From the NCBI GenBank assembly GCA_030153215.1, contig JASKKA010000007.1, positions 1 to 64,000 on the forward strand: a DNA stretch of 64,000 nucleotides, read 5' to 3'. The number at the start of each line of letters is the position of its first letter. Positions within the stretch are counted from its first letter, which is position 1. The notes beneath the pieces are model-generated. The model had not been told where the DNA came from. It did no database searches and worked only from the letters and a program-made list of their open reading frames with translations. Source of the stretch: Trichococcus sp. GTDB taxonomy: Bacteria > Bacillota > Bacilli > Lactobacillales > Aerococcaceae. Shown piece after piece: positions 1-64,000 of this stretch. The position numbers and the translations under genes are program-made.

Positions 1-588
1 GATCCAATAGCCTTTGTCGCGTGCGATGACCTCGGCATTCCCGAAGACATCCAACATTTTTTGCTCGGCACTCGGCGCACCTTGCTTCTTTTGGATGACT
101 ACAGTCAGCGTGCCACCCGGCAAGAGATGCATATGTGCTTCCGACAGGATGCGGTGAACGACCTGTTTACCGGCGCGGATCGGCGGATTACTGACGATAG
201 CCGCGAATTGCCTTTCTTCCGGCACTTGGTCATAGGTATTCGATTCGTAGACTTTCACATTGCGGATGTTGTTGGCTTCCGCATTTCTGCGCGCCAAAGA
301 CATAGCCCGCTCGTTTACGTCCACCATCTCCACCAATCTTGCAGGATAAGCATACGCGAGTGCAAGCCCCATCGGACCGTACCCACAGCCGACATCCAGG
401 ATATCCCCCGCCACTTCCTCATTCAAGCGGAACGTTCCGATCAACAAGCGCGAACCGAAGTCGACCGTTTTTTTGGAGAAGACACCGCTGTCCGAGATGA
501 AACGGAATTCACGGTCCCTCAAAGGAAACGTCCAGGCAGTTTCCTTGCTTTCGGTTTCGGGATTTTTTGTGTAATAATGATTTGACAT
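1..588 (-). CDS. Class I SAM-dependent methyltransferase, RsmC/YbxB-like (partial; runs off the window start)
   Basis: Reverse translation gives MSNHYYTKNPETESKETAWTFPLRDREF...DILDVGCGYGPMGLALA...FAAIVSNPPIRAGKQVVHRIL: SAM motif plus NPP motif; position next to rplL is conserved in Bacilli. Confidence 0.85.
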   Translation of the reverse strand, partial: MSNHYYTKNPETESKETAWTFPLRDREFRFISDSGVFSKKTVDFGSRLLIGTFRLNEEVAGDILDVGCGYGPMGLALAYAYPARLVEMVDVNERAMSLARRNAEANNIRNVKVYESNTYDQVPEERQFAAIVSNPPIRAGKQVVHRILSEAHMHLLPGGTLTVVIQKKQGAPSAEQKMLDVFGNAEVIARDKGYWI

Positions 589-644
589 ATTTCCAACTCC
601 TTCTGACGGAAGCCCGATACTGACTGCAGCGAAAATACAAGAAA

Positions 645-670
645 AGCCAGGATAATTGCTTATCCTGGCT
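645..670 (-). terminator. Intrinsic terminator downstream of rplL
   Basis: AGCCAGGATAA-ttgc-TTATCCTGGCT perfect 11-bp stem, followed on the minus strand by TTTTC. Confidence 0.7.
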
Positions 671-727
671 AGTCTATTTACACAATCAAGAATTGTGTTT
701 CTGTAGAAACAATCTTTTGAAAAAAGA

Positions 728-952
728 TTATTTAACTGTTACAGAAGCGCCAACTTCTTCTAATTGAGCTTTCAATGCTTCAGCATCTTCTTTAGATACA
801 GCTTCTTCTGCTGCTGCTACTGCGCCTGCTGCTGCTACTGGAGCTGCAGCTGTTACGCCGAATTCTTCTTCGATAGCTTTTACTAAGTCGTTTAATTCTA
901 GAACTGTTGCTACTTTGATGTCAGCAATGATTGCTTCGATGTTTAATGACAT
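728..952 (-). CDS. rplL: 50S ribosomal protein L7/L12
   Basis: [43 protein letters not shown]; start taken at MSLNI rather than the longer ORF start. Confidence 0.93.
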
Positions 953-1036
953 TTTGTGTTCCTCCGTTTTTGGTTTAAGTTTTTTTGTGCCTCCGTTTAA
1001 GGAAGCTTTTGTTTCATTATTCAACAGAACTGCAGA

Positions 1037-1537
1037 TTATGCAGCTTCGCCGTCTTTTTCAGATACAGCTTTAATAGCCAACGCAAAGTTGCGGACTGGA
1101 GCTTGTAGTACTGAAAGTAACATAGAAAGCATACCTTCGCGGTTTGGTAGTTTTGCCAAAGCTTCGATTTCTTCTTTAGAAGAAACGTTACCTTCAACGA
1201 TACCACCTTTGATTTCTAGTTTATCAGCAGTTTTTGCGAATTCAGCCATGATTTTGGCTGGAGCAACAACGTCTTCAGAACTGAATGCAACGGCAGTAGG
1301 TCCTTTGAAGATGCTTTCCATGCCTTCCAAACCTGCAGCGACAGCAGCACGTACCATTAGAGAGTTTTTGATAACTTTCATTTCTACGCCAGCTTCACGC
1401 AATTGTTTTCTTAATTCAGTCACCTGTTCAACAGTAAGACCTAAATAATCAACAACGACTACAGATGCGGATTCTTGGATTTTTGTTGTCAGTTCTTCAA
1501 CCAACAGTTGTTTTTGTGCAATAGCAGCTTCACTCAT
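1037..1537 (-). CDS. rplJ: 50S ribosomal protein L10
   Basis: [65 protein letters not shown]. Confidence 0.95.
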
Positions 1538-1569
1538 CTTATATTTCACCCCCTGGATTTTATGATAGA

Positions 1570-1740
1570 ATTTCTTGTAAAAACAAAAAACTCTATGTCA
1601 CCTAGACATAGAGGATCCATAAATATCTCATTGGATTCTTCCTCGGCAGGTATATTAAGGCTCGCACCCCCTGCTGTCTTCGGTAAGCATATATTAACCT
1701 CAACGACTATACCAAAGATAGTCGCTGAGGTCAAGGTTTT
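1570..1740 (-). promoter_or_regulatory. Ribosomal protein L10 leader (rplJL mRNA leader) with attenuator-like terminator
   Basis: About 170-nt leader between rplA and rplJ; minus-strand hairpins CCTCAGCGACTAT...ATAGTCGTTGAGG and CTCTATGTC-taggt-GACATAGAG followed by TTTTTTGTTTTT. Confidence 0.65.
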
Positions 1741-1741
1741 T

Positions 1742-2431
1742 TTATAAAGAGCTTGCGTCCACTTTAACGCCAGGTCCAAATGTAGTTGTTACACTTACAT
1801 TTTTAACGTATTGGCCTTTAGCAGTTGCTGGTTTAGCTTTCAAGATTACATCGTGGATTGTACGGAAGTTTTCCATCAATTTAGCATCGTCGAATGATAC
1901 TTTACCGATAGGAACGTGGATGTTACCAGCTTTGTCAGCACGGTATGTAACTTTACCAGCTTTGATTTCGTCAATAGCTTTTGTTACGTCCATTGTTACA
2001 GTACCTGTTTTAGGGTTTGGCATCAAGCCTTTAGGTCCCAATACACGACCCAAACGTCCAACTTCACCCATCATGTCAGGAGTTGCAACGACAACATCAA
2101 ATTCAAACCATCCGCCTTGGATTTTTTGAACCATATCTGCGTCGCCTACGTAGTCTGCCCCAGCAGCTTCCGCTTCTTTAGCTTTTTCGCCTTTAGCGAA
2201 CACTAAAACGCGTTGTGTTTTACCAGTTCCGTTTGGAAGCACGACTGCTCCACGGATTTGTTGGTCATTTTTACGAGTGTCGATTCCTAAACGGTAAGCG
2301 ACCTCAACAGTTGCGTCGAATTTTGCAAAATCGACTTCTTTCGCTAATGCTACTGCTTCTTCTACTGAATATGCTTTAGTAGAATCTACTTTTTTCGCAG
2401 CATCTTGGAATTTTTTACTTTTCTTAGCCAT
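1742..2431 (-). CDS. rplA: 50S ribosomal protein L1
   Basis: [32 protein letters not shown]...[25 protein letters not shown]. Confidence 0.97.
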
Positions 2432-2477
2432 TGAATTTTCCTCCTAGATTGTGGTTTTAACGGATTAACCTCCCACG

Positions 2478-2516
2478 TGTGGCCTGGAACACCTTTTGAG
2501 CGTTCGGAAGGCCACA
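2478..2516 (-). promoter_or_regulatory. Intercistronic hairpin between rplK and rplA
   Basis: TGTGGCCT/AGGCCACA 8-bp inverted repeat between rplK and rplA; function unassigned. Confidence 0.4.
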
Positions 2517-2535
2517 TGAGAAGCTGCCTTTTGAA

Positions 2536-2961
2536 TTAGTCTTGAACTGTAATACCCATTGAACGGGCAGTACCTTCGACCATACGCATAGCAGCTTCTA
2601 CGTCTGCTGCATTCAAGTCTACCATTTTTGTTTCAGCGATTTCTTTAACTTGGTCACGTGTTACGGTACCAACTTTTTTCTTGTTTGGTTCGCCTGAACC
2701 TGATTCGATACCTGCAGCTTTTTTCAGCAATACTGGAGCTGGAGGAGTTTTAGTAATGAAGGTGAATGAACGATCTTCATATACAGAAATGACGACGGGA
2801 ATGATCATACCTGCTTGGTCAGCAGTACGTGCATTGAATTCTTTACAGAATCCCATGATATTTACTTGTGCTTGACCCAAAGCTGGACCTACCGGTGGAG
2901 CAGGAGATGCTTTACCTGCAGGAATTTGTAACTTAACTAATTTAACAACTTTTTTAGCCAC
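2536..2961 (-). CDS. rplK: 50S ribosomal protein L11
   Basis: [46 protein letters not shown]. Confidence 0.97.
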
Positions 2962-3210
2962 GAGACATACCTCCTTGATTGTTCGTGATGTGGTTTAATG
3001 GGGTTAAGATTTCCCCTCCCACTCAATCCATACGCCTGAACGTACCGATATATTATATCAGTAAAATAGTCCTTCCTCTTAAAGCGATGGCTAGCTTCAC
3101 GGGTTAGCCCTTCGGAAATTAGATAAATCGTACCTATTGCGCTCTACGATGCTCAGTCGGCACGATTTCCTAAATTTCTTTCAGGGCTGGATGAACCCGT
3201 TCCGCTTTTA

Positions 3211-3768
3211 CTATCCTTTGTCGACTTGGTTGTAATCTAGTTCGGCAATCGTTTCGCGGCCGAACATTTCGATCATGACTTTCAACTTGCCTTTTTCGCT
3301 GTCCACTTCTTCAACGAATCCTGACAGACCGTTGAATGCGCCATCGGTGATGGTGACGGGCTCGCCTTTTTCAAAGTTCACATCATGCGTACGCGTGCTC
3401 ATACCCATACGCTTCAGGATGACTTCGATTTCTTCATTCAATAACGCAGACGGCTTGCTGCCCGCTCCGTGCGATCCAACGAAACCGGTAACGCCCGGCG
3501 TGTTACGGACTACGAACCACGCTTCATCAGACATAATCATTTCAACCAACACATAACCAGGGAAGGTTTTTTGCGTAGTCGCCTTCTCTTTTCCGTCCTT
3601 CACTTCCACTTGCTCTTCTTCTGGGATAACAACGCGGAAGATATGGTCTTCCATGTTCATGCTTTGCGCACGTGATTCGATGTTCAGTTTCACTTTGTTC
3701 TCATAGCCTGAATAAGTGTGCAACACATACCATTGTTTTTCGTTTTCGATCGTTTCCATTTTTCGCAT
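3211..3768 (-). CDS. nusG: Transcription termination/antitermination protein NusG
   Basis: ENEKQWYVLHTYSGYENKVKLNIESRAQSMNM...FPGYVLVEMIMSDEAWFVVRNTPGVTGFVG plus KOW; start approximate. Confidence 0.95.
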   Translation of the reverse strand: MRKMETIENEKQWYVLHTYSGYENKVKLNIESRAQSMNMEDHIFRVVIPEEEQVEVKDGKEKATTQKTFPGYVLVEMIMSDEAWFVVRNTPGVTGFVGSHGAGSKPSALLNEEIEVILKRMGMSTRTHDVNFEKGEPVTITDGAFNGLSGFVEEVDSEKGKLKVMIEMFGRETIAELDYNQVDKG

Positions 3769-3900
3769 CTTCCTTCTTGGTGGATTTTTATTAGACTTCA
3801 TTTATTGTAAACAAAAAAACCTTCCTGTCGTTGAAAGGTTCCTTCTGTACGGCGTTAACATTATAGCATCACGAAGACTGTATGGCTACAAATCTTCTTT

Positions 3901-4071
3901 TTAATTTAAGATTAAACTCATTGCTTCTGTGATCCCAAAATCTACTACGGCAAAAAATATTCCGAATAGAATGGTTGTAACGACAACCGTATTTGTATAT
4001 TTTGCTAATTCCTTACCAGTCGGCCAAGTCACTTGCTTCATTTCATCCGCTACGCTCTTCAGAAATTTCAT
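3901..4071 (-). CDS. secE: Preprotein translocase subunit SecE
   Basis: MKFLKSVADEMKQVTWPTGKELAKYTNTVVVTTILFGIFFAVVDFGI; conserved rpmG-secE-nusG order. Confidence 0.93.
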   Translation of the reverse strand: MKFLKSVADEMKQVTWPTGKELAKYTNTVVVTTILFGIFFAVVDFGITEAMSLILN

Positions 4072-4106
4072 GCTTCTCCTCCTACTATCTGTTGCCAGTT
4101 TCGTCT

Positions 4107-4259
4107 TTATTTCGTTTCTTTGTGCAAGGTATGCTTCCCGCAATACCGGCAAAATTTCTTGACTTCCAAACGTTCTGTACGACCTTTTTCAGTAGGTGTG
4201 ATGGTATAGTTCCTTGATCCACATACGGTACAGGCTAATGCGGCTTTTCTGATAGCCAT
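4107..4259 (-). CDS. rpmG: 50S ribosomal protein L33
   Basis: [50 protein letters not shown] with two CxxC pairs. Confidence 0.93.
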
Positions 4260-4330
4260 ATCTGAGACCGGAAACCTTTTTGTTGCGCTATTCATTTCTG
4301 CATTACCTTATCCGTGTTGAATCTTACTTC

Positions 4331-6505
4331 TTATTGAACTGTAACGATTGCGTCGCCAAGATCTACAGTGCCTTCTGCAACAACTTCAATGTTTTTGTAA
4401 TTGAAAGTGTTTGTGATTACCATAGGAGTCGTTGTTTTGTAACCGGACGCCTTGATGAAGTCGATATCGAAATCAACCAATTTGTCTCCGATCTCAACAA
4501 GATCTCCAGCTTTAACATGGGTAGTGAAACCTTCACCCTTCAGATTGACTGTATCCAATCCGATGTGGATCAAAATTTCAACACCTTCGTCTGATTCAAG
4601 ACCGATAGCATGCTTCGTGTCGAAAACCATTACGACTTTACCATTGATCGGCGAAACAACCTCTCCGACTGCAGGTTCGATTGCGACCCCTTTACCCAAT
4701 GCTTCGCTAGCGAAGGCAGCGTCATCCACTTGTGTCAAGGGAATAGCGGTACCCGCGATCGGCGAACGTAAAGTAGTGGCAACTGTCGCTTTTTCTTCAA
4801 CAGCAGGTGCTGCTGTTGTTTCAACAACTTTTTCTTCTGTTTTTTCAACAGCCTTCAGACCATAATAATCTTCTTTCGAAGGCAGTTTTGCGGCACTGCC
4901 GCTTTCGATGAATTCTTCCAGGTTTGATTTGATGACAGAAACTTTCGGTCCGTAAACAACTTGAACGCCGTTTCCTTTATGGATGACGCCGGATGCTCCC
5001 GTGCCTTTCAATAATTCCGCATCAACCAAATCTCCGTTTGCTACGGTTGTACGCAGACGTGTCGCACAGCTGTCAACGTCCACAATGTTCGCTGCGCCAC
5101 CCAGACCATAAATGATGGAAGCGGACATTTCATCCGTCTCGTTCTTCACGACTGAGGCACCCTCTGAAGTACCTTCTTGCGTTTTCGCATTCATGTCGGC
5201 ACGCGTATACAACTTCACTTCAGTCGAATCATCTTCACGACCCGGCGTCTTGTAATTGAACTTCTTAATCAAGAACGAGAACAAGAAGTAATAGATTACA
5301 AAGTAAGCAATTCCGATAAATACGATCCAAATCCAGTTCGTTTTGGCATTCCCTTGCAGGATACCGTAAAGGAACATGTCAATGAATCCGCCTGAGAAAG
5401 TCATACCGACGCCAACGTTGAACATATGCATCAACATGTAAGCAGCACCGGCCAAAACAGAGTGGATGACATACAACGGTGTCGCCACAAACAAGAATGT
5501 GAATTCCAATGGCTCAGTGATACCAGTAAGCATGGAAGTCAAGGCAGCAGACAACAATAGTCCGCCGGCTTCTTTCCTTTTTTCTGGTTTAGCTGTGCGG
5601 TACATCGCTAAAGCAGCACCAGGCAAGCCGAAGATCATCAACGGGAATTTACCTGACATGAAACGTGTAGCCGCAACGCTGAAGATGGTTGTTTCAGGAT
5701 CAGCCAATTGTGCGAAGAAGATATTTTGCGCACCTTCGATCATTGCTCCGCCGACTTCCATCGTGCCGCCCACAGCCGTTTGCCAGAAAGGCAAGTAGAA
5801 TACGTGGTGCAGACCGAAAGGAATCAACGCACGCTCCATGAAACCATAAAGCCATGTTCCAGCGTAACCAGAACCTTGTACCAAAGCACCGATTGCATTG
5901 ATGCCTTCTTGCACTGGCGGCCAGATGTAAACCATCAGGATACCTACGAACAAGTAGACGATCGATGAGATGATCGGAACAAAACGAGTGCCTTCAAAGA
6001 ATGAAAGAGCAGCTGGTAATTGAATTTTATAAAAGCGATTATGAAGTGCAGCAACACCCAAACCGACGATCATACCTCCAAAAACACCCATTTGCAATGA
6101 CTCGATACCCAATACGTTTGAGATTGAACCTTCGATGAACTGATCTGCGCCGCCACGGGCTACGATCATAGCGCCGATGGATGAATGCATGATCAGGAAG
6201 GCGATGACAGCAGCCAAAGAGGCAGTCGCTTTTTCAGCTTTCGCCATACCGATGGCACAGCCGACAGCGAAGATCAACGGCAAGTTGCCAAAGACAACAG
6301 ATCCAGCCTGGTTCATTACGTTCAGAACATCATAAATGAATGTCCCTTGACCCATCAGTTCTGTTAAACCATATGTTTCTAGTGTCGTAGCATTAGTAAA
6401 TGACCCACCGATACCCAAAAAGAGTCCGGCTACTGGCAAAATGGCGATTGGCAGCATAAACGAACGCCCAACACGCTGCAAAATACCAAAAATTTTGTCC
6501 TTCAT
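4331..6505 (-). CDS. ptsG: PTS glucose-type transporter, IICBA
   Basis: MKDKIFGILQRVGRSFMLPIAILPVAGLFLGIGGSF...; IIB (VDSCATRLRTTV) and IIA (GVEILIHIGLDTVNLKGEGF) domains; start reset to the methionine after an AGGAGG-like site. Confidence 0.93.
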   Translation of the reverse strand: MKDKIFGILQRVGRSFMLPIAILPVAGLFLGIGGSFTNATTLETYGLTELMGQGTFIYDVLNVMNQAGSVVFGNLPLIFAVGCAIGMAKAEKATASLAAVIAFLIMHSSIGAMIVARGGADQFIEGSISNVLGIESLQMGVFGGMIVGLGVAALHNRFYKIQLPAALSFFEGTRFVPIISSIVYLFVGILMVYIWPPVQEGINAIGALVQGSGYAGTWLYGFMERALIPFGLHHVFYLPFWQTAVGGTMEVGGAMIEGAQNIFFAQLADPETTIFSVAATRFMSGKFPLMIFGLPGAALAMYRTAKPEKRKEAGGLLLSAALTSMLTGITEPLEFTFLFVATPLYVIHSVLAGAAYMLMHMFNVGVGMTFSGGFIDMFLYGILQGNAKTNWIWIVFIGIAYFVIYYFLFSFLIKKFNYKTPGREDDSTEVKLYTRADMNAKTQEGTSEGASVVKNETDEMSASIIYGLGGAANIVDVDSCATRLRTTVANGDLVDAELLKGTGASGVIHKGNGVQVVYGPKVSVIKSNLEEFIESGSAAKLPSKEDYYGLKAVEKTEEKVVETTAAPAVEEKATVATTLRSPIAGTAIPLTQVDDAAFASEALGKGVAIEPAVGEVVSPINGKVVMVFDTKHAIGLESDEGVEILIHIGLDTVNLKGEGFTTHVKAGDLVEIGDKLVDFDIDFIKASGYKTTTPMVITNTFNYKNIEVVAEGTVDLGDAIVTVQ

Positions 6506-6743
6506 TTTAAATCCTCCAAATAGGGACAAGGAAAGCTCCGTTACAGGACAACTGACCTTGTTCTCTTTATTTAAACGGACGGATAATGCAGGAGATGAAT
6601 ATAGCGCTTTATTGATTAATAAATGAAGATTCTGAAAGATAAGGTACTTTGAATCCTCAGCCATTATAACGCAATTGCCTTTTCATTAAAAGCGTGAAGT
6701 AACATTTCAGACACAATTCCAAGGGCATTCTTAAGGAATTTTA

Positions 6744-6759
6744 ATGAAAACGCTAACTT
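6744..6759. promoter_or_regulatory. Candidate CcpA cre site upstream of ptsG
   Basis: ATGAAAACGCTAACTT matches WTGNNARCGNWWWCAW at 15 of 16 positions. Confidence 0.55.
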
Positions 6760-6765
6760 GTATAG

Positions 6766-7248
6766 TCATGTTAGTTCAATCAACATTGTGCAAGAATTTT
6801 TCTGGTTTTTCACAAGGGAAAATCCGTGCCGCTCATAGAGCTTGCGCGCCGGATTAGAGCGGGACACACTCAAGGACACTGCCTCCAAACCCGTTGCATG
6901 CAGATGCGTCAGCATCTGCTCCAACAGCGCCGTCCCGATACCGCGCCCGCGGAAGGCCGGCAGCACCGCGATTGCGAGTTCGGGCACATCTGAGCGTACG
7001 AAACCGTAGCCTTTTTGGGCCGTTGTCGCAAGCCGAACCCACACCGCTCCGACGGCTTTATCATCCGATAATGCTATGAATACCACGTCGCCTTCTCTGC
7101 CGAAGTCCGCATAGTAGCGCCGGATTGCAGGTTCTTCCAATATTTTGCGCGGCAAAAAGCCCCCGCCTTTGGGCGAATAAATCGCCTGATAAGTCATTTC
7201 CTTCAGGAAAAACTCATCCGCAGGGGCTCCGTTTCTGATGGTGATCAT
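6766..7248 (-). CDS. GNAT family N-acetyltransferase
   Basis: ELAIAVLPAFRGRGIGTALLEQMLTHLHATGLEAVSLSVSRSNPARKLYERHGF. Confidence 0.9.
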   Translation of the reverse strand: MITIRNGAPADEFFLKEMTYQAIYSPKGGGFLPRKILEEPAIRRYYADFGREGDVVFIALSDDKAVGAVWVRLATTAQKGYGFVRSDVPELAIAVLPAFRGRGIGTALLEQMLTHLHATGLEAVSLSVSRSNPARKLYERHGFSLVKNQKNSCTMLIELT

Positions 7249-8195
7249 TTCAGGATCAGAGACACGATCAACAGGATGATCTCCAACCCATGATAAAGAA
7301 TCAGGTTTTTGATTGCCAAGTCAAAAGTCGTCGCTTTGTCCTGTTTAGCTTTGAAACGGTTGATGTTGCGCTGAACAATCGGGAAGATCGCCCAAATGAA
7401 CAGCATCCAAACTGGATAGATTCCGAACAATACCGAAAGGGTCGTTGCGGCGAAAGCCCCATAGTACAACCAGGCGTAAAGACGCACTGCAACCGGCTTC
7501 CCGATATAGAAAGTCAACGTATAGCGGTGATTGGAAATATCCGTTTCATAGTCGCAGATATTGTTCGCTAACATGATGTTGGCGATGCTGAACACCAGCG
7601 GCGCCGACTGCAAGAGAATGATCAGCAGATTCGCGATGCTTCCAGCCAACGTAAAATTCGGCCATTGCAACAGAAGCGACGCCAACGTTCCGGCCGGCAC
7701 ATTCACGAAAACAGCGATGAAAAAGATTCCGAAGCCCATCGTCAGCCCTGATGCCACTTCACCTAAGGGCATCCGCGAAATCGGAAAAGGCCCGAATGTA
7801 TAAAGAATCCCAATCGCAAAGCAGAGTGCCCCAATCATCACCAGCAACAGATCGGTTCTCGCAGTCAGTATCAATCCCAGCAGCGCCGCAAAAGCAATCA
7901 TTGAAACGATGATTTTGGCTGCTTGTTTGACGGAAATCCCAGCTTTTCCGAGGATGTTTTCCTCATCACGGTAAACCAGGTTCTTCGCCTTTACATAATC
8001 CATCGTGTTATTGATGGCCGTCGTCGCCATATCAAATACGACCATCGCTATAAAGAATAAAATAGTGTTCAGCGCATTGATGCTGCCGAAATGATAAAGC
8101 GTAAACAAGGTACCCAGCACAAACGGAAACAAACTGGCTAACTTAGTCTTGATTTCCACAAATTCCAAAAATACAGGTACAGTCATCTCTTTCAC
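7245..8195 (-). CDS. UbiA/MenA-family prenyltransferase, DmkA-like (FLEET locus)
   Basis: ATTAINNTMDYVKAKN and NNICDYETDISNHRYTLTFYIGK (Asp-rich motifs of UbiA prenyltransferases); next to apbE and pplA homologs. Confidence 0.88.
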   Translation of the reverse strand: MKEMTVPVFLEFVEIKTKLASLFPFVLGTLFTLYHFGSINALNTILFFIAMVVFDMATTAINNTMDYVKAKNLVYRDEENILGKAGISVKQAAKIIVSMIAFAALLGLILTARTDLLLVMIGALCFAIGILYTFGPFPISRMPLGEVASGLTMGFGIFFIAVFVNVPAGTLASLLLQWPNFTLAGSIANLLIILLQSAPLVFSIANIMLANNICDYETDISNHRYTLTFYIGKPVAVRLYAWLYYGAFAATTLSVLFGIYPVWMLFIWAIFPIVQRNINRFKAKQDKATTFDLAIKNLILYHGLEIILLIVSLILK

Positions 8196-8197
8196 CC

Positions 8198-9265
8198 CTA
8201 TTCATTTTCCCAAACATAATCGTCGTTCGTCAGTTCAAAATTATCAATCAATCCATCCGAAACGTAGACTTTCTTGTCCTTAGTCACAAAAACGGCTTCG
8301 ATATCATCCCGTTCGTTGACATAGGCCAGACCAGCTTCCAGCCCGAGGCCAAAGACAAGCGTCGACAAGGCATCGCCATCTATCGATTTATCGGACAAAA
8401 TAGAAACACCGGCGATATCGTTATCGAACGGATAGCCCGTTTCCGGATCCATCAGATGGTGATAGCTGACACCCTCCACTTCGATATAGCGTTCGTAAAT
8501 GCCTGAAGTCACGATCGAACGGTTTTTTTGTTTCGTTTTGCCGATCGTTTCCCCACGCGCAGCCATCGGATCCTGGATGCCTACATTCCAAGACTCCCCT
8601 TCACGCAAAGGCGAACCGCCCATGACATAAACGTTGCCGCCAAGATCGATGATGGCAGTCGTAACACCATTCTCCGCCAACAAATCCTTCACTTCGTCGG
8701 TGATATAGCCTTTTGCGATGGCACCCAAGTCCAAGCGCATCGCCGCATCAGCCAACTGAACCGTCCGCGCTGCATCATCCAGCACGACGCGTTCGTAATC
8801 GACCAACGCCAGCGCCGCATCGATCTCACTCTGCTCCGGCTTCCTAGCATCCTCGAAGCCGATGTGCCACAGTTCCGTGATTGGCCCAATCGACAGGTCG
8901 AAATTACCATCGGACGCCTTGCTGTAATCCCAAGCACTCCGCACCAACGGGTAGATATCCTCAGATAGTTCAACCGCTTCCGTCCCGGCAACAGCGTTGA
9001 TCGCATCGATCTCAGATCCAGGTTCATTCACTGTAATCTTGTCGGCCAGTTCCTCGACACGAGCGAAAGCTTCTTCCAGCACCGCCTCTTTGCCTTCATC
9101 ATAAACGCGCACCGTCACATAGGTGCCCATCAAAAATTCCGTTTTCTCGTACGGCTCTTTGCGTATCGCCGTTTCTTCCTGCACGCCGCCGTTGCCGCAT
9201 CCCCCGATAAGGAGCGACAGCAACAAGGCGCCGGTCAAGACGAGCTTATTCATATATTTTCTCAT
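8198..9265 (-). CDS. apbE: FAD:protein FMN transferase (ApbE family, FmnB-like lipoprotein)
   Basis: Lipobox LIGGCGNGG; TEFLMGTYVTVRVYDEG, DLGAIAKGYITDEV, AIIDLGGNVYVMG, HHLMDPETGYPFDN. Confidence 0.93.
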   Translation of the reverse strand: MRKYMNKLVLTGALLLSLLIGGCGNGGVQEETAIRKEPYEKTEFLMGTYVTVRVYDEGKEAVLEEAFARVEELADKITVNEPGSEIDAINAVAGTEAVELSEDIYPLVRSAWDYSKASDGNFDLSIGPITELWHIGFEDARKPEQSEIDAALALVDYERVVLDDAARTVQLADAAMRLDLGAIAKGYITDEVKDLLAENGVTTAIIDLGGNVYVMGGSPLREGESWNVGIQDPMAARGETIGKTKQKNRSIVTSGIYERYIEVEGVSYHHLMDPETGYPFDNDIAGVSILSDKSIDGDALSTLVFGLGLEAGLAYVNERDDIEAVFVTKDKKVYVSDGLIDNFELTNDDYVWENE

Positions 9266-9380
9266 CGATTCACCTCATATTCCCATTTAAAAAAGACAGG
9301 CAGGAACAAGAACGCTGTCCCTACCTGTCTATAATAATCTTTTTTCTTGCTGAATCCACCTAAAGAGGCAGAAAAACAGC

Positions 9381-9926
9381 TTATTCTTCGACTACGTTGT
9401 CGATTTCGATTGTAGTTGTGTCGCCAGCTTCAGCTGCTTCAATCAACAATGGTGCATACTCTTTGAAAGAATCATAAGAGCTTGTAGCGCCAGTAACGAC
9501 TTCCACCGCTTCAGGATCTTGTTTTTCAACCAATTGGCTGTTGTATGCCGGGAAGTAGTCAGCAGGACCTACGCCAACTTTTTCTGACATGTTCGCTTGG
9601 TATTCTGCATCTTCGGATTTTTTCACGCCGGCTTCGTTCACGTTGTCAAAAGTTGACTCTGTGATTTTGCCGTCCACTACAGTGATCGAGAATTCAGTTT
9701 TCCAGCCACGTGTGTCGAAGTTCTTTTCAACCAATGTGTATGTGCCGTCTTGTAATTCAGCCATTGCTTCTGAAGCAGCTTCTGAAGAAGATTCAGCCAC
9801 AACTTCTGATGAAGCCGCTACTGAAGATTCCGTTTCAGTTTCTGTGTCCGTTCCGCCGCAAGCCGCTAATACGAAAGTTGATGCCAGCAAAAGAGTTGCC
9901 GTAGATAACGTTTTCTTTAATTCCAT
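9381..9926 (-). CDS. FMN-binding domain lipoprotein, PplA-like (single FMN-binding domain)
   Basis: Lipobox LAACGGTDTE; Ser/Glu-rich linker; FMN-binding domain ending VEVVTGATSSYDSFKEYAPLLIEAAEAGD (TGAT FMNylation motif). Confidence 0.88.
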   Translation of the reverse strand: MELKKTLSTATLLLASTFVLAACGGTDTETETESSVAASSEVVAESSSEAASEAMAELQDGTYTLVEKNFDTRGWKTEFSITVVDGKITESTFDNVNEAGVKKSEDAEYQANMSEKVGVGPADYFPAYNSQLVEKQDPEAVEVVTGATSSYDSFKEYAPLLIEAAEAGDTTTIEIDNVVEE

Positions 9927-10069
9927 AATCTATCCACTTACTTATCATACCATTTGTTACATCTTTAGCCAAATAAAATTCATATATTTAACAAAAAACC
10001 CATTATTTTCTAATGTTTTGTTTTAAAGCGACTTGCTATCCATCCGTATAACACGTAGCAAAAGCTTTG

Positions 10070-11050
10070 CTACATATTGCGATAAAGCAATTGCTCAGTT
10101 AATTTCGTTAGCGTTTCCTTTGCCGGATGATTCGGCAATTTTTTGATCAGCTTCAGCGCTTTTATCGTGTACTTCTTGGCAAGTGCCTGCGCGGCGCGGT
10201 TCCCGCCGTATTTTTCCACCAAAGCATGGATTTCCGCGAGCTCCATGGCGGTCACATCCGCCCCCTTGGCGATATAACCAGCGAAAGCTTTACGGTCAAC
10301 CTGCATCGCATACAGCACAGGTGCCGTGTAGATGCCGTTACGGAAGTCGCTCAGAGCCGGTTTGCCCAAAGTCTCTTCATCCTGCGTGTAGTCCAAGATA
10401 TCATCCATGACCTGGAAGGCCATGCCGATGTCGTGCCCGATCCGATAGGCCAGCCGAGCCAACTTCTCATCCTCATCCGATCCATAGGCCCCTGCATAGC
10501 AGCTCAAGGCGAACAGTTGGGCCGTCTTGCCTTGGATCTGGCGTAAATAATCACGCATGCGCATATCCGGATTGTAGCGCATATCCATCTGATTGAGCTC
10601 ACCGATCAGGATGCTCTCCATCCCATTCGTATCAATTTTTAGCACCGCTGCGTCACCCGCATATTCGGACAGCAAGCGGAAGCAGACCGTGAAGAGATAA
10701 TCCCCCGAATAGACAGCGATCTGATTGCCGAATGCCCGGTTCATCGTCTCCTGGCCGCGACGTGTGCCGGCTTCATCGATTACGTCATCATGCATCAACG
10801 TAGCCGTATGCAACAACTCCAATGCAGCCGCGATTGCCTGCGCCCGTTCCGCATCCCGCTGCGGGGAATAGTACGAAAACAAGAGACAATAGGCCGGCCG
10901 CAGCATTTTCCCACCTGAAAGCAGGCGCGCGAGAATCGCTTCCCTTACCGCCTGGTTTTTGAGCGTTATATTTTTTTTCAACAGCTCATTGGTGGCGACC
11001 AATTCCCCTTGCAACAGCAGATACTGGTCCCACATCGAATGAATTTTCAT
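10070..11050 (-). CDS. Polyprenyl diphosphate synthase (HepT/DmkB-like)
   Basis: LLHTATLMHDDVIDEAGTRRGQETMNRAFGNQIAVYSGDYLF and GMAFQVMDDILDYTQDEETLGKPALSDFRNGIYTAPVLYA. Confidence 0.92.
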   Translation of the reverse strand: MKIHSMWDQYLLLQGELVATNELLKKNITLKNQAVREAILARLLSGGKMLRPAYCLLFSYYSPQRDAERAQAIAAALELLHTATLMHDDVIDEAGTRRGQETMNRAFGNQIAVYSGDYLFTVCFRLLSEYAGDAAVLKIDTNGMESILIGELNQMDMRYNPDMRMRDYLRQIQGKTAQLFALSCYAGAYGSDEDEKLARLAYRIGHDIGMAFQVMDDILDYTQDEETLGKPALSDFRNGIYTAPVLYAMQVDRKAFAGYIAKGADVTAMELAEIHALVEKYGGNRAAQALAKKYTIKALKLIKKLPNHPAKETLTKLTEQLLYRNM

Positions 11051-11085
11051 ACTGAACTCCTTTTTGTTCTGCCCTTAAGTAATTA

Positions 11086-11508
11086 TCAGGAGATGATGTC
11101 GAGGGCCTCTTCATCTTCATCGGTCGCTCCTTGAGTACCCCGCACCTCCACCAGTACGCGGTTCGGCAGACACACGATCGTCTCCCCGATGCCATCCTTC
11201 GCGCCCATGCGCACACATAATTGGTCGTCGCAATCGGCGGAATCAATCCGGATTTGGGTTCCTTCGCGCACAATCACGTTCTCGTGCCCATCGTCGTCCC
11301 GGAAAACATACGTCTCCGTTTGGCCGTCATCCTTCAAGACAAATTCCTTCACCACGTTGCCGTCCACACTGATGACTGCAATATGATCGGCACTCTCTGC
11401 GTTGGCTTGATGATAGCTGAAGACCCCCAACGGCAGGAAGGAAGCCGCCATCAAAAAAAGAATGATGAGCAGATCGCCCCTGCGGATCATTTTCAGGTAT
11501 TTCCTCAT
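11086..11508 (-). CDS. NusG domain II-containing protein, EetA-like
   Basis: MRKYLKMIRRGDLLIILFLMAASFLPLGVF... one TM helix, ...DDQLCVRMGAKDGIGETIVCLPNRVLVEVRG (NusG_II type); between DmkB-like and Ndh2-like genes. Confidence 0.85.
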   Translation of the reverse strand: MRKYLKMIRRGDLLIILFLMAASFLPLGVFSYHQANAESADHIAVISVDGNVVKEFVLKDDGQTETYVFRDDDGHENVIVREGTQIRIDSADCDDQLCVRMGAKDGIGETIVCLPNRVLVEVRGTQGATDEDEEALDIIS

Positions 11509-11579
11509 TTCCCCATCCCTCTCTTTCGAAAAGAAAAGGGTTAAGGCAAGTCTCCCCACCTTACCCTGTTAGATCGTTA

Positions 11580-13360
11580 TTATTGTCCGATACCCGGTCT
11601 ATAGATTGATTTTGTCTTACCATACCACCAGTTGTCAAGTTTCTTCTGGATCCAAGGAATCACATAGTAGTCCAACCCAAAGGCTCTGCCTGAACCGTTC
11701 ATCAAAGCGATAGCCACTGGAATGAACCACATGTTCACCCAGTAGAACATGCCGGATAAGGAGAACGAGACCACCAATGCGATCGTTGCAGCATTCGCCA
11801 AGAACGTAAACAAGCCCGCGATGATCGCCAAACCGATCAGTAACTCGACGATTGTCATGAATTTTTGGAAGAACAAAGCCATTTCCACGTTCGGGATCAT
11901 GATTTTCATGATGCTGTTGAACCACTCAGGTGCTTCTTTGAAGATCATCATCGGTTCTTCACCGTATGCATAGCTCAAACCGAAGACAGGATTGCTGACT
12001 GTTTCCGTTACTGCTTCGGACGCACCAGTCGTCGCTTCCTTCAGCCAAGTGAAAGGCAAGACGACATCATCGCCGAACCAAGAAGTCGTACCGTACAAGC
12101 CGAAGATCTTCTTGAGCGCTTCCCATCTTTGATATGGAAGAATTCATGATAGATGTATTGTACAAAATAATAGCCCGATCCGATTGTCATGAAGTAGAAC
12201 AAGTTCACGATGTGCTTCACGAGCATCGCGAAGAAACCGCTCAAATGGATTTTGTCCATCAAGTAGGCCACACCATAACGGGAACCGATCGAAATCATGA
12301 ACCCTTGATACGTACCTTTGTGTTCGTGCTTCTCAGTGCCTTCAATAGAAGCAATGATATTGGCGGCCGCTGTGTGTCCCGTCTGCTCGGCGGATTGCAC
12401 AATTTGCGGTACCGGCGCATTGTTTTTGTCAGGCTCTTCGTAGTAGACCAAATCCCCCGCCAAGTAAACGCCATCGGAATCTTTCGCTTCCATGTATTAA
12501 TTGGCTACCAAACGACCCGCTCTTGCTTGCTCGATGCCGTAAGCTGCTGCATCAGAGTTCGCTTTTACCCCTGCCGTCCAAATCAACGTGTGTGTCGGAA
12601 TGACCGTTCCATCAGACAACTCGACGCTGTCCTTCTTGACGTTGGCGACCCCATTGCCTTTGATGATTTGGATGCCTTTTTTCAGCATGTACTTTTCGGC
12701 TTTTTGTTGTTCCTTTTCGGTAACGACACCTAAAATCTGTGGTGCAGCTTCAACCAAGTAGAGGCTGAATTCAGCCGGATCCAACTTGTTGGCTTTTGCC
12801 AGATGGTCTTTCCATTCCATCAAGTCGCCGACCAATTCCACGCCGGTAAAACCAGCCCCACTGACTACTGCCGTCAGCATTGCTTTGCGTTTCGCATCAT
12901 CATGTTCATTAGAGGCTGCTTCGACTGTATCCTGGATATGACGGCGAATTTTGTTCGCATCTTCCCAAGACCACATCGTGAAGGCATGCTCATCGACACC
13001 TGGGACGTTGAACGTATTCGGCTCGCCACCCATTGCCAAGATCAGGTAGTTATAGTTGAAGCTATGGCTGCTGGTCGTCACGACTTTCTTCTCACGGTCC
13101 ACGTGCGTTACTTCATCTGTGACGATATCCACATTCCGGTTACGGCTGAATAGGCGTTGCAGATCGTATTGGATTGCATCGGGCTGTACGCGTCCCGCCG
13201 CCACCTCATGCAACTCGGTCATATAGGTTTGGTAGGAATGTCTGTCGATCTAAAGTGATCAAGACATCCGGATTCTTCTTGAAATGTCGGGACAATTTCT
13301 TCGCGGCAGCCACACCGGCGAACCCTGCTCCGACAACCACAATATTCTTCTTACTCATTA
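11580..13360 (-). pseudogene. Type II NADH dehydrogenase with C-terminal membrane domain, Ndh2-like (disrupted in this sequence)
   Basis: N-terminus MSKKNIVVVGAGFAGVAAAKKLSRHFKKNPDVLITL; +1 nt near 13252; in-frame TAA after GRLVAN near 12497; frame change near 12130; C-terminal TM domain LYGTTSWFGDDVVLPFTWLKEATTG. Confidence 0.85.
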
Positions 13361-13586
13361 GGTAGTCTCCTTTTTTCTATGTTCAGCGCCTTACAGCGCT
13401 CTTTCACTTATTTAAAATAACCACATTTATAATGTATAGTGGATTTGTGAATAATTGTCCATGCAAAATCTGATAGTAGTATGAAAAAGTTCCTCTATGA
13501 GCATATTTTCATATTTTTCACCTTGTTTTCTTCCTCACGCACCGTCGTAAAACCCTTCGCAATAGAGAGGTTACCGCAATAAAATG

Positions 13587-14129
13587 TTAGTCTTGCTCTT
13601 TCCGATAAACCAACGAAGCCTCATACCAAGCTTTCGTTAATTTGCTTTTTGCGGCCTCCTCCGACTGGAACTGACGGATTGTCGCGACGTGCTCCAGCAA
13701 ATAGTTCGCCGCCACCCCGACAGCGACCCCCGAGAAGATACCGGTTATGGATAGGATCGGCAAGTAGAGCATGACGCTGAACGATTACGCGATCAGACTC
13801 GCCATCGCCAACTGCCCGACATTGTGCAGAATCCCACCGGTCGCACTGATGCCGATCACGCTGACTCGCTTCGGACCCAAAAGCCGGACCAAAAGCATCC
13901 CACCATAACTCAAAAAAGCCCCCGCAAAACTGTACAGGAAGGTAGATAATGTCCCACCCAACAACGTTGAGATCAACAACCGCATCCACACGACCTTTAA
14001 ACTATCTTTGTACGGCAACGTAAAGATCGCCAACAAGGTGATGATGTTCGCCAACCCCAGCTTCGCACCCGGCGCAAACGCGAACGGAAACGGAATCGCC
14101 CGCTCCAGCAGCGTGATCACCACTGCAGA
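13587..14129 (-). pseudogene. Gx transporter / HepS component I-like membrane protein, EetB-like (internal stop, 5' end missing)
   Basis: VITLLERAIPFPFAFAPGAKLGLANIITLLAIFTLPYKDSLKVVWMRLLISTLLGG...QLAMASLIA-TAA-SFSVMLYLPILSITGIFSGVAVGVAANYLLEHV, all in one frame. Confidence 0.85.
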
Positions 14130-14190
14130 CCTGTTTTTTGGGAAAAGAAAAAAACGGGAATACCTCGCAAAGAGACAGACCCGTTTTTCC

Positions 14191-14425
14191 TCTCCTCCGG
14201 CGAACGGAAGCTTCGCCGGATTTCGCCCAACATTTCATCTTCGTTCTCCGATTAGGCTCGGCTTCGCAGGAGTAGCGGCTGAAAGTTACCGCTGTCCTCC
14301 GACGAGCGACCGTTAACCGGAGCTATGTATTAATCCCATTGCTCTCCTCCGGTTAGCGGCCCGACCTTTTCTTCGCTCCGCTGCTGCTTCCACGAAGAAA
14401 AGGCCGTCTCCAAAGTGAGACGGCC
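14191..14425. repeat. Intergenic hairpin-array element, family A copy 1
   Basis: ctcctccggcgaacggaagcttcgccgga...ctccgattaggctcggcttcgcaggag...ctccgacgagcgaccgttaaccggag, ending in GGCCGTCTC-caaagt-GAGACGGCC. Confidence 0.75.
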
Positions 14426-14441
14426 CCGCATGATTTGGATA

Positions 14442-15047
14442 TCATTCCAACAATCGTTTCATCTTTCGGTGGCATCTATCATAAGCGTTCTTGATCGATG
14501 TCACCTCACAATTCAATTCATCCGCGATAGTCAGGAAGTCCAATCCATTGAGGAAACGGATGAACACAGCTTGCTCGAATTCGGAAAGACTTTCAAAGTA
14601 ACCAGATGCGCTTTCTTTCACCATCACGATTTCTTCTGGCGAAAAGTTCATCGAAACCACTCCTTCAAACGAATGTTCCGTATGGTTACTGTACTGATTT
14701 TCCAGAATCGCATCCAACGACACCGCGCCTTTGTCGATTCTTCTCTTAACGGCGCTTTCTTTCCTGATCAAGCTGAAAATATGATGCTTTAGCGTCAATT
14801 TGTAAAAGCTCGCGAACTGAAGACCTTTCTCAGGCTCATAAGATTGGACCGCCTTATGCAATACCATCCGAGCCTCCTGCCAGAAGTCATCTTGTTCCAG
14901 AGACTTTAAGTAGTAAGCTCTGTTGAACTTCTTCACTAGGGGTAAAAACCTATAAAAAAGCTCTTCAAAGTACATAGGATGCCCTTGTTGGATCAGTGTC
15001 ACCAACTGTTCCGGACTGTGTTCCGTTAGTTCCATTTCTTCGTTCAT
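14442..15047 (-). CDS. Sigma-70 family RNA polymerase sigma factor (SigH/ComX-like)
   Basis: LKSLEQDDFWQEARMVLHKAVQSYEPEKGLQFASFYKLTLKHHIFSLIRKESAVKRR...LSEFEQAVFIRFLNGLDFLTIADELNCEVTSIKNAYDRCHRKMKRLLE (regions 2 and 4). Confidence 0.82.
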   Translation of the reverse strand: MNEEMELTEHSPEQLVTLIQQGHPMYFEELFYRFLPLVKKFNRAYYLKSLEQDDFWQEARMVLHKAVQSYEPEKGLQFASFYKLTLKHHIFSLIRKESAVKRRIDKGAVSLDAILENQYSNHTEHSFEGVVSMNFSPEEIVMVKESASGYFESLSEFEQAVFIRFLNGLDFLTIADELNCEVTSIKNAYDRCHRKMKRLLE

Positions 15048-15327
15048 TTTAAAACCCCCAAGACAATTTTTGGCAAATATATAGTACATCTCTAGAAAAT
15101 GCATTACATATTGCCTAACACTTATTATACCAATCAAGAAAGCGCTGTCAAACATTAGTTTGATTTTTAATTCACAATTTTTTCTAACGCATCTTGGAGT
15201 TGAAATCAACAAGATTCAACCTTGTCACTGCCGTTTAGGCGAATAGTTTTTTGGTCTCTACTTCTATAAGTAATAGAATCGGAGGAGATTGTAAATGTCC
15301 GCCCTGCCGCGTTTCATACAATGAATA

Positions 15328-15374
15328 AAACGTTCACCCCATCCAAAACAACTTTATGGATGGGGCGAACGTTT
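15328..15374 (-). terminator. Intrinsic terminator downstream of transketolase
   Basis: AAACGTTC-a-CCCCATCC ... GGATGGGG-c-GAACGTTT long stem. Confidence 0.7.
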
Positions 15375-15376
15375 TT

Positions 15377-17255
15377 TTACAAACTATCAAAAGTGGTCAC
15401 AACGTTGTCAACTGTAAACCCAAACTCTTTCAAGATCCTGTCCCCCGGGGCTGAAGCTCCGAAGTGGTCGATGCCGATGACTTTTCCGCCAAAGCCGACG
15501 TAGCGTTCCCAGCCGAATGTGGCTCCTGCTTCTACCGCTACGCGTTTGGTCACTGCTTGCGGTAGAACTGTTTCTTTGTATTCGGCAGTTTGTCGTTCAA
15601 ACAAGTCGAATGACGGAAGCGAAACGACACGGACGTCTTTACCTTGTTCCTTCAGAGCTTTTTGGGCTTGGACCGCCAACGAAACTTCGATTTTGCCGGC
15701 TCAGAACAAGGATCGTCGGTCGATCCGTTGTCTCCATAGCCAGTTTCCAGGCGGCAGCCGTTTCGTTGCCGTCAGCGGGACGGATCACTTGGACATTCGG
15801 GATGCAGCGTACGCTGGCGAGTTGTTCGATTGGTTCGTGCGTCGGGCCGTCTTCGCCGACAGCCACTGAATCATGGGTCAGCACATAGGTAACCGGTGCC
15901 TTTTGGATGGCCGAGAGCCGGACTGCCGGACGCAGGTAATCTGTGAAGACGAAGAACGTGCCGCTATAAAATTTGCTACCGCCGTGCAGCTGGATACCGT
16001 TCATGGCGCAAGCCATGGCGAATTCACGCACTCCGAACCACACATTCCGGCCTTCATATTGGCCAGCTTCGAAGTCTTTTTCTTCAGCGACCATTGTGTT
16101 GTTGGAAGAGGATAGATCAGCCGATCCTCCCCAAAAAGCAGGGACTGCTTTCGAGATTGTCTGGATCATTTCTTTGCTGGAGACACGGCTCGCTTGGCTG
16201 GATCCCAGTTCATATTTCGGCAAGGCCGCTTCCCAATCTTCAGGGAGTTTCCCTGAGAAAGCCTCTTCAAATTGTTGGGCTAATTCCGGATAAGCCTGTT
16301 TATATGCGGCAAATGTTTCGTGCCATGCTGCCTCCGTTTGCGCCCCCTTCTCTTGAATCGTTGCTTTGAAACGAGCCGCGATTTCTTCGGGAACAGTGAA
16401 TTCTGGATATTCCCAACCATAAATTGCTTTTGCTGCTTTTATTCCGTCTTCGCCAATCGGTGCTCCATGCACGCCGGAAGTACCGGCTTTCGGGGCGCCA
16501 TAACCGATGACCGTCTTCACTTCGATAAGCGTGGGTTTTTCTGCCTCAGCTTTGGCCGCTTCAATGGCCGCACTGATAGCTTCCAGATCGTTGCCGTCTT
16601 CCACGAGGATATGTTGCCAGCCGTAAGCTTCAAAGCGTTGCCCGACATTCTCCGTGAAGGCTTTTGAGGTCGGACCGTCCAAAGAGATGTCGTTCGAATC
16701 ATACAGCATGACTAGCTTGCCCAGCTTCATGTGGCCGGCCATCGAGGCCGCCTCTTGGGAAACCCCCTCCATCAAATCGCCGTCGCCGCAGAGCGCGTAC
16801 GTGCAGTGATCCATGATTTTGAAATCCTCGCGGTTATAGACAGCCGCCAGATGCGCTTCCGCCATTGCCATCCCCACAGCCATCGCGATCCCCTGACCCA
16901 GCGGACCGGTCGTCGCTTCGACCCCATCCGTATGGTGGACTTCCGGATGCCCTGGAGTCACACTGCCCCATTGGCGGAACTGCTTCAGGTCGTCGATTGT
17001 CACTTGGTATCCCGCCAGATGCAGCAAACTGTACAGCAGCGCCGATCCGTGCCCGGCGGACAGCACAAACCGGTCCCGGTCGGCCCAGTTGCGCGAAGTT
17101 GCCGGATTGATTTTCAGATGTTTCGTCCAAAGTGCATACGCCATCGGAGCGGCCCCCATCGGCAGCCCCGGATGCCCGGAGTTTGCCTTTTGGACAGCCT
17201 CGATGCTCAGTGTACGGATTGTGTTGACGCCTAATTGATCAATTGTATCAAACAT
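15377..17255 (-). pseudogene. tkt: Transketolase (internally deleted and frameshifted)
   Basis: N-terminal [46 protein letters not shown]...TILVLSRQN joins out of frame to [35 protein letters not shown]; segment between SRQ and GSEV-like motif missing. Confidence 0.9.
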
Positions 17256-17305
17256 GTTTTTCCTCCATTGAAAAACGGAGAAACAAGCGTTTCCCCGTCT
17301 GTTTT

Positions 17306-17995
17306 TTATACTAAAACCTTGCCTGTCGTTTCTTCGTAGTCAGTCACCATGATGTTCCAGGCTTTTTCGATGTCCTCATCCAGACCGAACAGACCGCTTC
17401 TGCCGATAATGTAGATATCAGGATTCGCTTCATCAATCCGTTTGAATGACTTCCGGTTCGAAGAGCCGTCCATCTCGATGACGTACTGGTAACCGTTTTG
17501 TTCACGCAACTCCCTCAACGCCACGATTTTGTCCAACGCGCCTTCGATGAACCGTTGTCCGGCAAACCCAGGATCGACGGTCATGATCGTCACTTTATCA
17601 ACCAGATCGATATACGGTAAAATCACATCAATGGGTGTTTCAGGATTGAGCACAACACCAGCTTTCAAACTGGCATCATGGATTTGGTCGATGAGTCGGA
17701 AAGCCAAACCATCCAGCACTTCCACATGCATGCAGATCCATTCGCATTGGATATCGATCAGCTGCTGCACCCAAAAAGCCGGGTTGGTGACCATCAGGTG
17801 TGCCGAAACCGGCAGCGCGCTAATTTTTCTGATCTCTTGGATGAACCACGGGGACAGTGTGATGTTAGGAACGTAATGACCATCCATGATATCAATATGA
17901 TAGGAATCCGCGTGCTCGTTCAAGAAAGTAATCTGTTCCTTAAATTTATCCAAATCCATCGTCATCAAAGATGGAGAAAATTCTACTTTATTCAT
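17306..17995 (-). CDS. Ribulose-phosphate 3-epimerase family, D-allulose-6-phosphate 3-epimerase-like (AlsE)
   Basis: [55 protein letters not shown]...[23 protein letters not shown]. Confidence 0.85.
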
Positions 17996-18052
17996 ATGCA
18001 CGACTTCCTTTACTTGTTTGATTTTAAAAAGTGTTCCGGATCCACTAATGTA

Positions 18053-19153
18053 TCAGAAGATTTGGATGTCGGCCAAATCGAGTTCTTCTTCCTCTACCTC
18101 TCTTTGCATGTCCAGTTCCTCTTGCGGAATGTGTTTCTTGATTACTGCCAAGACCACTGCTGTCACGATGATATTTGCCAGCAAGGCAAGCGCGCCGGCC
18201 CATGGTCTGGACATTGTCGGCAACATCAAGACGCCGCCGAACGGCACCGTTGCATCCGCCCCCAAAACCATCGATACCGCACCACCGACTGCCCCTCCGA
18301 TAGCGGTAGCGGTCACGCCACGAACCAGATCATTCATGACCAAAGGAATGACACCTTCAACAATATTGATGACACCCATCGGGACCGCCGACTTCAACGT
18401 TTCTACTTCTATGGATGAATAGATATTTTTTTTGAATAATTTCGCATCAAAGTAAGCCAAGCCAAAACCAATCGGTGTCGCTGTATTAACCAATTGCAAG
18501 GCTGTAATCGGGCCGTTCAGACCTTCCGCCTGCATCGTCAAAACGAATGCGAATACTGTCTTGTTGATCGGACCACCATAGTCGACACCGCTCAAGATAC
18601 CCACAACCGCTCCGAACACCAACAAGGAAGAAGAGCCCAAACCGTTCAACAAATTCGTCAATAATGCTGTAAAAGCTGTGATCGGTGCACCGATAATCTA
18701 TACCATCACGAGACCGCCGATGATTGATGTCAAAAACGGAATAATCAAAGTCGGCATCAGCCCTTTAGCCCAGCCAAGGACTTTGATATGTTTCAAAGTA
18801 GCAATCACAAGATAACCTGCCAAGTACCCACCCAAAAGTCCACCAATGAAGCCGGCGCCGATGGCATTGGCTGTCAGCCCGATGATGAAACCGGGCGCAA
18901 TCCCCGGTTTACCTGCAATCGAATAAGCAATTCCGGTGGCGATGACTACAGGCAACAGACCTAACCCAGCCCCGCCCATTGTTGCCATGGCATCCCAGAT
19001 GGAAAACTCGCCCTGCACCAAAGCAGCTTGGTAAGAACCGCCGAACGCCATACCAATGGCGATCAAGAAGCCGGCACCGCAGACAATCGGTATCAAATAT
19101 GAAATTGCTGTCAACAAATGGCCTTTAAGGTCTAATTTTTTAATTGCATCCAT
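18053..19153 (-). pseudogene. PTS fructose-family transporter subunit IIC (in-frame TAG)
   Basis: MDAIKKLDLKGHLLTAISYLIPIVCGAGFLIAIGMAFGG...SIIGGLVMV-TAG-IIGAPITAFTALLTNLLNGLGSSSLLVFGAVVGILSGVDYGGPINKTVFAF; both halves in the same frame. Confidence 0.85.
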
Positions 19154-19178
19154 TTTATTTCCTCCTTGTTTATGCTTT

Positions 19179-19488
19179 TTAGGCTATGACTTCTGCGGCT
19201 TTTTCAATCAATTTGCCAGGGGATTTGACGGCTACTTCGGTTGGTACCTGGATAATCCGTTTGCCTTCAAAGCGTTCGCGTCCGTAAATTTTCACATCGA
19301 CCGCCAAAATGACGATGTCCGCATTTTTGATTTGTTCGTCGGTCAACGCATTTTCGATTCCGATTGTTCCTTGCGTTTCTACATGAATGTCATGTCCGGC
19401 TTTTTTTTGCGGCATTTTCCAGTTTTTCCTGGGCGATATAAGTGTGTGCAATCCCTACTGTACAAGCGCATACTCCAACGATTTTCAT
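19179..19488 (-). pseudogene. PTS fructose-family transporter subunit IIB (frameshift at an A8 tract)
   Basis: Frame 1 MKIVGVCACTVGIAHTYIAQEKLENAAKK, then frame 2 AGHDIHVETQGTIGIENALTDEQIKNADIVILAVDV; the two meet at an A8 run. Confidence 0.82.
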
Positions 19489-19512
19489 AATGTTTTCCTC
19501 CTGAATAGTTTT

Positions 19513-19965
19513 TTATATTGCAAATGCTTTGATCACTTCGTCAGTATTTTTGGATAACAATAAGTTCTCCGTCACTTCATCATTCCCCAATTTGCGGGCG
19601 AACAAGGACAATAATTTCAAATGCTGTTTGGCTGCCGCCGTATCGTTCCCTACCGCGAAAAGGATGATCCCTTTGACCCCTTTTCCATCCAGCGTCTCCC
19701 ATGGAATTTCCTCCTCGAGGACACCGATCGCTACACCTATTTCCTTGACAAAGGCGCTTTTCCCATGCGGAATGGCGATATAGTTCCCGATGCCAGTCAT
19801 CCCTTCGCCTTCGCGGGCGTAGATGTCCTGAATGAAGCCATCCACGTCTGTAATATAACCGCCATCAAGCAAAAGTGTTGTAAGCTGGCTCAGCGCATCC
19901 CCTTTGCTTTCGGCTGTCATATTGGTTTTTATGAGCCTTGGATCTATGATCGTAGTGATTTCCAT
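19513..19965 (-). CDS. PTS fructose-family subunit IIA
   Basis: MEITTIIDPRLIKTNMTAESKGDALSQLTTLLLDGGYITDVDGFIQDIYAREGEGMTGIGNYIAIPHGKS. Confidence 0.9.
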   Translation of the reverse strand: MEITTIIDPRLIKTNMTAESKGDALSQLTTLLLDGGYITDVDGFIQDIYAREGEGMTGIGNYIAIPHGKSAFVKEIGVAIGVLEEEIPWETLDGKGVKGIILFAVGNDTAAAKQHLKLLSLFARKLGNDEVTENLLLSKNTDEVIKAFAI

Positions 19966-19978
19966 AATTTTTCCTCCC

Positions 19979-20428
19979 TCAGGTCTCTTCCTGGAGTTTT
20001 TGTAAAACGCTCTCAACACGCTGCAGTCCGGCTTGTTTCAATAATTCAATGGTCTCTTCATAAGCCAAACTCTTGATGATTTTTTTTACATTTTTCAAGA
20101 TGTCCTTCTCTTCGTCCTTTTTGATCAAAATGAAAAGGGCTGTGTTGACCGAATAATCAGCTGTCCAATTAAAAATCGGCGGTATCAATCTGACGAGCAC
20201 GATGCTCGTCTCATTCACATGGCTACTTTCGATATGCGGAACAGCAAAATCTTCTTCGATCAAAGTATTTCCCGCCGATTCCCTCCATTGGAGTTCTTCG
20301 ACCAGCGCTTCAGCGGAGTCGATCTTTCCCAATCCATGAAGGTAACCGGATACAAAACGGAACAGCCCGCTTTTGTCATATTCTTCTTTAAGTTCCAGCA
20401 AATCGATTTTGATAGGCTTATTTTCCAT
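19979..20428 (-). CDS. PTS IIA-like protein
   Basis: SAEALVEELQWRESAGNTLIEEDFAVPHIESSHVNETSIVLVRL: IIA (EIIA2) fold with active-site PHIES. Confidence 0.75.
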   Translation of the reverse strand: MENKPIKIDLLELKEEYDKSGLFRFVSGYLHGLGKIDSAEALVEELQWRESAGNTLIEEDFAVPHIESSHVNETSIVLVRLIPPIFNWTADYSVNTALFILIKKDEEKDILKNVKKIIKSLAYEETIELLKQAGLQRVESVLQKLQEET

Positions 20429-21903
20429 CCCGCAACTCCTCCACCCGCGTCAGCAATCGTTCCTGATCATCGACGGTCAACATGGCGCTGATTACGATGG
20501 ACGGAACTTCAATAGAAGCGTCCAGCTTCACGGTAGAAATGATCAAGTCGACATTCGGGAACTTTACCAAGACGGAGTGGATATTCCGGGTGGAAATCAC
20601 ATCTAAAATCTCGATGTCCGGTATTTTTTTGCCGATTTTGACTTTTCAGCAATTCCGAGGTCCCGATGCCTGTCGTGCACATAATCAGCGATTTTATCTT
20701 ATTCGGATTCTCCTCCAGGACCTGCGCGAAATACAGCGTGATAAAACCGATTTCGTCTTCATTTATTTTGGGCAGTTGGAACTGCCTGGAAGCTGCCTCG
20801 GCAATTTCCTCTACATCCAGAAAGCTTTGCGCATACTCGAGTTTGATTTGTTCCAGCAGATTGTTCCTTACGCGGATGCCATGTTCCAGCCTGTTGAGCA
20901 GCGGTTTGATATGGTGCGCCAGATTGGTGAACAACTTTCTGCTGGACAAGCGGCTGCCTGATTTCTCTGCTATTTGATCGATGAAAAATTGTGTGATTTC
21001 CTGAACCGTATCCGGAAAAATTTCTTTTTCCTCTTCTTTTCCTTGCAGCCTTGATGAAATCAAGTATTGGAAGAGGAAATACACTTCGTAATCGGGAAGG
21101 GTTGTAATCAGGTATCGCTCGATATTCTTCACGATTTTTGCGGACATTTCCTTCAAGCTCGGTTCCGCATCCATCTTCTTCAATTCATCCTTTGAAATAT
21201 TCACTCCGTAATTGAAGGAACGCAGGCCGGCTTTTCTGAACCTGCTGATCAAAATATAGATGTGCGAAAAAAGATTGATGTTATAAGGGTGCGGCAACAC
21301 GATATGGAAGTTCTGCTCGATATCCCGGATTTGCTTCAAAACAAAATCCGCATCATATTTATTAAATTTTTGGTCTTGCTGCATTTCCAGCTGTCCGAGA
21401 TCGACCATTCCAGCAGATTGGATCAAATCCTTGATTGCGGTCCGGATATTTGACTCGTCCCCGTTCACCCGCAAGGTCCTGTTTCTTCTGACCAGCCTGA
21501 TGGAATATCTTTGCAGAATGTCAGAAATGATCTTTTCATCCGATGCCATGACATTCTCGCTGATGTAGAACGGTTCATAGATTTCGCAGACACCTCGTTC
21601 ACGTGGTGCTGAAAACAGCAGCTCTTCCATTATCCTGTTCCTGCGTTCAATGGGTGTTATGCTGGCAGGTTTGGAATCGGTGCTAGGTGTGTGGCTTTGC
21701 TGATACTCTAGTTTGAACCCTCTCCCTTTCTCGGATGAAATCACAACCCCATCCCGTGATTCTTCATTTATTTGCTTAATGAGTCTGTAAACACTTTTCG
21801 TAGAAAGTTCTAAAACTCCGGATAGCTCATTAGCTGTAACAAAATCTCGATGGTTCGAAAGCGTGTATAGTAGTGCCTGTTTCCTTCTCTCCACTGGGCC
21901 CAT
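20418..21903 (-). pseudogene. BglG/MtlR-family transcriptional regulator with PRD and IIB-like domains (1-nt frameshift)
   Basis: HTH at MGPVERRKQALLYTLSNHRDFVTANELSGVLELSTKSVYRLIKQINEE, PRD regions, ...LIMCTTGIGTSELLK, then frame change near 20645 into VKIGKKIPDIEILDVISTRNIHSVLVKFPNVDLIISTV. Confidence 0.85.
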
Positions 21904-21960
21904 AAGTTCCCTCCTTTCTACATTTTTATCTTAACACCTCAAAAAGAAAGCGTTTCACCT

Positions 21961-21988
21961 AAAAATGTCCATTGCAATGGACATTTTT
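21961..21988. promoter_or_regulatory. 28-bp perfect palindrome upstream of the PRD regulator
   Basis: AAAAATGTCCATTGCAATGGACATTTTT reads identically on both strands. Confidence 0.6.
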
Positions 21989-22144
21989 TACGTGAGCTTG
22001 AATAGCGTACACACATTATAGCCCTTTGAGGGGACCGGGTGGCCGTCAATTTTGTGAACTTGACAAGATAGCAAAAAAAACTGCCCCAAATCCAGAAGTG
22101 AATCACACTGGATTTGAAGCAGTAGCTATTTTATTTTCTGCTGG

Positions 22145-22465
22145 TTATTGTCCACTGAAAAAGCCAACTGCTGAACCCCATACACGTTCCTGCCGAATCT
22201 CCCATTTGCGGCTGGATCCTTTTGGATGGTCGGGTAGCCTTTTGCCAGCAGAAGTTTCTTGTGCTTCCGGAATGGTACCGTATCCCATAGCAAATACATC
22301 TATCTCGATTCCCATATTCAAGTCTTTACAGATGCCCTCCACCGAGGGGAATTGCGTGTCCCCGGCTCCGATGCAGGCGGCAAAGTACCCATAGATTACC
22401 TTCGCCTCGATCGTCAGATCTCTGTCCACCATCACTAGTGTAACCTCAAGAGCAATATTTTCCAA
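22145..22465 (-). pseudogene. Remnant of a helix-turn-helix (replication-initiator-like) protein
   Basis: VDRDLTIEAKVIYGYFAACIGAGDTQFPSVEGICKDLNM resembles the N-terminal wHTH of Rep/mobile-element HTH proteins, then the frame degrades. Confidence 0.5.
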
Positions 22466-22596
22466 AAAACACTTGCCTTGAAGTTCAGTTTAAGCTGTAT
22501 ACTATATTCAGATGCGGTAGGACTGTCCGAATTTCCGGTGCGGTTTTTTGCAACCGCAAACATTATTTGGATGAAAATCCCTGCCTGAAGGAGAAT

Positions 22597-23751
22597 GAAA
22601 TGAAAAAACCAAACTTTATGTTACTGGTGTTCAGCTTGATGAGTTTTGTGCTGGCGATGACGGCTTTTGTGTTCAGCGGTATTCTGGACAAAGTCGCCGT
22701 TTCGCTCGGCATCTCGGTGGCCGAGTCCGGTTTGCTGAACACGATGTATTCCTATGGGGCTGCTTTCGGGGTTCCGATCACTTTGATTTTGTTCCGGAAG
22801 ATCGAGCGCAGCAAGATGCTGAAAATCATGTTGTTTGTGACAATTTTGACGACATTCGCGCTCATCTATGCCCAAAATTTTGTGCAGCTGCTGCTCACTC
22901 GGCTGCTGATGGGGATTTCCGCGAACAGCTACGGCATCTTGGCCATTTCGACGGTCTTGGCGCTCTCCCCCAAGGATAGGCAAGGCCGTTCGCTGGCTTT
23001 CTACATCATGGGCAGCTCGATGGCGCTTGTCATCGGCATCCCGTTGACGCGGGTCTTGTCCGCCGTTCTGGATTGGCGCAGCATTTTTTGGATTTTGAAC
23101 GGCCTAATGATGCTGTCTCTGGCTTATTTCCTGAAATATTTGCCGAAATCGGATCACGAGGCCACCAAACTGAATCTGAAAAACGAGTTGCAGTTCTTTA
23201 AGGACGGGAAAACGTTGCTGCTGCTTGCCTATACGTTGACCATGTTCATGGGGTACAATGCGTTCTACACCTATGCGACCCCGTACTTGTTGCTGCTTTT
23301 CCCTTCCATCGAACCGCTGATGAGCCTGGTACTGGTTGCCCTTGGCCTCGCCAGTTTTGCGGGCAATCTGATCGGCGGTCACGTATCGGATGCCATCGGA
23401 TACGCCAAGTCCATGATGCTCGGGGCGGTGCTCCAAACGGCAGCGATCCTGCTGATCCTGGTTTTCCAACCGTCGAAATGGTTAAGTGTGCTCTTCATCA
23501 TCGTGTGGCTGATGAGCGCCTGGTTCACCGGCCTGCAGCTCAACACCGGCATCGCCCAAGTGACCGATAACAAATCCAGCTTCATGCTCAGCATCAACGG
23601 TTCCTTGATCCAACTGGGCGGTGCGTTCGGTGCCAGTCTGTCTGCCGTCGTCATCAACCTCAACGGCATCCACAGCATCGTCTTCGTCACCCTCTTGACC
23701 AGCTTGGCGATTGTGCTGATTCAGATGGTTTCGATGAAGAAATATGTCTGA
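22597..23751 (+). CDS. MFS transporter
   Basis: MKKPNFMLLVFSLMSFVLAMTAFVFSGILDKVAVSLGISVAESGLLNTMYSYGAAFGVPITL; about 12 hydrophobic segments. Confidence 0.9.
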   Translation, partial: EMKKPNFMLLVFSLMSFVLAMTAFVFSGILDKVAVSLGISVAESGLLNTMYSYGAAFGVPITLILFRKIERSKMLKIMLFVTILTTFALIYAQNFVQLLLTRLLMGISANSYGILAISTVLALSPKDRQGRSLAFYIMGSSMALVIGIPLTRVLSAVLDWRSIFWILNGLMMLSLAYFLKYLPKSDHEATKLNLKNELQFFKDGKTLLLLAYTLTMFMGYNAFYTYATPYLLLLFPSIEPLMSLVLVALGLASFAGNLIGGHVSDAIGYAKSMMLGAVLQTAAILLILVFQPSKWLSVLFIIVWLMSAWFTGLQLNTGIAQVTDNKSSFMLSINGSLIQLGGAFGASLSAVVINLNGIHSIVFVTLLTSLAIVLIQMVSMKKYV

Positions 23752-23800
23752 GACTGGTCTGATATACGCTGAAGAATCCGATATCAAATGACCGCTGAAA

Positions 23801-23845
23801 CAGGCAGGAACGACCCCTAACAGATCGGGGGCGTTCCTGCCTGTT
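23801..23845 (+). terminator. Intrinsic terminator downstream of the MFS gene
   Basis: AGGCAGGAACG-accccTAACAGATCGGGGG-CGTTCCTGCCT followed by GTTTTGT. Confidence 0.75.
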
Positions 23846-23930
23846 TTGTATAATCTCATATGTCTGTTGAGCGGCGTAAGCCGACGTGGTACGCACTATT
23901 ATTGCTTTAGGCCATTCATCCGGGGAGGGG

Positions 23931-24100
23931 TGGTCGGCCGAATTTGTCGAATGCAGGCCACCTATCCGAGAATTTTATTCTTGTTCGGGCCGAAATACGT
24001 GAATGTGAAAGGACATTCGGCAATTTCGCGTCTGCGTGAGGCGAAATTGCCGAATGCAGGAGGTGTATTCGATTATTCGATCCCATCGGCCCGATAATTC
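23931..24100. repeat. Intergenic palindromic element, family B copy 1
   Basis: CATTCGGCAATTTCGC (24014-24029) / GCGAAATTGCCGAATG (24041-24056) perfect 16-bp stem; GTCGAATGCAGG words nearby. Confidence 0.6.
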
Positions 24101-24221
24101 TTAACGCAACACCCCCGTTTGTTGCCTTCGGAGGCGCGGGATGGATCGCTTAGGCAGCATTTGTTGAACGCCATCAAAAAAGAACGCAAATGTAAGCTGT
24201 CATTTGCGTTCCTATGCTGTT

Positions 24222-24542
24222 TTATCTAAATTTAACAGCCGTTCCATATACTATCACTTCAGCTGCGCCTTGCATGATTGCAGAGGAAGCATACCGAATG
24301 TTTACAACTGCATCCGCTCCTAGTGTGGTCGCTTCGTCAACCATCCGCTTTGTTGCTATGGCCCTGGCTTCATTCATCATTTCGTTATAGGCTTTGAGCT
24401 CTCCGCCGATCAGGGTTTTGAGCCCTTGTGAAATATCGCGCCCGATGTTTTTGGATTGAATCGTACTCCCTTTGACTAGCCCTAACATTTCAAATTCTTT
24501 TCCGGTTATGTAATCAGTATTTACTAAGATCATCGTCATCAT
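24222..24542 (-). CDS. YbjQ family heavy-metal-binding domain protein
   Basis: ITGKEFEMLGLVKGSTIQSKNIGRDISQGLKTLIGGELKAYNEMMNEARAIATKRMVDEATTLGADAVVNIRYASSAIMQGAAEVIVYGTAV. Confidence 0.85.
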   Translation of the reverse strand: MMTMILVNTDYITGKEFEMLGLVKGSTIQSKNIGRDISQGLKTLIGGELKAYNEMMNEARAIATKRMVDEATTLGADAVVNIRYASSAIMQGAAEVIVYGTAVKFR

Positions 24543-24828
24543 CCTCCTTGATTTCCTTCATTCTTTCGATTAACAGGTACACCATCAGCACGATTAATCC
24601 GATTGGGATAACAATCAACAGTATTCTCACAAGTATAGGGAGCTCACCAGAATCAGCAAGTCCCAACCACATGTAGAAGATAAAATAGGAAATGACTAAA
24701 ACTGAAATCACTATTGGTGCTATCATTTTTTTCGTTTGTTTTTTCAATAGCATTACCCACTTTCTGCATCTTCGAAAAATTATTACATTCTCTGTACAGT
24801 ATACCTTATCCAAAGCGAGCATATCCAA
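24514..24828 (-). CDS. Small membrane protein, two predicted TM helices
   Basis: MLLKKQTKKMIAPIVISVLVISYFIFYMWLGL...ILVRILLIVIPIGLIVLMVYLLIERMKEIKEDDDDD; N-terminus probably shorter than the ORF. Confidence 0.65.
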   Translation of the reverse strand: MDMLALDKVYCTENVIIFRRCRKWVMLLKKQTKKMIAPIVISVLVISYFIFYMWLGLADSGELPILVRILLIVIPIGLIVLMVYLLIERMKEIKEDDDDDLSKY

Positions 24829-24894
24829 TATATACTGCTTCTGTTAAAGATTGCGCGTATACGAGAAAATTAATGTTAAAATTGAGAAAAGCAC

Positions 24895-24925
24895 TTGCTA
24901 TGGTCTTACCTTCAGGGTTTAAGAT
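24895..24925 (+). promoter_or_regulatory. MerR-type promoter with 19-bp spacer, copy 1 (aldo/keto reductase)
   Basis: TTGCTA-(19: tggtcttaccttcagggtt)-TAAGAT; near-identical copy at 26242. Confidence 0.7.
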
Positions 24926-25085
24926 AAACTTATCATCATGAGCAAGAATGAAGGCCATCGACCAAGTTTTTCTCCCAAGACCGTGACCATGGTTAGCAAT
25001 GACAGTGGCGTTCAGGAATACATTTACAATATGCTCCCGCATTTTTCGAAGATTAGCGGCGCTTTCACTAAATAAGGAGGAAACA

Positions 25086-25940
25086 ATGAGATATACAACT
25101 TTAAATAATAATGAGATTATTCCTAACCTCGGGATCGGTACTTATCGGATCCGTCCAACAGATGCAGAACATTCCGTGGAACACGCCTTGAAAAACGGGT
25201 ATCAATTGATTGATACAGCAAATATTTACATGAATGAAAAAGCTGTGGGTCGTGCTATCAAAATGTCAGGTATCAATCGAAGTGAAATTTTCCTGACCTC
25301 CAAAATTTGGCCGACAGAATATAAATATGAAAAAGCTAAGCAAGCAATTGAGGATACCCTAACCCGCTTAGGAGTGGATTACCTTGATCTCATGTTTTTA
25401 CACCAACCAGTAGGCGATTATCTAGGCGCTTGGAAAGCTATGGAAGAGGCTGTAAACACTGGGAAGATTAAGGTTATTGGTCTTTCTAACTTTACAGGAC
25501 GTGAATTGGACAGGGTGATAGCTGAAGGAACCATCAAACCTGCTGTTGTGCAGGTGGAATGCCACCCTTATTTCCAACAAAAAGATTTAAAAGCAAAACT
25601 CGCTAAAGAAAATATTGCGCTTGAAGCTTGGTATCCACTTGGTTCAGCCGACAAAGACTTGCTTGCCGAGCCAATCTTTACAGAATTGGCAAGCAAGTAC
25701 AATAAATCCGTTGTTCAAATCATTTTGCGTTGGCATGTCCAAACAGGAAATATTGTCATTCCAGGCTCTAAAAATCCAGCTCACATAGACAGTAATCTGG
25801 CTATTTTTGATTTTGAACTGACAGCAGCTGAATTGGCGCAAATAGCCCAACTCGACAAAGATAAACGCTTCTTCAATATGCCAAAATGGATGCAGCGTAT
25901 GTTCTTACTGGCACGTATGAACTACGATAAGCAAGCCTAA
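25086..25940 (+). CDS. Aldo/keto reductase
   Basis: MRYTTLNNNEIIPNLGIGTYRIRPTDAEHSVEHALKNGYQLIDTANIYMNEKAVGRAI...YLDLMFLHQPVGDY; ribosome-binding site AAGGAGGAAAC. Confidence 0.93.
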   Translation: MRYTTLNNNEIIPNLGIGTYRIRPTDAEHSVEHALKNGYQLIDTANIYMNEKAVGRAIKMSGINRSEIFLTSKIWPTEYKYEKAKQAIEDTLTRLGVDYLDLMFLHQPVGDYLGAWKAMEEAVNTGKIKVIGLSNFTGRELDRVIAEGTIKPAVVQVECHPYFQQKDLKAKLAKENIALEAWYPLGSADKDLLAEPIFTELASKYNKSVVQIILRWHVQTGNIVIPGSKNPAHIDSNLAIFDFELTAAELAQIAQLDKDKRFFNMPKWMQRMFLLARMNYDKQA

Positions 25941-26241
25941 TTGGATGCGACAAACGGAGCGATGAGCACAAAAATATATGAACGTTACAATTGCAAAAAA
26001 AGGAATCAAAAAAGCACGGGTCTGTGTCTCTTTTGATTCATTTTTCACTATAAGGAATGCGTTTTTTATACATGCGAATCACTCACACTACGTTTTTGCC
26101 AATCCAATTTAACAAATTTGTCGGTTCCAACTTTACATTTTTGTACCCACATTCTCTATCGGCCATGACGCTGACAGAAATGAATCGTCCACACTTTTTA
26201 CGTGCACAAGAGAAAAATACAGTTAAAACTGAGAAAAGCGC

Positions 26242-26272
26242 TTGCTATGGTCTTAACTTCAGGGTTTAAGAT
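26242..26272 (+). promoter_or_regulatory. MerR-type promoter with 19-bp spacer, copy 2 (SnoaL-like gene)
   Basis: TTGCTA-(19: tggtcttaacttcagggtt)-TAAGAT. Confidence 0.7.
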
Positions 26273-26342
26273 AGGCTTACCATCACGACAAAGACTTAAT
26301 GCAATTCTGAATCGTGATTATTCTTACTAAAAAAGGAGAATG

Positions 26343-26729
26343 AATATGACACACGACGTTCAACGCATTTCAGCACAGACTTGGGATGCAAAGCAAGCAA
26401 ATGATATGACCGGAGTGGTGGATTTAATTGCAGACAACGCGCACTTTGTTCATATGGGCATCACTTTTGATAAGACAGGTGAGCTCGCAGTCTTTAACGA
26501 TAAAACTTTTATCTTCAAAGCGATTGAGATTGCAGAGGAATACGTCGAGGACTACGGCAGCACCGCAATCATTTTCAAAAAACTGATTCTGACAGCAGTC
26601 ATCGGGGGAAACGAAGTACAAAATCCTTTTGTCATCTCGGAGGTCTTCACAAAAGCGGACGCAGGCTGGAAATTAGCTGTCGAAACCTATACCCGGATAG
26701 CAACTGATTTTGATGCTTATCAAATGTGA
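26343..26729 (+). CDS. DUF4440/SnoaL-like (NTF2 fold) protein
   Basis: Preceded by AAAGGAG; MTHDVQRISAQTWDAKQANDMTGVVDLIADNAHFVHMGITFDKTGELAVFND...; small NTF2-like pattern. Confidence 0.7.
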   Translation, partial: NMTHDVQRISAQTWDAKQANDMTGVVDLIADNAHFVHMGITFDKTGELAVFNDKTFIFKAIEIAEEYVEDYGSTAIIFKKLILTAVIGGNEVQNPFVISEVFTKADAGWKLAVETYTRIATDFDAYQM

Positions 26730-26835
26730 CAAAATGATAGGACCGAAGTGAAGGATGAATTCGTTCCTTTTTGATTCCTGTGTCAATAAAAGCAAGCTGT
26801 GTCCTTCCCAACATAGCAATCGAAATCTGCACTGT

Positions 26836-27050
26836 TCTCCTCCGTCGAACGGAGGCTTCGCCGGAGTTTGGCCCATATTTTGCTTGTCTACTCCGATGAC
26901 GCCAGCTTCGCAGGAGTTGATGCTTATGATTACCGACGAACTCCGGTGTACGGCCTCTTCTCCGGAGTTGAGGAAGGATTTCGGGACCGCTATTGTAAAC
27001 TCAATTCCAAATAAAGAGGTCGTCTCGAAAACGAGACGACCTCTTTATTT
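26836..27050. repeat. Intergenic hairpin-array element, family A copy 2
   Basis: ctcctccgtcgaacggaggcttcgccggag...ctccgatgacgccagcttcgcaggag...ctccggtgtacggcctcttctccggag, ending in AAATAAAGAGGTCGTCTCG-aaaa-CGAGACGACCTCTTTATTT. Confidence 0.8.
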
Positions 27051-27071
27051 GTGTTCTTTATGTGCGAGACT

Positions 27072-27599
27072 TCACTCTAGCATATCCTTATAGATCTCGC
27101 GCAGGATCTCCAGTTGGTCATCCGACCAGGTGCCGCGTTGGCGTTGGTCGCGGAAGCGGCGACTTTCGGTCTCCAAGGCTTTTTTGGAGCGTTTGATGTC
27201 CTTGTAGAGTTCCAGGGCGGAGATGCGCTGGGCGCCTTTGGAGAAGACGAGCTGCTGTTCGGCCAAATCGCTGGTGGCGACGTAGACTTCGGTCAGCACG
27301 TTGCGCAGTTTTTTGACGACGCCTTCGATGTAGGTGTCGGCGGTCTCGCCTTGCGCGGTGAAGATAACCTTCACCTTGTATTTGGAATATTCCTTCGTGA
27401 TGCCGGGCACGAACTGGGCGTCGAAGACGCACCAGACTTCGTTGCCTTCATAGTTCTGGTAGTCGGACAGCGCCTGCAGCAGTTGATCCCTGGCCTCTTC
27501 GATGAGGTCCTGGTTCTTCAGCTTGACCAGTTCCGGCCAGGCGCCGATCATATTGTAGCCGTCCACGATCACGATTTCTTTCTTCAACACGGCCTTCAC
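27072..27599 (-). CDS. NYN domain ribosome-dependent endonuclease Rae1/YacP
   Basis: EIVIVDGYNMIGAWPELVKLKNQDLIEEARDQLLQALSDYQNYEGNEVWCVFDAQFVPG; next to rlmB and mrnC. Confidence 0.9.
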   Translation of the reverse strand: MKAVLKKEIVIVDGYNMIGAWPELVKLKNQDLIEEARDQLLQALSDYQNYEGNEVWCVFDAQFVPGITKEYSKYKVKVIFTAQGETADTYIEGVVKKLRNVLTEVYVATSDLAEQQLVFSKGAQRISALELYKDIKRSKKALETESRRFRDQRQRGTWSDDQLEILREIYKDMLE

Positions 27600-27630
27600 C
27601 TCGCTTTTTCTGGTGCGCAGACGCCGCAGA

Positions 27631-28479
27631 TCAAATGTGGCGTTTGCGGAATACTTCGTACATCATCAGTCCGGCTGCGACGCCGGCGTTCAGGCTCTGG
27701 ACATGGCCGACCATCGGGATGGTCAAGAGGCCGTCAGCGGATTCCTTCAACAGGCGCGAGATGCCTTTGCCTTCGTTGCCGATGATCATGGCCAGCGGCA
27801 AGGTCGTATCCCATTGGCGGTAATCCTGCCCTTTCATGTCGGTCGCGTAGATCCAGACACCGCGTTCCTTCAGTTCTTCGATGGTGCGGTGCAGGTTCGT
27901 GACGCGCACGACCGGCACATGTTCGATGGCGCCTGTCGAAGCTTTGGCGACGGTTGCCGTCAAGCCGACTGCGCGGCGTTTCGGAATGATGACCCCGTGC
28001 GCGCCGCAGGCATCCGCGGTACGCAGCACGGAACCCAGGTTATGCGGATCCTCGACGCCGTCCAAAATGATGAAGAAAGGATCTTCATTCTTGGCGGCAG
28101 CCGCTTCGAACAGATCATCGAGGACGGCATACTGGAAAGCAGCCGTCGCGGCGATGACGCCCTGGTGAACAGCATTGTCTGACAACGTATCGAGCTTGCT
28201 TTTCGGCACCGCTTGGATCTGAATTTTGCGGTCCTTCGCCAGCTTGATGATGTCGCCCAATTTTTCTCCGCCAAGTCCATCCTGGATGAACAGTTTGTTG
28301 ACGTCGCGATCGGAGCGCAGCAATTCCAGCACCGGGTGGCGTCCAATCACGAAGTCTTCGTTTTCGGGTGTTTCTTTTTCTGCTTCATCGCGTCGCTTCG
28401 GGTTTAGTTTTGGTTCCGGTCTGCCTTTTTTCGGGGCATTGCGGCTGTCCTTGAACGCGCGGTTCGGTTTATTTTTCAT
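27631..28479 (-). CDS. rlmB: 23S rRNA 2'-O-methyltransferase RlmB (TrmH/SpoU family)
   Basis: FVIGRHPVLELLRSDRDVNKLFI...FFIILDGVEDPHNLGSVLRTADACGAHGVIIPKRRAVGLT...LAMIIGNEGKGISRLLKESADGLLTIPMVGHVQSLNAGVAAGLMMYEVFRK. Confidence 0.94.
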   Translation of the reverse strand: MKNKPNRAFKDSRNAPKKGRPEPKLNPKRRDEAEKETPENEDFVIGRHPVLELLRSDRDVNKLFIQDGLGGEKLGDIIKLAKDRKIQIQAVPKSKLDTLSDNAVHQGVIAATAAFQYAVLDDLFEAAAAKNEDPFFIILDGVEDPHNLGSVLRTADACGAHGVIIPKRRAVGLTATVAKASTGAIEHVPVVRVTNLHRTIEELKERGVWIYATDMKGQDYRQWDTTLPLAMIIGNEGKGISRLLKESADGLLTIPMVGHVQSLNAGVAAGLMMYEVFRKRHI

Positions 28480-28894
28480 AGTTGTTTTCCTCGACTTCTT
28501 GGATACACCAACGGATCAGCTCTTCCAGACGTTCCTTCTGGCCGGAGAGATGCAGATAGCCCATCAGCGACTCGAAGCCGGTCGCGATGCGGTAGGTCGT
28601 CACGTCCGCATTTTTGGCTATCGTATGGCTCTTGCTGTTGCGGCCGCGACGGTACATATCCATTTCTGCTTCACTCAGGAAGCCTTCTTTGGCAAGCATC
28701 GCGTGCATCAGCTTCGCTTGGGCTTTGGCCGAAACGAAGAAAGTCGCCCGCCGATGGAGCTGGTTGGGTTTAGTATGTCCTTTTTCTAATAAATGCGTTC
28801 TGATATAGGTCTCATAAGCGGCATCGCCGACGTAGGCCAAGGCGAGACCGTTCAGTAAGCTCCAATTTTGTTCTGTCACTATGCTCTTCTCCAT
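28469..28894 (-). CDS. mrnC: Mini-ribonuclease III
   Basis: [53 protein letters not shown]...[11 protein letters not shown]. Confidence 0.93.
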
Positions 28895-30291
28895 CTGGTG
28901 CCCTGCGAAGTGTCATCCAGGATGATGCCCTGATCCTTCAGGTAATCACGGATTTCATCACTGCGGGCAAAATTTTTGTCTGTTCGGGCTTGTGTCCGTT
29001 CATCGATCAGCGTTTGGATGGCATCATCCAGCAAAGCTTCTTCCCCCAACACGACGCCGAAGACGCCAGCCATCGCTTTGTACAAAGTCAAGGCTGCGGT
29101 GATGACTGCTTCGGAAACGGCCTCGCCTTCCGCGTAAATGTTCAATTCCTTGGCGAACTGGTAGACGACCGACATGGCGTTATCCGCTTGGAAATCGTCA
29201 TCCATTTCGGTGACGAACTGTTCTTGCAGATTCTGGAAAAAAGCCAGTTTCTCGGCATCATCCGGCAGTGCCGCAACGGCATCCTGCAGGCGGTAGTGTG
29301 CATTCTGATAGGCGATTTTCACCTTCTCCAGGTTGATTTTCGCTTCTTCGATGGCTTTTTCGCTGTATTTTACAGGACGGCGGTAATGCGCTGTGCCGAG
29401 GAAGAAACGCAGCACTTGTGGATCGACTTCCTTCAGGATATCATGCACCGTCACGAAGTTCCCGAGCGACTTGCTCATCTTTTCGGCTGTTTCGCCGATC
29501 GTGACGAAGCCGTTGTGCATCCAGTAGTTCGCGAACGTTTTGCCGGTTTTGGCTTCGCTCTGGGCGATCTCGTTTTCGTGGTGCGGGAAAGTCAGGTCAT
29601 GGCCGCCGCCGTGGATATCGATGGTGTCGCCTAAATATTTGGTCGCCATCACCGAGCATTCGATGTGCCAGCCCGGGCGTCCGGGACCCCAAGGCGATTC
29701 CCAGGAAACTTCATCCGGCTTCGCTGCTTTCCAAAGCGCGAAGTCGAGTTGGTCCTCTTTTTTGACGTTCTCTTCCGCATCCAAGCGTTCACTGGCGCCG
29801 ACGATCAGGTCCTTGATCGATTGATCGCTCAATTTGCCGTAGTCCTTGAACTTGCCGGTGCGGTAATAGACGTCCCCATCAGCTTCATAGGCATAGCCTT
29901 TATCAATCAGGTCGCCGATGAAGGCGATGATGTCCGGGATGTTTTCCATAACGCGCGGATTCAGCGTCGCTTTTTCGACGTGCAACGCAGCCGTGTCCTC
30001 ATAGAAGGCCGCGATGAACTTTTCGGCGACTTCCTTCGCGGAAATGCCCAACTCTTTGGCGGCGCGGATAATTTTGTCGTCCACGTCGGTGAAGTTGGAG
30101 ACAAAATTCACGTCATAGCCGCGGTATTCCAGATAGCGGCGGACGGTGTCGAACGCCACAGTGCTGCGCGCATTGCCGATGTGGATGTAGTTGTAGACGG
30201 TCGGACCGCAAACATACATGCCCACCTTATTCTTTTCGATCGGTTGGAATTCTTCTTTTTCGCGCGTCAGGGTATTGTAGATTTTTAACAT
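28879..30291 (-). CDS. cysS: Cysteine--tRNA ligase
   Basis: [61 protein letters not shown]...[13 protein letters not shown]. Confidence 0.96.
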
Positions 30292-30364
30292 TGCGCACTC
30301 CTTTCCAGCTTCCAAAAAAGGGCTCGCGGCCCTTTTTAAAAGCTAATCATTCGGTTGTTTTGTC

Positions 30365-30892
30365 TTATTTCAGCTTATGGTTATGGTAGCGGACGATCTT
30401 TGCCGGTATGCCGACTGCCGTCACATCAGGCGGAATTTCGCTGACGACGACTGCGGAAGCCCCGATTTTGGCATTGTCGCCGATTTTGATCGGACCAAGC
30501 ACCTGCACATGGGCGGACAACAGCACGTTGTTCCCGATGGTCGGATGGCGCTTGCCGGTGTCTTTCCCGGTGCCGCCCAGTGTCACGCCATGGTAGATCA
30601 TGACATCATCACCGACTTCGGCTGTCTCCCCGATGACGATCCCCATACCGTGGTCGATGAACAGGCGCCGGCCGATCGTTGCGCCCGGATGGATCTCGAT
30701 GCCGGTCAAGAAACGCCCGAGATGCGAGATAACCCGGCTGAAGGTATACCAATTACGCTTATAAAAAAAATGAGCGATATCATATACAACGATGGCATGT
30801 AGCCCCGGGTACGTCAGAATGATTTCCAACGTACTCCTTGCGGCCGGATCATGATCTTTTATGGTTTGAATCGTTTCGCGTATTCTATTCAA
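30365..30892 (-). CDS. cysE: Serine O-acetyltransferase
   Basis: [63 protein letters not shown] hexapeptide repeats. Confidence 0.94.
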
Positions 30893-30969
30893 GTCATCTC
30901 ATGCTCCTTTTTGGATTATCCATCCATTATATAGAATCAGCTCATTTTTGCTATCCTTTTTTCTCTGTT

Positions 30970-32439
30970 TTACATTTTTTCCAATACGCTGTTCAGGTGA
31001 GCCAAGCTCTTTTCTCTGCCCAGCACTTCGATGGTCTTGCCGATTTCAGGTCCGTGCATTTGGCCGCTTACGGCGACGCGGATGGCCATGAACAGGTTCT
31101 TGCCTTTGATTTTGGTTTCTTTTTGGACTGCCTTGATGGCGCCCAGGATTTCAGCTTCTGCGAACGGCTCAATGGCAACCAATTGCTCTTTGAAAGCGGC
31201 AAGCACAATCGGCGCCGTTTCGGCAGCCAGGATTTCCTGCGCTTCTGCATCCAAGTTGAGTTCATCCGCGAAGAACAGTTCGGAAAGGGCGACGATTTCA
31301 GCGGCATAGCTCATTTGCTCGTGGTAAAGGCCGATCAATTTTTTCGCGTAAGCTTTGTCGTCCTCGCTAGGATTTTCCGGCAATTTGCCGGCAGCAACCA
31401 AGTGGGGTGCGGCTAATGCCACAATTGTGTCCAAATCGGCGCTCTTCATGTATTGGTTGTTGATCCATTCCAGTTTCTTCTGGTCGAAGGCGGCAGGTGA
31501 TTTGCTCAAACGTTCCGGATCGAACATCTTGATCAGCTCGTCTTTCGAGAAGATTTCGTCTTCTCCTACCGGTGACCAACCCAACAGCGTGATGAAGTTG
31601 AACATTGCTTCCGGCAAGTAGCCCAAGTCTTTGTATTGTTCGATGAACTGTAGGATCGTTTCATCGCGTTTGCTCAGTTTTTTGCCGGTTTCGCTGTTGA
31701 TGATCAGAGTCATGTGGCCGAAAACAGGCGTCTTCCACTCGAAGGCTTCATAGATCATCATTTGTTTCGGTGTATTGGCGATATGATCATCCCCGCGCAG
31801 GACGTGAGTGATGCCCATCATGTGGTCATCCACGGCAACCGCGAAGTTGTAGGTAGGGAAGCCATCGCGTTTGCGGATGATGTAATCTCCGCCGACGCTG
31901 CTGGCTTCGAACGTGATCGGTCCTTTAACGATGTCGTCAAATGTATAGGTATTTTCGATCGGCACACGGAAACGGATGACCGGCGTGATGCCTTGCGCTT
32001 CTTTTTCAGCTTGCTGGGAAGCCGTCAAGTGCGCGCATTTCCCTGCATAATGCGGCATTTCGCCGCGGGCACGTTGATGTTCGCGTTCCGTCTCCAGTTC
32101 TTCCTCGGTGCAGTAGCATTTATAGGCTTGGTTCGCAAGCAACAACTGGTCGATCAAAGGATCGTAGATAGGCTGTCTTTCGGATTGACGGTATGGGCCG
32201 ACTTTGCCCGGTTTGTCCGGACCTTCATCCCAGTCCATCCCTAACCATTTCAGGTTTTCCAGTTGGCTCGTTTCGCCATGTTCAAGGTTGCGTTTTTGGT
32301 CCGTGTCTTCGATACGGATGATGAACTCGCCATCGTTATGGCGGGCAAACAGATAGTTGAACAATGCGGTACGGGCGTTTCCGATATGCAGGTTACCGGT
32401 TGGGCTTGGTGCATAACGTACGCGGATTTTCTTTGTCAT
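30970..32439 (-). CDS. gltX: Glutamate--tRNA ligase
   Basis: [48 protein letters not shown] and [22 protein letters not shown]. Confidence 0.96.
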
Positions 32440-32487
32440 ATGAAGTATCCCCTTTTCTGTGAAGCTGGTTATTTCGTGCTGGATTTC

Positions 32488-33612
32488 TTATTTGATGCCT
32501 TTTTGTGAATGCGCAGGCTTCGCGAAAATCATGCGGCCTGCTGCTGTCTGCAAGGCGCTCGTGACGACGACTTCGATCGTCTCGTTCATGTAATGCTGTC
32601 CCTCTTCAACGACGATCATCGTGCCGTCGTCCAGGTAAGCCACCCCTTGATTGCGTTCCGTTCCGACTTTTATGACCGTGACGACCATGTATTCACCGGG
32701 TATGACGACCGGTTTCACGGCGTTGGCCAAGGCATTGATGTTCAATACCGGTACATTCTGGAACTCGCAGACTTTGTTCAGGTTATAGTCGTTCGTGACG
32801 ACGATGCCGTCGATCAGTTTCGCCAAACGGATCAGCTTGCTGTCGACTTCGGGAATCTCTTCGAATTCGCCGTCGTAGCTTTCAACGACGATGTCTTCTT
32901 CTTTTTGGAGTTTGTTCAGGATGTCCAATCCCCGTCTGCCTCTGACGCGCTTCAGGCTGTCCGAGGAATCGGCGATGTACTGCAGCTCGCGCAACACGAA
33001 GTTGGGAATGACGATGACGCCTTCCATGAAACCGGTCTTGGCGATATCGTAGACGCGGCCGTCGATGATGACGCTCGTATCCAAAATTTTGTATTTGCGG
33101 AAAGTATCGTCCGCTTTACGATCAAGCATCTGCGGTTCTTCCTGCTTTTTCGGTTTCGCTGCGAACAGTTTCCGGAATTCTTCAGTGCGGGTAGTCCCCA
33201 CGCGGAAACCCAAGTAAGCCAAAATCAAGGACAGGATTGCCGGCAACACATCGTTGATGACCGGAATCCTCAGTGATGTCAACGGGATGCCGATCAGCCA
33301 AGCCAACACAAGCCCGATGATCGTTCCGATTGAACCGAACAGCATGAAGCTGACCGATAAGGTGCTGAAGTAGTTCTCAATTTTCTGGATGACATCCAAA
33401 ATGAATTTCATCAACAGAAAGGATAATAATAAAAATATAAGTGCTCCAATTCCAATATTAACAAAAACATTGTTGAAAAGATTATTCTGTATGCCCGCTA
33501 ATCCCCACAGGTAAGGCATCGCTGTAACACCAGCGCTTCCGCCCACCAAGAGGAAAACGGCCGTTATGATTTTCCGTTTCAAAGGCTTCCCTCTCTTTCC
33601 ATTTGTCATCAA
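32488..33612 (-). CDS. PIN/TRAM domain membrane protein (YacL-like)
   Basis: Four N-terminal TM segments; [64 protein letters not shown]-terminal TRAM-like region. Confidence 0.9.
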
Positions 33613-34991
33613 TTTTTATTCGGAAATACTTTGCGCAGCGTTTCTTGCAGTGTCGCGACAGGAATGATCTGGATGCCTTCCGGATGCTTCCAGCCGGACA
33701 GGTTGTTCTTCGGCAAATAAACTTTCGTGAAGCCCAATTTTTGGGCTTCGTTGACGCGCTGTTCAATCCGGCTCACCCTGCGGATTTCACCGGTCAGGCC
33801 GATTTCGCCGATGAAACACTCGGTCGCGGAAGTCTCGCTGTCCCAATAGCTGGAAGCGATGCTGACAGCCACCGCCAAGTCGATGGCCGGCTCATCCAGC
33901 TTCACGCCGCCTGTCGATTTGAAATAGGCATCCTGGTTCTGCAGCAGCAAGCCCGCGCGTTTTTCCAGCACGGCCATGATCAGCGAAACCCGGTTGTAAT
34001 CCAATCCGCTCGCGGTCCGGCGGGCATTCCCGAAGACTGTCGGCGTAATCAGGCACTGGATCTCAGCCAGAATCGGGCGCGTACCCTCGAGCGAGGCAAC
34101 GACTGCCGATCCGGACGCTCCGGCAAGCCGCTCCTCCAGGAATAGTTCGGATGGGTTGCGCACTTCGCGCAGGCCGCCTTCGATCATCTCGAAGACCCCG
34201 ATTTCGTCGGTTGATCCGAACCGGTTTTTGACGGCACGCAGGATCCGGAAGGCATGATGGCGATCGCCTTCAAAATACAGCACCGTATCCACCATATGCT
34301 CCAGCATCCGCGGTCCGGCGATGGCGCCCTCCTTCGTCACGTGGCCGACGATGAAGATGGCGATATCGTTGCTCTTCGCGATCCGCATGAATTCGGCGGT
34401 GCACTCGCGCACTTGCGAGACGCTGCCGGCCGTGCTCGTGTTGTCCGGATGGATCATCGTCTGGATCGAGTCGACGATGACGAATTCGGGCTTGATCCGC
34501 TCAATCGTATTGCGTATCGCCTCGATATCCGTTTCCGGGTAGATATAGAAATCGGTGCCCTTGACCCCGAGCCGTTCCGCCCGCAATTTGATCTGACTCG
34601 CGCTTTCCTCTCCGGAGATGTAAAGGACACGGTGTCCGCCTTGGTTGATCTGCGCCGAAACTTGCAGCAATAATGTGGACTTACCGATTCCCGGGTCGCC
34701 TCCGATCAGAATCAGCGAACCTGGTACGATCCCTCCGCCCAGCACATGGTTGACTTCTTCCATCTGCGTCTTGACGCGCGGCAGATTCTCGGTCTTGATG
34801 TCCTGGATGGCGATTGCTTCAGGAACGTTTCCGCTGAAATTGGAACGTTGCTGTTGCTTGACTGCTTTCGTCGCTTCCCGTTCTTCCTCCATTTGGTTCC
34901 AAGTGTTGCAGTTCGGGCAACGTCCCAGCCATTTCGGCGACTCGTATCCGCAAGCCTGACAAACGTATTTCACTGCCGTTTTCTTTGCCAA
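33609..34991 (-). CDS. radA: DNA repair protein RadA
   Basis: Zinc finger [21 protein letters not shown]; Walker [30 protein letters not shown]. Confidence 0.96.
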
Positions 34992-35094
34992 ATGAATCTC
35001 TCCTTCAAGTATGAATCAACTTATCTTATTTTATCACAAAAAGCCTACTCTACGTATAACAATCCGCAAATACCCACGGATTCGGCTTTTCTTT

Positions 35095-35640
35095 TTAAGC
35101 CTGTCCTGACGATCCGAAACCGCCTGTGCGTTCCGATCCTTCCGCTTCATCCTGATCGGCTTTCAAAAACTGCAGGAAGATGCCCTGGCCGATGCGGTCG
35201 CCCTTGCGGATGACTTTGTCGCGTAACCCGAAATTCAGAAACTGGAAGTAGATGTGGCCTTCATTCCCCTCATTATTGTAGTAATCGGCATCAACTATGC
35301 CCACGCCGTTCGGCAGCACGATGAAATTCTTCAGCGGATTGCTGGAACGATTCGTCAATTGTAGGTATTCATCTTCCTGCATGTAGGCTTTGATTCCGGT
35401 AGGCACCAAAAGCGGCCGCAAAAGCTGCTCTTTCTTTTCGATCGCCTCATCGTTGTCGCTCCCGAACAGTTCCCCAAGCTGCAACCCCGCGCTTTTCACG
35501 ACCGTTTTCCAGATAGCCGGCAGCACGATTTCTTCAGCTGCTTCAAAATCATATCCCGCTGCATGTCTCGTTGCACGCTTAGGCAATCGGATGTTTTTGT
35601 CGGCATAACTGCTGATGACTTCAAACCCTCTTTTGTTCAT
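35095..35640 (-). CDS. dut: dUTP diphosphatase
   Basis: LPKRATRHAAGYDFEAAEEIVLP...LQLTNRSSNPLKNFIVLPNGVGIVDADYYNNEGNEGHIYFQFLNFG...RTGGFGSSG. Confidence 0.92.
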   Translation of the reverse strand: MNKRGFEVISSYADKNIRLPKRATRHAAGYDFEAAEEIVLPAIWKTVVKSAGLQLGELFGSDNDEAIEKKEQLLRPLLVPTGIKAYMQEDEYLQLTNRSSNPLKNFIVLPNGVGIVDADYYNNEGNEGHIYFQFLNFGLRDKVIRKGDRIGQGIFLQFLKADQDEAEGSERTGGFGSSGQA

Positions 35641-35987
35641 GGATCAAAACTCCCTTTTCTCTCGAATATGACTGCATCGATCTTTGATGCATCAAAGAAC
35701 CATTTTACCAAAACAACGGCGCTTTTTCACGGTTTAGTTGTGCTCTTGCCTGTTGTTAAGGTTGCCGGAGCGAGCGCTATGCAAACTATAGCAAGGAATT
35801 GAGACTTTTTTATGACCAATTCCTGAGATTTTTCTAAAGCCTTTCCGCACCAGGAAAGCGCCTTCGGCAAAGTGCACAAAACGATGGCGGTTTTTTTGGG
35901 CAGTTTCCCGTGGTCGTGGAATCCGCTTTCAAATAGAATAAGGACATAAAGAAAAGCCCAAAAAACCAAAAAGGCAGGTACAAATAA

Positions 35988-37097
35988 ATGGTAGAGATCC
36001 AATTGAACAGCATCCACAAAAAATATGACAATGCCGCTAATTATTCGGTTACAGATTTCAACTTGCACATCCAAGATCGCGAATTCATCGTCTTTGTCGG
36101 TCCTTCCGGCTGCGGAAAGTCGACAACGCTCCGTATGATCGCCGGTCTGGAAGACATTTCCGAAGGCGAATTGATCATCGGTGACACAGTGATGAACGAC
36201 GTGGCGCCAAAAGACCGCGACATCGCAATGGTGTTCCAGAACTACGCGCTCTATCCGCACATGACTGTATTCGACAACATGGCTTTCGGTCTGAAGTTGA
36301 GAAAGTACGCAAAAGATGAAATCAAGAAACGCGTTGATAACGCAGCCGACATCTTGGGCTTGACGGAATACTTGGATCGCAAACCGGCAGCATTATCCGG
36401 TGGACAAAGACAACGTGTCGCTTTGGGTCGCGCAATCGTGCGTGATGCAAAAGTCTTCCTGATGGATGAGCCGTTATCCAACTTGGATGCAAAATTGCGT
36501 GTGGCCATGCGTGCCGAAATCGCAAAATTGCACCGTCGCTTGAACACAACTACAATCTACGTAACCCATGACCAAACTGAAGCGATGACAATGGCAGATC
36601 GCATCGTCATCATGAAGGACGGTTTTGTGCAACAGATCGGCAGCCCGAAAGAAGTCTATGATACGCCAGTGAACGTATTCGTAGCCGGATTCATCGGTTC
36701 GCCTGCCATGAACTTCTTCAACGTCACTTTGCAAGATGGCGTCATCACGAACGGCGAAGGTCTGAAATTGACATTGCCTGCCGGAAAACGCAAAGTCCTG
36801 GAAGAAAAAGGCTACAACGGCAAAGAATTGATCTTCGGCATCCGTCCGGAAGATATCCAAAGTGAGCAGATCGTTCTTGATACCAACCCGACTTGGGGCG
36901 TCAAAGCAGAAGTGGTCGTATCCGAATTATTGGGTGCTGAAACCATGCTTTACAGCAAAGTCGGCGGAACAGAATTCATTTCCCGTGTGGACGCGCGCGA
37001 TTTCCATTCGCCAGGCGAAGTCATTGATTTGGCCTTCAACATGAGCAAGTCCCACTTCTTCGACAAGCAATCTCAAGATGTGATCGCCATCCCTTAA
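35988..37097 (+). CDS. msmK: Sugar ABC transporter ATP-binding protein (MsmK/UgpC family)
   Basis: [34 protein letters not shown]...[47 protein letters not shown] region. Confidence 0.93.
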
Positions 37098-37317
37098 CCA
37101 GAGGATGGAGGCATCACCTTAATTACGCTTTCCAGTTCTAACCTACCCTCCCCCCAGAAAAAGGCGAGCCGCTAACGGTTCGCCTTTTTCTAATGGTTGT
37201 GTTTGTTTGGGTGATCTCGACATTCCGGAACGCTGTCCTGGGCTGATGCCCGACGCAAGGGCAATCCGTCAGGTTTGTTGGGATTTTCGGTAATCGTTTT
37301 GTGGACACATGATAATG

Positions 37318-37348
37318 AGGAGGCTGGGACAACATCCCAGCCTCCTCA
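37318..37348. terminator. Bidirectional terminator between msmK and alpha-amylase
   Basis: GAGGAGGCTGGGA-caaca-TCCCAGCCTCCTC. Confidence 0.7.
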
Positions 37349-37404
37349 TTGTATAACTATTGTTGTTTCTTCAGCAGTTTTTTACCACACGCGTTCGGTA
37401 AAAG

Positions 37405-38904
37405 TTATTCTTCAACCGCATCCGCGTCAAAGGCTTGCTCTGGGGAGATCGCGTCCTTGACCCAGACCGAAATCGAACCGGCATTGACCGGGAAGCGGCC
37501 GTTGCCGTCTTCGCCGATTTCGACCTTGTCTTCACGGTTGCCTGTATAGTCCGCAAAAATCTGGCCGGCGTACTGTTCGCCGACATACATGTCCTTGAAG
37601 CCTTCTTCACTGTTGGAAATGACCGTCGCCAAACCGTAAGGATGCTCCTCATTGCCCAGACGTGTCCAGCCGACGCAGTTGCCGTGGTCGAAGTAGTCGC
37701 GCTGTTCGCCGTAGGCATGGTTGGCGCGCAGATAAAGCAGTTTGTCCAGGAAAGTCTGCTGGCCGTCGACCGGATGCGGGCCTTTGATGCCGTAATAATC
37801 GCCGTAGAACAGGCACGGGAAGCCTTGTTCGCGCAACAGGATGACGCCGTACGCCAACGGGGTGAACCACGGCTCGACGTAAGACTGCAGCGCTTGGGCC
37901 GGTTGCGAATCATGGTTGTCGACGAAAGTGACCGCATGGGTCGGATTCTTGGCGACCAGCGTCTGATTGAAAAGATTGCGCAGATCGTAATCCTTGCCTT
38001 GCTGGGAAGCAAGGTGGAAATTCTGATGCAACGCCACGTCGAAAAGATCGAAGGTGAAATCCGTTGCTTCCAGATATTCTTTGATCGCGCCATATTTGTA
38101 CTTCCAATATTCGCCGACCACATAAAAATCATCGCCGTGCTGCGCGCGGATCGTCTCCACGAAATCCTGCACGAACTGGTCGTTGATGTGTTTGACGGCA
38201 TCCAAGCGGAATCCGTCGACACCCGTCTCCTTAATGTACCAATCTGCCCATTTCTTGATTTCCTCAACGACTTCAGGATGGCTGTAGTCGATATCCGCAT
38301 ACATCAGGTAATCGTAATTGCCGTATTCGCTGTCGACGCTCTCGTTTTCCGCCCAACCTTTGTCGAGGCCTTTGATCATGTAGATGGCTTCTTTGCCGGA
38401 TTCGTTATTGAAGTCCGTCCCGGTGAAATGTTCCCAGGACCATTTGAAGTCGGAATATTTGTCACCGCGGCCGGGGAAAGTGAATTTCGTCCAGCCTTCG
38501 ATTTCGTAGGAGCTTGATTGTTTCTCTTGCCGGTTGTCCGGATCGACTTCATAAGCAAGGAAGCGTTCGGTCTCGTCCGCGCCGGCTTTGTGGTTCAAGA
38601 CGACATCGGCATAAACGGAAATGCCTTCCGCGTGCAGCGCTTCGATCGCGGCCAAATACTCTGCTTTGGTGCCGTATTTGGTGCGGACGGCTCCTTTTTG
38701 GTCGAATTCGCCCAGATCATAGAGATCGTAGACGCCGTAGCCGACATCATTCGTTCCGGTGCCTTTATAAGCCGGAGGAGTCCAGACAGCCGTGATGCCC
38801 AATTCCTTCAGATGCTTTGCATCCTCCTTGAGGCGATTCCATAATTGACCATCATCGTCCAAATACCATTCAAAATATTGCATCATCAATCCATTTCCTG
38901 CCAT
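37405..38904 (-). CDS. Alpha-amylase (GH13, cytoplasmic type)
   Basis: MAGNGLMMQYFEWYLDDDGQLWNRLKEDAKHLKELGITAVWTPPAYKG...VDGFRLDAVKHI...VTFVDNHDSQPAQALQSYVEPWFTPLAYGVILLREQGFPCLFYGDYYGI. Confidence 0.94.
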   Translation of the reverse strand: MAGNGLMMQYFEWYLDDDGQLWNRLKEDAKHLKELGITAVWTPPAYKGTGTNDVGYGVYDLYDLGEFDQKGAVRTKYGTKAEYLAAIEALHAEGISVYADVVLNHKAGADETERFLAYEVDPDNRQEKQSSSYEIEGWTKFTFPGRGDKYSDFKWSWEHFTGTDFNNESGKEAIYMIKGLDKGWAENESVDSEYGNYDYLMYADIDYSHPEVVEEIKKWADWYIKETGVDGFRLDAVKHINDQFVQDFVETIRAQHGDDFYVVGEYWKYKYGAIKEYLEATDFTFDLFDVALHQNFHLASQQGKDYDLRNLFNQTLVAKNPTHAVTFVDNHDSQPAQALQSYVEPWFTPLAYGVILLREQGFPCLFYGDYYGIKGPHPVDGQQTFLDKLLYLRANHAYGEQRDYFDHGNCVGWTRLGNEEHPYGLATVISNSEEGFKDMYVGEQYAGQIFADYTGNREDKVEIGEDGNGRFPVNAGSISVWVKDAISPEQAFDADAVEE

Positions 38905-39183
38905 TTGATCACTGCCTTTCATCCTGTTTCGTTTTTTGTTGTAGTCCATAAAATGCTTTTTGATACCCTTATTATACATATTTACTTTCCGATTGCCTTT
39001 CCGGACGCCTCCGGATCGGCCGTTTTCGTGCTTTTCCTGCTCACGGAGCGAAATGCTTGCATCTTGGGTCGGACGCCGGTATACTCACATTAAGTTAGCT
39101 GATTGCTGATTTCTTTTTTTGGCTATATATCTCGAATTAGGAATATACGAAACAGAATACACAATGAAATGAGGAAACGAACT

Positions 39184-40173
39184 ATGAACACATTAAGAGG
39201 AATTCACCACGTCACCGCCATCACCAGCAGCGCCGAGAAGAACTATGCTTTCTTCACCAACATCCTGGGTATGCGCTTGGTCAAAAAAACCGTAAACCAA
39301 GACGACATCCAGACTTATCACCTTTTCTTTGCTGATGATCGCGGGAGTGCCGGTACGGACATCACCTTCTTCGACTTCCCGGGCATCCCGAAAGCCGTCA
39401 GAGGGACAAATGAAATCTTCAAGACTGGCCTGCGCGTCCCTTCCGATGAAGCCTTGGACTATTGGGTGAAACGCTTCGACAAATACAACGTCACGCATTC
39501 CGGCATCCATGAACAGTTCGGCCGCCGCGTGATCGACTTCCAGGATTTCGATGAGCAACTTTACCAATTGGTTTCGGATGAGGCCGATGCCGGCGTGGCT
39601 CCCGGGATTCCATGGCAAAAAGGGCCTGTTCCGAACGAATACGGCATCCATGGCTTGGGCCCAATTTTCGTCCGCATCGCTGATTTCAATTTCTACAAGC
39701 AAGTATTGGAGACCGTATTGGGCTTCCGCGCCGTCGCTTCCGAGGGTGCTGTCCATCTCTTTGAAGTGGGAGAAGGCGGCAACGGCGGCCGCATGATCGT
39801 GGAGCACAATACTTCGCTGGGCCAAGCCCAGCAAGGCTTCGGCAGCGTCCATCATATGGCCTTCCGCGTCAAGGACCGCAAAGAGTTGGAGGAATGGATC
39901 GAGCATATGGGCTCTTACCGCTTCCCGATTTCCGGTTACGTCGATCGCTTCTATTTCGAATCGCTTTACGCCAATATCGCTCAAGGCATCCTCTTGGAAT
40001 TTGCGACGGACGGCCCCGGCTTCATTGATGATGAAGAGCCTTACGAGACATTGGGTGAACGCTTGGCATTGCCGCCTAAATTCCGTGATTCCCGCGAAGA
40101 GATCGAAGGCTTGGTCCGCCAATTCGATACTGTGCGCAGCACGAAAGTGTTCGAAAAAGAATATTTGGAGTGA
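39184..40173 (+). CDS. Ring-cleaving dioxygenase / glyoxalase family (MhqO-like)
   Basis: MNTLRGIHHVTAITSSAEKNYAFFTNILGMRLVKKTVNQDDIQTYHLFFADDRGSAGTDITFFDFPG; two VOC domains. Confidence 0.9.
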   Translation: MNTLRGIHHVTAITSSAEKNYAFFTNILGMRLVKKTVNQDDIQTYHLFFADDRGSAGTDITFFDFPGIPKAVRGTNEIFKTGLRVPSDEALDYWVKRFDKYNVTHSGIHEQFGRRVIDFQDFDEQLYQLVSDEADAGVAPGIPWQKGPVPNEYGIHGLGPIFVRIADFNFYKQVLETVLGFRAVASEGAVHLFEVGEGGNGGRMIVEHNTSLGQAQQGFGSVHHMAFRVKDRKELEEWIEHMGSYRFPISGYVDRFYFESLYANIAQGILLEFATDGPGFIDDEEPYETLGERLALPPKFRDSREEIEGLVRQFDTVRSTKVFEKEYLE

Positions 40174-40207
40174 CAGAACCATAATCAAATGAATCAAGCA
40201 GAATCAC

Positions 40208-40440
40208 CGTCCTTCTCCGGCGAACGGAGGCTTCGCCGGAGTTCAGGACGCATTCCGATTTGTGTTCTCCGATGAGCACGGCTTCGTCGGAGCTGAGCCC
40301 GATTGTTACCGGTGTGCTCCGGTGAGCGGAGGCTTCGCCGGAGTTGGGGACGGATTACTGGATTACACGCACTGCTCCGATCCACGCACGCAAAATAAGA
40401 GAGGGGACGTCTCGTAATGAGATGGCCCCTCTCTTATTTT
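40208..40440. repeat. Intergenic hairpin-array element, family A copy 3
   Basis: ctccggcgaacggaggcttcgccggag...ctccgatgagcacggcttcgtcggag...ctccggtgagcggaggcttcgccggag, ending in CAAAATAAGAGAGGGGacGTCTC-gtaat-GAGATggCCCCTCTCTTATTTT. Confidence 0.85.
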
Positions 40441-40443
40441 GCT

Positions 40444-42657
40444 TCAGTGTTTCACAGCTTGTGCTTCCTTCAGCACCAGACAGACACTCTGGTAGTCCCC
40501 TTGCAGGGCATCCTTCAAATAAAGTCCACGGTTCATCAGCTCATCGCCGCCGATTGTGCCTTCGTACCCGCTGACGGTGTAGAATTTGGCGGGATCCAAG
40601 CCTTTGAGCAGCACTTTTTTCTTCTTCAGGTTGGCCCGGTCGAGGACGCGGTAATAGAAGTAGAGCGCCTCGTCCTGTTCCGGACTGACGAAGATCCAAG
40701 CGGCTTCGTTCTGGGTTTCGAAAGGACTGAGGATGCGGTGGAAAACGCCGTATTGGACCAGTCCGCGGTGCTCCTTGTAGAAGCTGATCTGCTCCTTCAT
40801 CTCCTGCTTCTCGGCTTCGGACAGCGTCGTGACATCGAGTTCGTAGCCAAGATTGCCGGCCATCGCCACATCGCCACGCATCTTCATTGAAGCCATCCGA
40901 TGCGTTTGATGATTCGGGATAGCTGAGACGTGCGAGCCCATGCTCGAAATCGGCATGATCAGGCTAGTGCCGTACTGGATTTCCAGTCGCGCCACTGCAT
41001 CGGTGTTGTCGCTGGTCCAAGTCTGCGGCATATAGTAAAGGATACCCGGGTCGAAGCGTCCACCGCCGCCTGAGCAGCTTTCGAAGAGGATCTGAGGGTA
41101 TTTCGTAACCAGCGCCTCCATCACTTCATAAAGACCCAGCATGTACTTGTGCAGCACTTCCCCCGGCAATGCGCCTGGAGCCGCCGTACCGATTTCGGTC
41201 ATGTTGCGGTTATAGTCCCATTTGATGTAGTCGATCGGCACCTCATCCAGGATCGCCATCATCTGCGCCAGGATATTGTCGCGGACTTCCTTGCGGCTGA
41301 AGTCGATCACGTACTGGCTGCGGCTGAGCGATTTTTCCCGGCCCGGCGTATGGATGCACCAATCCGGATGGGCACGGTATAGCTCGCTGTCTTCAGAGAT
41401 CATTTCCGGTTCGAACCAAAGCCCGAAGAGCATGCCTTTTGCCTTGATGTTCTCCGCGAGCTGCTTCAAACCGGACGGCAATTTCTCGGTGTGGACATGC
41501 CAATCACCCAGCGAAGAGTAATCATCGTCACGTTTGCCGAACCAACCATCGTCCAGCACGAACAGTTCGATCCCCAAAGTGGACGCCTCATCGGCCATCG
41601 CCTCGATCTTTTCGGCTGTGAAATCAAAGTAGGTGCCTTCCCAGTTGTTGATCAGGACTGGACGCTCCGCAAATTGGTGTTGGCCGCGGATCAGGTGTTT
41701 CTGGTAGAACGGGTGCAGTGTCTGCGACAGGCCGTTCAACCCGTTTTCGCTGTATACCAATACGACTTCCGGCGTCTGGAACGTCTCTCCAACAGGCAAA
41801 TGCCATTGGAAGTGGGTTGGATTGATACCCATCTGGACGCGTGTCTGCGCGTAAGTGTCAACTTCGACATTGGCACGGAATTCGCCGCTGTAGACGAAAT
41901 GGAACCCGTAGACCGCTCCTTGGTCTTCCGTAGCCGTTTTTTCGGCCAAAGCCACGAACGGCTGATAGGCATGGCTCGTGGTGCCGCGCTTGCTGTCAAG
42001 CGTGTGGATGCCGCGGACAAGCGGCGTGCGCACGATTTGGCGTTCTCTTCCCCAGGCACCCGGCAATTGGATCATATCGAAAGCGTCATCCGGGAAATCG
42101 ATGGACATGCTCAAGGCTTTGTTCAGATGGATGTCTTCGGCTCCGTTGTTGCGGAAACTTGCCGAACGCGTCAGCACCGGATAGTCACGGAACAAGGTGT
42201 AGCTCAAAACAACTTCAACTTTTGTGACGGTATCTTCCAGCGTCAGCAACAGCGTATCCGCCGGCTCTTCCTTTGTTTCATAAGTCTGCGGCAAGCCTTG
42301 CAATGGCTGTTTGCCGGTCACGATTTCATGGCTCTTATAAGTCAGCAGGCTAACAGTCGTTTGATCCGGATACAGGCACTCGAATGCTGATTCGCGGAAA
42401 TCGCCGCTGCCGTTGCCCGGAAATTCCTGCGGCAAGGTCGCCAGCGAAAATACACGACCGGGCACCTCGAACGGATTGGGCGCAAAGGCATTGTCCTGGC
42501 GCGGATAATCAGCCACTTGCGAAAAGCTGTTGATCCGTTTCCCCCAGTACTGATGGGACACATATTTTTCTTCTTCCAGTGAAATCACATAGCTCACTGA
42601 TTCATTCTGCAAATGAAAATATTTCTTGCTTTCATCGAATGTTATCGTCACAGTCAT
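40444..42657 (-). CDS. aga: Alpha-galactosidase (GH36)
   Basis: VLINNWEGTYFDFTAEKIEAMADEASTLGIELFVLDDGWFGKRDDDYSSLGDW...PIDYIKWDYNRNMTEIG...ILFESCSGGGGRFDPGILYYMPQTWTSDNTDAVAR. Confidence 0.96.
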   Translation of the reverse strand: MTVTITFDESKKYFHLQNESVSYVISLEEEKYVSHQYWGKRINSFSQVADYPRQDNAFAPNPFEVPGRVFSLATLPQEFPGNGSGDFRESAFECLYPDQTTVSLLTYKSHEIVTGKQPLQGLPQTYETKEEPADTLLLTLEDTVTKVEVVLSYTLFRDYPVLTRSASFRNNGAEDIHLNKALSMSIDFPDDAFDMIQLPGAWGRERQIVRTPLVRGIHTLDSKRGTTSHAYQPFVALAEKTATEDQGAVYGFHFVYSGEFRANVEVDTYAQTRVQMGINPTHFQWHLPVGETFQTPEVVLVYSENGLNGLSQTLHPFYQKHLIRGQHQFAERPVLINNWEGTYFDFTAEKIEAMADEASTLGIELFVLDDGWFGKRDDDYSSLGDWHVHTEKLPSGLKQLAENIKAKGMLFGLWFEPEMISEDSELYRAHPDWCIHTPGREKSLSRSQYVIDFSRKEVRDNILAQMMAILDEVPIDYIKWDYNRNMTEIGTAAPGALPGEVLHKYMLGLYEVMEALVTKYPQILFESCSGGGGRFDPGILYYMPQTWTSDNTDAVARLEIQYGTSLIMPISSMGSHVSAIPNHQTHRMASMKMRGDVAMAGNLGYELDVTTLSEAEKQEMKEQISFYKEHRGLVQYGVFHRILSPFETQNEAAWIFVSPEQDEALYFYYRVLDRANLKKKKVLLKGLDPAKFYTVSGYEGTIGGDELMNRGLYLKDALQGDYQSVCLVLKEAQAVKH

Positions 42658-42681
42658 CACTCCTTGGCTCTCTTCATTTTT

Positions 42682-44121
42682 CTAAAATATTTGTTCTTCT
42701 CCTGCCGCAGTCCAGTGCAGGATTGAGAAGGCATTTTTGGTCAAATCGACCGTCAGACTGGCCGACTCTTCAGCAGTAGCCCACGTCAAGGTGAACGCAC
42801 CTTCATCGTGTTGGGTTATTTTAAGGTCTCCATCGAACGCTTTCGCCGTATTGCGGAAAGCCAGCAGACGGAAGAGGTCTTTCACGACCGGACGTTCGAT
42901 TTCTTGCTCGATTTCTTCCAGGCTGTAGTAGTGACGGTTGATGTTGCGGCCTTCTTTGCTGTTCTCGAGTAGCTCCAGGTCGTTTTCGCCCGCCAGCAAA
43001 CCGACATAATAAATCTGCGGAATCCCCGGCGTAAAGCACTGGATCGCCCGTGCCAACAGATAAGCGGCATCGTTGTTGCCCAAAGCTGAATAGTAGGTGC
43101 AGTTGATCTGATAAATGTCCAGGTTGTTGTAGGCTTCCGAACTGTAGATCCGCTTCAGGTTGGCGCCTTTTTCGTAAAGGGATTCGACCGCGAAGTCCAC
43201 TTCTTCTTGGGTCAGCAGGTCCTTCACATCGACGACACCGATGCCGTCATGCGTATCCAAGGTCGTGAACTGGTTGCGCGGACAGATCTCCAGCCAATGC
43301 AACAGTTTTTCGGCTTTGCCGCTGTATAGGGCATGCAGCACCAGCATCGGCAAAGCGAAATCATAGACCGGATAGCCTTTGTCGGCGATTTTTTGTTGGA
43401 TTGTGTAATGCTCGTGGATTTCGGGAAGGACCGTCACACCATATGGCTTCAGAATTTCCACTGCGTATTCCAACATTTCCCAAATTTCCGGTTCCACGAA
43501 GAAGCAGTTCGTATCCAATTGCTTGATGGCATAGGCGAACGCGTCCAAGCGGATGATCGAAGCCCCTTTATCGGCCAAGAAGCTCAAGGTGTCTTTGATG
43601 AACTGGCGCGTCGCTTCGGTCTTCACGTTCAGATCGATCTGTTCTTCCGAGAACGTGCACCAGACTTTTTCGGTCGTGCCGTCTTTGAAGTGGGCGTCCA
43701 CAAACGGTGCTTTCGGTTTGCGTTTGTAGATCAGATCGATGTCCGTTTCCGTCGGCCGGTTTTCCGGCCAATAGTCGTTGTAGCGGATGAAGTAGTCCTT
43801 GTAGGGAGACTCTTCTTTTTTCTCCAGAAAATCCAGATAATAGGGGGATTGGGCGGAAATGTGGTTGAGCATGAACTCATACATCATGTAGTACTTTTCG
43901 CTGATGCGTTTGATGTCCTCCCAGCCACCGAACCTTTCATCGACTTTGGTGTAGTCCATCGGCGAAAAGCCGCGGTCACCGGATGATGGGAAGAACGGCA
44001 GGACATGCACGCCGCCGACTACCCCTTTCAGATGGGTGTCCAGCACCTTTTCCAGATCCTTCAGGTTGTTGCCCAGACTGTCCGGATAGGTGATCAGCAT
44101 TGCTTCGTTTTTGATTTTCAT
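42682..44121 (-). CDS. gtfA: Sucrose phosphorylase (GH13_18)
   Basis: MLITYPDSLGNNLKDLEKVLDTHLKGVVGGVHVLPFFPSSGDRGFSPMDYTKVDERFGGWEDIKRI...IIRLDAFAYAIKQLDTNCFFVEPEIWEML. Confidence 0.94.
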   Translation of the reverse strand: MKIKNEAMLITYPDSLGNNLKDLEKVLDTHLKGVVGGVHVLPFFPSSGDRGFSPMDYTKVDERFGGWEDIKRISEKYYMMYEFMLNHISAQSPYYLDFLEKKEESPYKDYFIRYNDYWPENRPTETDIDLIYKRKPKAPFVDAHFKDGTTEKVWCTFSEEQIDLNVKTEATRQFIKDTLSFLADKGASIIRLDAFAYAIKQLDTNCFFVEPEIWEMLEYAVEILKPYGVTVLPEIHEHYTIQQKIADKGYPVYDFALPMLVLHALYSGKAEKLLHWLEICPRNQFTTLDTHDGIGVVDVKDLLTQEEVDFAVESLYEKGANLKRIYSSEAYNNLDIYQINCTYYSALGNNDAAYLLARAIQCFTPGIPQIYYVGLLAGENDLELLENSKEGRNINRHYYSLEEIEQEIERPVVKDLFRLLAFRNTAKAFDGDLKITQHDEGAFTLTWATAEESASLTVDLTKNAFSILHWTAAGEEQIF

Positions 44122-44175
44122 TATCGGTTACCTCATTTTCGATGTCATTAGCTGAACAAATACGTTCGGCTTTTC

Positions 44176-45000
44176 TTACTTGCCTCCTGTGGTTGCGATG
44201 CCTTCGATGAATTGTTTTTGGAACAGGATGTACAGGATGACCATCGGGATGATCGCGATGACCGAACCGGCCATCAGTTGCGGATAATTGGTCGTGAATT
44301 GTCCTTGCAGGCTGGCTAATCCAGCCGATAATGTCATTTTGTCCTGGGACATGTTGACAACCAATGGCCACATCAGATCCTTGAAGGCAAAGAGCGACGT
44401 GAAGATGCCCAAAGCCACCAAACCGGAACGCGCCAGCGGCATGTAGATGCGGTAGAATACTTGCCAGGTCGTTGCACCATCGATTATCGCGGCTTCCATC
44501 AATTCATCCGGCAATTTTATGAAAAATTGGCGCAGCAGGAAGGTCCCGAAAGCGGAGACGATGCCCGGGATGACCAAGGCCGAGATCGAATTCAAAAGTC
44601 CCAAATTCTGGACCAGCAAATATTGCGGTGTCAGATAGATCTGCGAAGGAATCATCATCTGCGTCAGGACGATGCCGAAAAATAAGTTTTTGCCGGGAAA
44701 ATCCAGTTTTGCAACCGCAAAGGCAGCCATCGCGCTGAAGATCGTTGAGGTCAGCACCCTGAAAGCGATCATCAACCCGGTGTTGATGTAAAAACTGACG
44801 AATGGCAAGGAATTCCATACTGCTTTGTAGTTCTCGATCTGAAATACTTTCGGGAAAATTTGCGGTGGAATCTGTGTGGATTCGCTGATCGTTTTCCCTG
44901 AAGTCAGGACCATCCACAGGAATGGCACAATCATCAGCAAAGATCCGATGATCAGCACGATATGGATTATCGCTGTCGTTTTATTCATTTTTGTCTGCAT
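44176..45000 (-). CDS. msmG: Sugar ABC transporter permease (MsmG-like)
   Basis: FSAMAAFAVAKLDFPGKNLFFGIVLTQMMIPSQIYLTPQYLLVQNLGLLNS...LPDELMEAAIIDGATTWQVFYRIYMPLARSGLVALGIF. Confidence 0.92.
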   Translation of the reverse strand: MQTKMNKTTAIIHIVLIIGSLLMIVPFLWMVLTSGKTISESTQIPPQIFPKVFQIENYKAVWNSLPFVSFYINTGLMIAFRVLTSTIFSAMAAFAVAKLDFPGKNLFFGIVLTQMMIPSQIYLTPQYLLVQNLGLLNSISALVIPGIVSAFGTFLLRQFFIKLPDELMEAAIIDGATTWQVFYRIYMPLARSGLVALGIFTSLFAFKDLMWPLVVNMSQDKMTLSAGLASLQGQFTTNYPQLMAGSVIAIIPMVILYILFQKQFIEGIATTGGK

Positions 45001-45013
45001 ATTTTATTCACTC

Positions 45014-45782
45014 CTAATCGTAGGTGACCCATTTTTTCTGTGCCAACAGCTGGATGCCGGTAATCGCCATGATGATCAGCACCAACGAGATGGCGATAGC
45101 CGAACCGTAACCTTTGTCGTTAAGCACGAATGATTCATTAAAGAACATGTACACCAGCGACTGCGTACTCTTCAGCGCCAGGTTCGTCCGGTCGAACATC
45201 ATGAAGATGATGTCGAACACCTGCAACGCACCAATGACGGCCGACGATGATGATGGACCAGATCGCCACTTCCGGATCTGTGATCCATAAGATGTTCCCG
45301 GAATAACCGAGTTTATCCAGCACCGCATTCAGCAAGCCGTATTCCGAGTTGAACAGCCAGCGCCAAACCATGGCCACGGCAGCAGGGGCTGCAATCATCG
45401 GCAAGAAGAAGATCGTCCGATACAGTCCGACCGCTTTGATCTTCGTGTTCATCAATACCGCAAAGAACAGCGACAAGATGATTGTGATCGGCACTTGGAT
45501 GGCGGCATAGAAAAAGGTATTCTTCAACGATTGCCAAAATTCAGGATCCTGCAGCATATGCAAGTAGTTGTCCAGCCCGACGAAAGTTGATGTCCCAAAG
45601 GTACTCACACTTTGGAAACTCATGTACAGCGACTGGAACAAGGGGATGACGTTCAGGATCAAAAGCCCGATCAAGGTCGGCGCGATGAAAAACCAGCCCC
45701 ATACCGCCGTTTTTCTTTTGCGTTGCGCAGGTGTCACCGTGCGCACCGTTGTTTCTTTAGGGATTATTACATCCGATTTCAT
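45014..45782 (-). pseudogene. msmF: Sugar ABC transporter permease (MsmF-like), internally deleted and frameshifted
   Basis: MKSDVIIPKETTVRTVTPAQRKRKTAVWGWFFIAPTLIGLLILNVIPLFQSLYMSF...ITDPEVAIWSIIIV, then out of frame to VIGALQVFDIIFMMFDRTNLALKSTQSLVYMFFNESF; the EAA-loop segment is missing. Confidence 0.85.
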
Positions 45783-45807
45783 TTGATTCACCTCTATATA
45801 TTTGAAA

Positions 45808-45838
45808 GCCACTTACGGAAGTGTTTCCCGTAAGCGGC
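45808..45838 (-). terminator. Intercistronic hairpin between msmE and msmF
   Basis: GCCGCTTACGG-gaaacactt-CCGTAAGTGGC on the minus strand. Confidence 0.6.
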
Positions 45839-45849
45839 CTTCTATTTTT

Positions 45850-47124
45850 TTATTTTTCGTTCGCCAATACTTCTTCAACACCTGCGACGATATCGGCAGC
45901 GACATCCTTAACGGTCGTTTCCCCATTGAATACCGGCATCAACGCATTGTTTTCGACGTCTTCCCAACGCGCAGTGTCATTTGAATAAGGTTTGATGTAG
46001 GCATTTTCCATCTGATCCACATACACTTGTATATTGAATTGGCTGTATGCATTGACGAATGTTTCTTCAGTTCCTATGTAAGCAGGGATAGCCGCGCCGT
46101 TCTCACCTTGCAGACGCATCGCTTCCTCAGTTCCCAAGAATTCGACGAATTTCAGGGCAGCTTCTTCATTTTCAGTTGAAGCGGCAACCGAGTTTGCCAA
46201 GCCATTGAATACGGTTGCTGCTTGTTTGCCTGAAGGTAATGGAGCAACATCAGCATTGGCAGCCGTATATTCATTGTTAGCCATTTCTCCAGTCATCCAA
46301 GAGCCGAAGAAGCCCATCGCGCCGCGTCCTGATTGGAAGAAGGACAAGTTTGTATTTTCAGCAAATTGGCTCTGTGTCGGTGATACGCCATGTTTCACAC
46401 TTAAATCCGCATACCATTGTACTGCTTCGATCGTCTCGTCCAAACGGAAACCGGATTCGGACTTGTCATCGGACAACACGTAGCCACCATTCTGGAAGAT
46501 GAAGTTGTGGTAGCCTTCTTGTCTGTTCAAAGGAGCCAGAATACCGTAGACACCATTGTCGGGATCATTCAAGGTTTGAGCGGCTTCCAGCATTGTGTCC
46601 CAAGTCCAGGTTTCATCCGGATAGGCCACACCCGCTGCGTCGAACAATGTTTTGTTGTACCAAAGCGCGATTGTGTCATAATCTTTCGGAATTCCGTAGA
46701 GCGCGTCATCAGCGGAATACAGTTCGACCAAGTCCTCCGGGAAGTTATCGTGTGAAGTCAATTCGCTGTTTGCATAGGTTTCCGACAGATCCATCAGGAC
46801 ACCGCCCGTAGCGTATTTTGCGATTTCGTTGGAATGCATCCAGAACACATCCGGCATGCTTTCACCTTTTGCACCCGCTTCCAGTTTGGTCCAGTATTGA
46901 TCCCAAGGTGTCACTTCGACTTTTACGTCAATGCCTGGGTTCTCCGCTTCGAAAGCTTCCGCTATCGCTTCCATGCCGGGTTGTTGGATTTTGTCCCAAA
47001 TGCTGTAAGTGATCGTAACATCACCTGAAGCATCCCCACCATCGGAACCATTTCCGCAAGCGCCTAAAACCAATCCTGATAACAATACTGCAGCCAATGA
47101 TGCTTTCTTCCAATTCTTTACCAT
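45850..47124 (-). CDS. msmE: Sugar ABC transporter substrate-binding lipoprotein (MsmE-like)
   Basis: Lipobox LGACGNGSDGG; extracellular solute-binding protein family 1 pattern. Confidence 0.92.
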   Translation of the reverse strand: MVKNWKKASLAAVLLSGLVLGACGNGSDGGDASGDVTITYSIWDKIQQPGMEAIAEAFEAENPGIDVKVEVTPWDQYWTKLEAGAKGESMPDVFWMHSNEIAKYATGGVLMDLSETYANSELTSHDNFPEDLVELYSADDALYGIPKDYDTIALWYNKTLFDAAGVAYPDETWTWDTMLEAAQTLNDPDNGVYGILAPLNRQEGYHNFIFQNGGYVLSDDKSESGFRLDETIEAVQWYADLSVKHGVSPTQSQFAENTNLSFFQSGRGAMGFFGSWMTGEMANNEYTAANADVAPLPSGKQAATVFNGLANSVAASTENEEAALKFVEFLGTEEAMRLQGENGAAIPAYIGTEETFVNAYSQFNIQVYVDQMENAYIKPYSNDTARWEDVENNALMPVFNGETTVKDVAADIVAGVEEVLANEK

Positions 47125-47227
47125 TTCTTCTCCACCTTTTCTTTTATCTATAAAATTGTATGCTCGAAAACTAAGGAACTATTGGGTCATAGAGAAATTG
47201 CACCTAAACCATTCAAAAACAACCACT

Positions 47228-47243
47228 TTGCAAACGGTTACTT
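47228..47243. promoter_or_regulatory. Candidate CcpA cre site upstream of msmE
   Basis: TTGCAAACGGTTACTT matches WTGNNARCGNWWWCAW at 15 of 16 positions. Confidence 0.55.
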
Positions 47244-47583
47244 GTTTTGATGAGCTAATAATACCAAATACAGGAGAGGGCTGATAGATATTCAGCCGTA
47301 CAAAAACATACTTTTTTGTTGATTTTAAAACTCGCAACTTCAAAGCATGCCCAAAGACGTTCCGCTACCTTTTTGGATGCTGAATACGGCTTCCCTCCAG
47401 CTAGATCACTCCTGTCTTTTTCGTGTGCTGTCTTGTTTTAAAGTATAGGCGCATGTAAGCGTATTCCAAATAGGATTATGTTTTGCATATCAGTCAAAAT
47501 GTTAGATTCTGGGTTTATGGGTGCTGTCCACTTCCATAAAAAAAGCATCGGAAGTTCCCGATGCTTTTCTGTCTTTATCACGC

Positions 47584-48426
47584 TTATTTGGTTTTGACTT
47601 TCTTTGCATATTGCCTTGGAGACAGCTGCATCTTGCTTTTGAAGATACGCGTGAAACTCAACGGGTTTTTGTAGCCGATTTTTTCTGCAATATCGGCAAT
47701 GCTGAGGTCCGTCGTCTCCAGATACTCCCGGCTTTTCTGGATCCGGAAATCGATCAGGTATTCATGCGGCGTCCGGTTCGTCGTTTTGTGAAAAACGGCA
47801 GTCAGGTAGGAATCATTCAGTGCCAACTCCTTACTGATGTCACCGATGAAGAAATCGCTGTCCTGATAACGTTCTTTGATGATTTCGATCGCCCTTTTCG
47901 TATATTCAACACCTTTGTTGATTTTTTCGATCTGTTTGATTTCGGTGCCGTCCAAGTCGTGCCCCAACACACTCAGAAAAAGATAAAGCTGCCCTTGCAG
48001 CCGCAGCCGCGACAGAACATCGAATGGGTTGGCCGCCATGATTTCCTGCAGCATCTCCTTCACTTGCCCGAAGTTCTTCACGTTCCCCACCGGATGCGAA
48101 ACCTGGAAACCGATGGCCGTCAGCAGCGCTTCCAGGTGTTCGCCCCTCATGCCGATCCAGTAATATTCCCAAGGATCCTCTTCATCCGCTTGATAGTAGG
48201 TCATCACATTCGGGTAGATGATGAAAAATTGGCCTTCTTTGAGATTGAAGCGACTGTTGCCGATTTCGAAGTAACCCTTCCCCTTCATGATGATGTGGAT
48301 CAAAAAATATTCCCGGACGGTCGGCCCGAAACTGTGGTTGGGAGCACACGACTCTTTGCCTTTGGTTGTGTAATACAGATCCTTATAGTAGATTTCTTCT
48401 TTAAAAAAATCCTCATCCATTTTCAT
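47584..48426 (-). CDS. msmR: AraC family transcriptional regulator (MsmR-like)
   Basis: Cupin-like N-terminus; C-terminal double HTH ISKELALNDSYLTAVFHKTTNRTPHEYLIDFRIQKSREYLETTDLSIADIAEKIGYKNPLSFTRIFKSKMQLSPRQYAKK. Confidence 0.92.
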   Translation of the reverse strand: MKMDEDFFKEEIYYKDLYYTTKGKESCAPNHSFGPTVREYFLIHIIMKGKGYFEIGNSRFNLKEGQFFIIYPNVMTYYQADEEDPWEYYWIGMRGEHLEALLTAIGFQVSHPVGNVKNFGQVKEMLQEIMAANPFDVLSRLRLQGQLYLFLSVLGHDLDGTEIKQIEKINKGVEYTKRAIEIIKERYQDSDFFIGDISKELALNDSYLTAVFHKTTNRTPHEYLIDFRIQKSREYLETTDLSIADIAEKIGYKNPLSFTRIFKSKMQLSPRQYAKKVKTK

Positions 48427-48609
48427 CACCTCGGTCTTTATTTCCTGTTGTACCCGCTGCTTCCATTATAGGATTGTATTCCCGCCATAGCAAACCTTCT
48501 CTTTTAACGAATTCTCTTGTACAATTAGAAAAGATTGCCCGCGTATCGGGCAGATTCCCCATGACCTGTACAATCCCACACTTTTACGATAGATTTGGAG
48601 GCACCACTT

Positions 48610-49374
48610 TTGAAAAAAATCATCCTTTTCGCGCTGCTGCTCCTACCATTTTCTCTGTTTTCAGCTTGCGCAGCCGCATTACCAGGAGAAGAAGTCCTGC
48701 AAAACCTCACCAATCGCTCCGCTGACCTCGAGAGCTACCACCAGTTCGTCGCTTTCAGAACCACAACCACAAAAGAAGACCTAAACGGTGCTACAGCGGT
48801 GAACGAACAGTACGCAACCGCCGATGCGACACTGTTCCCGGAAGAAAAGATCGGTTACGGAAAACGGATAGACAAAAACAGCGCCTATCCCGCAACAAAA
48901 TCCGAATTCTATGTGACTCCGGAAGTGGGTTACACCAGGACCGACGATGCTGATTGGACCGCTTATGCCACACCTGATGTTCCCTTGGCCAGTCTGCAGA
49001 TCTATCCGCTGGAGACGTTTATCGAATTGAGCCAAATCATTGAAGCATACGGCACCCTCGAACTGAGAGGGGACGAGTACCTGCTCAGCTTTTCCGGCAG
49101 CGATGATGCGTTGAACAAAGAGATCAACTATCTGTTCCAGACCCTGCCTTCCGAGCAGACCGAGTACGACATCGAAATCCGTCTGGACGCCGAAACCTTC
49201 TATCTGACAGCCTTCTCCTATCTTTCCACAGTCACGCGCACGGATCAAAAAACCGTTGCTACGACTGAACTGACTGGCGAATTCGACCTGTATGATCAGG
49301 CCAAAAAGTTGAAGACTGTGCCTGACTTCGATGCCGCGGATACGACTGCCGAGACGGCTGATTCATCATTTTGA
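48610..49374 (+). CDS. Lipoprotein (DUF6612/LppX-like)
   Basis: TTG start after GGAGG; MKKIILFALLLLPFSLFSACAAALPGEEVLQNLTNRSADLESYHQFVAF. Confidence 0.7.
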   Translation: MKKIILFALLLLPFSLFSACAAALPGEEVLQNLTNRSADLESYHQFVAFRTTTTKEDLNGATAVNEQYATADATLFPEEKIGYGKRIDKNSAYPATKSEFYVTPEVGYTRTDDADWTAYATPDVPLASLQIYPLETFIELSQIIEAYGTLELRGDEYLLSFSGSDDALNKEINYLFQTLPSEQTEYDIEIRLDAETFYLTAFSYLSTVTRTDQKTVATTELTGEFDLYDQAKKLKTVPDFDAADTTAETADSSF

Positions 49375-49390
49375 TCATCCTTACCTCAGT

Positions 49391-49430
49391 AAGTCAACCG
49401 GCACCCTGTCTTCAGGGTACTGGTTGACTT
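49391..49430. terminator. Hairpin downstream of the lipoprotein gene
   Basis: AAGTCAACC...CCCTG-tctt-CAGGG...GGTTGACTT nested stem. Confidence 0.5.
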
Positions 49431-49433
49431 ACT

Positions 49434-49457
49434 GGTGTATTACCCATATAATACACC
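49434..49457. promoter_or_regulatory. YtrA-type operator 1
   Basis: GGTGTATTA-cccata-TAATACACC. Confidence 0.65.
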
Positions 49458-49477
49458 TATACATATATTTTTTACCT

Positions 49478-49505
49478 CAAGTGTATTAATCGATTAATAC
49501 ACTTG
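49478..49505. promoter_or_regulatory. YtrA-type operator 2
   Basis: CAAGTGTATTAATCGATTAATACACTTG, perfect 28-bp palindrome. Confidence 0.75.
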
Positions 49506-49528
49506 ATAGGAAAAGGCAGGTGGGAAAA

Positions 49529-49900
49529 GTGATTTTTGACAAAAGAAGTCCGGTCTATGAACAGATTATCGAAATGCACAAGCAGAAAATCGTCAGCGGC
49601 GATTTCCAACCCGGACAAGAAATTCCGTCGCGCCGGGAATTGGCTACACAATTAAAAGTGAATCCGAATACGGTACAGCGTGCTTATAAGGAAATGGAGG
49701 GGCTTGGTTTGATTTATACAGATGGAAATTCTCTCAGCAAAATAACGGAAAGTCAATCGAAGATCCAGACATTAAGACAAGAGCTATTGGACGAGGCCTT
49801 GCAAGGGTTCATCGAAACGGTACGGACAATCGGACTGGATGATGACGTGGTACTGGACTTGATCAAAAAGCGCTTGAAGGAGGTGCATGCGAATGATTGA
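49529..49900 (+). CDS. GntR family transcriptional regulator (YtrA subfamily)
   Basis: IFDKRSPVYEQIIEMHKQKIVSGDFQPGQEIPSRRELATQLKVNPNTVQRAYKEMEGLGLIYT; short C-terminus. Confidence 0.92.
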   Translation: MIFDKRSPVYEQIIEMHKQKIVSGDFQPGQEIPSRRELATQLKVNPNTVQRAYKEMEGLGLIYTDGNSLSKITESQSKIQTLRQELLDEALQGFIETVRTIGLDDDVVLDLIKKRLKEVHAND

Positions 49901-50582
49901 AATCAAGAATCTGGGAAAAAAATACGGCAAACGAACCATTTTGGAAGATGTCAGCTTTACCATCAAAAAAAATGAAGTGACTTGTCTGACCGGAATGAAC
50001 GGTACAGGCAAAACAACCCTCATGAACTGCATTATGGGTCTGGTTCCGCGCAATAACGGTTCGATCACGATTGATGGGGAGGACATCCAGCAGCAACTGT
50101 ACCAAACAATTTCCTATATCCCTGACTCACTGACGATGCCACGATGGATGACAATTGCGGAGTCGATGACGTTTATGAATACTTACTACCCGAATTGGAA
50201 TGCCGCCAAAGCGGATGAACTGCTTTCGTTTTTCCGTCTGGAATCGGATCTGCAACTGAAAAATCTCTCCAAGGGAAATAGCGCAAAGGTGAATTTTTTG
50301 CTGGGACTTTCCCTGGACGCGGATTACTATTTGATGGATGAGCCGTTTTCCGGCATCGATGTCTTTGCCCGCGAGGATATTCTGGAGGTCTTCACGAGCA
50401 AATTCGTGACGGACAAGGGCGTCCTCATCGCCACTCATCATATGGATGAAGTCGAAATGTTGTTGGACCGGATTGTCATGCTGCGCAGCGGCCGTGTGGT
50501 CAAAGATTTTTACGCAGAAGAAATCCGCCAAAACGAAGGAAAGGCAATCATTGATGTGATGCGGGAGGTGTATCAACCATGA
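49893..50582 (+). CDS. ABC transporter ATP-binding protein
   Basis: VTCLTGMNGTGKTTLMNCIMGLVPRNNGSITIDGEDI...LSKGNSAKVNFLLGLSLDADYYLMDEPFSGIDVFARED. Confidence 0.92.
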   Translation: MIEIKNLGKKYGKRTILEDVSFTIKKNEVTCLTGMNGTGKTTLMNCIMGLVPRNNGSITIDGEDIQQQLYQTISYIPDSLTMPRWMTIAESMTFMNTYYPNWNAAKADELLSFFRLESDLQLKNLSKGNSAKVNFLLGLSLDADYYLMDEPFSGIDVFAREDILEVFTSKFVTDKGVLIATHHMDEVEMLLDRIVMLRSGRVVKDFYAEEIRQNEGKAIIDVMREVYQP

Positions 50583-51406
50583 AAAAATTTTTGGAACTAT
50601 GGATTTTCGAATGGAATCGCGCGAAACGGTTCTATGGCTTCCTGTTGGCTTTTGTGACGGCTTTGCAGGCTTATGCGGTCTTCCATGAATATAACTTCTG
50701 GAAAGATGGGTATGAAAACTACCGGCAACAGGGCTACGCTGCAATGCCCGAACAATATCTGCAGGACTATGGGCATCTTACGTTGGAGGATGTAACAAAC
50801 AACTCATTCTTCGGTTTTTCGATCCTGACAGCCATTTTCGCATTGCTCTTCTATGCCGTCTTTATCTGGTATCAGGATTGGTCTGGAAAAAACCGTTTCT
50901 CTTTCCGTTTGCTCAGTCTGCCGGGTAACCGTTTCGCTGTGTATGCAGCAAAATTCGCGACCATTTGGCTCCTGATTACAGGACTGCAAGTTTGGCAAAT
51001 CGGGCTTTTGTATCTTGAGGAGCTAGTCTTTTCCGGACTTATTCCGGCGGACATCTATCGGGAAATCCCTTTGCAGATGGCAGCGACTAACACTTCTCCA
51101 TTAGGCCTAGCTTTACCAAGTCTCTTTTCCAATTATCTGCTCTACTACACTATCGGCTATACAGCGCTCACTTTAGGGTACACGTTCATCCTGATGCACT
51201 TGAGCGGACGTTGGAAAGGGGTATTCTTGGCAGCTACTCTCGCAATCGTCCTCTTTGCCGCAATGCTCCTCTTCCTGAGAACAGGCATCACAACGCGTTT
51301 GTATGCGGAAGAAAAGTACTGGATGACGATTGCCGTGAGCCTTATGCTTTGGCTGTCCGGGACATGGGCTAATTATCGGTTGCTTGAAAAACGCATCAGC
51401 GTATAG
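50579..51406 (+). CDS. ABC transporter membrane subunit
   Basis: Multiple hydrophobic segments; coupled to the upstream ATPase (4-nt overlap). Confidence 0.75.
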   Translation: MKKFLELWIFEWNRAKRFYGFLLAFVTALQAYAVFHEYNFWKDGYENYRQQGYAAMPEQYLQDYGHLTLEDVTNNSFFGFSILTAIFALLFYAVFIWYQDWSGKNRFSFRLLSLPGNRFAVYAAKFATIWLLITGLQVWQIGLLYLEELVFSGLIPADIYREIPLQMAATNTSPLGLALPSLFSNYLLYYTIGYTALTLGYTFILMHLSGRWKGVFLAATLAIVLFAAMLLFLRTGITTRLYAEEKYWMTIAVSLMLWLSGTWANYRLLEKRISV

Positions 51407-51419
51407 AAGGAGGACTAAA

Positions 51420-52586
51420 ATGAGAAAACAAACGATTTTATTGCTGAGTCTCCTTTTGCTTGTCGTTCTCGGAGGATTCTACACACAGCCGCTGGTGGCA
51501 AAAGAAGAACCTTTGCGCATCGGCATTGAGACAGTTTCTGGTGATGAAGCAGTTTTGGATGGCTTACTCTATTACGGAACAGCACACTCGCAATGGGAAA
51601 CGACTACCCTAAGCTTCGACCGTTCCGGCTTGCGCCATTCCGAAACGCAACGTCAGGACGCATTCTTCCAAGATTACGCAGAAAGTGCTGTTCAGATTTG
51701 GCGCGATGAGTATAAAGCGTTTATGCGCGGGAAGCGGCCTTTTGAAGGGAATTATGCCGAAACCGAAGGAAAACTCTACTATTCAGCAGCGGAGGATGAC
51801 GGCTTCCTGATAGCAACACTGGACAAGGCTGACGGAACCGTTACGGAAACGCTCCTCGCTTATCCGGAAAAAAAAGAAAAGACCTATTATAACCTCAATC
51901 GCACGGACTTTCTGGAGGGCAAGGTGATTATCTCGTACAGCCGTTATGATGAATATTCAAATAATCGTGGCACGGACATCCTGATTTGTGATCCGGTCAG
52001 CGGTATGCAGGAGGAACATTTTGCTTTCGATGTGCCTTCGGATTTCACGGGTTATCAGAGTGTTACTACATCCGTGTTGACACAAGGCGATCAAAAAGCA
52101 ATCTTCCTCATGGAGCGGCTCGAAGAAGCTGATCGGGATGCTACAGAATACGTTGCACCGGTTGTTTCACTCTCCTTCAAGCGCTATGATTGGACAACGA
52201 AGGACTGGTCAACACTGGCTGCTGAAGCATTGGTGGATGATCTATCTTACGCAATTAAGGACGGCATCTTCTATCAATTGCAGCACACGGATCAGGAATG
52301 GTCAATCCAACCGCTTGACCTGATGCAGGATCAAGCACGCGATAAAATAAGCCTCCAGAATACTGCTGATTGGGAACAGACCACTGATATGAATTGGCAA
52401 ATCCTCATTTCCGACAACCGCATCATACTGACGGAAAATTATCTGGAGCCTGACCGGGCTTCTAAACTGGCTGTTTTCGAACTTCAGACTGGGGAAATGC
52501 TCTACAGCGGGGAAATCAACGCCACGTTCGCCGATACAAAAAAAATCGATTTGCTCTATTTTGATAAGATTATTTACGAACCATAA
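51420..52586 (+). CDS. Secreted/membrane-anchored hypothetical protein of the YtrA operon
   Basis: MRKQTILLLSLLLLVVLGGFYTQPLVAKEEPLRIGIETVSGDEAVLDGLLYYGTAHS; RBS AGAAGGAGG; no family recognised. Confidence 0.65.
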   Translation: MRKQTILLLSLLLLVVLGGFYTQPLVAKEEPLRIGIETVSGDEAVLDGLLYYGTAHSQWETTTLSFDRSGLRHSETQRQDAFFQDYAESAVQIWRDEYKAFMRGKRPFEGNYAETEGKLYYSAAEDDGFLIATLDKADGTVTETLLAYPEKKEKTYYNLNRTDFLEGKVIISYSRYDEYSNNRGTDILICDPVSGMQEEHFAFDVPSDFTGYQSVTTSVLTQGDQKAIFLMERLEEADRDATEYVAPVVSLSFKRYDWTTKDWSTLAAEALVDDLSYAIKDGIFYQLQHTDQEWSIQPLDLMQDQARDKISLQNTADWEQTTDMNWQILISDNRIILTENYLEPDRASKLAVFELQTGEMLYSGEINATFADTKKIDLLYFDKIIYEP

Positions 52587-52657
52587 ACCGAAAAAAGAAC
52601 AAGATTCCAATTGGAGTCTTGTTCTTTTTCTTTCGCTTTAACTGATGCTGCCTTTCT

Positions 52658-53581
52658 TTAAGGCAATTTTTTGCCCGCAGCCATGTAGAGTTCATACCAC
52701 TCGGTACGGCTCAACTCCACATCGGAAGCTTTGCAGATGGCCGCAATGCGCTCTGGGTTCATGCTGCCGACGATTGGCTGCATTTTAGCCGGATGGCGCA
52801 GCAACCACGCGATTGCGATCGCTTCACGGGATACGCCCTTGTCTTCCGCAATTGTGTTGATTTTTTCATTCAATTCCGGATAATCGGGATGATCGAAGAA
52901 CAACCCTTTCTTGCCGTTGCCGGCTTGGAACGGCGACCACGGTTGGATCGTCATGTCCGAAATGCGACTGTATTCGAGGACGGAGCCGTCATGCATGAAG
53001 GAAGGCGTGTTCACCATATTCACGTTGAAGCCGGCATCAATCATCGGCGCATGCGTCAAACTCAGCTGCAATTGGTTGATCAATAATGGCTGTGTGACAG
53101 CCTTCTTCAGCAATTCGATCTGCATCGGGTTTTGGTTGCTGACCCCAAAGTGGCGTACTTTCCCTGCTTTGTGCAGTTCATCGAAAGCTTCCGCGACTGC
53201 CTCCGGTTCCATCAACGTATCCGGGCGGTGCAGCAACAAAGCATCCACATAATCGGTCTGCAGGCGTTTCAGGCTGCCTTCCACCGATGCGATGATGTGC
53301 TCTTTGGAGAAATCGAACATGACACCCGGTACGATACCGCATTTCGTCTGCAGCATCACGCTGTCCCTCGCGATGCCGAGTTCCTTGAAGGCTTTTCCGA
53401 AAATTTCCTCCGAGGTACCCCTGCCGTAAATATCTGCATGATCGAAATAATCGATGCCGTTGTCTACTGCCGTGCGGATGACCGCTGTCGCCTCTTCATG
53501 TGTCAGCGCGTTCATGCGCATGATGCCGAGCGAAATTTCTGATGCCAATAGGCCTGAGTTGCCGATGTTTATTTTTTTCAC
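52658..53581 (-). CDS. Aldo/keto reductase (YdhF-like)
   Basis: MKKINIGNSGLLASEISLGIMRMNALTHEEATAVIRTAVDNGIDYFDHADIYGRGTSEEIFGKAFKELG. Confidence 0.92.
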   Translation of the reverse strand: MKKINIGNSGLLASEISLGIMRMNALTHEEATAVIRTAVDNGIDYFDHADIYGRGTSEEIFGKAFKELGIARDSVMLQTKCGIVPGVMFDFSKEHIIASVEGSLKRLQTDYVDALLLHRPDTLMEPEAVAEAFDELHKAGKVRHFGVSNQNPMQIELLKKAVTQPLLINQLQLSLTHAPMIDAGFNVNMVNTPSFMHDGSVLEYSRISDMTIQPWSPFQAGNGKKGLFFDHPDYPELNEKINTIAEDKGVSREAIAIAWLLRHPAKMQPIVGSMNPERIAAICKASDVELSRTEWYELYMAAGKKLP

Positions 53582-53611
53582 TTGTCATACCAGCTTTCTT
53601 GTCGGGATTTT

Positions 53612-53626
53612 TTGAAAACGTTTCAA
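53612..53626. promoter_or_regulatory. Candidate cre-like site upstream of the aldo/keto reductase
   Basis: TTGAAAACGTTTCAA near-palindrome. Confidence 0.4.
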
Positions 53627-53810
53627 TAAAACAAGTATAGCATTTTTGATAGGCTTTTGGGTACTGAAGCGCATCAATAAAACCGCTGGCGGATACCCCG
53701 GGGCGCTGAAATTACCGGCGAGAGCTGTCTCACCGGGTTTTCGGTCGGCCGCGGAGTGCTGTTTCCCGGCGAAGGCCGCGAAAGCAAGTTGGGATCCGGT
53801 CTCCAGAATT

Positions 53811-54542
53811 TCAGACATAATAACGGCCATGCGCATTTCCTTTAGGCTGATAGCTTTCTCTGAGAATCCGATATATGCGGTCCTTATCGCCTGAACCGCA
53901 CCAATCCAGCATACGATTGGTAGTCACCTTTTCATCAGGGAACAAAAGACGAAAATCCTCAATATTTTTTTTGATTGCTTTTTTGACATTCATTCTTTCA
54001 CCACATGTTTGACACTTTATGAAGTGTCCATGAAAAGCTTCCGCAACAGTCCCGCATGCCGGACAACCGATCCCTTTACGTAAGTCTTCATAACAATATA
54101 CTGGTTTCGTGTGCGGTGGATAATCCGGATTATGCAACTGCAGCAATCGCTCAGCCAACCGTCGCTGCTCAAAAGATGGTGTCTCTTTCATTGGCAAACT
54201 CCGAAAATGAAGGGGAAGTTGACTAGGCAAAAGATAATTCCCGTCACCTTTCGCCTCCAACAAAGTGAATTCAGGATTGATATAGACAACATAAGCCTCC
54301 ACCTTCATTTGACACGACAGGGACTGAAGCAACAATTCTAATTTCACTTTAGTCCGCTGCAATTGTACCCACGGGTTTTCGAGATATACACCGGTCGATT
54401 TAAGTAATTTATCATCCGCCCATGTATGAACGCCCTCGTAGTTCTTAACTTCGTACAGTCGTATTATGTCAGTACAAATCAAAAGTGTATCGACTTGAAA
54501 AGAAGATTTTCTGAATTCCAACTGCAAATCATTCAGTACCAA
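53811..54542 (-). CDS. NERD (nuclease-related domain) protein with zinc-ribbon-like segment; probably N-terminally truncated
   Basis: FQVDTLLICTDIIRLYEVKNYEGVHTWADDKLLKSTGVYLENPWVQLQRTKVKLELLLQ; CPACGTVAEAFHGHFIKCQTCGERMNV; stop codon immediately upstream. Confidence 0.7.
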   Translation of the reverse strand: MVLNDLQLEFRKSSFQVDTLLICTDIIRLYEVKNYEGVHTWADDKLLKSTGVYLENPWVQLQRTKVKLELLLQSLSCQMKVEAYVVYINPEFTLLEAKGDGNYLLPSQLPLHFRSLPMKETPSFEQRRLAERLLQLHNPDYPPHTKPVYCYEDLRKGIGCPACGTVAEAFHGHFIKCQTCGERMNVKKAIKKNIEDFRLLFPDEKVTTNRMLDWCGSGDKDRIYRILRESYQPKGNAHGRYYV

Positions 54543-55024
54543 ACAGTATTAAGATAACGGTTCGGTAAGTCCATCTAATCCCTATTCCCCATCGAAACCT
54601 TTAGCTAGATGAAGGTGGTAATAATGGTCATCACTACTTAGGATCATGCAATTGGACAGTACCTCATAGATGCGGAGAAGCTTTGGTTTCGTGCGTTCCT
54701 TGTATGCGATAGCGCTCACTCCATTATAGTTATTTACTACCATAAACATACGCAGATTTTGGATAATTGCATCACAGAGGACGATTGATTCCTAGTTTTG
54801 ATTTCTTCCTGGGTCAAAATAGCCGGATTGAAACAGTCATTTTAGAAAAATTCCCGATGAGGGCCGGCTCGCCGGGAATTCGCCACTCCTTTCGCCTTTC
54901 CGACCTCGACTGCTCTAAAAGGAGGGATAACTCGCGTATATCCATCTTTCCTGCCACTCCGGAAAAAATCAGACGCACAAAAAAATGCCGCCTCAAAGTG
55001 AGGCAGCACGATATGTTTTAACAT

Positions 55025-55585
55025 TCAAGCGTACGCATTGGCCCAGAGTACTTTTTCCCCGGCTTCCAGCGATTTTTGCACATCGATGATGGTCTGGTTG
55101 GAGCTGCCGCGGAATTTCAGGGTCAGATCCCGTTTGGACAGCTCGAAGCGGCCGTCGACGAGCACGTCCATCAACCGCAGCAGTTCCCGTTTATCTTCGG
55201 ATTCTGCAGCTAATTCTTCCCAGTAGTAGCCGGTCCAGCCCCAGATGTCCTTCGAACGACCGAACTCCGCGCGGATGCGCCGCGCCAACTGTAGCGCGAC
55301 TTTCGTGTTGAGGAAAGGTTCGCCGCCCAAAAGCGTCAGTCCCTGCACGTAAGGCTGGCGCAAATCGGCCATGATCTGTTCCTCCAACTCGTCCGTGTAG
55401 GCGATCCCATAGTCAAAATTCTGGACGATCTTGTTGTAGCAGCCTTCGCAGGCGAACAGGCAGCCGCTCAGATAGATGCTGCAGCGGACGCCTTCCCCAT
55501 CGACAAAGTTGAACGGCTTGTAGTCTGCCACCTTGTCCTTGCTGTACTTCTCTGCCAACCATTCTTGCGGTTGCGGATTCTTCAC
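55025..55585 (-). CDS. nrdG: Anaerobic ribonucleoside-triphosphate reductase activating protein
   Basis: NFVDGEGVRCSIYLSGCLFACEGCYNKIVQNFDYG radical-SAM CxxxxxxxCxxC-like motif. Confidence 0.94.
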   Translation of the reverse strand: MKNPQPQEWLAEKYSKDKVADYKPFNFVDGEGVRCSIYLSGCLFACEGCYNKIVQNFDYGIAYTDELEEQIMADLRQPYVQGLTLLGGEPFLNTKVALQLARRIRAEFGRSKDIWGWTGYYWEELAAESEDKRELLRLMDVLVDGRFELSKRDLTLKFRGSSNQTIIDVQKSLEAGEKVLWANAYA

Positions 55586-55608
55586 TTCACATCACCTGAC
55601 TGTTCTGA

Positions 55609-57831
55609 TTATTGTTCTGACTTGCAATCCGCATGCAGATGTTTGACGCGGGCGGAAATTTCTTTATGGCGGCCTTTCACCATCGGGCGGATCTGCGGAT
55701 TGCCGAGATAACCGCATGTGCGTTTTACGACGTCGCAAGTCTGCGGATCAGTATTGCCGCATTCCGGGCATTGGAAACCGCGCTCGGTCGGATTGAAGTC
55801 CCCTTCGAAACCGCACTCCAAGCAGTGGTCGATTGGTGTGTTCGTTCCCAGGTAGCCGACCTTGTCATAAGCGAAGTCCCAGACTGTTTCCAAAGCTTTC
55901 GGATTTTGCTGCAGGTTCGGATATTCGCAATAATGGATAAAGCCGCCTGAGCAATATTGCGGATATTCCATTTCGAAGGCGATTTTCTCGAAAGGATTCG
56001 GATTCTTGCGGACATCATAGTGGAAACTGTTTGTGTAGTACTCTTTATCCGTGATGTCGGCAATGATGCCGAATTTCTCTGTGTCCATGCTGCAGAAACG
56101 ATCGGTCAGGCTCTCGCTCGGTGTCGAGTAGACGCTGAAATGATAACCGTATTGGTTGCCCCAAGCATCCGTCTTTTCCTTCATCTTCTTGACGATGTCC
56201 AAAGTGAAGGCTTTTGCTTCCGGATTCGTCTCCCAATCTGCTCCGTAGAAAACGGTAGCCGCTTCATACAATCCGATGTATCCCAGAGAGACTGTCGCGC
56301 GTTTGTTTTTGAATAGTTCATCGACCTTATCTGTTTCACCCAGGCGTTTCCCAAAGGCTCCGTGCTGGTACAGGATCGGTGCGTTCGTAGGCGTTGCTTC
56401 CTTCGTACGCTCCACACGGTAGACAAGCGCATCCTTACAGATCGCCAGGCGCTCCTCGAAGATATTCCAGAATGCTTCCGGATTGCCTTCGGATTCCAAG
56501 GCGATTCTCGGGATATTCAACGTTACGACCCCAAGGTTCATCCGGCCGGAATTGACTTCATTTCCGTTTTCGTCTTTCCAGCCTTGCAGGAAGGAACGGC
56601 AGCCCATCGGTGTTTTGAAACTGCCTGTCAATTCGACGATTTTATCGTACATCAGCACATCCGGGTACATCCGTTTCGTGGCACAAGTGATCGCCAATTG
56701 CTTGATGTCATAGTTGGGATCTTGCGTCTCCAGGTTCGTGCCTTTTTTCAAAGCGAAGATCAATTTCGGGAAGATCGCTGTGCGTCTTTCCTTGCCCAAG
56801 CCTTTGATGCGCACTTGCAGGACGGCTTTTTGGATTTCACGCGCAAACCAATCCGTGCCCAAGCCGAAACCGAGCGTGGTGAACGGCGTCTGTCCATTTG
56901 ATGTATAGAGTGTATTGATTTCGTATTCCAGACTTTGCATAGCATCATAGATGTCTTTGCGGGTTTTTTCTTCGGCATAAGCGATCTGTTTCGCTTCACC
57001 TTCGACCCAATTTTTGGCTGTTTCCAGATGCTTCTCATAGTTCAGACGGGCATAGGGAGCCAACACTTCATCGACACGGTCAGCGCTGCAGCCGCCGTAT
57101 TGGCTGGAAGCGACATTCGCAAAAATTTGCGCCATTTGGGCAGTCGCTGTGTTGACCGAACGCGGGCTGTCCACTTCAGCATTGCCGATTTTGAAACCTT
57201 CACGGAGCATATTCTGGAAATCGATCAGAACGCAATTCGTCATCGGTGAATACGGCTGGTAATCCAAATCATGATAATGGATATCGCCTTTCATATGGGC
57301 ATTGGAAACGTGTTTCGGCAGCATTCTCAAGCCGATCGCTTTCGCAGCCACACCTGCCGTCAAGTCACGGATCGTATTGAAGACCCGGCTATCCTTGTTG
57401 GCGTTCTCGTTGACGACGCTCTGATCGGCATTCATCAGGCTTTGGATGCGCAGTTCGATGTCCTGTTGCTGGAGTTTTTTGACTTTTTTCGTCAGTTTGT
57501 AGGTATTATAGGCTTCCGCTAACGGTAAATTCCCCATCTCAGCAAGCGTTGCTTCAACTTGATCATGAATATCATCGGTCGAAACGCTGTCCGTCTCTGA
57601 AGCAATTAGTTTGTCCACGACCAATGCCACGACAGCATCCACATCGTAATCTGCAGCCCCTTCGTTCTGTTCAGACAAGAAGCGCTCCGCTTTCTTGATC
57701 GCTTTATATATTTTCTTAGCATGAAAAGGAACAACCCGTCCATCAGCCTTCAACACTTGGATATTTACTTCCGCGTCATCGACTTGAAGATTCGTGCTCT
57801 CATTTAAGAAATCCGTTGGTAATGAAGCCAT
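55609..57831 (-). CDS. nrdD: Anaerobic ribonucleoside-triphosphate reductase (class III)
   Basis: ATP-cone N-terminus; HYHDLDYQPYSPMTNCVLIDFQNML; C-terminal CLECGFEGDFNPTERGFQCPECGNTDPQTCDVVKRTCGYLGNP zinc and glycyl-radical region. Confidence 0.96.
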   Translation of the reverse strand: MASLPTDFLNESTNLQVDDAEVNIQVLKADGRVVPFHAKKIYKAIKKAERFLSEQNEGAADYDVDAVVALVVDKLIASETDSVSTDDIHDQVEATLAEMGNLPLAEAYNTYKLTKKVKKLQQQDIELRIQSLMNADQSVVNENANKDSRVFNTIRDLTAGVAAKAIGLRMLPKHVSNAHMKGDIHYHDLDYQPYSPMTNCVLIDFQNMLREGFKIGNAEVDSPRSVNTATAQMAQIFANVASSQYGGCSADRVDEVLAPYARLNYEKHLETAKNWVEGEAKQIAYAEEKTRKDIYDAMQSLEYEINTLYTSNGQTPFTTLGFGLGTDWFAREIQKAVLQVRIKGLGKERRTAIFPKLIFALKKGTNLETQDPNYDIKQLAITCATKRMYPDVLMYDKIVELTGSFKTPMGCRSFLQGWKDENGNEVNSGRMNLGVVTLNIPRIALESEGNPEAFWNIFEERLAICKDALVYRVERTKEATPTNAPILYQHGAFGKRLGETDKVDELFKNKRATVSLGYIGLYEAATVFYGADWETNPEAKAFTLDIVKKMKEKTDAWGNQYGYHFSVYSTPSESLTDRFCSMDTEKFGIIADITDKEYYTNSFHYDVRKNPNPFEKIAFEMEYPQYCSGGFIHYCEYPNLQQNPKALETVWDFAYDKVGYLGTNTPIDHCLECGFEGDFNPTERGFQCPECGNTDPQTCDVVKRTCGYLGNPQIRPMVKGRHKEISARVKHLHADCKSEQ

Positions 57832-57987
57832 ATTTTTCCCACTCCTTAGTTAAAAATTAACCGAACATGCAAAAAAAGCTAATAAAAAGTAAGAGGTCGT
57901 TACAAAATGAGCAAGCTTTCCTTGCAGGACGCGCTTCTCAGATAGGTTGCCTCCACTTAATGTAGTCTTTGTTTCGATTTACTGTAT

Positions 57988-58034
57988 ATACTATATATCA
58001 TCCACACACAAATTTCCACCACAATATATAGTGT
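57988..58034. promoter_or_regulatory. Paired NrdR-box-like motifs upstream of nrdD
   Basis: ATACTATATATCATCC (57988-58003) and CCACAATATATAGTGT (58019-58034; reverse ACACTATATATTGTGG), 31 bp apart. Confidence 0.6.
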
Positions 58035-58399
58035 TTTGAAATGAAATATACCTAGAGCAAGCAAACACATTTTGTCCCTCTGGTCAATAAGAAAATGACC
58101 TGAAAATGGTTTGCATGCTATTTCCTTAGCAGACTTCCGTATCCACAGTCAGAACAGAAACAATAACGAAAAAATCCATGTAATCCCTTTCTATTTCCGA
58201 ACAATGCCCCTAAACTTAAAAAAATGTTAAAAAACATATAAAGTACATAAAATCAATAGAATCTGCTGTACTTTGTAAAAAAAAGCAGTTATACTATGAC
58301 TTATCAGAAATGTAAGCGATTCATTTTTATTTTCGGATCTGTTATCCGGCTTTATGCCGAAGTGATGTCAAAAGAATAAGAACTTAACAAAGGGGTGAA

Positions 58400-58765
58400 A
58401 TGATAGTGTGGAAGAACAGAATGTTGCCTGAAATATCCAGAATTGCTAAATTCAGAATACCGGTCGGAGAAGACCTATTTTTGAGACAGTGCGCTTCTTG
58501 GCAAAACCTTTTCCATCTGCCTTCATCTTATCGCTACCCGACCGGAAGCATCCAGGGCTACATTACAAGATTGAATTGGACCGATGAATTTATCATTCTT
58601 GAAAAAGAACATAATGAAGCATTCGAATATTTTATTATCGATAGAAGAATTGAATCTGTAAAAGGCCCTTTTTCCAAAGAAGGGTTCGAGAAGGCATTGA
58701 AAGAGGAAGCGATCGAGCTGCCGCTGATTGAATTATCAGAAATGGACTGGATCATCAACTTTTAG
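58400..58765 (+). CDS. Hypothetical protein
   Basis: 121-aa ORF after AAAGGGGTGAAATG; no family recognised. Confidence 0.5.
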   Translation: MIVWKNRMLPEISRIAKFRIPVGEDLFLRQCASWQNLFHLPSSYRYPTGSIQGYITRLNWTDEFIILEKEHNEAFEYFIIDRRIESVKGPFSKEGFEKALKEEAIELPLIELSEMDWIINF

Positions 58766-58789
58766 CAATTAAGCAACAAAATACATCTA

Positions 58790-58834
58790 GCCGTGAGAAA
58801 AACATGTTCTGCATGTTTTCCTCACGGCTTTTTG
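58790..58834 (+). terminator. Intrinsic terminator
   Basis: AGCCGTGAGaAAAACATG-ttctg-CATGTTTTcCTCACGGCT followed by TTTTTG. Confidence 0.8.
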
Positions 58835-59157
58835 CTGCAGATGTCCATTCTACAAGAGACCTTCCGGCTGATGTGACCTATTTCTTGTCAGCGATTCTGA
58901 CATGCCTCCTATTCGCTACTCGCTCATGTCAGATTTATTTTAATCATATTGACCAAAAAAACACAAACGCATCCAACATTCCTGTAATTCAATGAGATTT
59001 TGCATTAAAACTCTCACCTATTTGACATTTAAACGCTTGCAAACGTTGATTTAGATGAGTTGTTAGATTTTATAACATAGAGCGTAAGCAGGATATAGCA
59101 CCAACAAAATTATTTCTATACACTAGGACTATGCTAAAACAAAAGGAGGAATAATTT

Positions 59158-60837
59158 ATGTTTTCATCAGTAGATACATTATGGACCTTGCTGGGAACGG
59201 TATTGGTATTCTTTATGCAAGCCGGCTTCGCGATGGTCGAGACGGGATTCACCCGCGCCAAGAACGCGGCGAACATCATCATGAAAAACCTCATGGACTT
59301 TGTGCTTGGATCATTGGGATTCTTCCTTATCGGTTACAGCATCATGTTCGGTGATGATATCGCCGGCATCATCGGAACGCCTGCCTTATTTATGGAAGGA
59401 CTTGATTCCACCATTCCCGGAACCGTGCATTTCATGTTCCAAAACGTATTCGCGGCAACTGCAGCTACTATCGTATCCGGAGCTGTTGCGGAACGGACAA
59501 AATTCAGCTCTTATCTCGTGTACTCCTTCATCATTTCCCTGCTGGTCTATCCTATCTCCGGACACTGGATTTGGGGCGGCGGTTGGTTAGCTCAAATGGG
59601 CTTCATTGATTTCGCTGGATCCACTGCTGTGCACATGGTCGGAGGCGTCGCTGCCTTAGTCGGTGCGGCTATCGTCGGTCCCCGTATCGGAAAATACAAA
59701 GACGGCAAAGCGCAAGTCATTCCTGGCCACAACTTAACACTCGGCGCACTTGGGGTATTCATCCTTTGGTTTGCTTGGTTCGGATTCAACGGCGCTTCCA
59801 CAGTGGCCGCAACTGGCGACGAAACACTTGCATTGATCGGAACGATCTTCCTGAATACCAATCTTTCCGCTGTCACAGCAACTTTAGTCACACTCTTGTT
59901 CACTTGGAAAAAATACGGTAAACCTGACGTTTCCATGACACTGAACGGCTCATTGGCAGGCCTTGTCGCCATCACGGCCGGTTGCGCTGTCGTTTCTCCT
60001 TTCGGCGCTATTGCCATCGGATTCATCGCCGGTTTTGCCATCGTACTTGCGGTTGAATTCGTCGATCAAAAAATAAAGATTGACGATCCAGTCGGCGCAT
60101 TCAGTGTCCACGGTGTGAATGGTGCCTTAGGAACAATCTTAGTCGGTATTTTCGCAACGGACGGCGGTTTATTGTACGGCGGCGGGTTGAACCTGCTGGG
60201 TATCCAAACTTTGGGTGTTGCTTCCGTAGCTGCCTACACAGCCGGCTCCATGTTCGTGGTTTTCAAAGTCATCCAAAAAACGATGGGTATCCGTGCCACT
60301 GCTGAAGAAGAAATTGTCGGTATGGACATCGCTGAACACGGCTTGACTTCAAGCTACCATGACTTTGTCGCAACGACGGCATTCGAAGATTACGTAACAG
60401 ACAGCAGCAAGCCGGCAGCAGCCCCTGCCATCCAAGAAGTGGACCTGTCGAAAGTCGGATCCTTCAAACTGGCCGATTCAGGATTCACGATGAATAAAGT
60501 GGAAATCATCGCAAATCCCGACAAGCTGGAACGCTTGAAAGCTGAATTGAACGCTATCGGTGTAACCGGCATGACGGTCACATCCGTGCATGGTTACGGT
60601 CTGCAAAAAGGGCAACAAACCTTCTATCGCGGTGCAAAAGCTGAGGGCAATCTCTTGCCGAAAGTCCGCATCGAGACAATCATCAGCGAAGTGCCTGTCG
60701 AAGAAGTCATCCGCGCTGCCCGCCGCGCATTGTACACGGGTCATGTCGGGGACGGTAAAGTCTTCGTTTCCCCGATTGCCGATGCCTTCCGCATCAGCAA
60801 CAGCGATTCCGGCCCTGCCGCTCTGAAATATTATTAA
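59158..60837 (+). CDS. amt: Ammonium transporter fused to a C-terminal PII (GlnB/GlnK) domain
   Basis: Amt: MQAGFAMVETGFTRAKNAANIIMKNLMDFVLGSLGFFLIGYSIMFG; PII: MNKVEIIANPDKLERLKAELNAIGVTGMTVTSVHGYGLQKGQQTFYRGAKAEGNLLPKVRIETII...YTGHVGDGKVFVSPIADAFRI. Confidence 0.94.
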   Translation: MFSSVDTLWTLLGTVLVFFMQAGFAMVETGFTRAKNAANIIMKNLMDFVLGSLGFFLIGYSIMFGDDIAGIIGTPALFMEGLDSTIPGTVHFMFQNVFAATAATIVSGAVAERTKFSSYLVYSFIISLLVYPISGHWIWGGGWLAQMGFIDFAGSTAVHMVGGVAALVGAAIVGPRIGKYKDGKAQVIPGHNLTLGALGVFILWFAWFGFNGASTVAATGDETLALIGTIFLNTNLSAVTATLVTLLFTWKKYGKPDVSMTLNGSLAGLVAITAGCAVVSPFGAIAIGFIAGFAIVLAVEFVDQKIKIDDPVGAFSVHGVNGALGTILVGIFATDGGLLYGGGLNLLGIQTLGVASVAAYTAGSMFVVFKVIQKTMGIRATAEEEIVGMDIAEHGLTSSYHDFVATTAFEDYVTDSSKPAAAPAIQEVDLSKVGSFKLADSGFTMNKVEIIANPDKLERLKAELNAIGVTGMTVTSVHGYGLQKGQQTFYRGAKAEGNLLPKVRIETIISEVPVEEVIRAARRALYTGHVGDGKVFVSPIADAFRISNSDSGPAALKYY

Positions 60838-60856
60838 ACCGAATACCGAACAGCTA

Positions 60857-60902
60857 AAGAAGCCAAGCAGCCGTCTCATCATGGGACGCACTGCTTGGCT
60901 TC
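60857..60902 (+). terminator. Intrinsic terminator downstream of amt
   Basis: AGAAGCCAAGCAG ... CTGCTTGGCTTCT followed by TTTGG. Confidence 0.75.
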
Positions 60903-61000
60903 TTTTGGTAAGGAGCGATTTGCCGGTTTTTTGTTTGCCTGCGCTTTGCTATAATGGACTGTGAGGGTGGCACGCCACCAAACGCTGAGGAGGAAACCAA

Positions 61001-61453
61001 ATGTGGATCATCAAACCTTTTGAAGAACTGTCACTGAGTGAATTGCACCTGATTTACAAAGAACGGACAGCTGTTTTCGTTGTGGAGCAAAATTGCCCCT
61101 ATCAAGAGGTGGACGACACCGACCTCGTCAGCATACACTTTTTGAAGCAGCAGTCGGGTGATCAGCTGCTGGCCTATGCCCGACTGATCCCGGATCCGGA
61201 TCATGTGCGCATCGGTCGTGTTTTGGTCCCGCAAGGCGAACGCACCAATGGCTACGGCCAAGAATTGATGCAGATCGTGTTGGAGTATGCAAAGAGGCAT
61301 TTCCCTGAACTTCCAGTGCACGCACAGGCGCAAGCCTATCTGCAGGCTTTTTATGCCTCTTTCGGATTCCGGCCTGTATCGGATATCTATCTGGAAGATG
61401 ATATCCCGCACATCGATATGATCTGCGATCCGCAGAACAGCCAAACAGAATAA
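61001..61453 (+). CDS. GNAT family N-acetyltransferase (ElaA-like)
   Basis: MWIIKPFEELSLSELHLIYKERTAVFVVEQNCPYQEVDDTDLVSIHF...RIGRVLVPQGERTNGYGQELMQIVLEYA. Confidence 0.92.
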   Translation: MWIIKPFEELSLSELHLIYKERTAVFVVEQNCPYQEVDDTDLVSIHFLKQQSGDQLLAYARLIPDPDHVRIGRVLVPQGERTNGYGQELMQIVLEYAKRHFPELPVHAQAQAYLQAFYASFGFRPVSDIYLEDDIPHIDMICDPQNSQTE

Positions 61454-61475
61454 AAAGACCGTTAGGAGGAAAAAC

Positions 61476-61649
61476 GTGAATAAATACCTTACAGCCAGCA
61501 TACTGGGCATCATCAGCATCGCAATCAACGTCTGGATCATGTATCAGACACGCTACGATAAAGGCCTGAACCCGATCACAAAGAAAAATCTGGAGAAATT
61601 ATCCTATGCGCTGATCGTCGCCGCAGTCCTGTTCATGACATTCGGTTAG
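61476..61649 (+). CDS. Small two-TM membrane protein (57 aa, GTG start; absent from the ORF track)
   Basis: RBS TTAGGAGGAAAAAC then GTG: MNKYLTASILGIISIAINVWIMYQTRYDKGLNPITKKNLEKLSYALIVAAVLFMTFG. Confidence 0.65.
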   Translation: MNKYLTASILGIISIAINVWIMYQTRYDKGLNPITKKNLEKLSYALIVAAVLFMTFG

Positions 61650-61650
61650 A

Positions 61651-61791
61651 GAGTGTGATGGATCCCGCTCTAGAAATCGAGCACTAAGAGGCTATTACGA
61701 GAACGGACGCTTTTTGTCCGTGACGTAATAGCAACTTAGGCACAGATTTCTGGGATTCAGAACACGTTTATGAAGAGTGTGATGGATCCCG
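61651..61791. repeat. MITE-like element: nested imperfect palindrome with 17-bp direct repeats
   Basis: GAGTGTGATGGATCCCG at 61651-61667 and 61775-61791; paired arms 61672-78/61745-51, 61684-88/61735-39, 61691-99/61724-32, 61704-08/61716-20. Confidence 0.6.
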
Positions 61792-61914
61792 GGCAGGGCA
61801 TGAGCACAGTTCTTCTCTGGTTAGCGCACGCACAAGAAAGAAGAGGCTGACTCATTGTGAGATAGCCTCTTCTTTCCTGTGCAGCTTACTGCGCGCTTTT
61901 AACAATATTCTATA

Positions 61915-62739
61915 CTACACTTGGATCCGCAAGTCTTTCCGGCCGTAGATCAGATAGCTCAATCCCAATACCAGTAGGCTTCCAACGACACAGATGACCA
62001 TGTACTCCCAAGAAACGCCCTCTTCCAACAATGCCGCCGGATGTGCGTATTCGATCGGCGAAAAAACCCGCAGGAATTCATAATCCTCGACCATCTTAGA
62101 GACGAGACCGATCATGTACGTCCCGAACACCAGCAACAAGGCAACCCCACTTGTTGAACGGCTACTCGCGATGATCGTCGAGAAAAGAAAGCCGATTGAA
62201 TAAAAAAACAACAGCACCAGCGACTCCGCTCCGAACATCAGCGTGACATCCTTTATGATTTCCACAAAATCGGCTCCATCCTCCTTGAACAGGTAGATGA
62301 AGAGCAAAGCGGCACCGTACAGGACGATCCAAAAAATCAGCAGCAGCACCAGGTTAGCGATGTATTTGCTTGTGACGATGGCTTTCCGGCTGATCGGCTG
62401 GGCATACAGATACTCGATCGTCCCGTTTGTTTCTTCCTTGATCAGCGCCTGTGCCCCTTTCATCGTTGCAAAAATACAGGCCGCCAAGAAGAGGTACTGA
62501 AAAATATAAGCGAAAAAGCCTACAGCCTGCAGCAAGCTGGCTCCATTCGTAAGCGAGAAGGCCTCCAGCATCTCAGGAGGCATCGCATCGAGCTTGGTCG
62601 TCAGGATATCCTCCATCCCCTGATTCGACATGACCGGGAACATGGCCATCATCAGCCCCATGATCAGGACCATAAAGAAAAGCCATACGAATAAACCGTT
62701 ACGTTCCTGTTTCCACTCCAAACGGATGCTATTCATGGG
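61915..62739 (-). CDS. ABC-2 type transporter permease
   Basis: MNSIRLEWKQERNGLFVWLFFMVLIMGLMMAMFPVM...IKEETNGTIEYLYAQPISRKAIVTSKYIANLVLLLIFWIVLYG. Confidence 0.9.
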   Translation of the reverse strand, partial: PMNSIRLEWKQERNGLFVWLFFMVLIMGLMMAMFPVMSNQGMEDILTTKLDAMPPEMLEAFSLTNGASLLQAVGFFAYIFQYLFLAACIFATMKGAQALIKEETNGTIEYLYAQPISRKAIVTSKYIANLVLLLIFWIVLYGAALLFIYLFKEDGADFVEIIKDVTLMFGAESLVLLFFYSIGFLFSTIIASSRSTSGVALLLVFGTYMIGLVSKMVEDYEFLRVFSPIEYAHPAALLEEGVSWEYMVICVVGSLLVLGLSYLIYGRKDLRIQV

Positions 62740-63619
62740 ATCCACCTCCACCATATAACGTCATGAATTTTTCCTCCAGATTCTGGTTGCGGATTTCAAT
62801 ATCCTCCAAATCCAGGGGTGACATATCAGCCAAGATTTGTTTCACGTTATCCTTGTACAATAAGGAAACCACCCTGTCTGTACGGGAGAGCACGCGGTAG
62901 CCTTTGGACTCGAAATCCTCCGTTCCAATGGTTGGACCGGTCAGCGTCACCACTTTTCCTGGTTGATAACCGGATGCCATATCTTCCACAGAAATGATTT
63001 TGCCTTCACGGATAAACGCAGTGCGCGTGCAAAATGATTCCACTTCCGGAAGATTATGCGTAGAAATGAAGACGGTCGCCCCCTCATTATTATGATACCT
63101 TAATTCTTCAAACAAGCGATGCTGCATCAAAGGATCCAATCCATTTGTAGGCTCGTCCAGGATCAAGAGTTCCGGATTAAAAATCAGACTGTTCACGATC
63201 GCTACTTTTTTCCGGTTGCCCAAGGAGAGGTCCTTCATTTTCTTTTTAGGCTCCAACGCAAACCGTTCCACATAGTAAGCGATCATTTCCTTTATGTTAT
63301 GGATTTGGTGGAATTTTCCTGTCATCATCAAAATTTCTTCAACGGTAAGATTGCTGTAGTAATGCACATCGCTCGGAACATACCCAATGATGCGTTTCAG
63401 GCTCTCGGAGTCTTTTTGGGCATCCAACCCGAAAACTCTGGCACTGCCTTTGCTCGGCTTGATGAAATCAAGCAACAGTTTGATGGTTGTCGACTTTCCG
63501 GCCCCATTCGGCCCGATGAACCCGAACCGTTCGCCTTGCTCAACTGTGAGGTTGACATTGTCCAAAGCCGCACGCTTGCGGTAAATTTTCGTCAAACCTT
63601 CCATTTCGATTGCTTCCAC
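62729..63619 (-). CDS. ABC transporter ATP-binding protein
   Basis: GTG start after AGAGGAGGGG; RFGFIGPNGAGKSTTIKLLLDFIKPSKGSARVFG...LSLGNRKKVAIVNSLIFNPELLILDEPTNGLDPLMQHRLFEEL. Confidence 0.93.
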   Translation of the reverse strand: MEAIEMEGLTKIYRKRAALDNVNLTVEQGERFGFIGPNGAGKSTTIKLLLDFIKPSKGSARVFGLDAQKDSESLKRIIGYVPSDVHYYSNLTVEEILMMTGKFHQIHNIKEMIAYYVERFALEPKKKMKDLSLGNRKKVAIVNSLIFNPELLILDEPTNGLDPLMQHRLFEELRYHNNEGATVFISTHNLPEVESFCTRTAFIREGKIISVEDMASGYQPGKVVTLTGPTIGTEDFESKGYRVLSRTDRVVSLLYKDNVKQILADMSPLDLEDIEIRNQNLEEKFMTLYGGGGSHE

Positions 63620-63739
63620 TGTAACCCCTCCTCTAAAGAACTTTGTATACATCCATTATACTTTTTTCCGGCTGAAGAATACAACAAACGCACGATTTTT
63701 CTCACCTGAACGGCACGGAACGGCGCGGAAAGCCTGAAG

Positions 63740-63877
63740 CGTCGAATACATAAGGGCCATTCGGCAATCCAAATTCAGAATATGGCAAAATTGTCGAACG
63801 TTCTTCAGCATTCGGCAATTTGCTTCCAAAGCGTGGTGAGATTGTTGAATAGGTGACGCCTATTCAACAATCTCACC
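63740..63877. repeat. Intergenic palindromic element, family B copy 2
   Basis: CATTCGGCAAT at 63758 and CATTCGGCAATTT at 63809; perfect 19-bp stem GGTGAGATTGTTGAATAGG-tgacg-CCTATTCAACAATCTCACC (63835-63877). Confidence 0.6.
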
Positions 63878-64000
63878 TTTCAACCAAACAAAAGGCCTGA
63901 AGCGAGCACATTGCCGTCCAATTCTGCGTGAGGTTTCAGCCAGATTGATGCAGCATATACGAAAAAAGGAAGCTTCCTCGTGATGAGGCAGCTTCCTTTT

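Follow-up and report, generated by a model that had tools for sequence, protein, structure and literature searches.

A high-copy hairpin repeat with a pitch of about 50 bp in the intergenic regions of Trichococcus

The window, a stretch of 64,000 nucleotides, is part of a 51%-complete Trichococcus genome bin. Among the compared genomes its nearest relative was T. ilyis (~91% identity in one 6-kb region). Three copies of an intergenic hairpin repeat, family A, were recognized at 14195, 26840 and 40215, all on the + strand, with the hairpin unit and the common orientation that had been described in the original prediction. The pattern of the first hairpin (hairpin A), with up to three mismatches, gave four matches in the window, compared with 0.00 expected by chance. 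The parts of the three copies and the adjoining hairpins were:

14195..14221, + strand: copy 1, hairpin A (CTCCGGCGAACGGAAGCTTCGCCGGAT), read in the sequence and with the hairpin-A pattern
14246..14272, + strand: copy 1, hairpin B, from sequence and copy alignment
14297..14322, + strand: copy 1, hairpin C, from sequence and copy alignment
14347..14359, + strand: copy 1, half-hairpin D (CTCCGGTTAGCGG), from sequence and D consensus
26840..26866, + strand: copy 2, hairpin A, from sequence and hairpin-A pattern
26891..26916, + strand: copy 2, hairpin B, from sequence and copy alignment
26941..26967, + strand: copy 2, hairpin C, from sequence and copy alignment (D not recognizable in this copy)
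40215..40241, + strand: copy 3, hairpin A, identical to the consensus, from sequence and hairpin-A pattern
40267..40292, + strand: copy 3, hairpin B, from sequence and copy alignment
40317..40343, + strand: copy 3, hairpin C, from sequence and hairpin-A pattern
40375..40388, + strand: copy 3, half-hairpin D, degenerate, from sequence
27008..27051, no strand: terminator-like hairpin adjoining copy 2, with a 20-bp perfect stem and a GTCTC/GAGAC core, probably outside the element
40390..40442, no strand: terminator-like hairpin adjoining copy 3, a GTCTC/GAGAC terminator also present in eight element-free species

Copies 2 and 3 were located between convergent genes, as predicted: a DUF4440/YacP-like pair and a glyoxalase/melibiase pair, respectively. 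Copy 1 lay directly 3' of a sigma-like gene (Sigma70_r2 match) and adjoined a heptaprenyl-diphosphate-synthase component I gene with a shortened start, consistent with the proposed position between a sigma factor and a broken eetB. At 14072-14200 this synthase gene was without the start found in relatives. Elsewhere in the window, positions 3088-3209 matched, with 91% identity, a portion of a different ~180-bp repeat that occurs in several genomes (locus L089 and other loci).

A family A element consisted of hairpins A, B and C, usually followed by half-hairpin D, with a total length of ~165-180 bp. In an alignment of 124 copies the stems of hairpins A, B and C had 9-10 bp, and the consensus was CTCCGGcGAACGGAGGCTTCGCCGGAG-TTCgGcc.aCATT-CTCCGATGAgg.cgGCTTCgtCGGAG-...gTTACCGgtGT-CTCCGGtGaGcgg..ccTCaCCGGAG-...-CTCcgg.cagc.g. 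The units started at regular distances, 51 bp from A to B (45/64), 50 bp from B to C (54/61) and mostly 50-53 bp from C to D, and the looser spacing of 45-65 bp given originally was not retained. Between copies of the same genome, homology usually started no more than 10 nt from hairpin A and stopped near D.

By BLAST, family A was found in all 13 Trichococcus genomes searched, with 12-33 copies above threshold per genome, and outside the genus there was a single weak match. With a covariance model of 54 copies, the counts are lower bounds because scoring was limited to 150 candidates per genome; the model gave at least 126-149 matches each in 10 of the 11 near-complete Trichococcus genomes, at least 83 in the eleventh (T. 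palustris), and at least 87 and at least 48 in two incomplete genomes. The genome-wide scan suggested in the original prediction thus yielded far more than three copies per genome, in agreement with a dispersed element family and not with random terminators.

In the collections searched, family A was restricted to Trichococcus. The hairpin-A pattern, run over 85,000 species genomes, matched only Trichococcus and one Sedimentibacter contig, and had no match in viral contigs. A looser A-to-B pattern matched 13 of 77 family genomes, all 13 of them Trichococcus, and none of the 64 others. The occurrence in Sedimentibacter was rejected: its family A loci were ~90-97% identical to Trichococcus over kilobases. 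These two loci (L089 and L100, on MUZD01000006.1, labelled Sedimentibacter sp. SX930) appear to be Trichococcus DNA, and the contig is likely a mixed assembly. In a genome from another family of the same order, a weak partial match (L029, 1483-1585) comprised two family A-like hairpins adjoining a glycosidase-like coding stretch, possibly a transfer from Trichococcus. Our literature search retrieved no description of these repeats in Trichococcus, and a genome paper on the genus mentions no repeats except CRISPR; family A is apparently previously undescribed.

The presence of copies at orthologous sites differed between species. At site 40208 the window species carried a copy, as did T. ilyis and T. 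patagoniensis; the site was empty in eight species, in which the stop codon was directly followed by a GTCTC/GAGAC-type terminator. Site ~37190 was filled in nine species and empty in T. collinsii, with no detectable copy in the window. Further presence/absence differences were found at other sites. The cleanest difference in a close pair, between K1Tr and T. alkaliphilus at 608688, looks like a contraction between units. At the site of one T. patagoniensis family A copy, the K1Tr genome carried a different hairpin array beside a similar terminator (G003:C21 151393-151789).

The empty site 40208 bears on the GTCTC..GAGAC hairpin, which had been regarded as a conserved, defining end of the element. 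The hairpin at copy 2 indeed has a perfect stem, of 20 bp instead of the 19 bp reported. The presence of a GTCTC/GAGAC hairpin at site 40208 in eight species without the element contradicts a role as element end, although such hairpins are enriched beside copies. A hairpin of the form [GA][TC]CTC..GAG[AG][CT] was found 3' of 26 of 106 copies and 5' of 11, so most copies elsewhere are without a terminal one. In convergent gaps it occurred in 16/34 with the element versus 16/146 without (Fisher p ~7e-6). Since it also stands at the empty site, this hairpin is probably a host terminator type flanking the element, or else its frequent partner.

Whole family A units were also duplicated in tandem, at 179-199 bp. 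Large arrays were found in T. patagoniensis (L246 5951-11938, period 199) and T. palustris (L247 3513-8957, period 188-192), and in both species an M29 peptidase gene adjoined one of them. The genes flanking the largest arrays were metabolic, regulatory, or matched no family of known function. Paralogous copies in T. patagoniensis were up to 95% identical, although the species itself is ~10-14% divergent from most others, and more so from T. palustris. The copy tree was star-like with few supported forks, suggesting that most copies are old.

Overall, family A is likely mobile; the filled and empty sites speak for this, the star-like tree and the contraction-like difference against it. The exact insertion junction was sought twice in comparisons of filled with empty sites and none was recovered; within this limit, no target-site duplication was seen at the sites compared. 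A MITE of some DDE insertion sequence would likewise be small, non-coding, multicopy and variable between species. The ends of family A, CTCCGGCGAACGG and CTCCGGTCAGCGG, are direct repeats and not the terminal inverted repeats of a MITE. This, and the missing sign of a target duplication at the sites compared, speak against such an origin, which appears highly improbable.

Copies were found preferentially at gene 3' ends. For 98 copies, the context was convergent in 66, tandem in 30 and divergent in 2, compared with 130 convergent, 438 tandem and 146 divergent background gaps; the gene calls were home-made, and since many of the copies had been retrieved via hairpin A, decayed copies are not randomly represented. 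At tandem sites there was no orientation preference relative to the neighboring genes (12 same, 18 opposite). A terminator-like hairpin was near the A side in 14/80 copies and near the D side in 32/82, and we rejected a general rule that an intrinsic terminator precedes the copies.

The 3'-end location, with the D side often near terminator-like hairpins, would suit an RNA device, in which transcribed hairpins stabilize mRNA 3' ends or serve as a clustered terminator. The predicted RNA fold was strong (z -3.2), and stem mismatches were more often G:T than A:C (226 versus 147), an excess driven by few polymorphic columns. The lack of orientation preference argues against this explanation. So does the covariation analysis: 92.5% of the stem cells were paired, but the compensatory changes that the original prediction had looked to were missing, with a covariation score of 0.091 versus 0.089 after shuffling (hairpin A could vary little here, most copies having been retrieved with its pattern). 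The hairpins are shared by descent. An Rfam scan at gathering threshold recognized no family at the copies, and only an L10 leader elsewhere. We regard an RNA device as decidedly unlikely.

The rate of change differed between comparisons. At site 37190 the element diverged by 0.06-0.30 versus 0.15-0.44 at fourfold sites of the same species pairs (pairs with a usable gene alignment, which excludes those of T. pasteurii), a slower change that may reflect constraint, conversion or exchange there. Mismatched stems persisted in its orthologous copies. For the pooled sites shared by K1Tr and T. alkaliphilus, divergence was 0.123 in the element versus 0.156 in element-free convergent gaps, which is close to neutral. 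A modest constraint on family A is possible.

With respect to a mobilizer, Y1 transposases were detected in 12 of the 13 Trichococcus genomes. High-copy extragenic palindromes at gene 3' ends could, accordingly, be REPs or REPINs mobilized by a Y1 transposase of the genus, of the RAYT or IS200/IS605 type. The search for a RAYT proposed in the original prediction found none above the cut-off of NF047646 (0/13 genomes). In T. ilyis, at 98% completeness, no Y1 transposase was matched, although the family A model had at least 145 matches there. In 15 IS200/IS605 loci that were checked the CTCCG hairpin was absent, and the ends of IS200/IS605 elements inspected (left ends and one right end) were unlike those of family A. 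Mobilization by RAYT or IS200/IS605 is largely refuted by these results and appears very unlikely. No autonomous partner emerged either: 79 of 86 hairpin-A matches carried CTCCG at the expected hairpin-B position, and the remaining seven were mostly diverged fuller copies. In T. patagoniensis, an insertion-sequence-like insert was seen inside the terminator beside a family A copy (L107, ~1700-3300).

Family A resembles BOX, REP and STAR repeats in placement and persistence, and the REP/RAYT and STAR definitions do not apply to it. With BOX of Streptococcus pneumoniae (PMC3049150) it shares a composite structure of short repeats with predicted stem-loops, a high copy number, intergenic location, over-representation between convergent genes and a variable number of modules; this likeness is one of architecture, taken from the published description and not from sequence comparison. 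In BOX, boxA and boxC enclose a varying set of tandem boxB modules, and there are terminal inverted repeats similar to ISSpn2 (PMC3049150). In family A, from another genus, the ordered hairpins A-B-C-D follow one another at 50-51 bp, and it is the whole ~180-bp unit that is duplicated. REP, BIME and REPIN sequences (PMC3733652, PMC3116915) are, like family A, multicopy extragenic palindromes downstream of genes, with a convergent/unidirectional bias and several families per genome. Unlike in REPs and REPINs, the hairpins of family A all have one orientation and do not form inverted doublets, and the GTAG/CGTC tag of REPs was absent beside hairpins A-C in the 54-copy alignment and the 124-copy consensus. 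The REP/BIME-like mobile element of the original prediction therefore holds as an analogy in placement, and fails on the tag and the RAYT. The STAR repeats of Staphylococcus (PMC3532100) form GC-rich intergenic arrays that expand and contract, as those of family A probably do, but are direct repeats of 14-bp motifs with 40-44-bp spacers; their consensus T(G/A/T)TGTTG(G/T)GGCCC(C/A) had no exact match in 252 loci.

We consider it reasonably probable that family A is a genus-specific, non-coding and non-autonomous BOX/REP-like repeat of ~165-180 bp with a pitch of ~50.5 bp, seeded and then slowly decaying. Its nature would be selfish or nearly neutral. Copies may be seeded at 3' intergenic sites by some enzyme or recombination pathway, which would probably recognize the hairpins when the DNA is single-stranded. 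The arrays could then expand and contract by local slippage or unequal crossing-over between units, and copies would slowly decay where tolerated. The placement at 3' ends may be due to selection removing insertions near promoters. For BOX a mobilizer has been proposed and is unproven (PMC3049150); Gram-positive short interspersed repeats such as BOX and STAR are without a proven one. Trichococcus has complete genomes, cultured type strains and presence/absence sites, making the question of dispersal directly testable.

The pitch of family A recurred in other hairpin arrays. Tandem Repeats Finder, applied to ~1.8 Mb of contig sequence, detected 14 intergenic arrays with a period of 24-65, all with a period of 50, 51 or 52; several of the stem families among them showed no obvious relation in sequence. 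The largest other family, TTGTCSGAT..ATCSGACAA, was present in 11/13 Trichococcus genomes and 0/48 others, with up to ~12 units per array. In the loci examined its step was 52 bp in 40/40 cases, and its variable stem pair was either C-G or G-C, 24 of each, and never mismatched; a few mismatched units occurred in the genome listing, and units within an array are not independent. The arrays located were:

G003:C21 137298, 145178, 358999, 491083 and 502875; L248 2045-2650; L249 1474-1929: TTGTCSGAT..ATCSGACAA arrays
G003:C21 369152-369288 and 151537-151664; G012:C26 74314-74481 and 115008-115134; G005:C18 43243-43354: arrays with other stems, periods 51-52

A pitch that is fixed and common to sequence-distinct arrays could point toward a DNA element useful to the host. 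With ~51 bp, or about five helical turns, cruciforms or protein sites would all face the same side of the helix. Between convergent genes they might act, for instance, as a supercoil sink or as a nucleoid/gyrase site, a role proposed for BIME-2 of E. coli. The convergent bias without orientation bias and the slow change at the one orthologous site 37190 are in line with this. The same placement is, however, expected of selfish elements, as argued for BOX (PMC3049150), mismatched stems persist among the 37190 orthologues, and presence varies between species. We therefore regard a host function as unlikely and prefer the selfish or nearly neutral repeat. More tentatively, family A and the other arrays might form a superfamily on a 50-52-bp pitch, made, spread or maintained by one mechanism that measures ~51 bp. 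The sharing of the pitch by sequence-distinct families makes the question of a helix constraint directly testable. Apart from these arrays, the intergenic ones detected comprised a pair with periods of 22-23 bp, family A itself (179), a CRISPR (66, 132) and a tRNA cluster (173). A CRISPR array was located at G003:C21 556572-560770, with the repeat GTTTTATTTTAGCCGATTTTGTAAGGAAACTATAGC.
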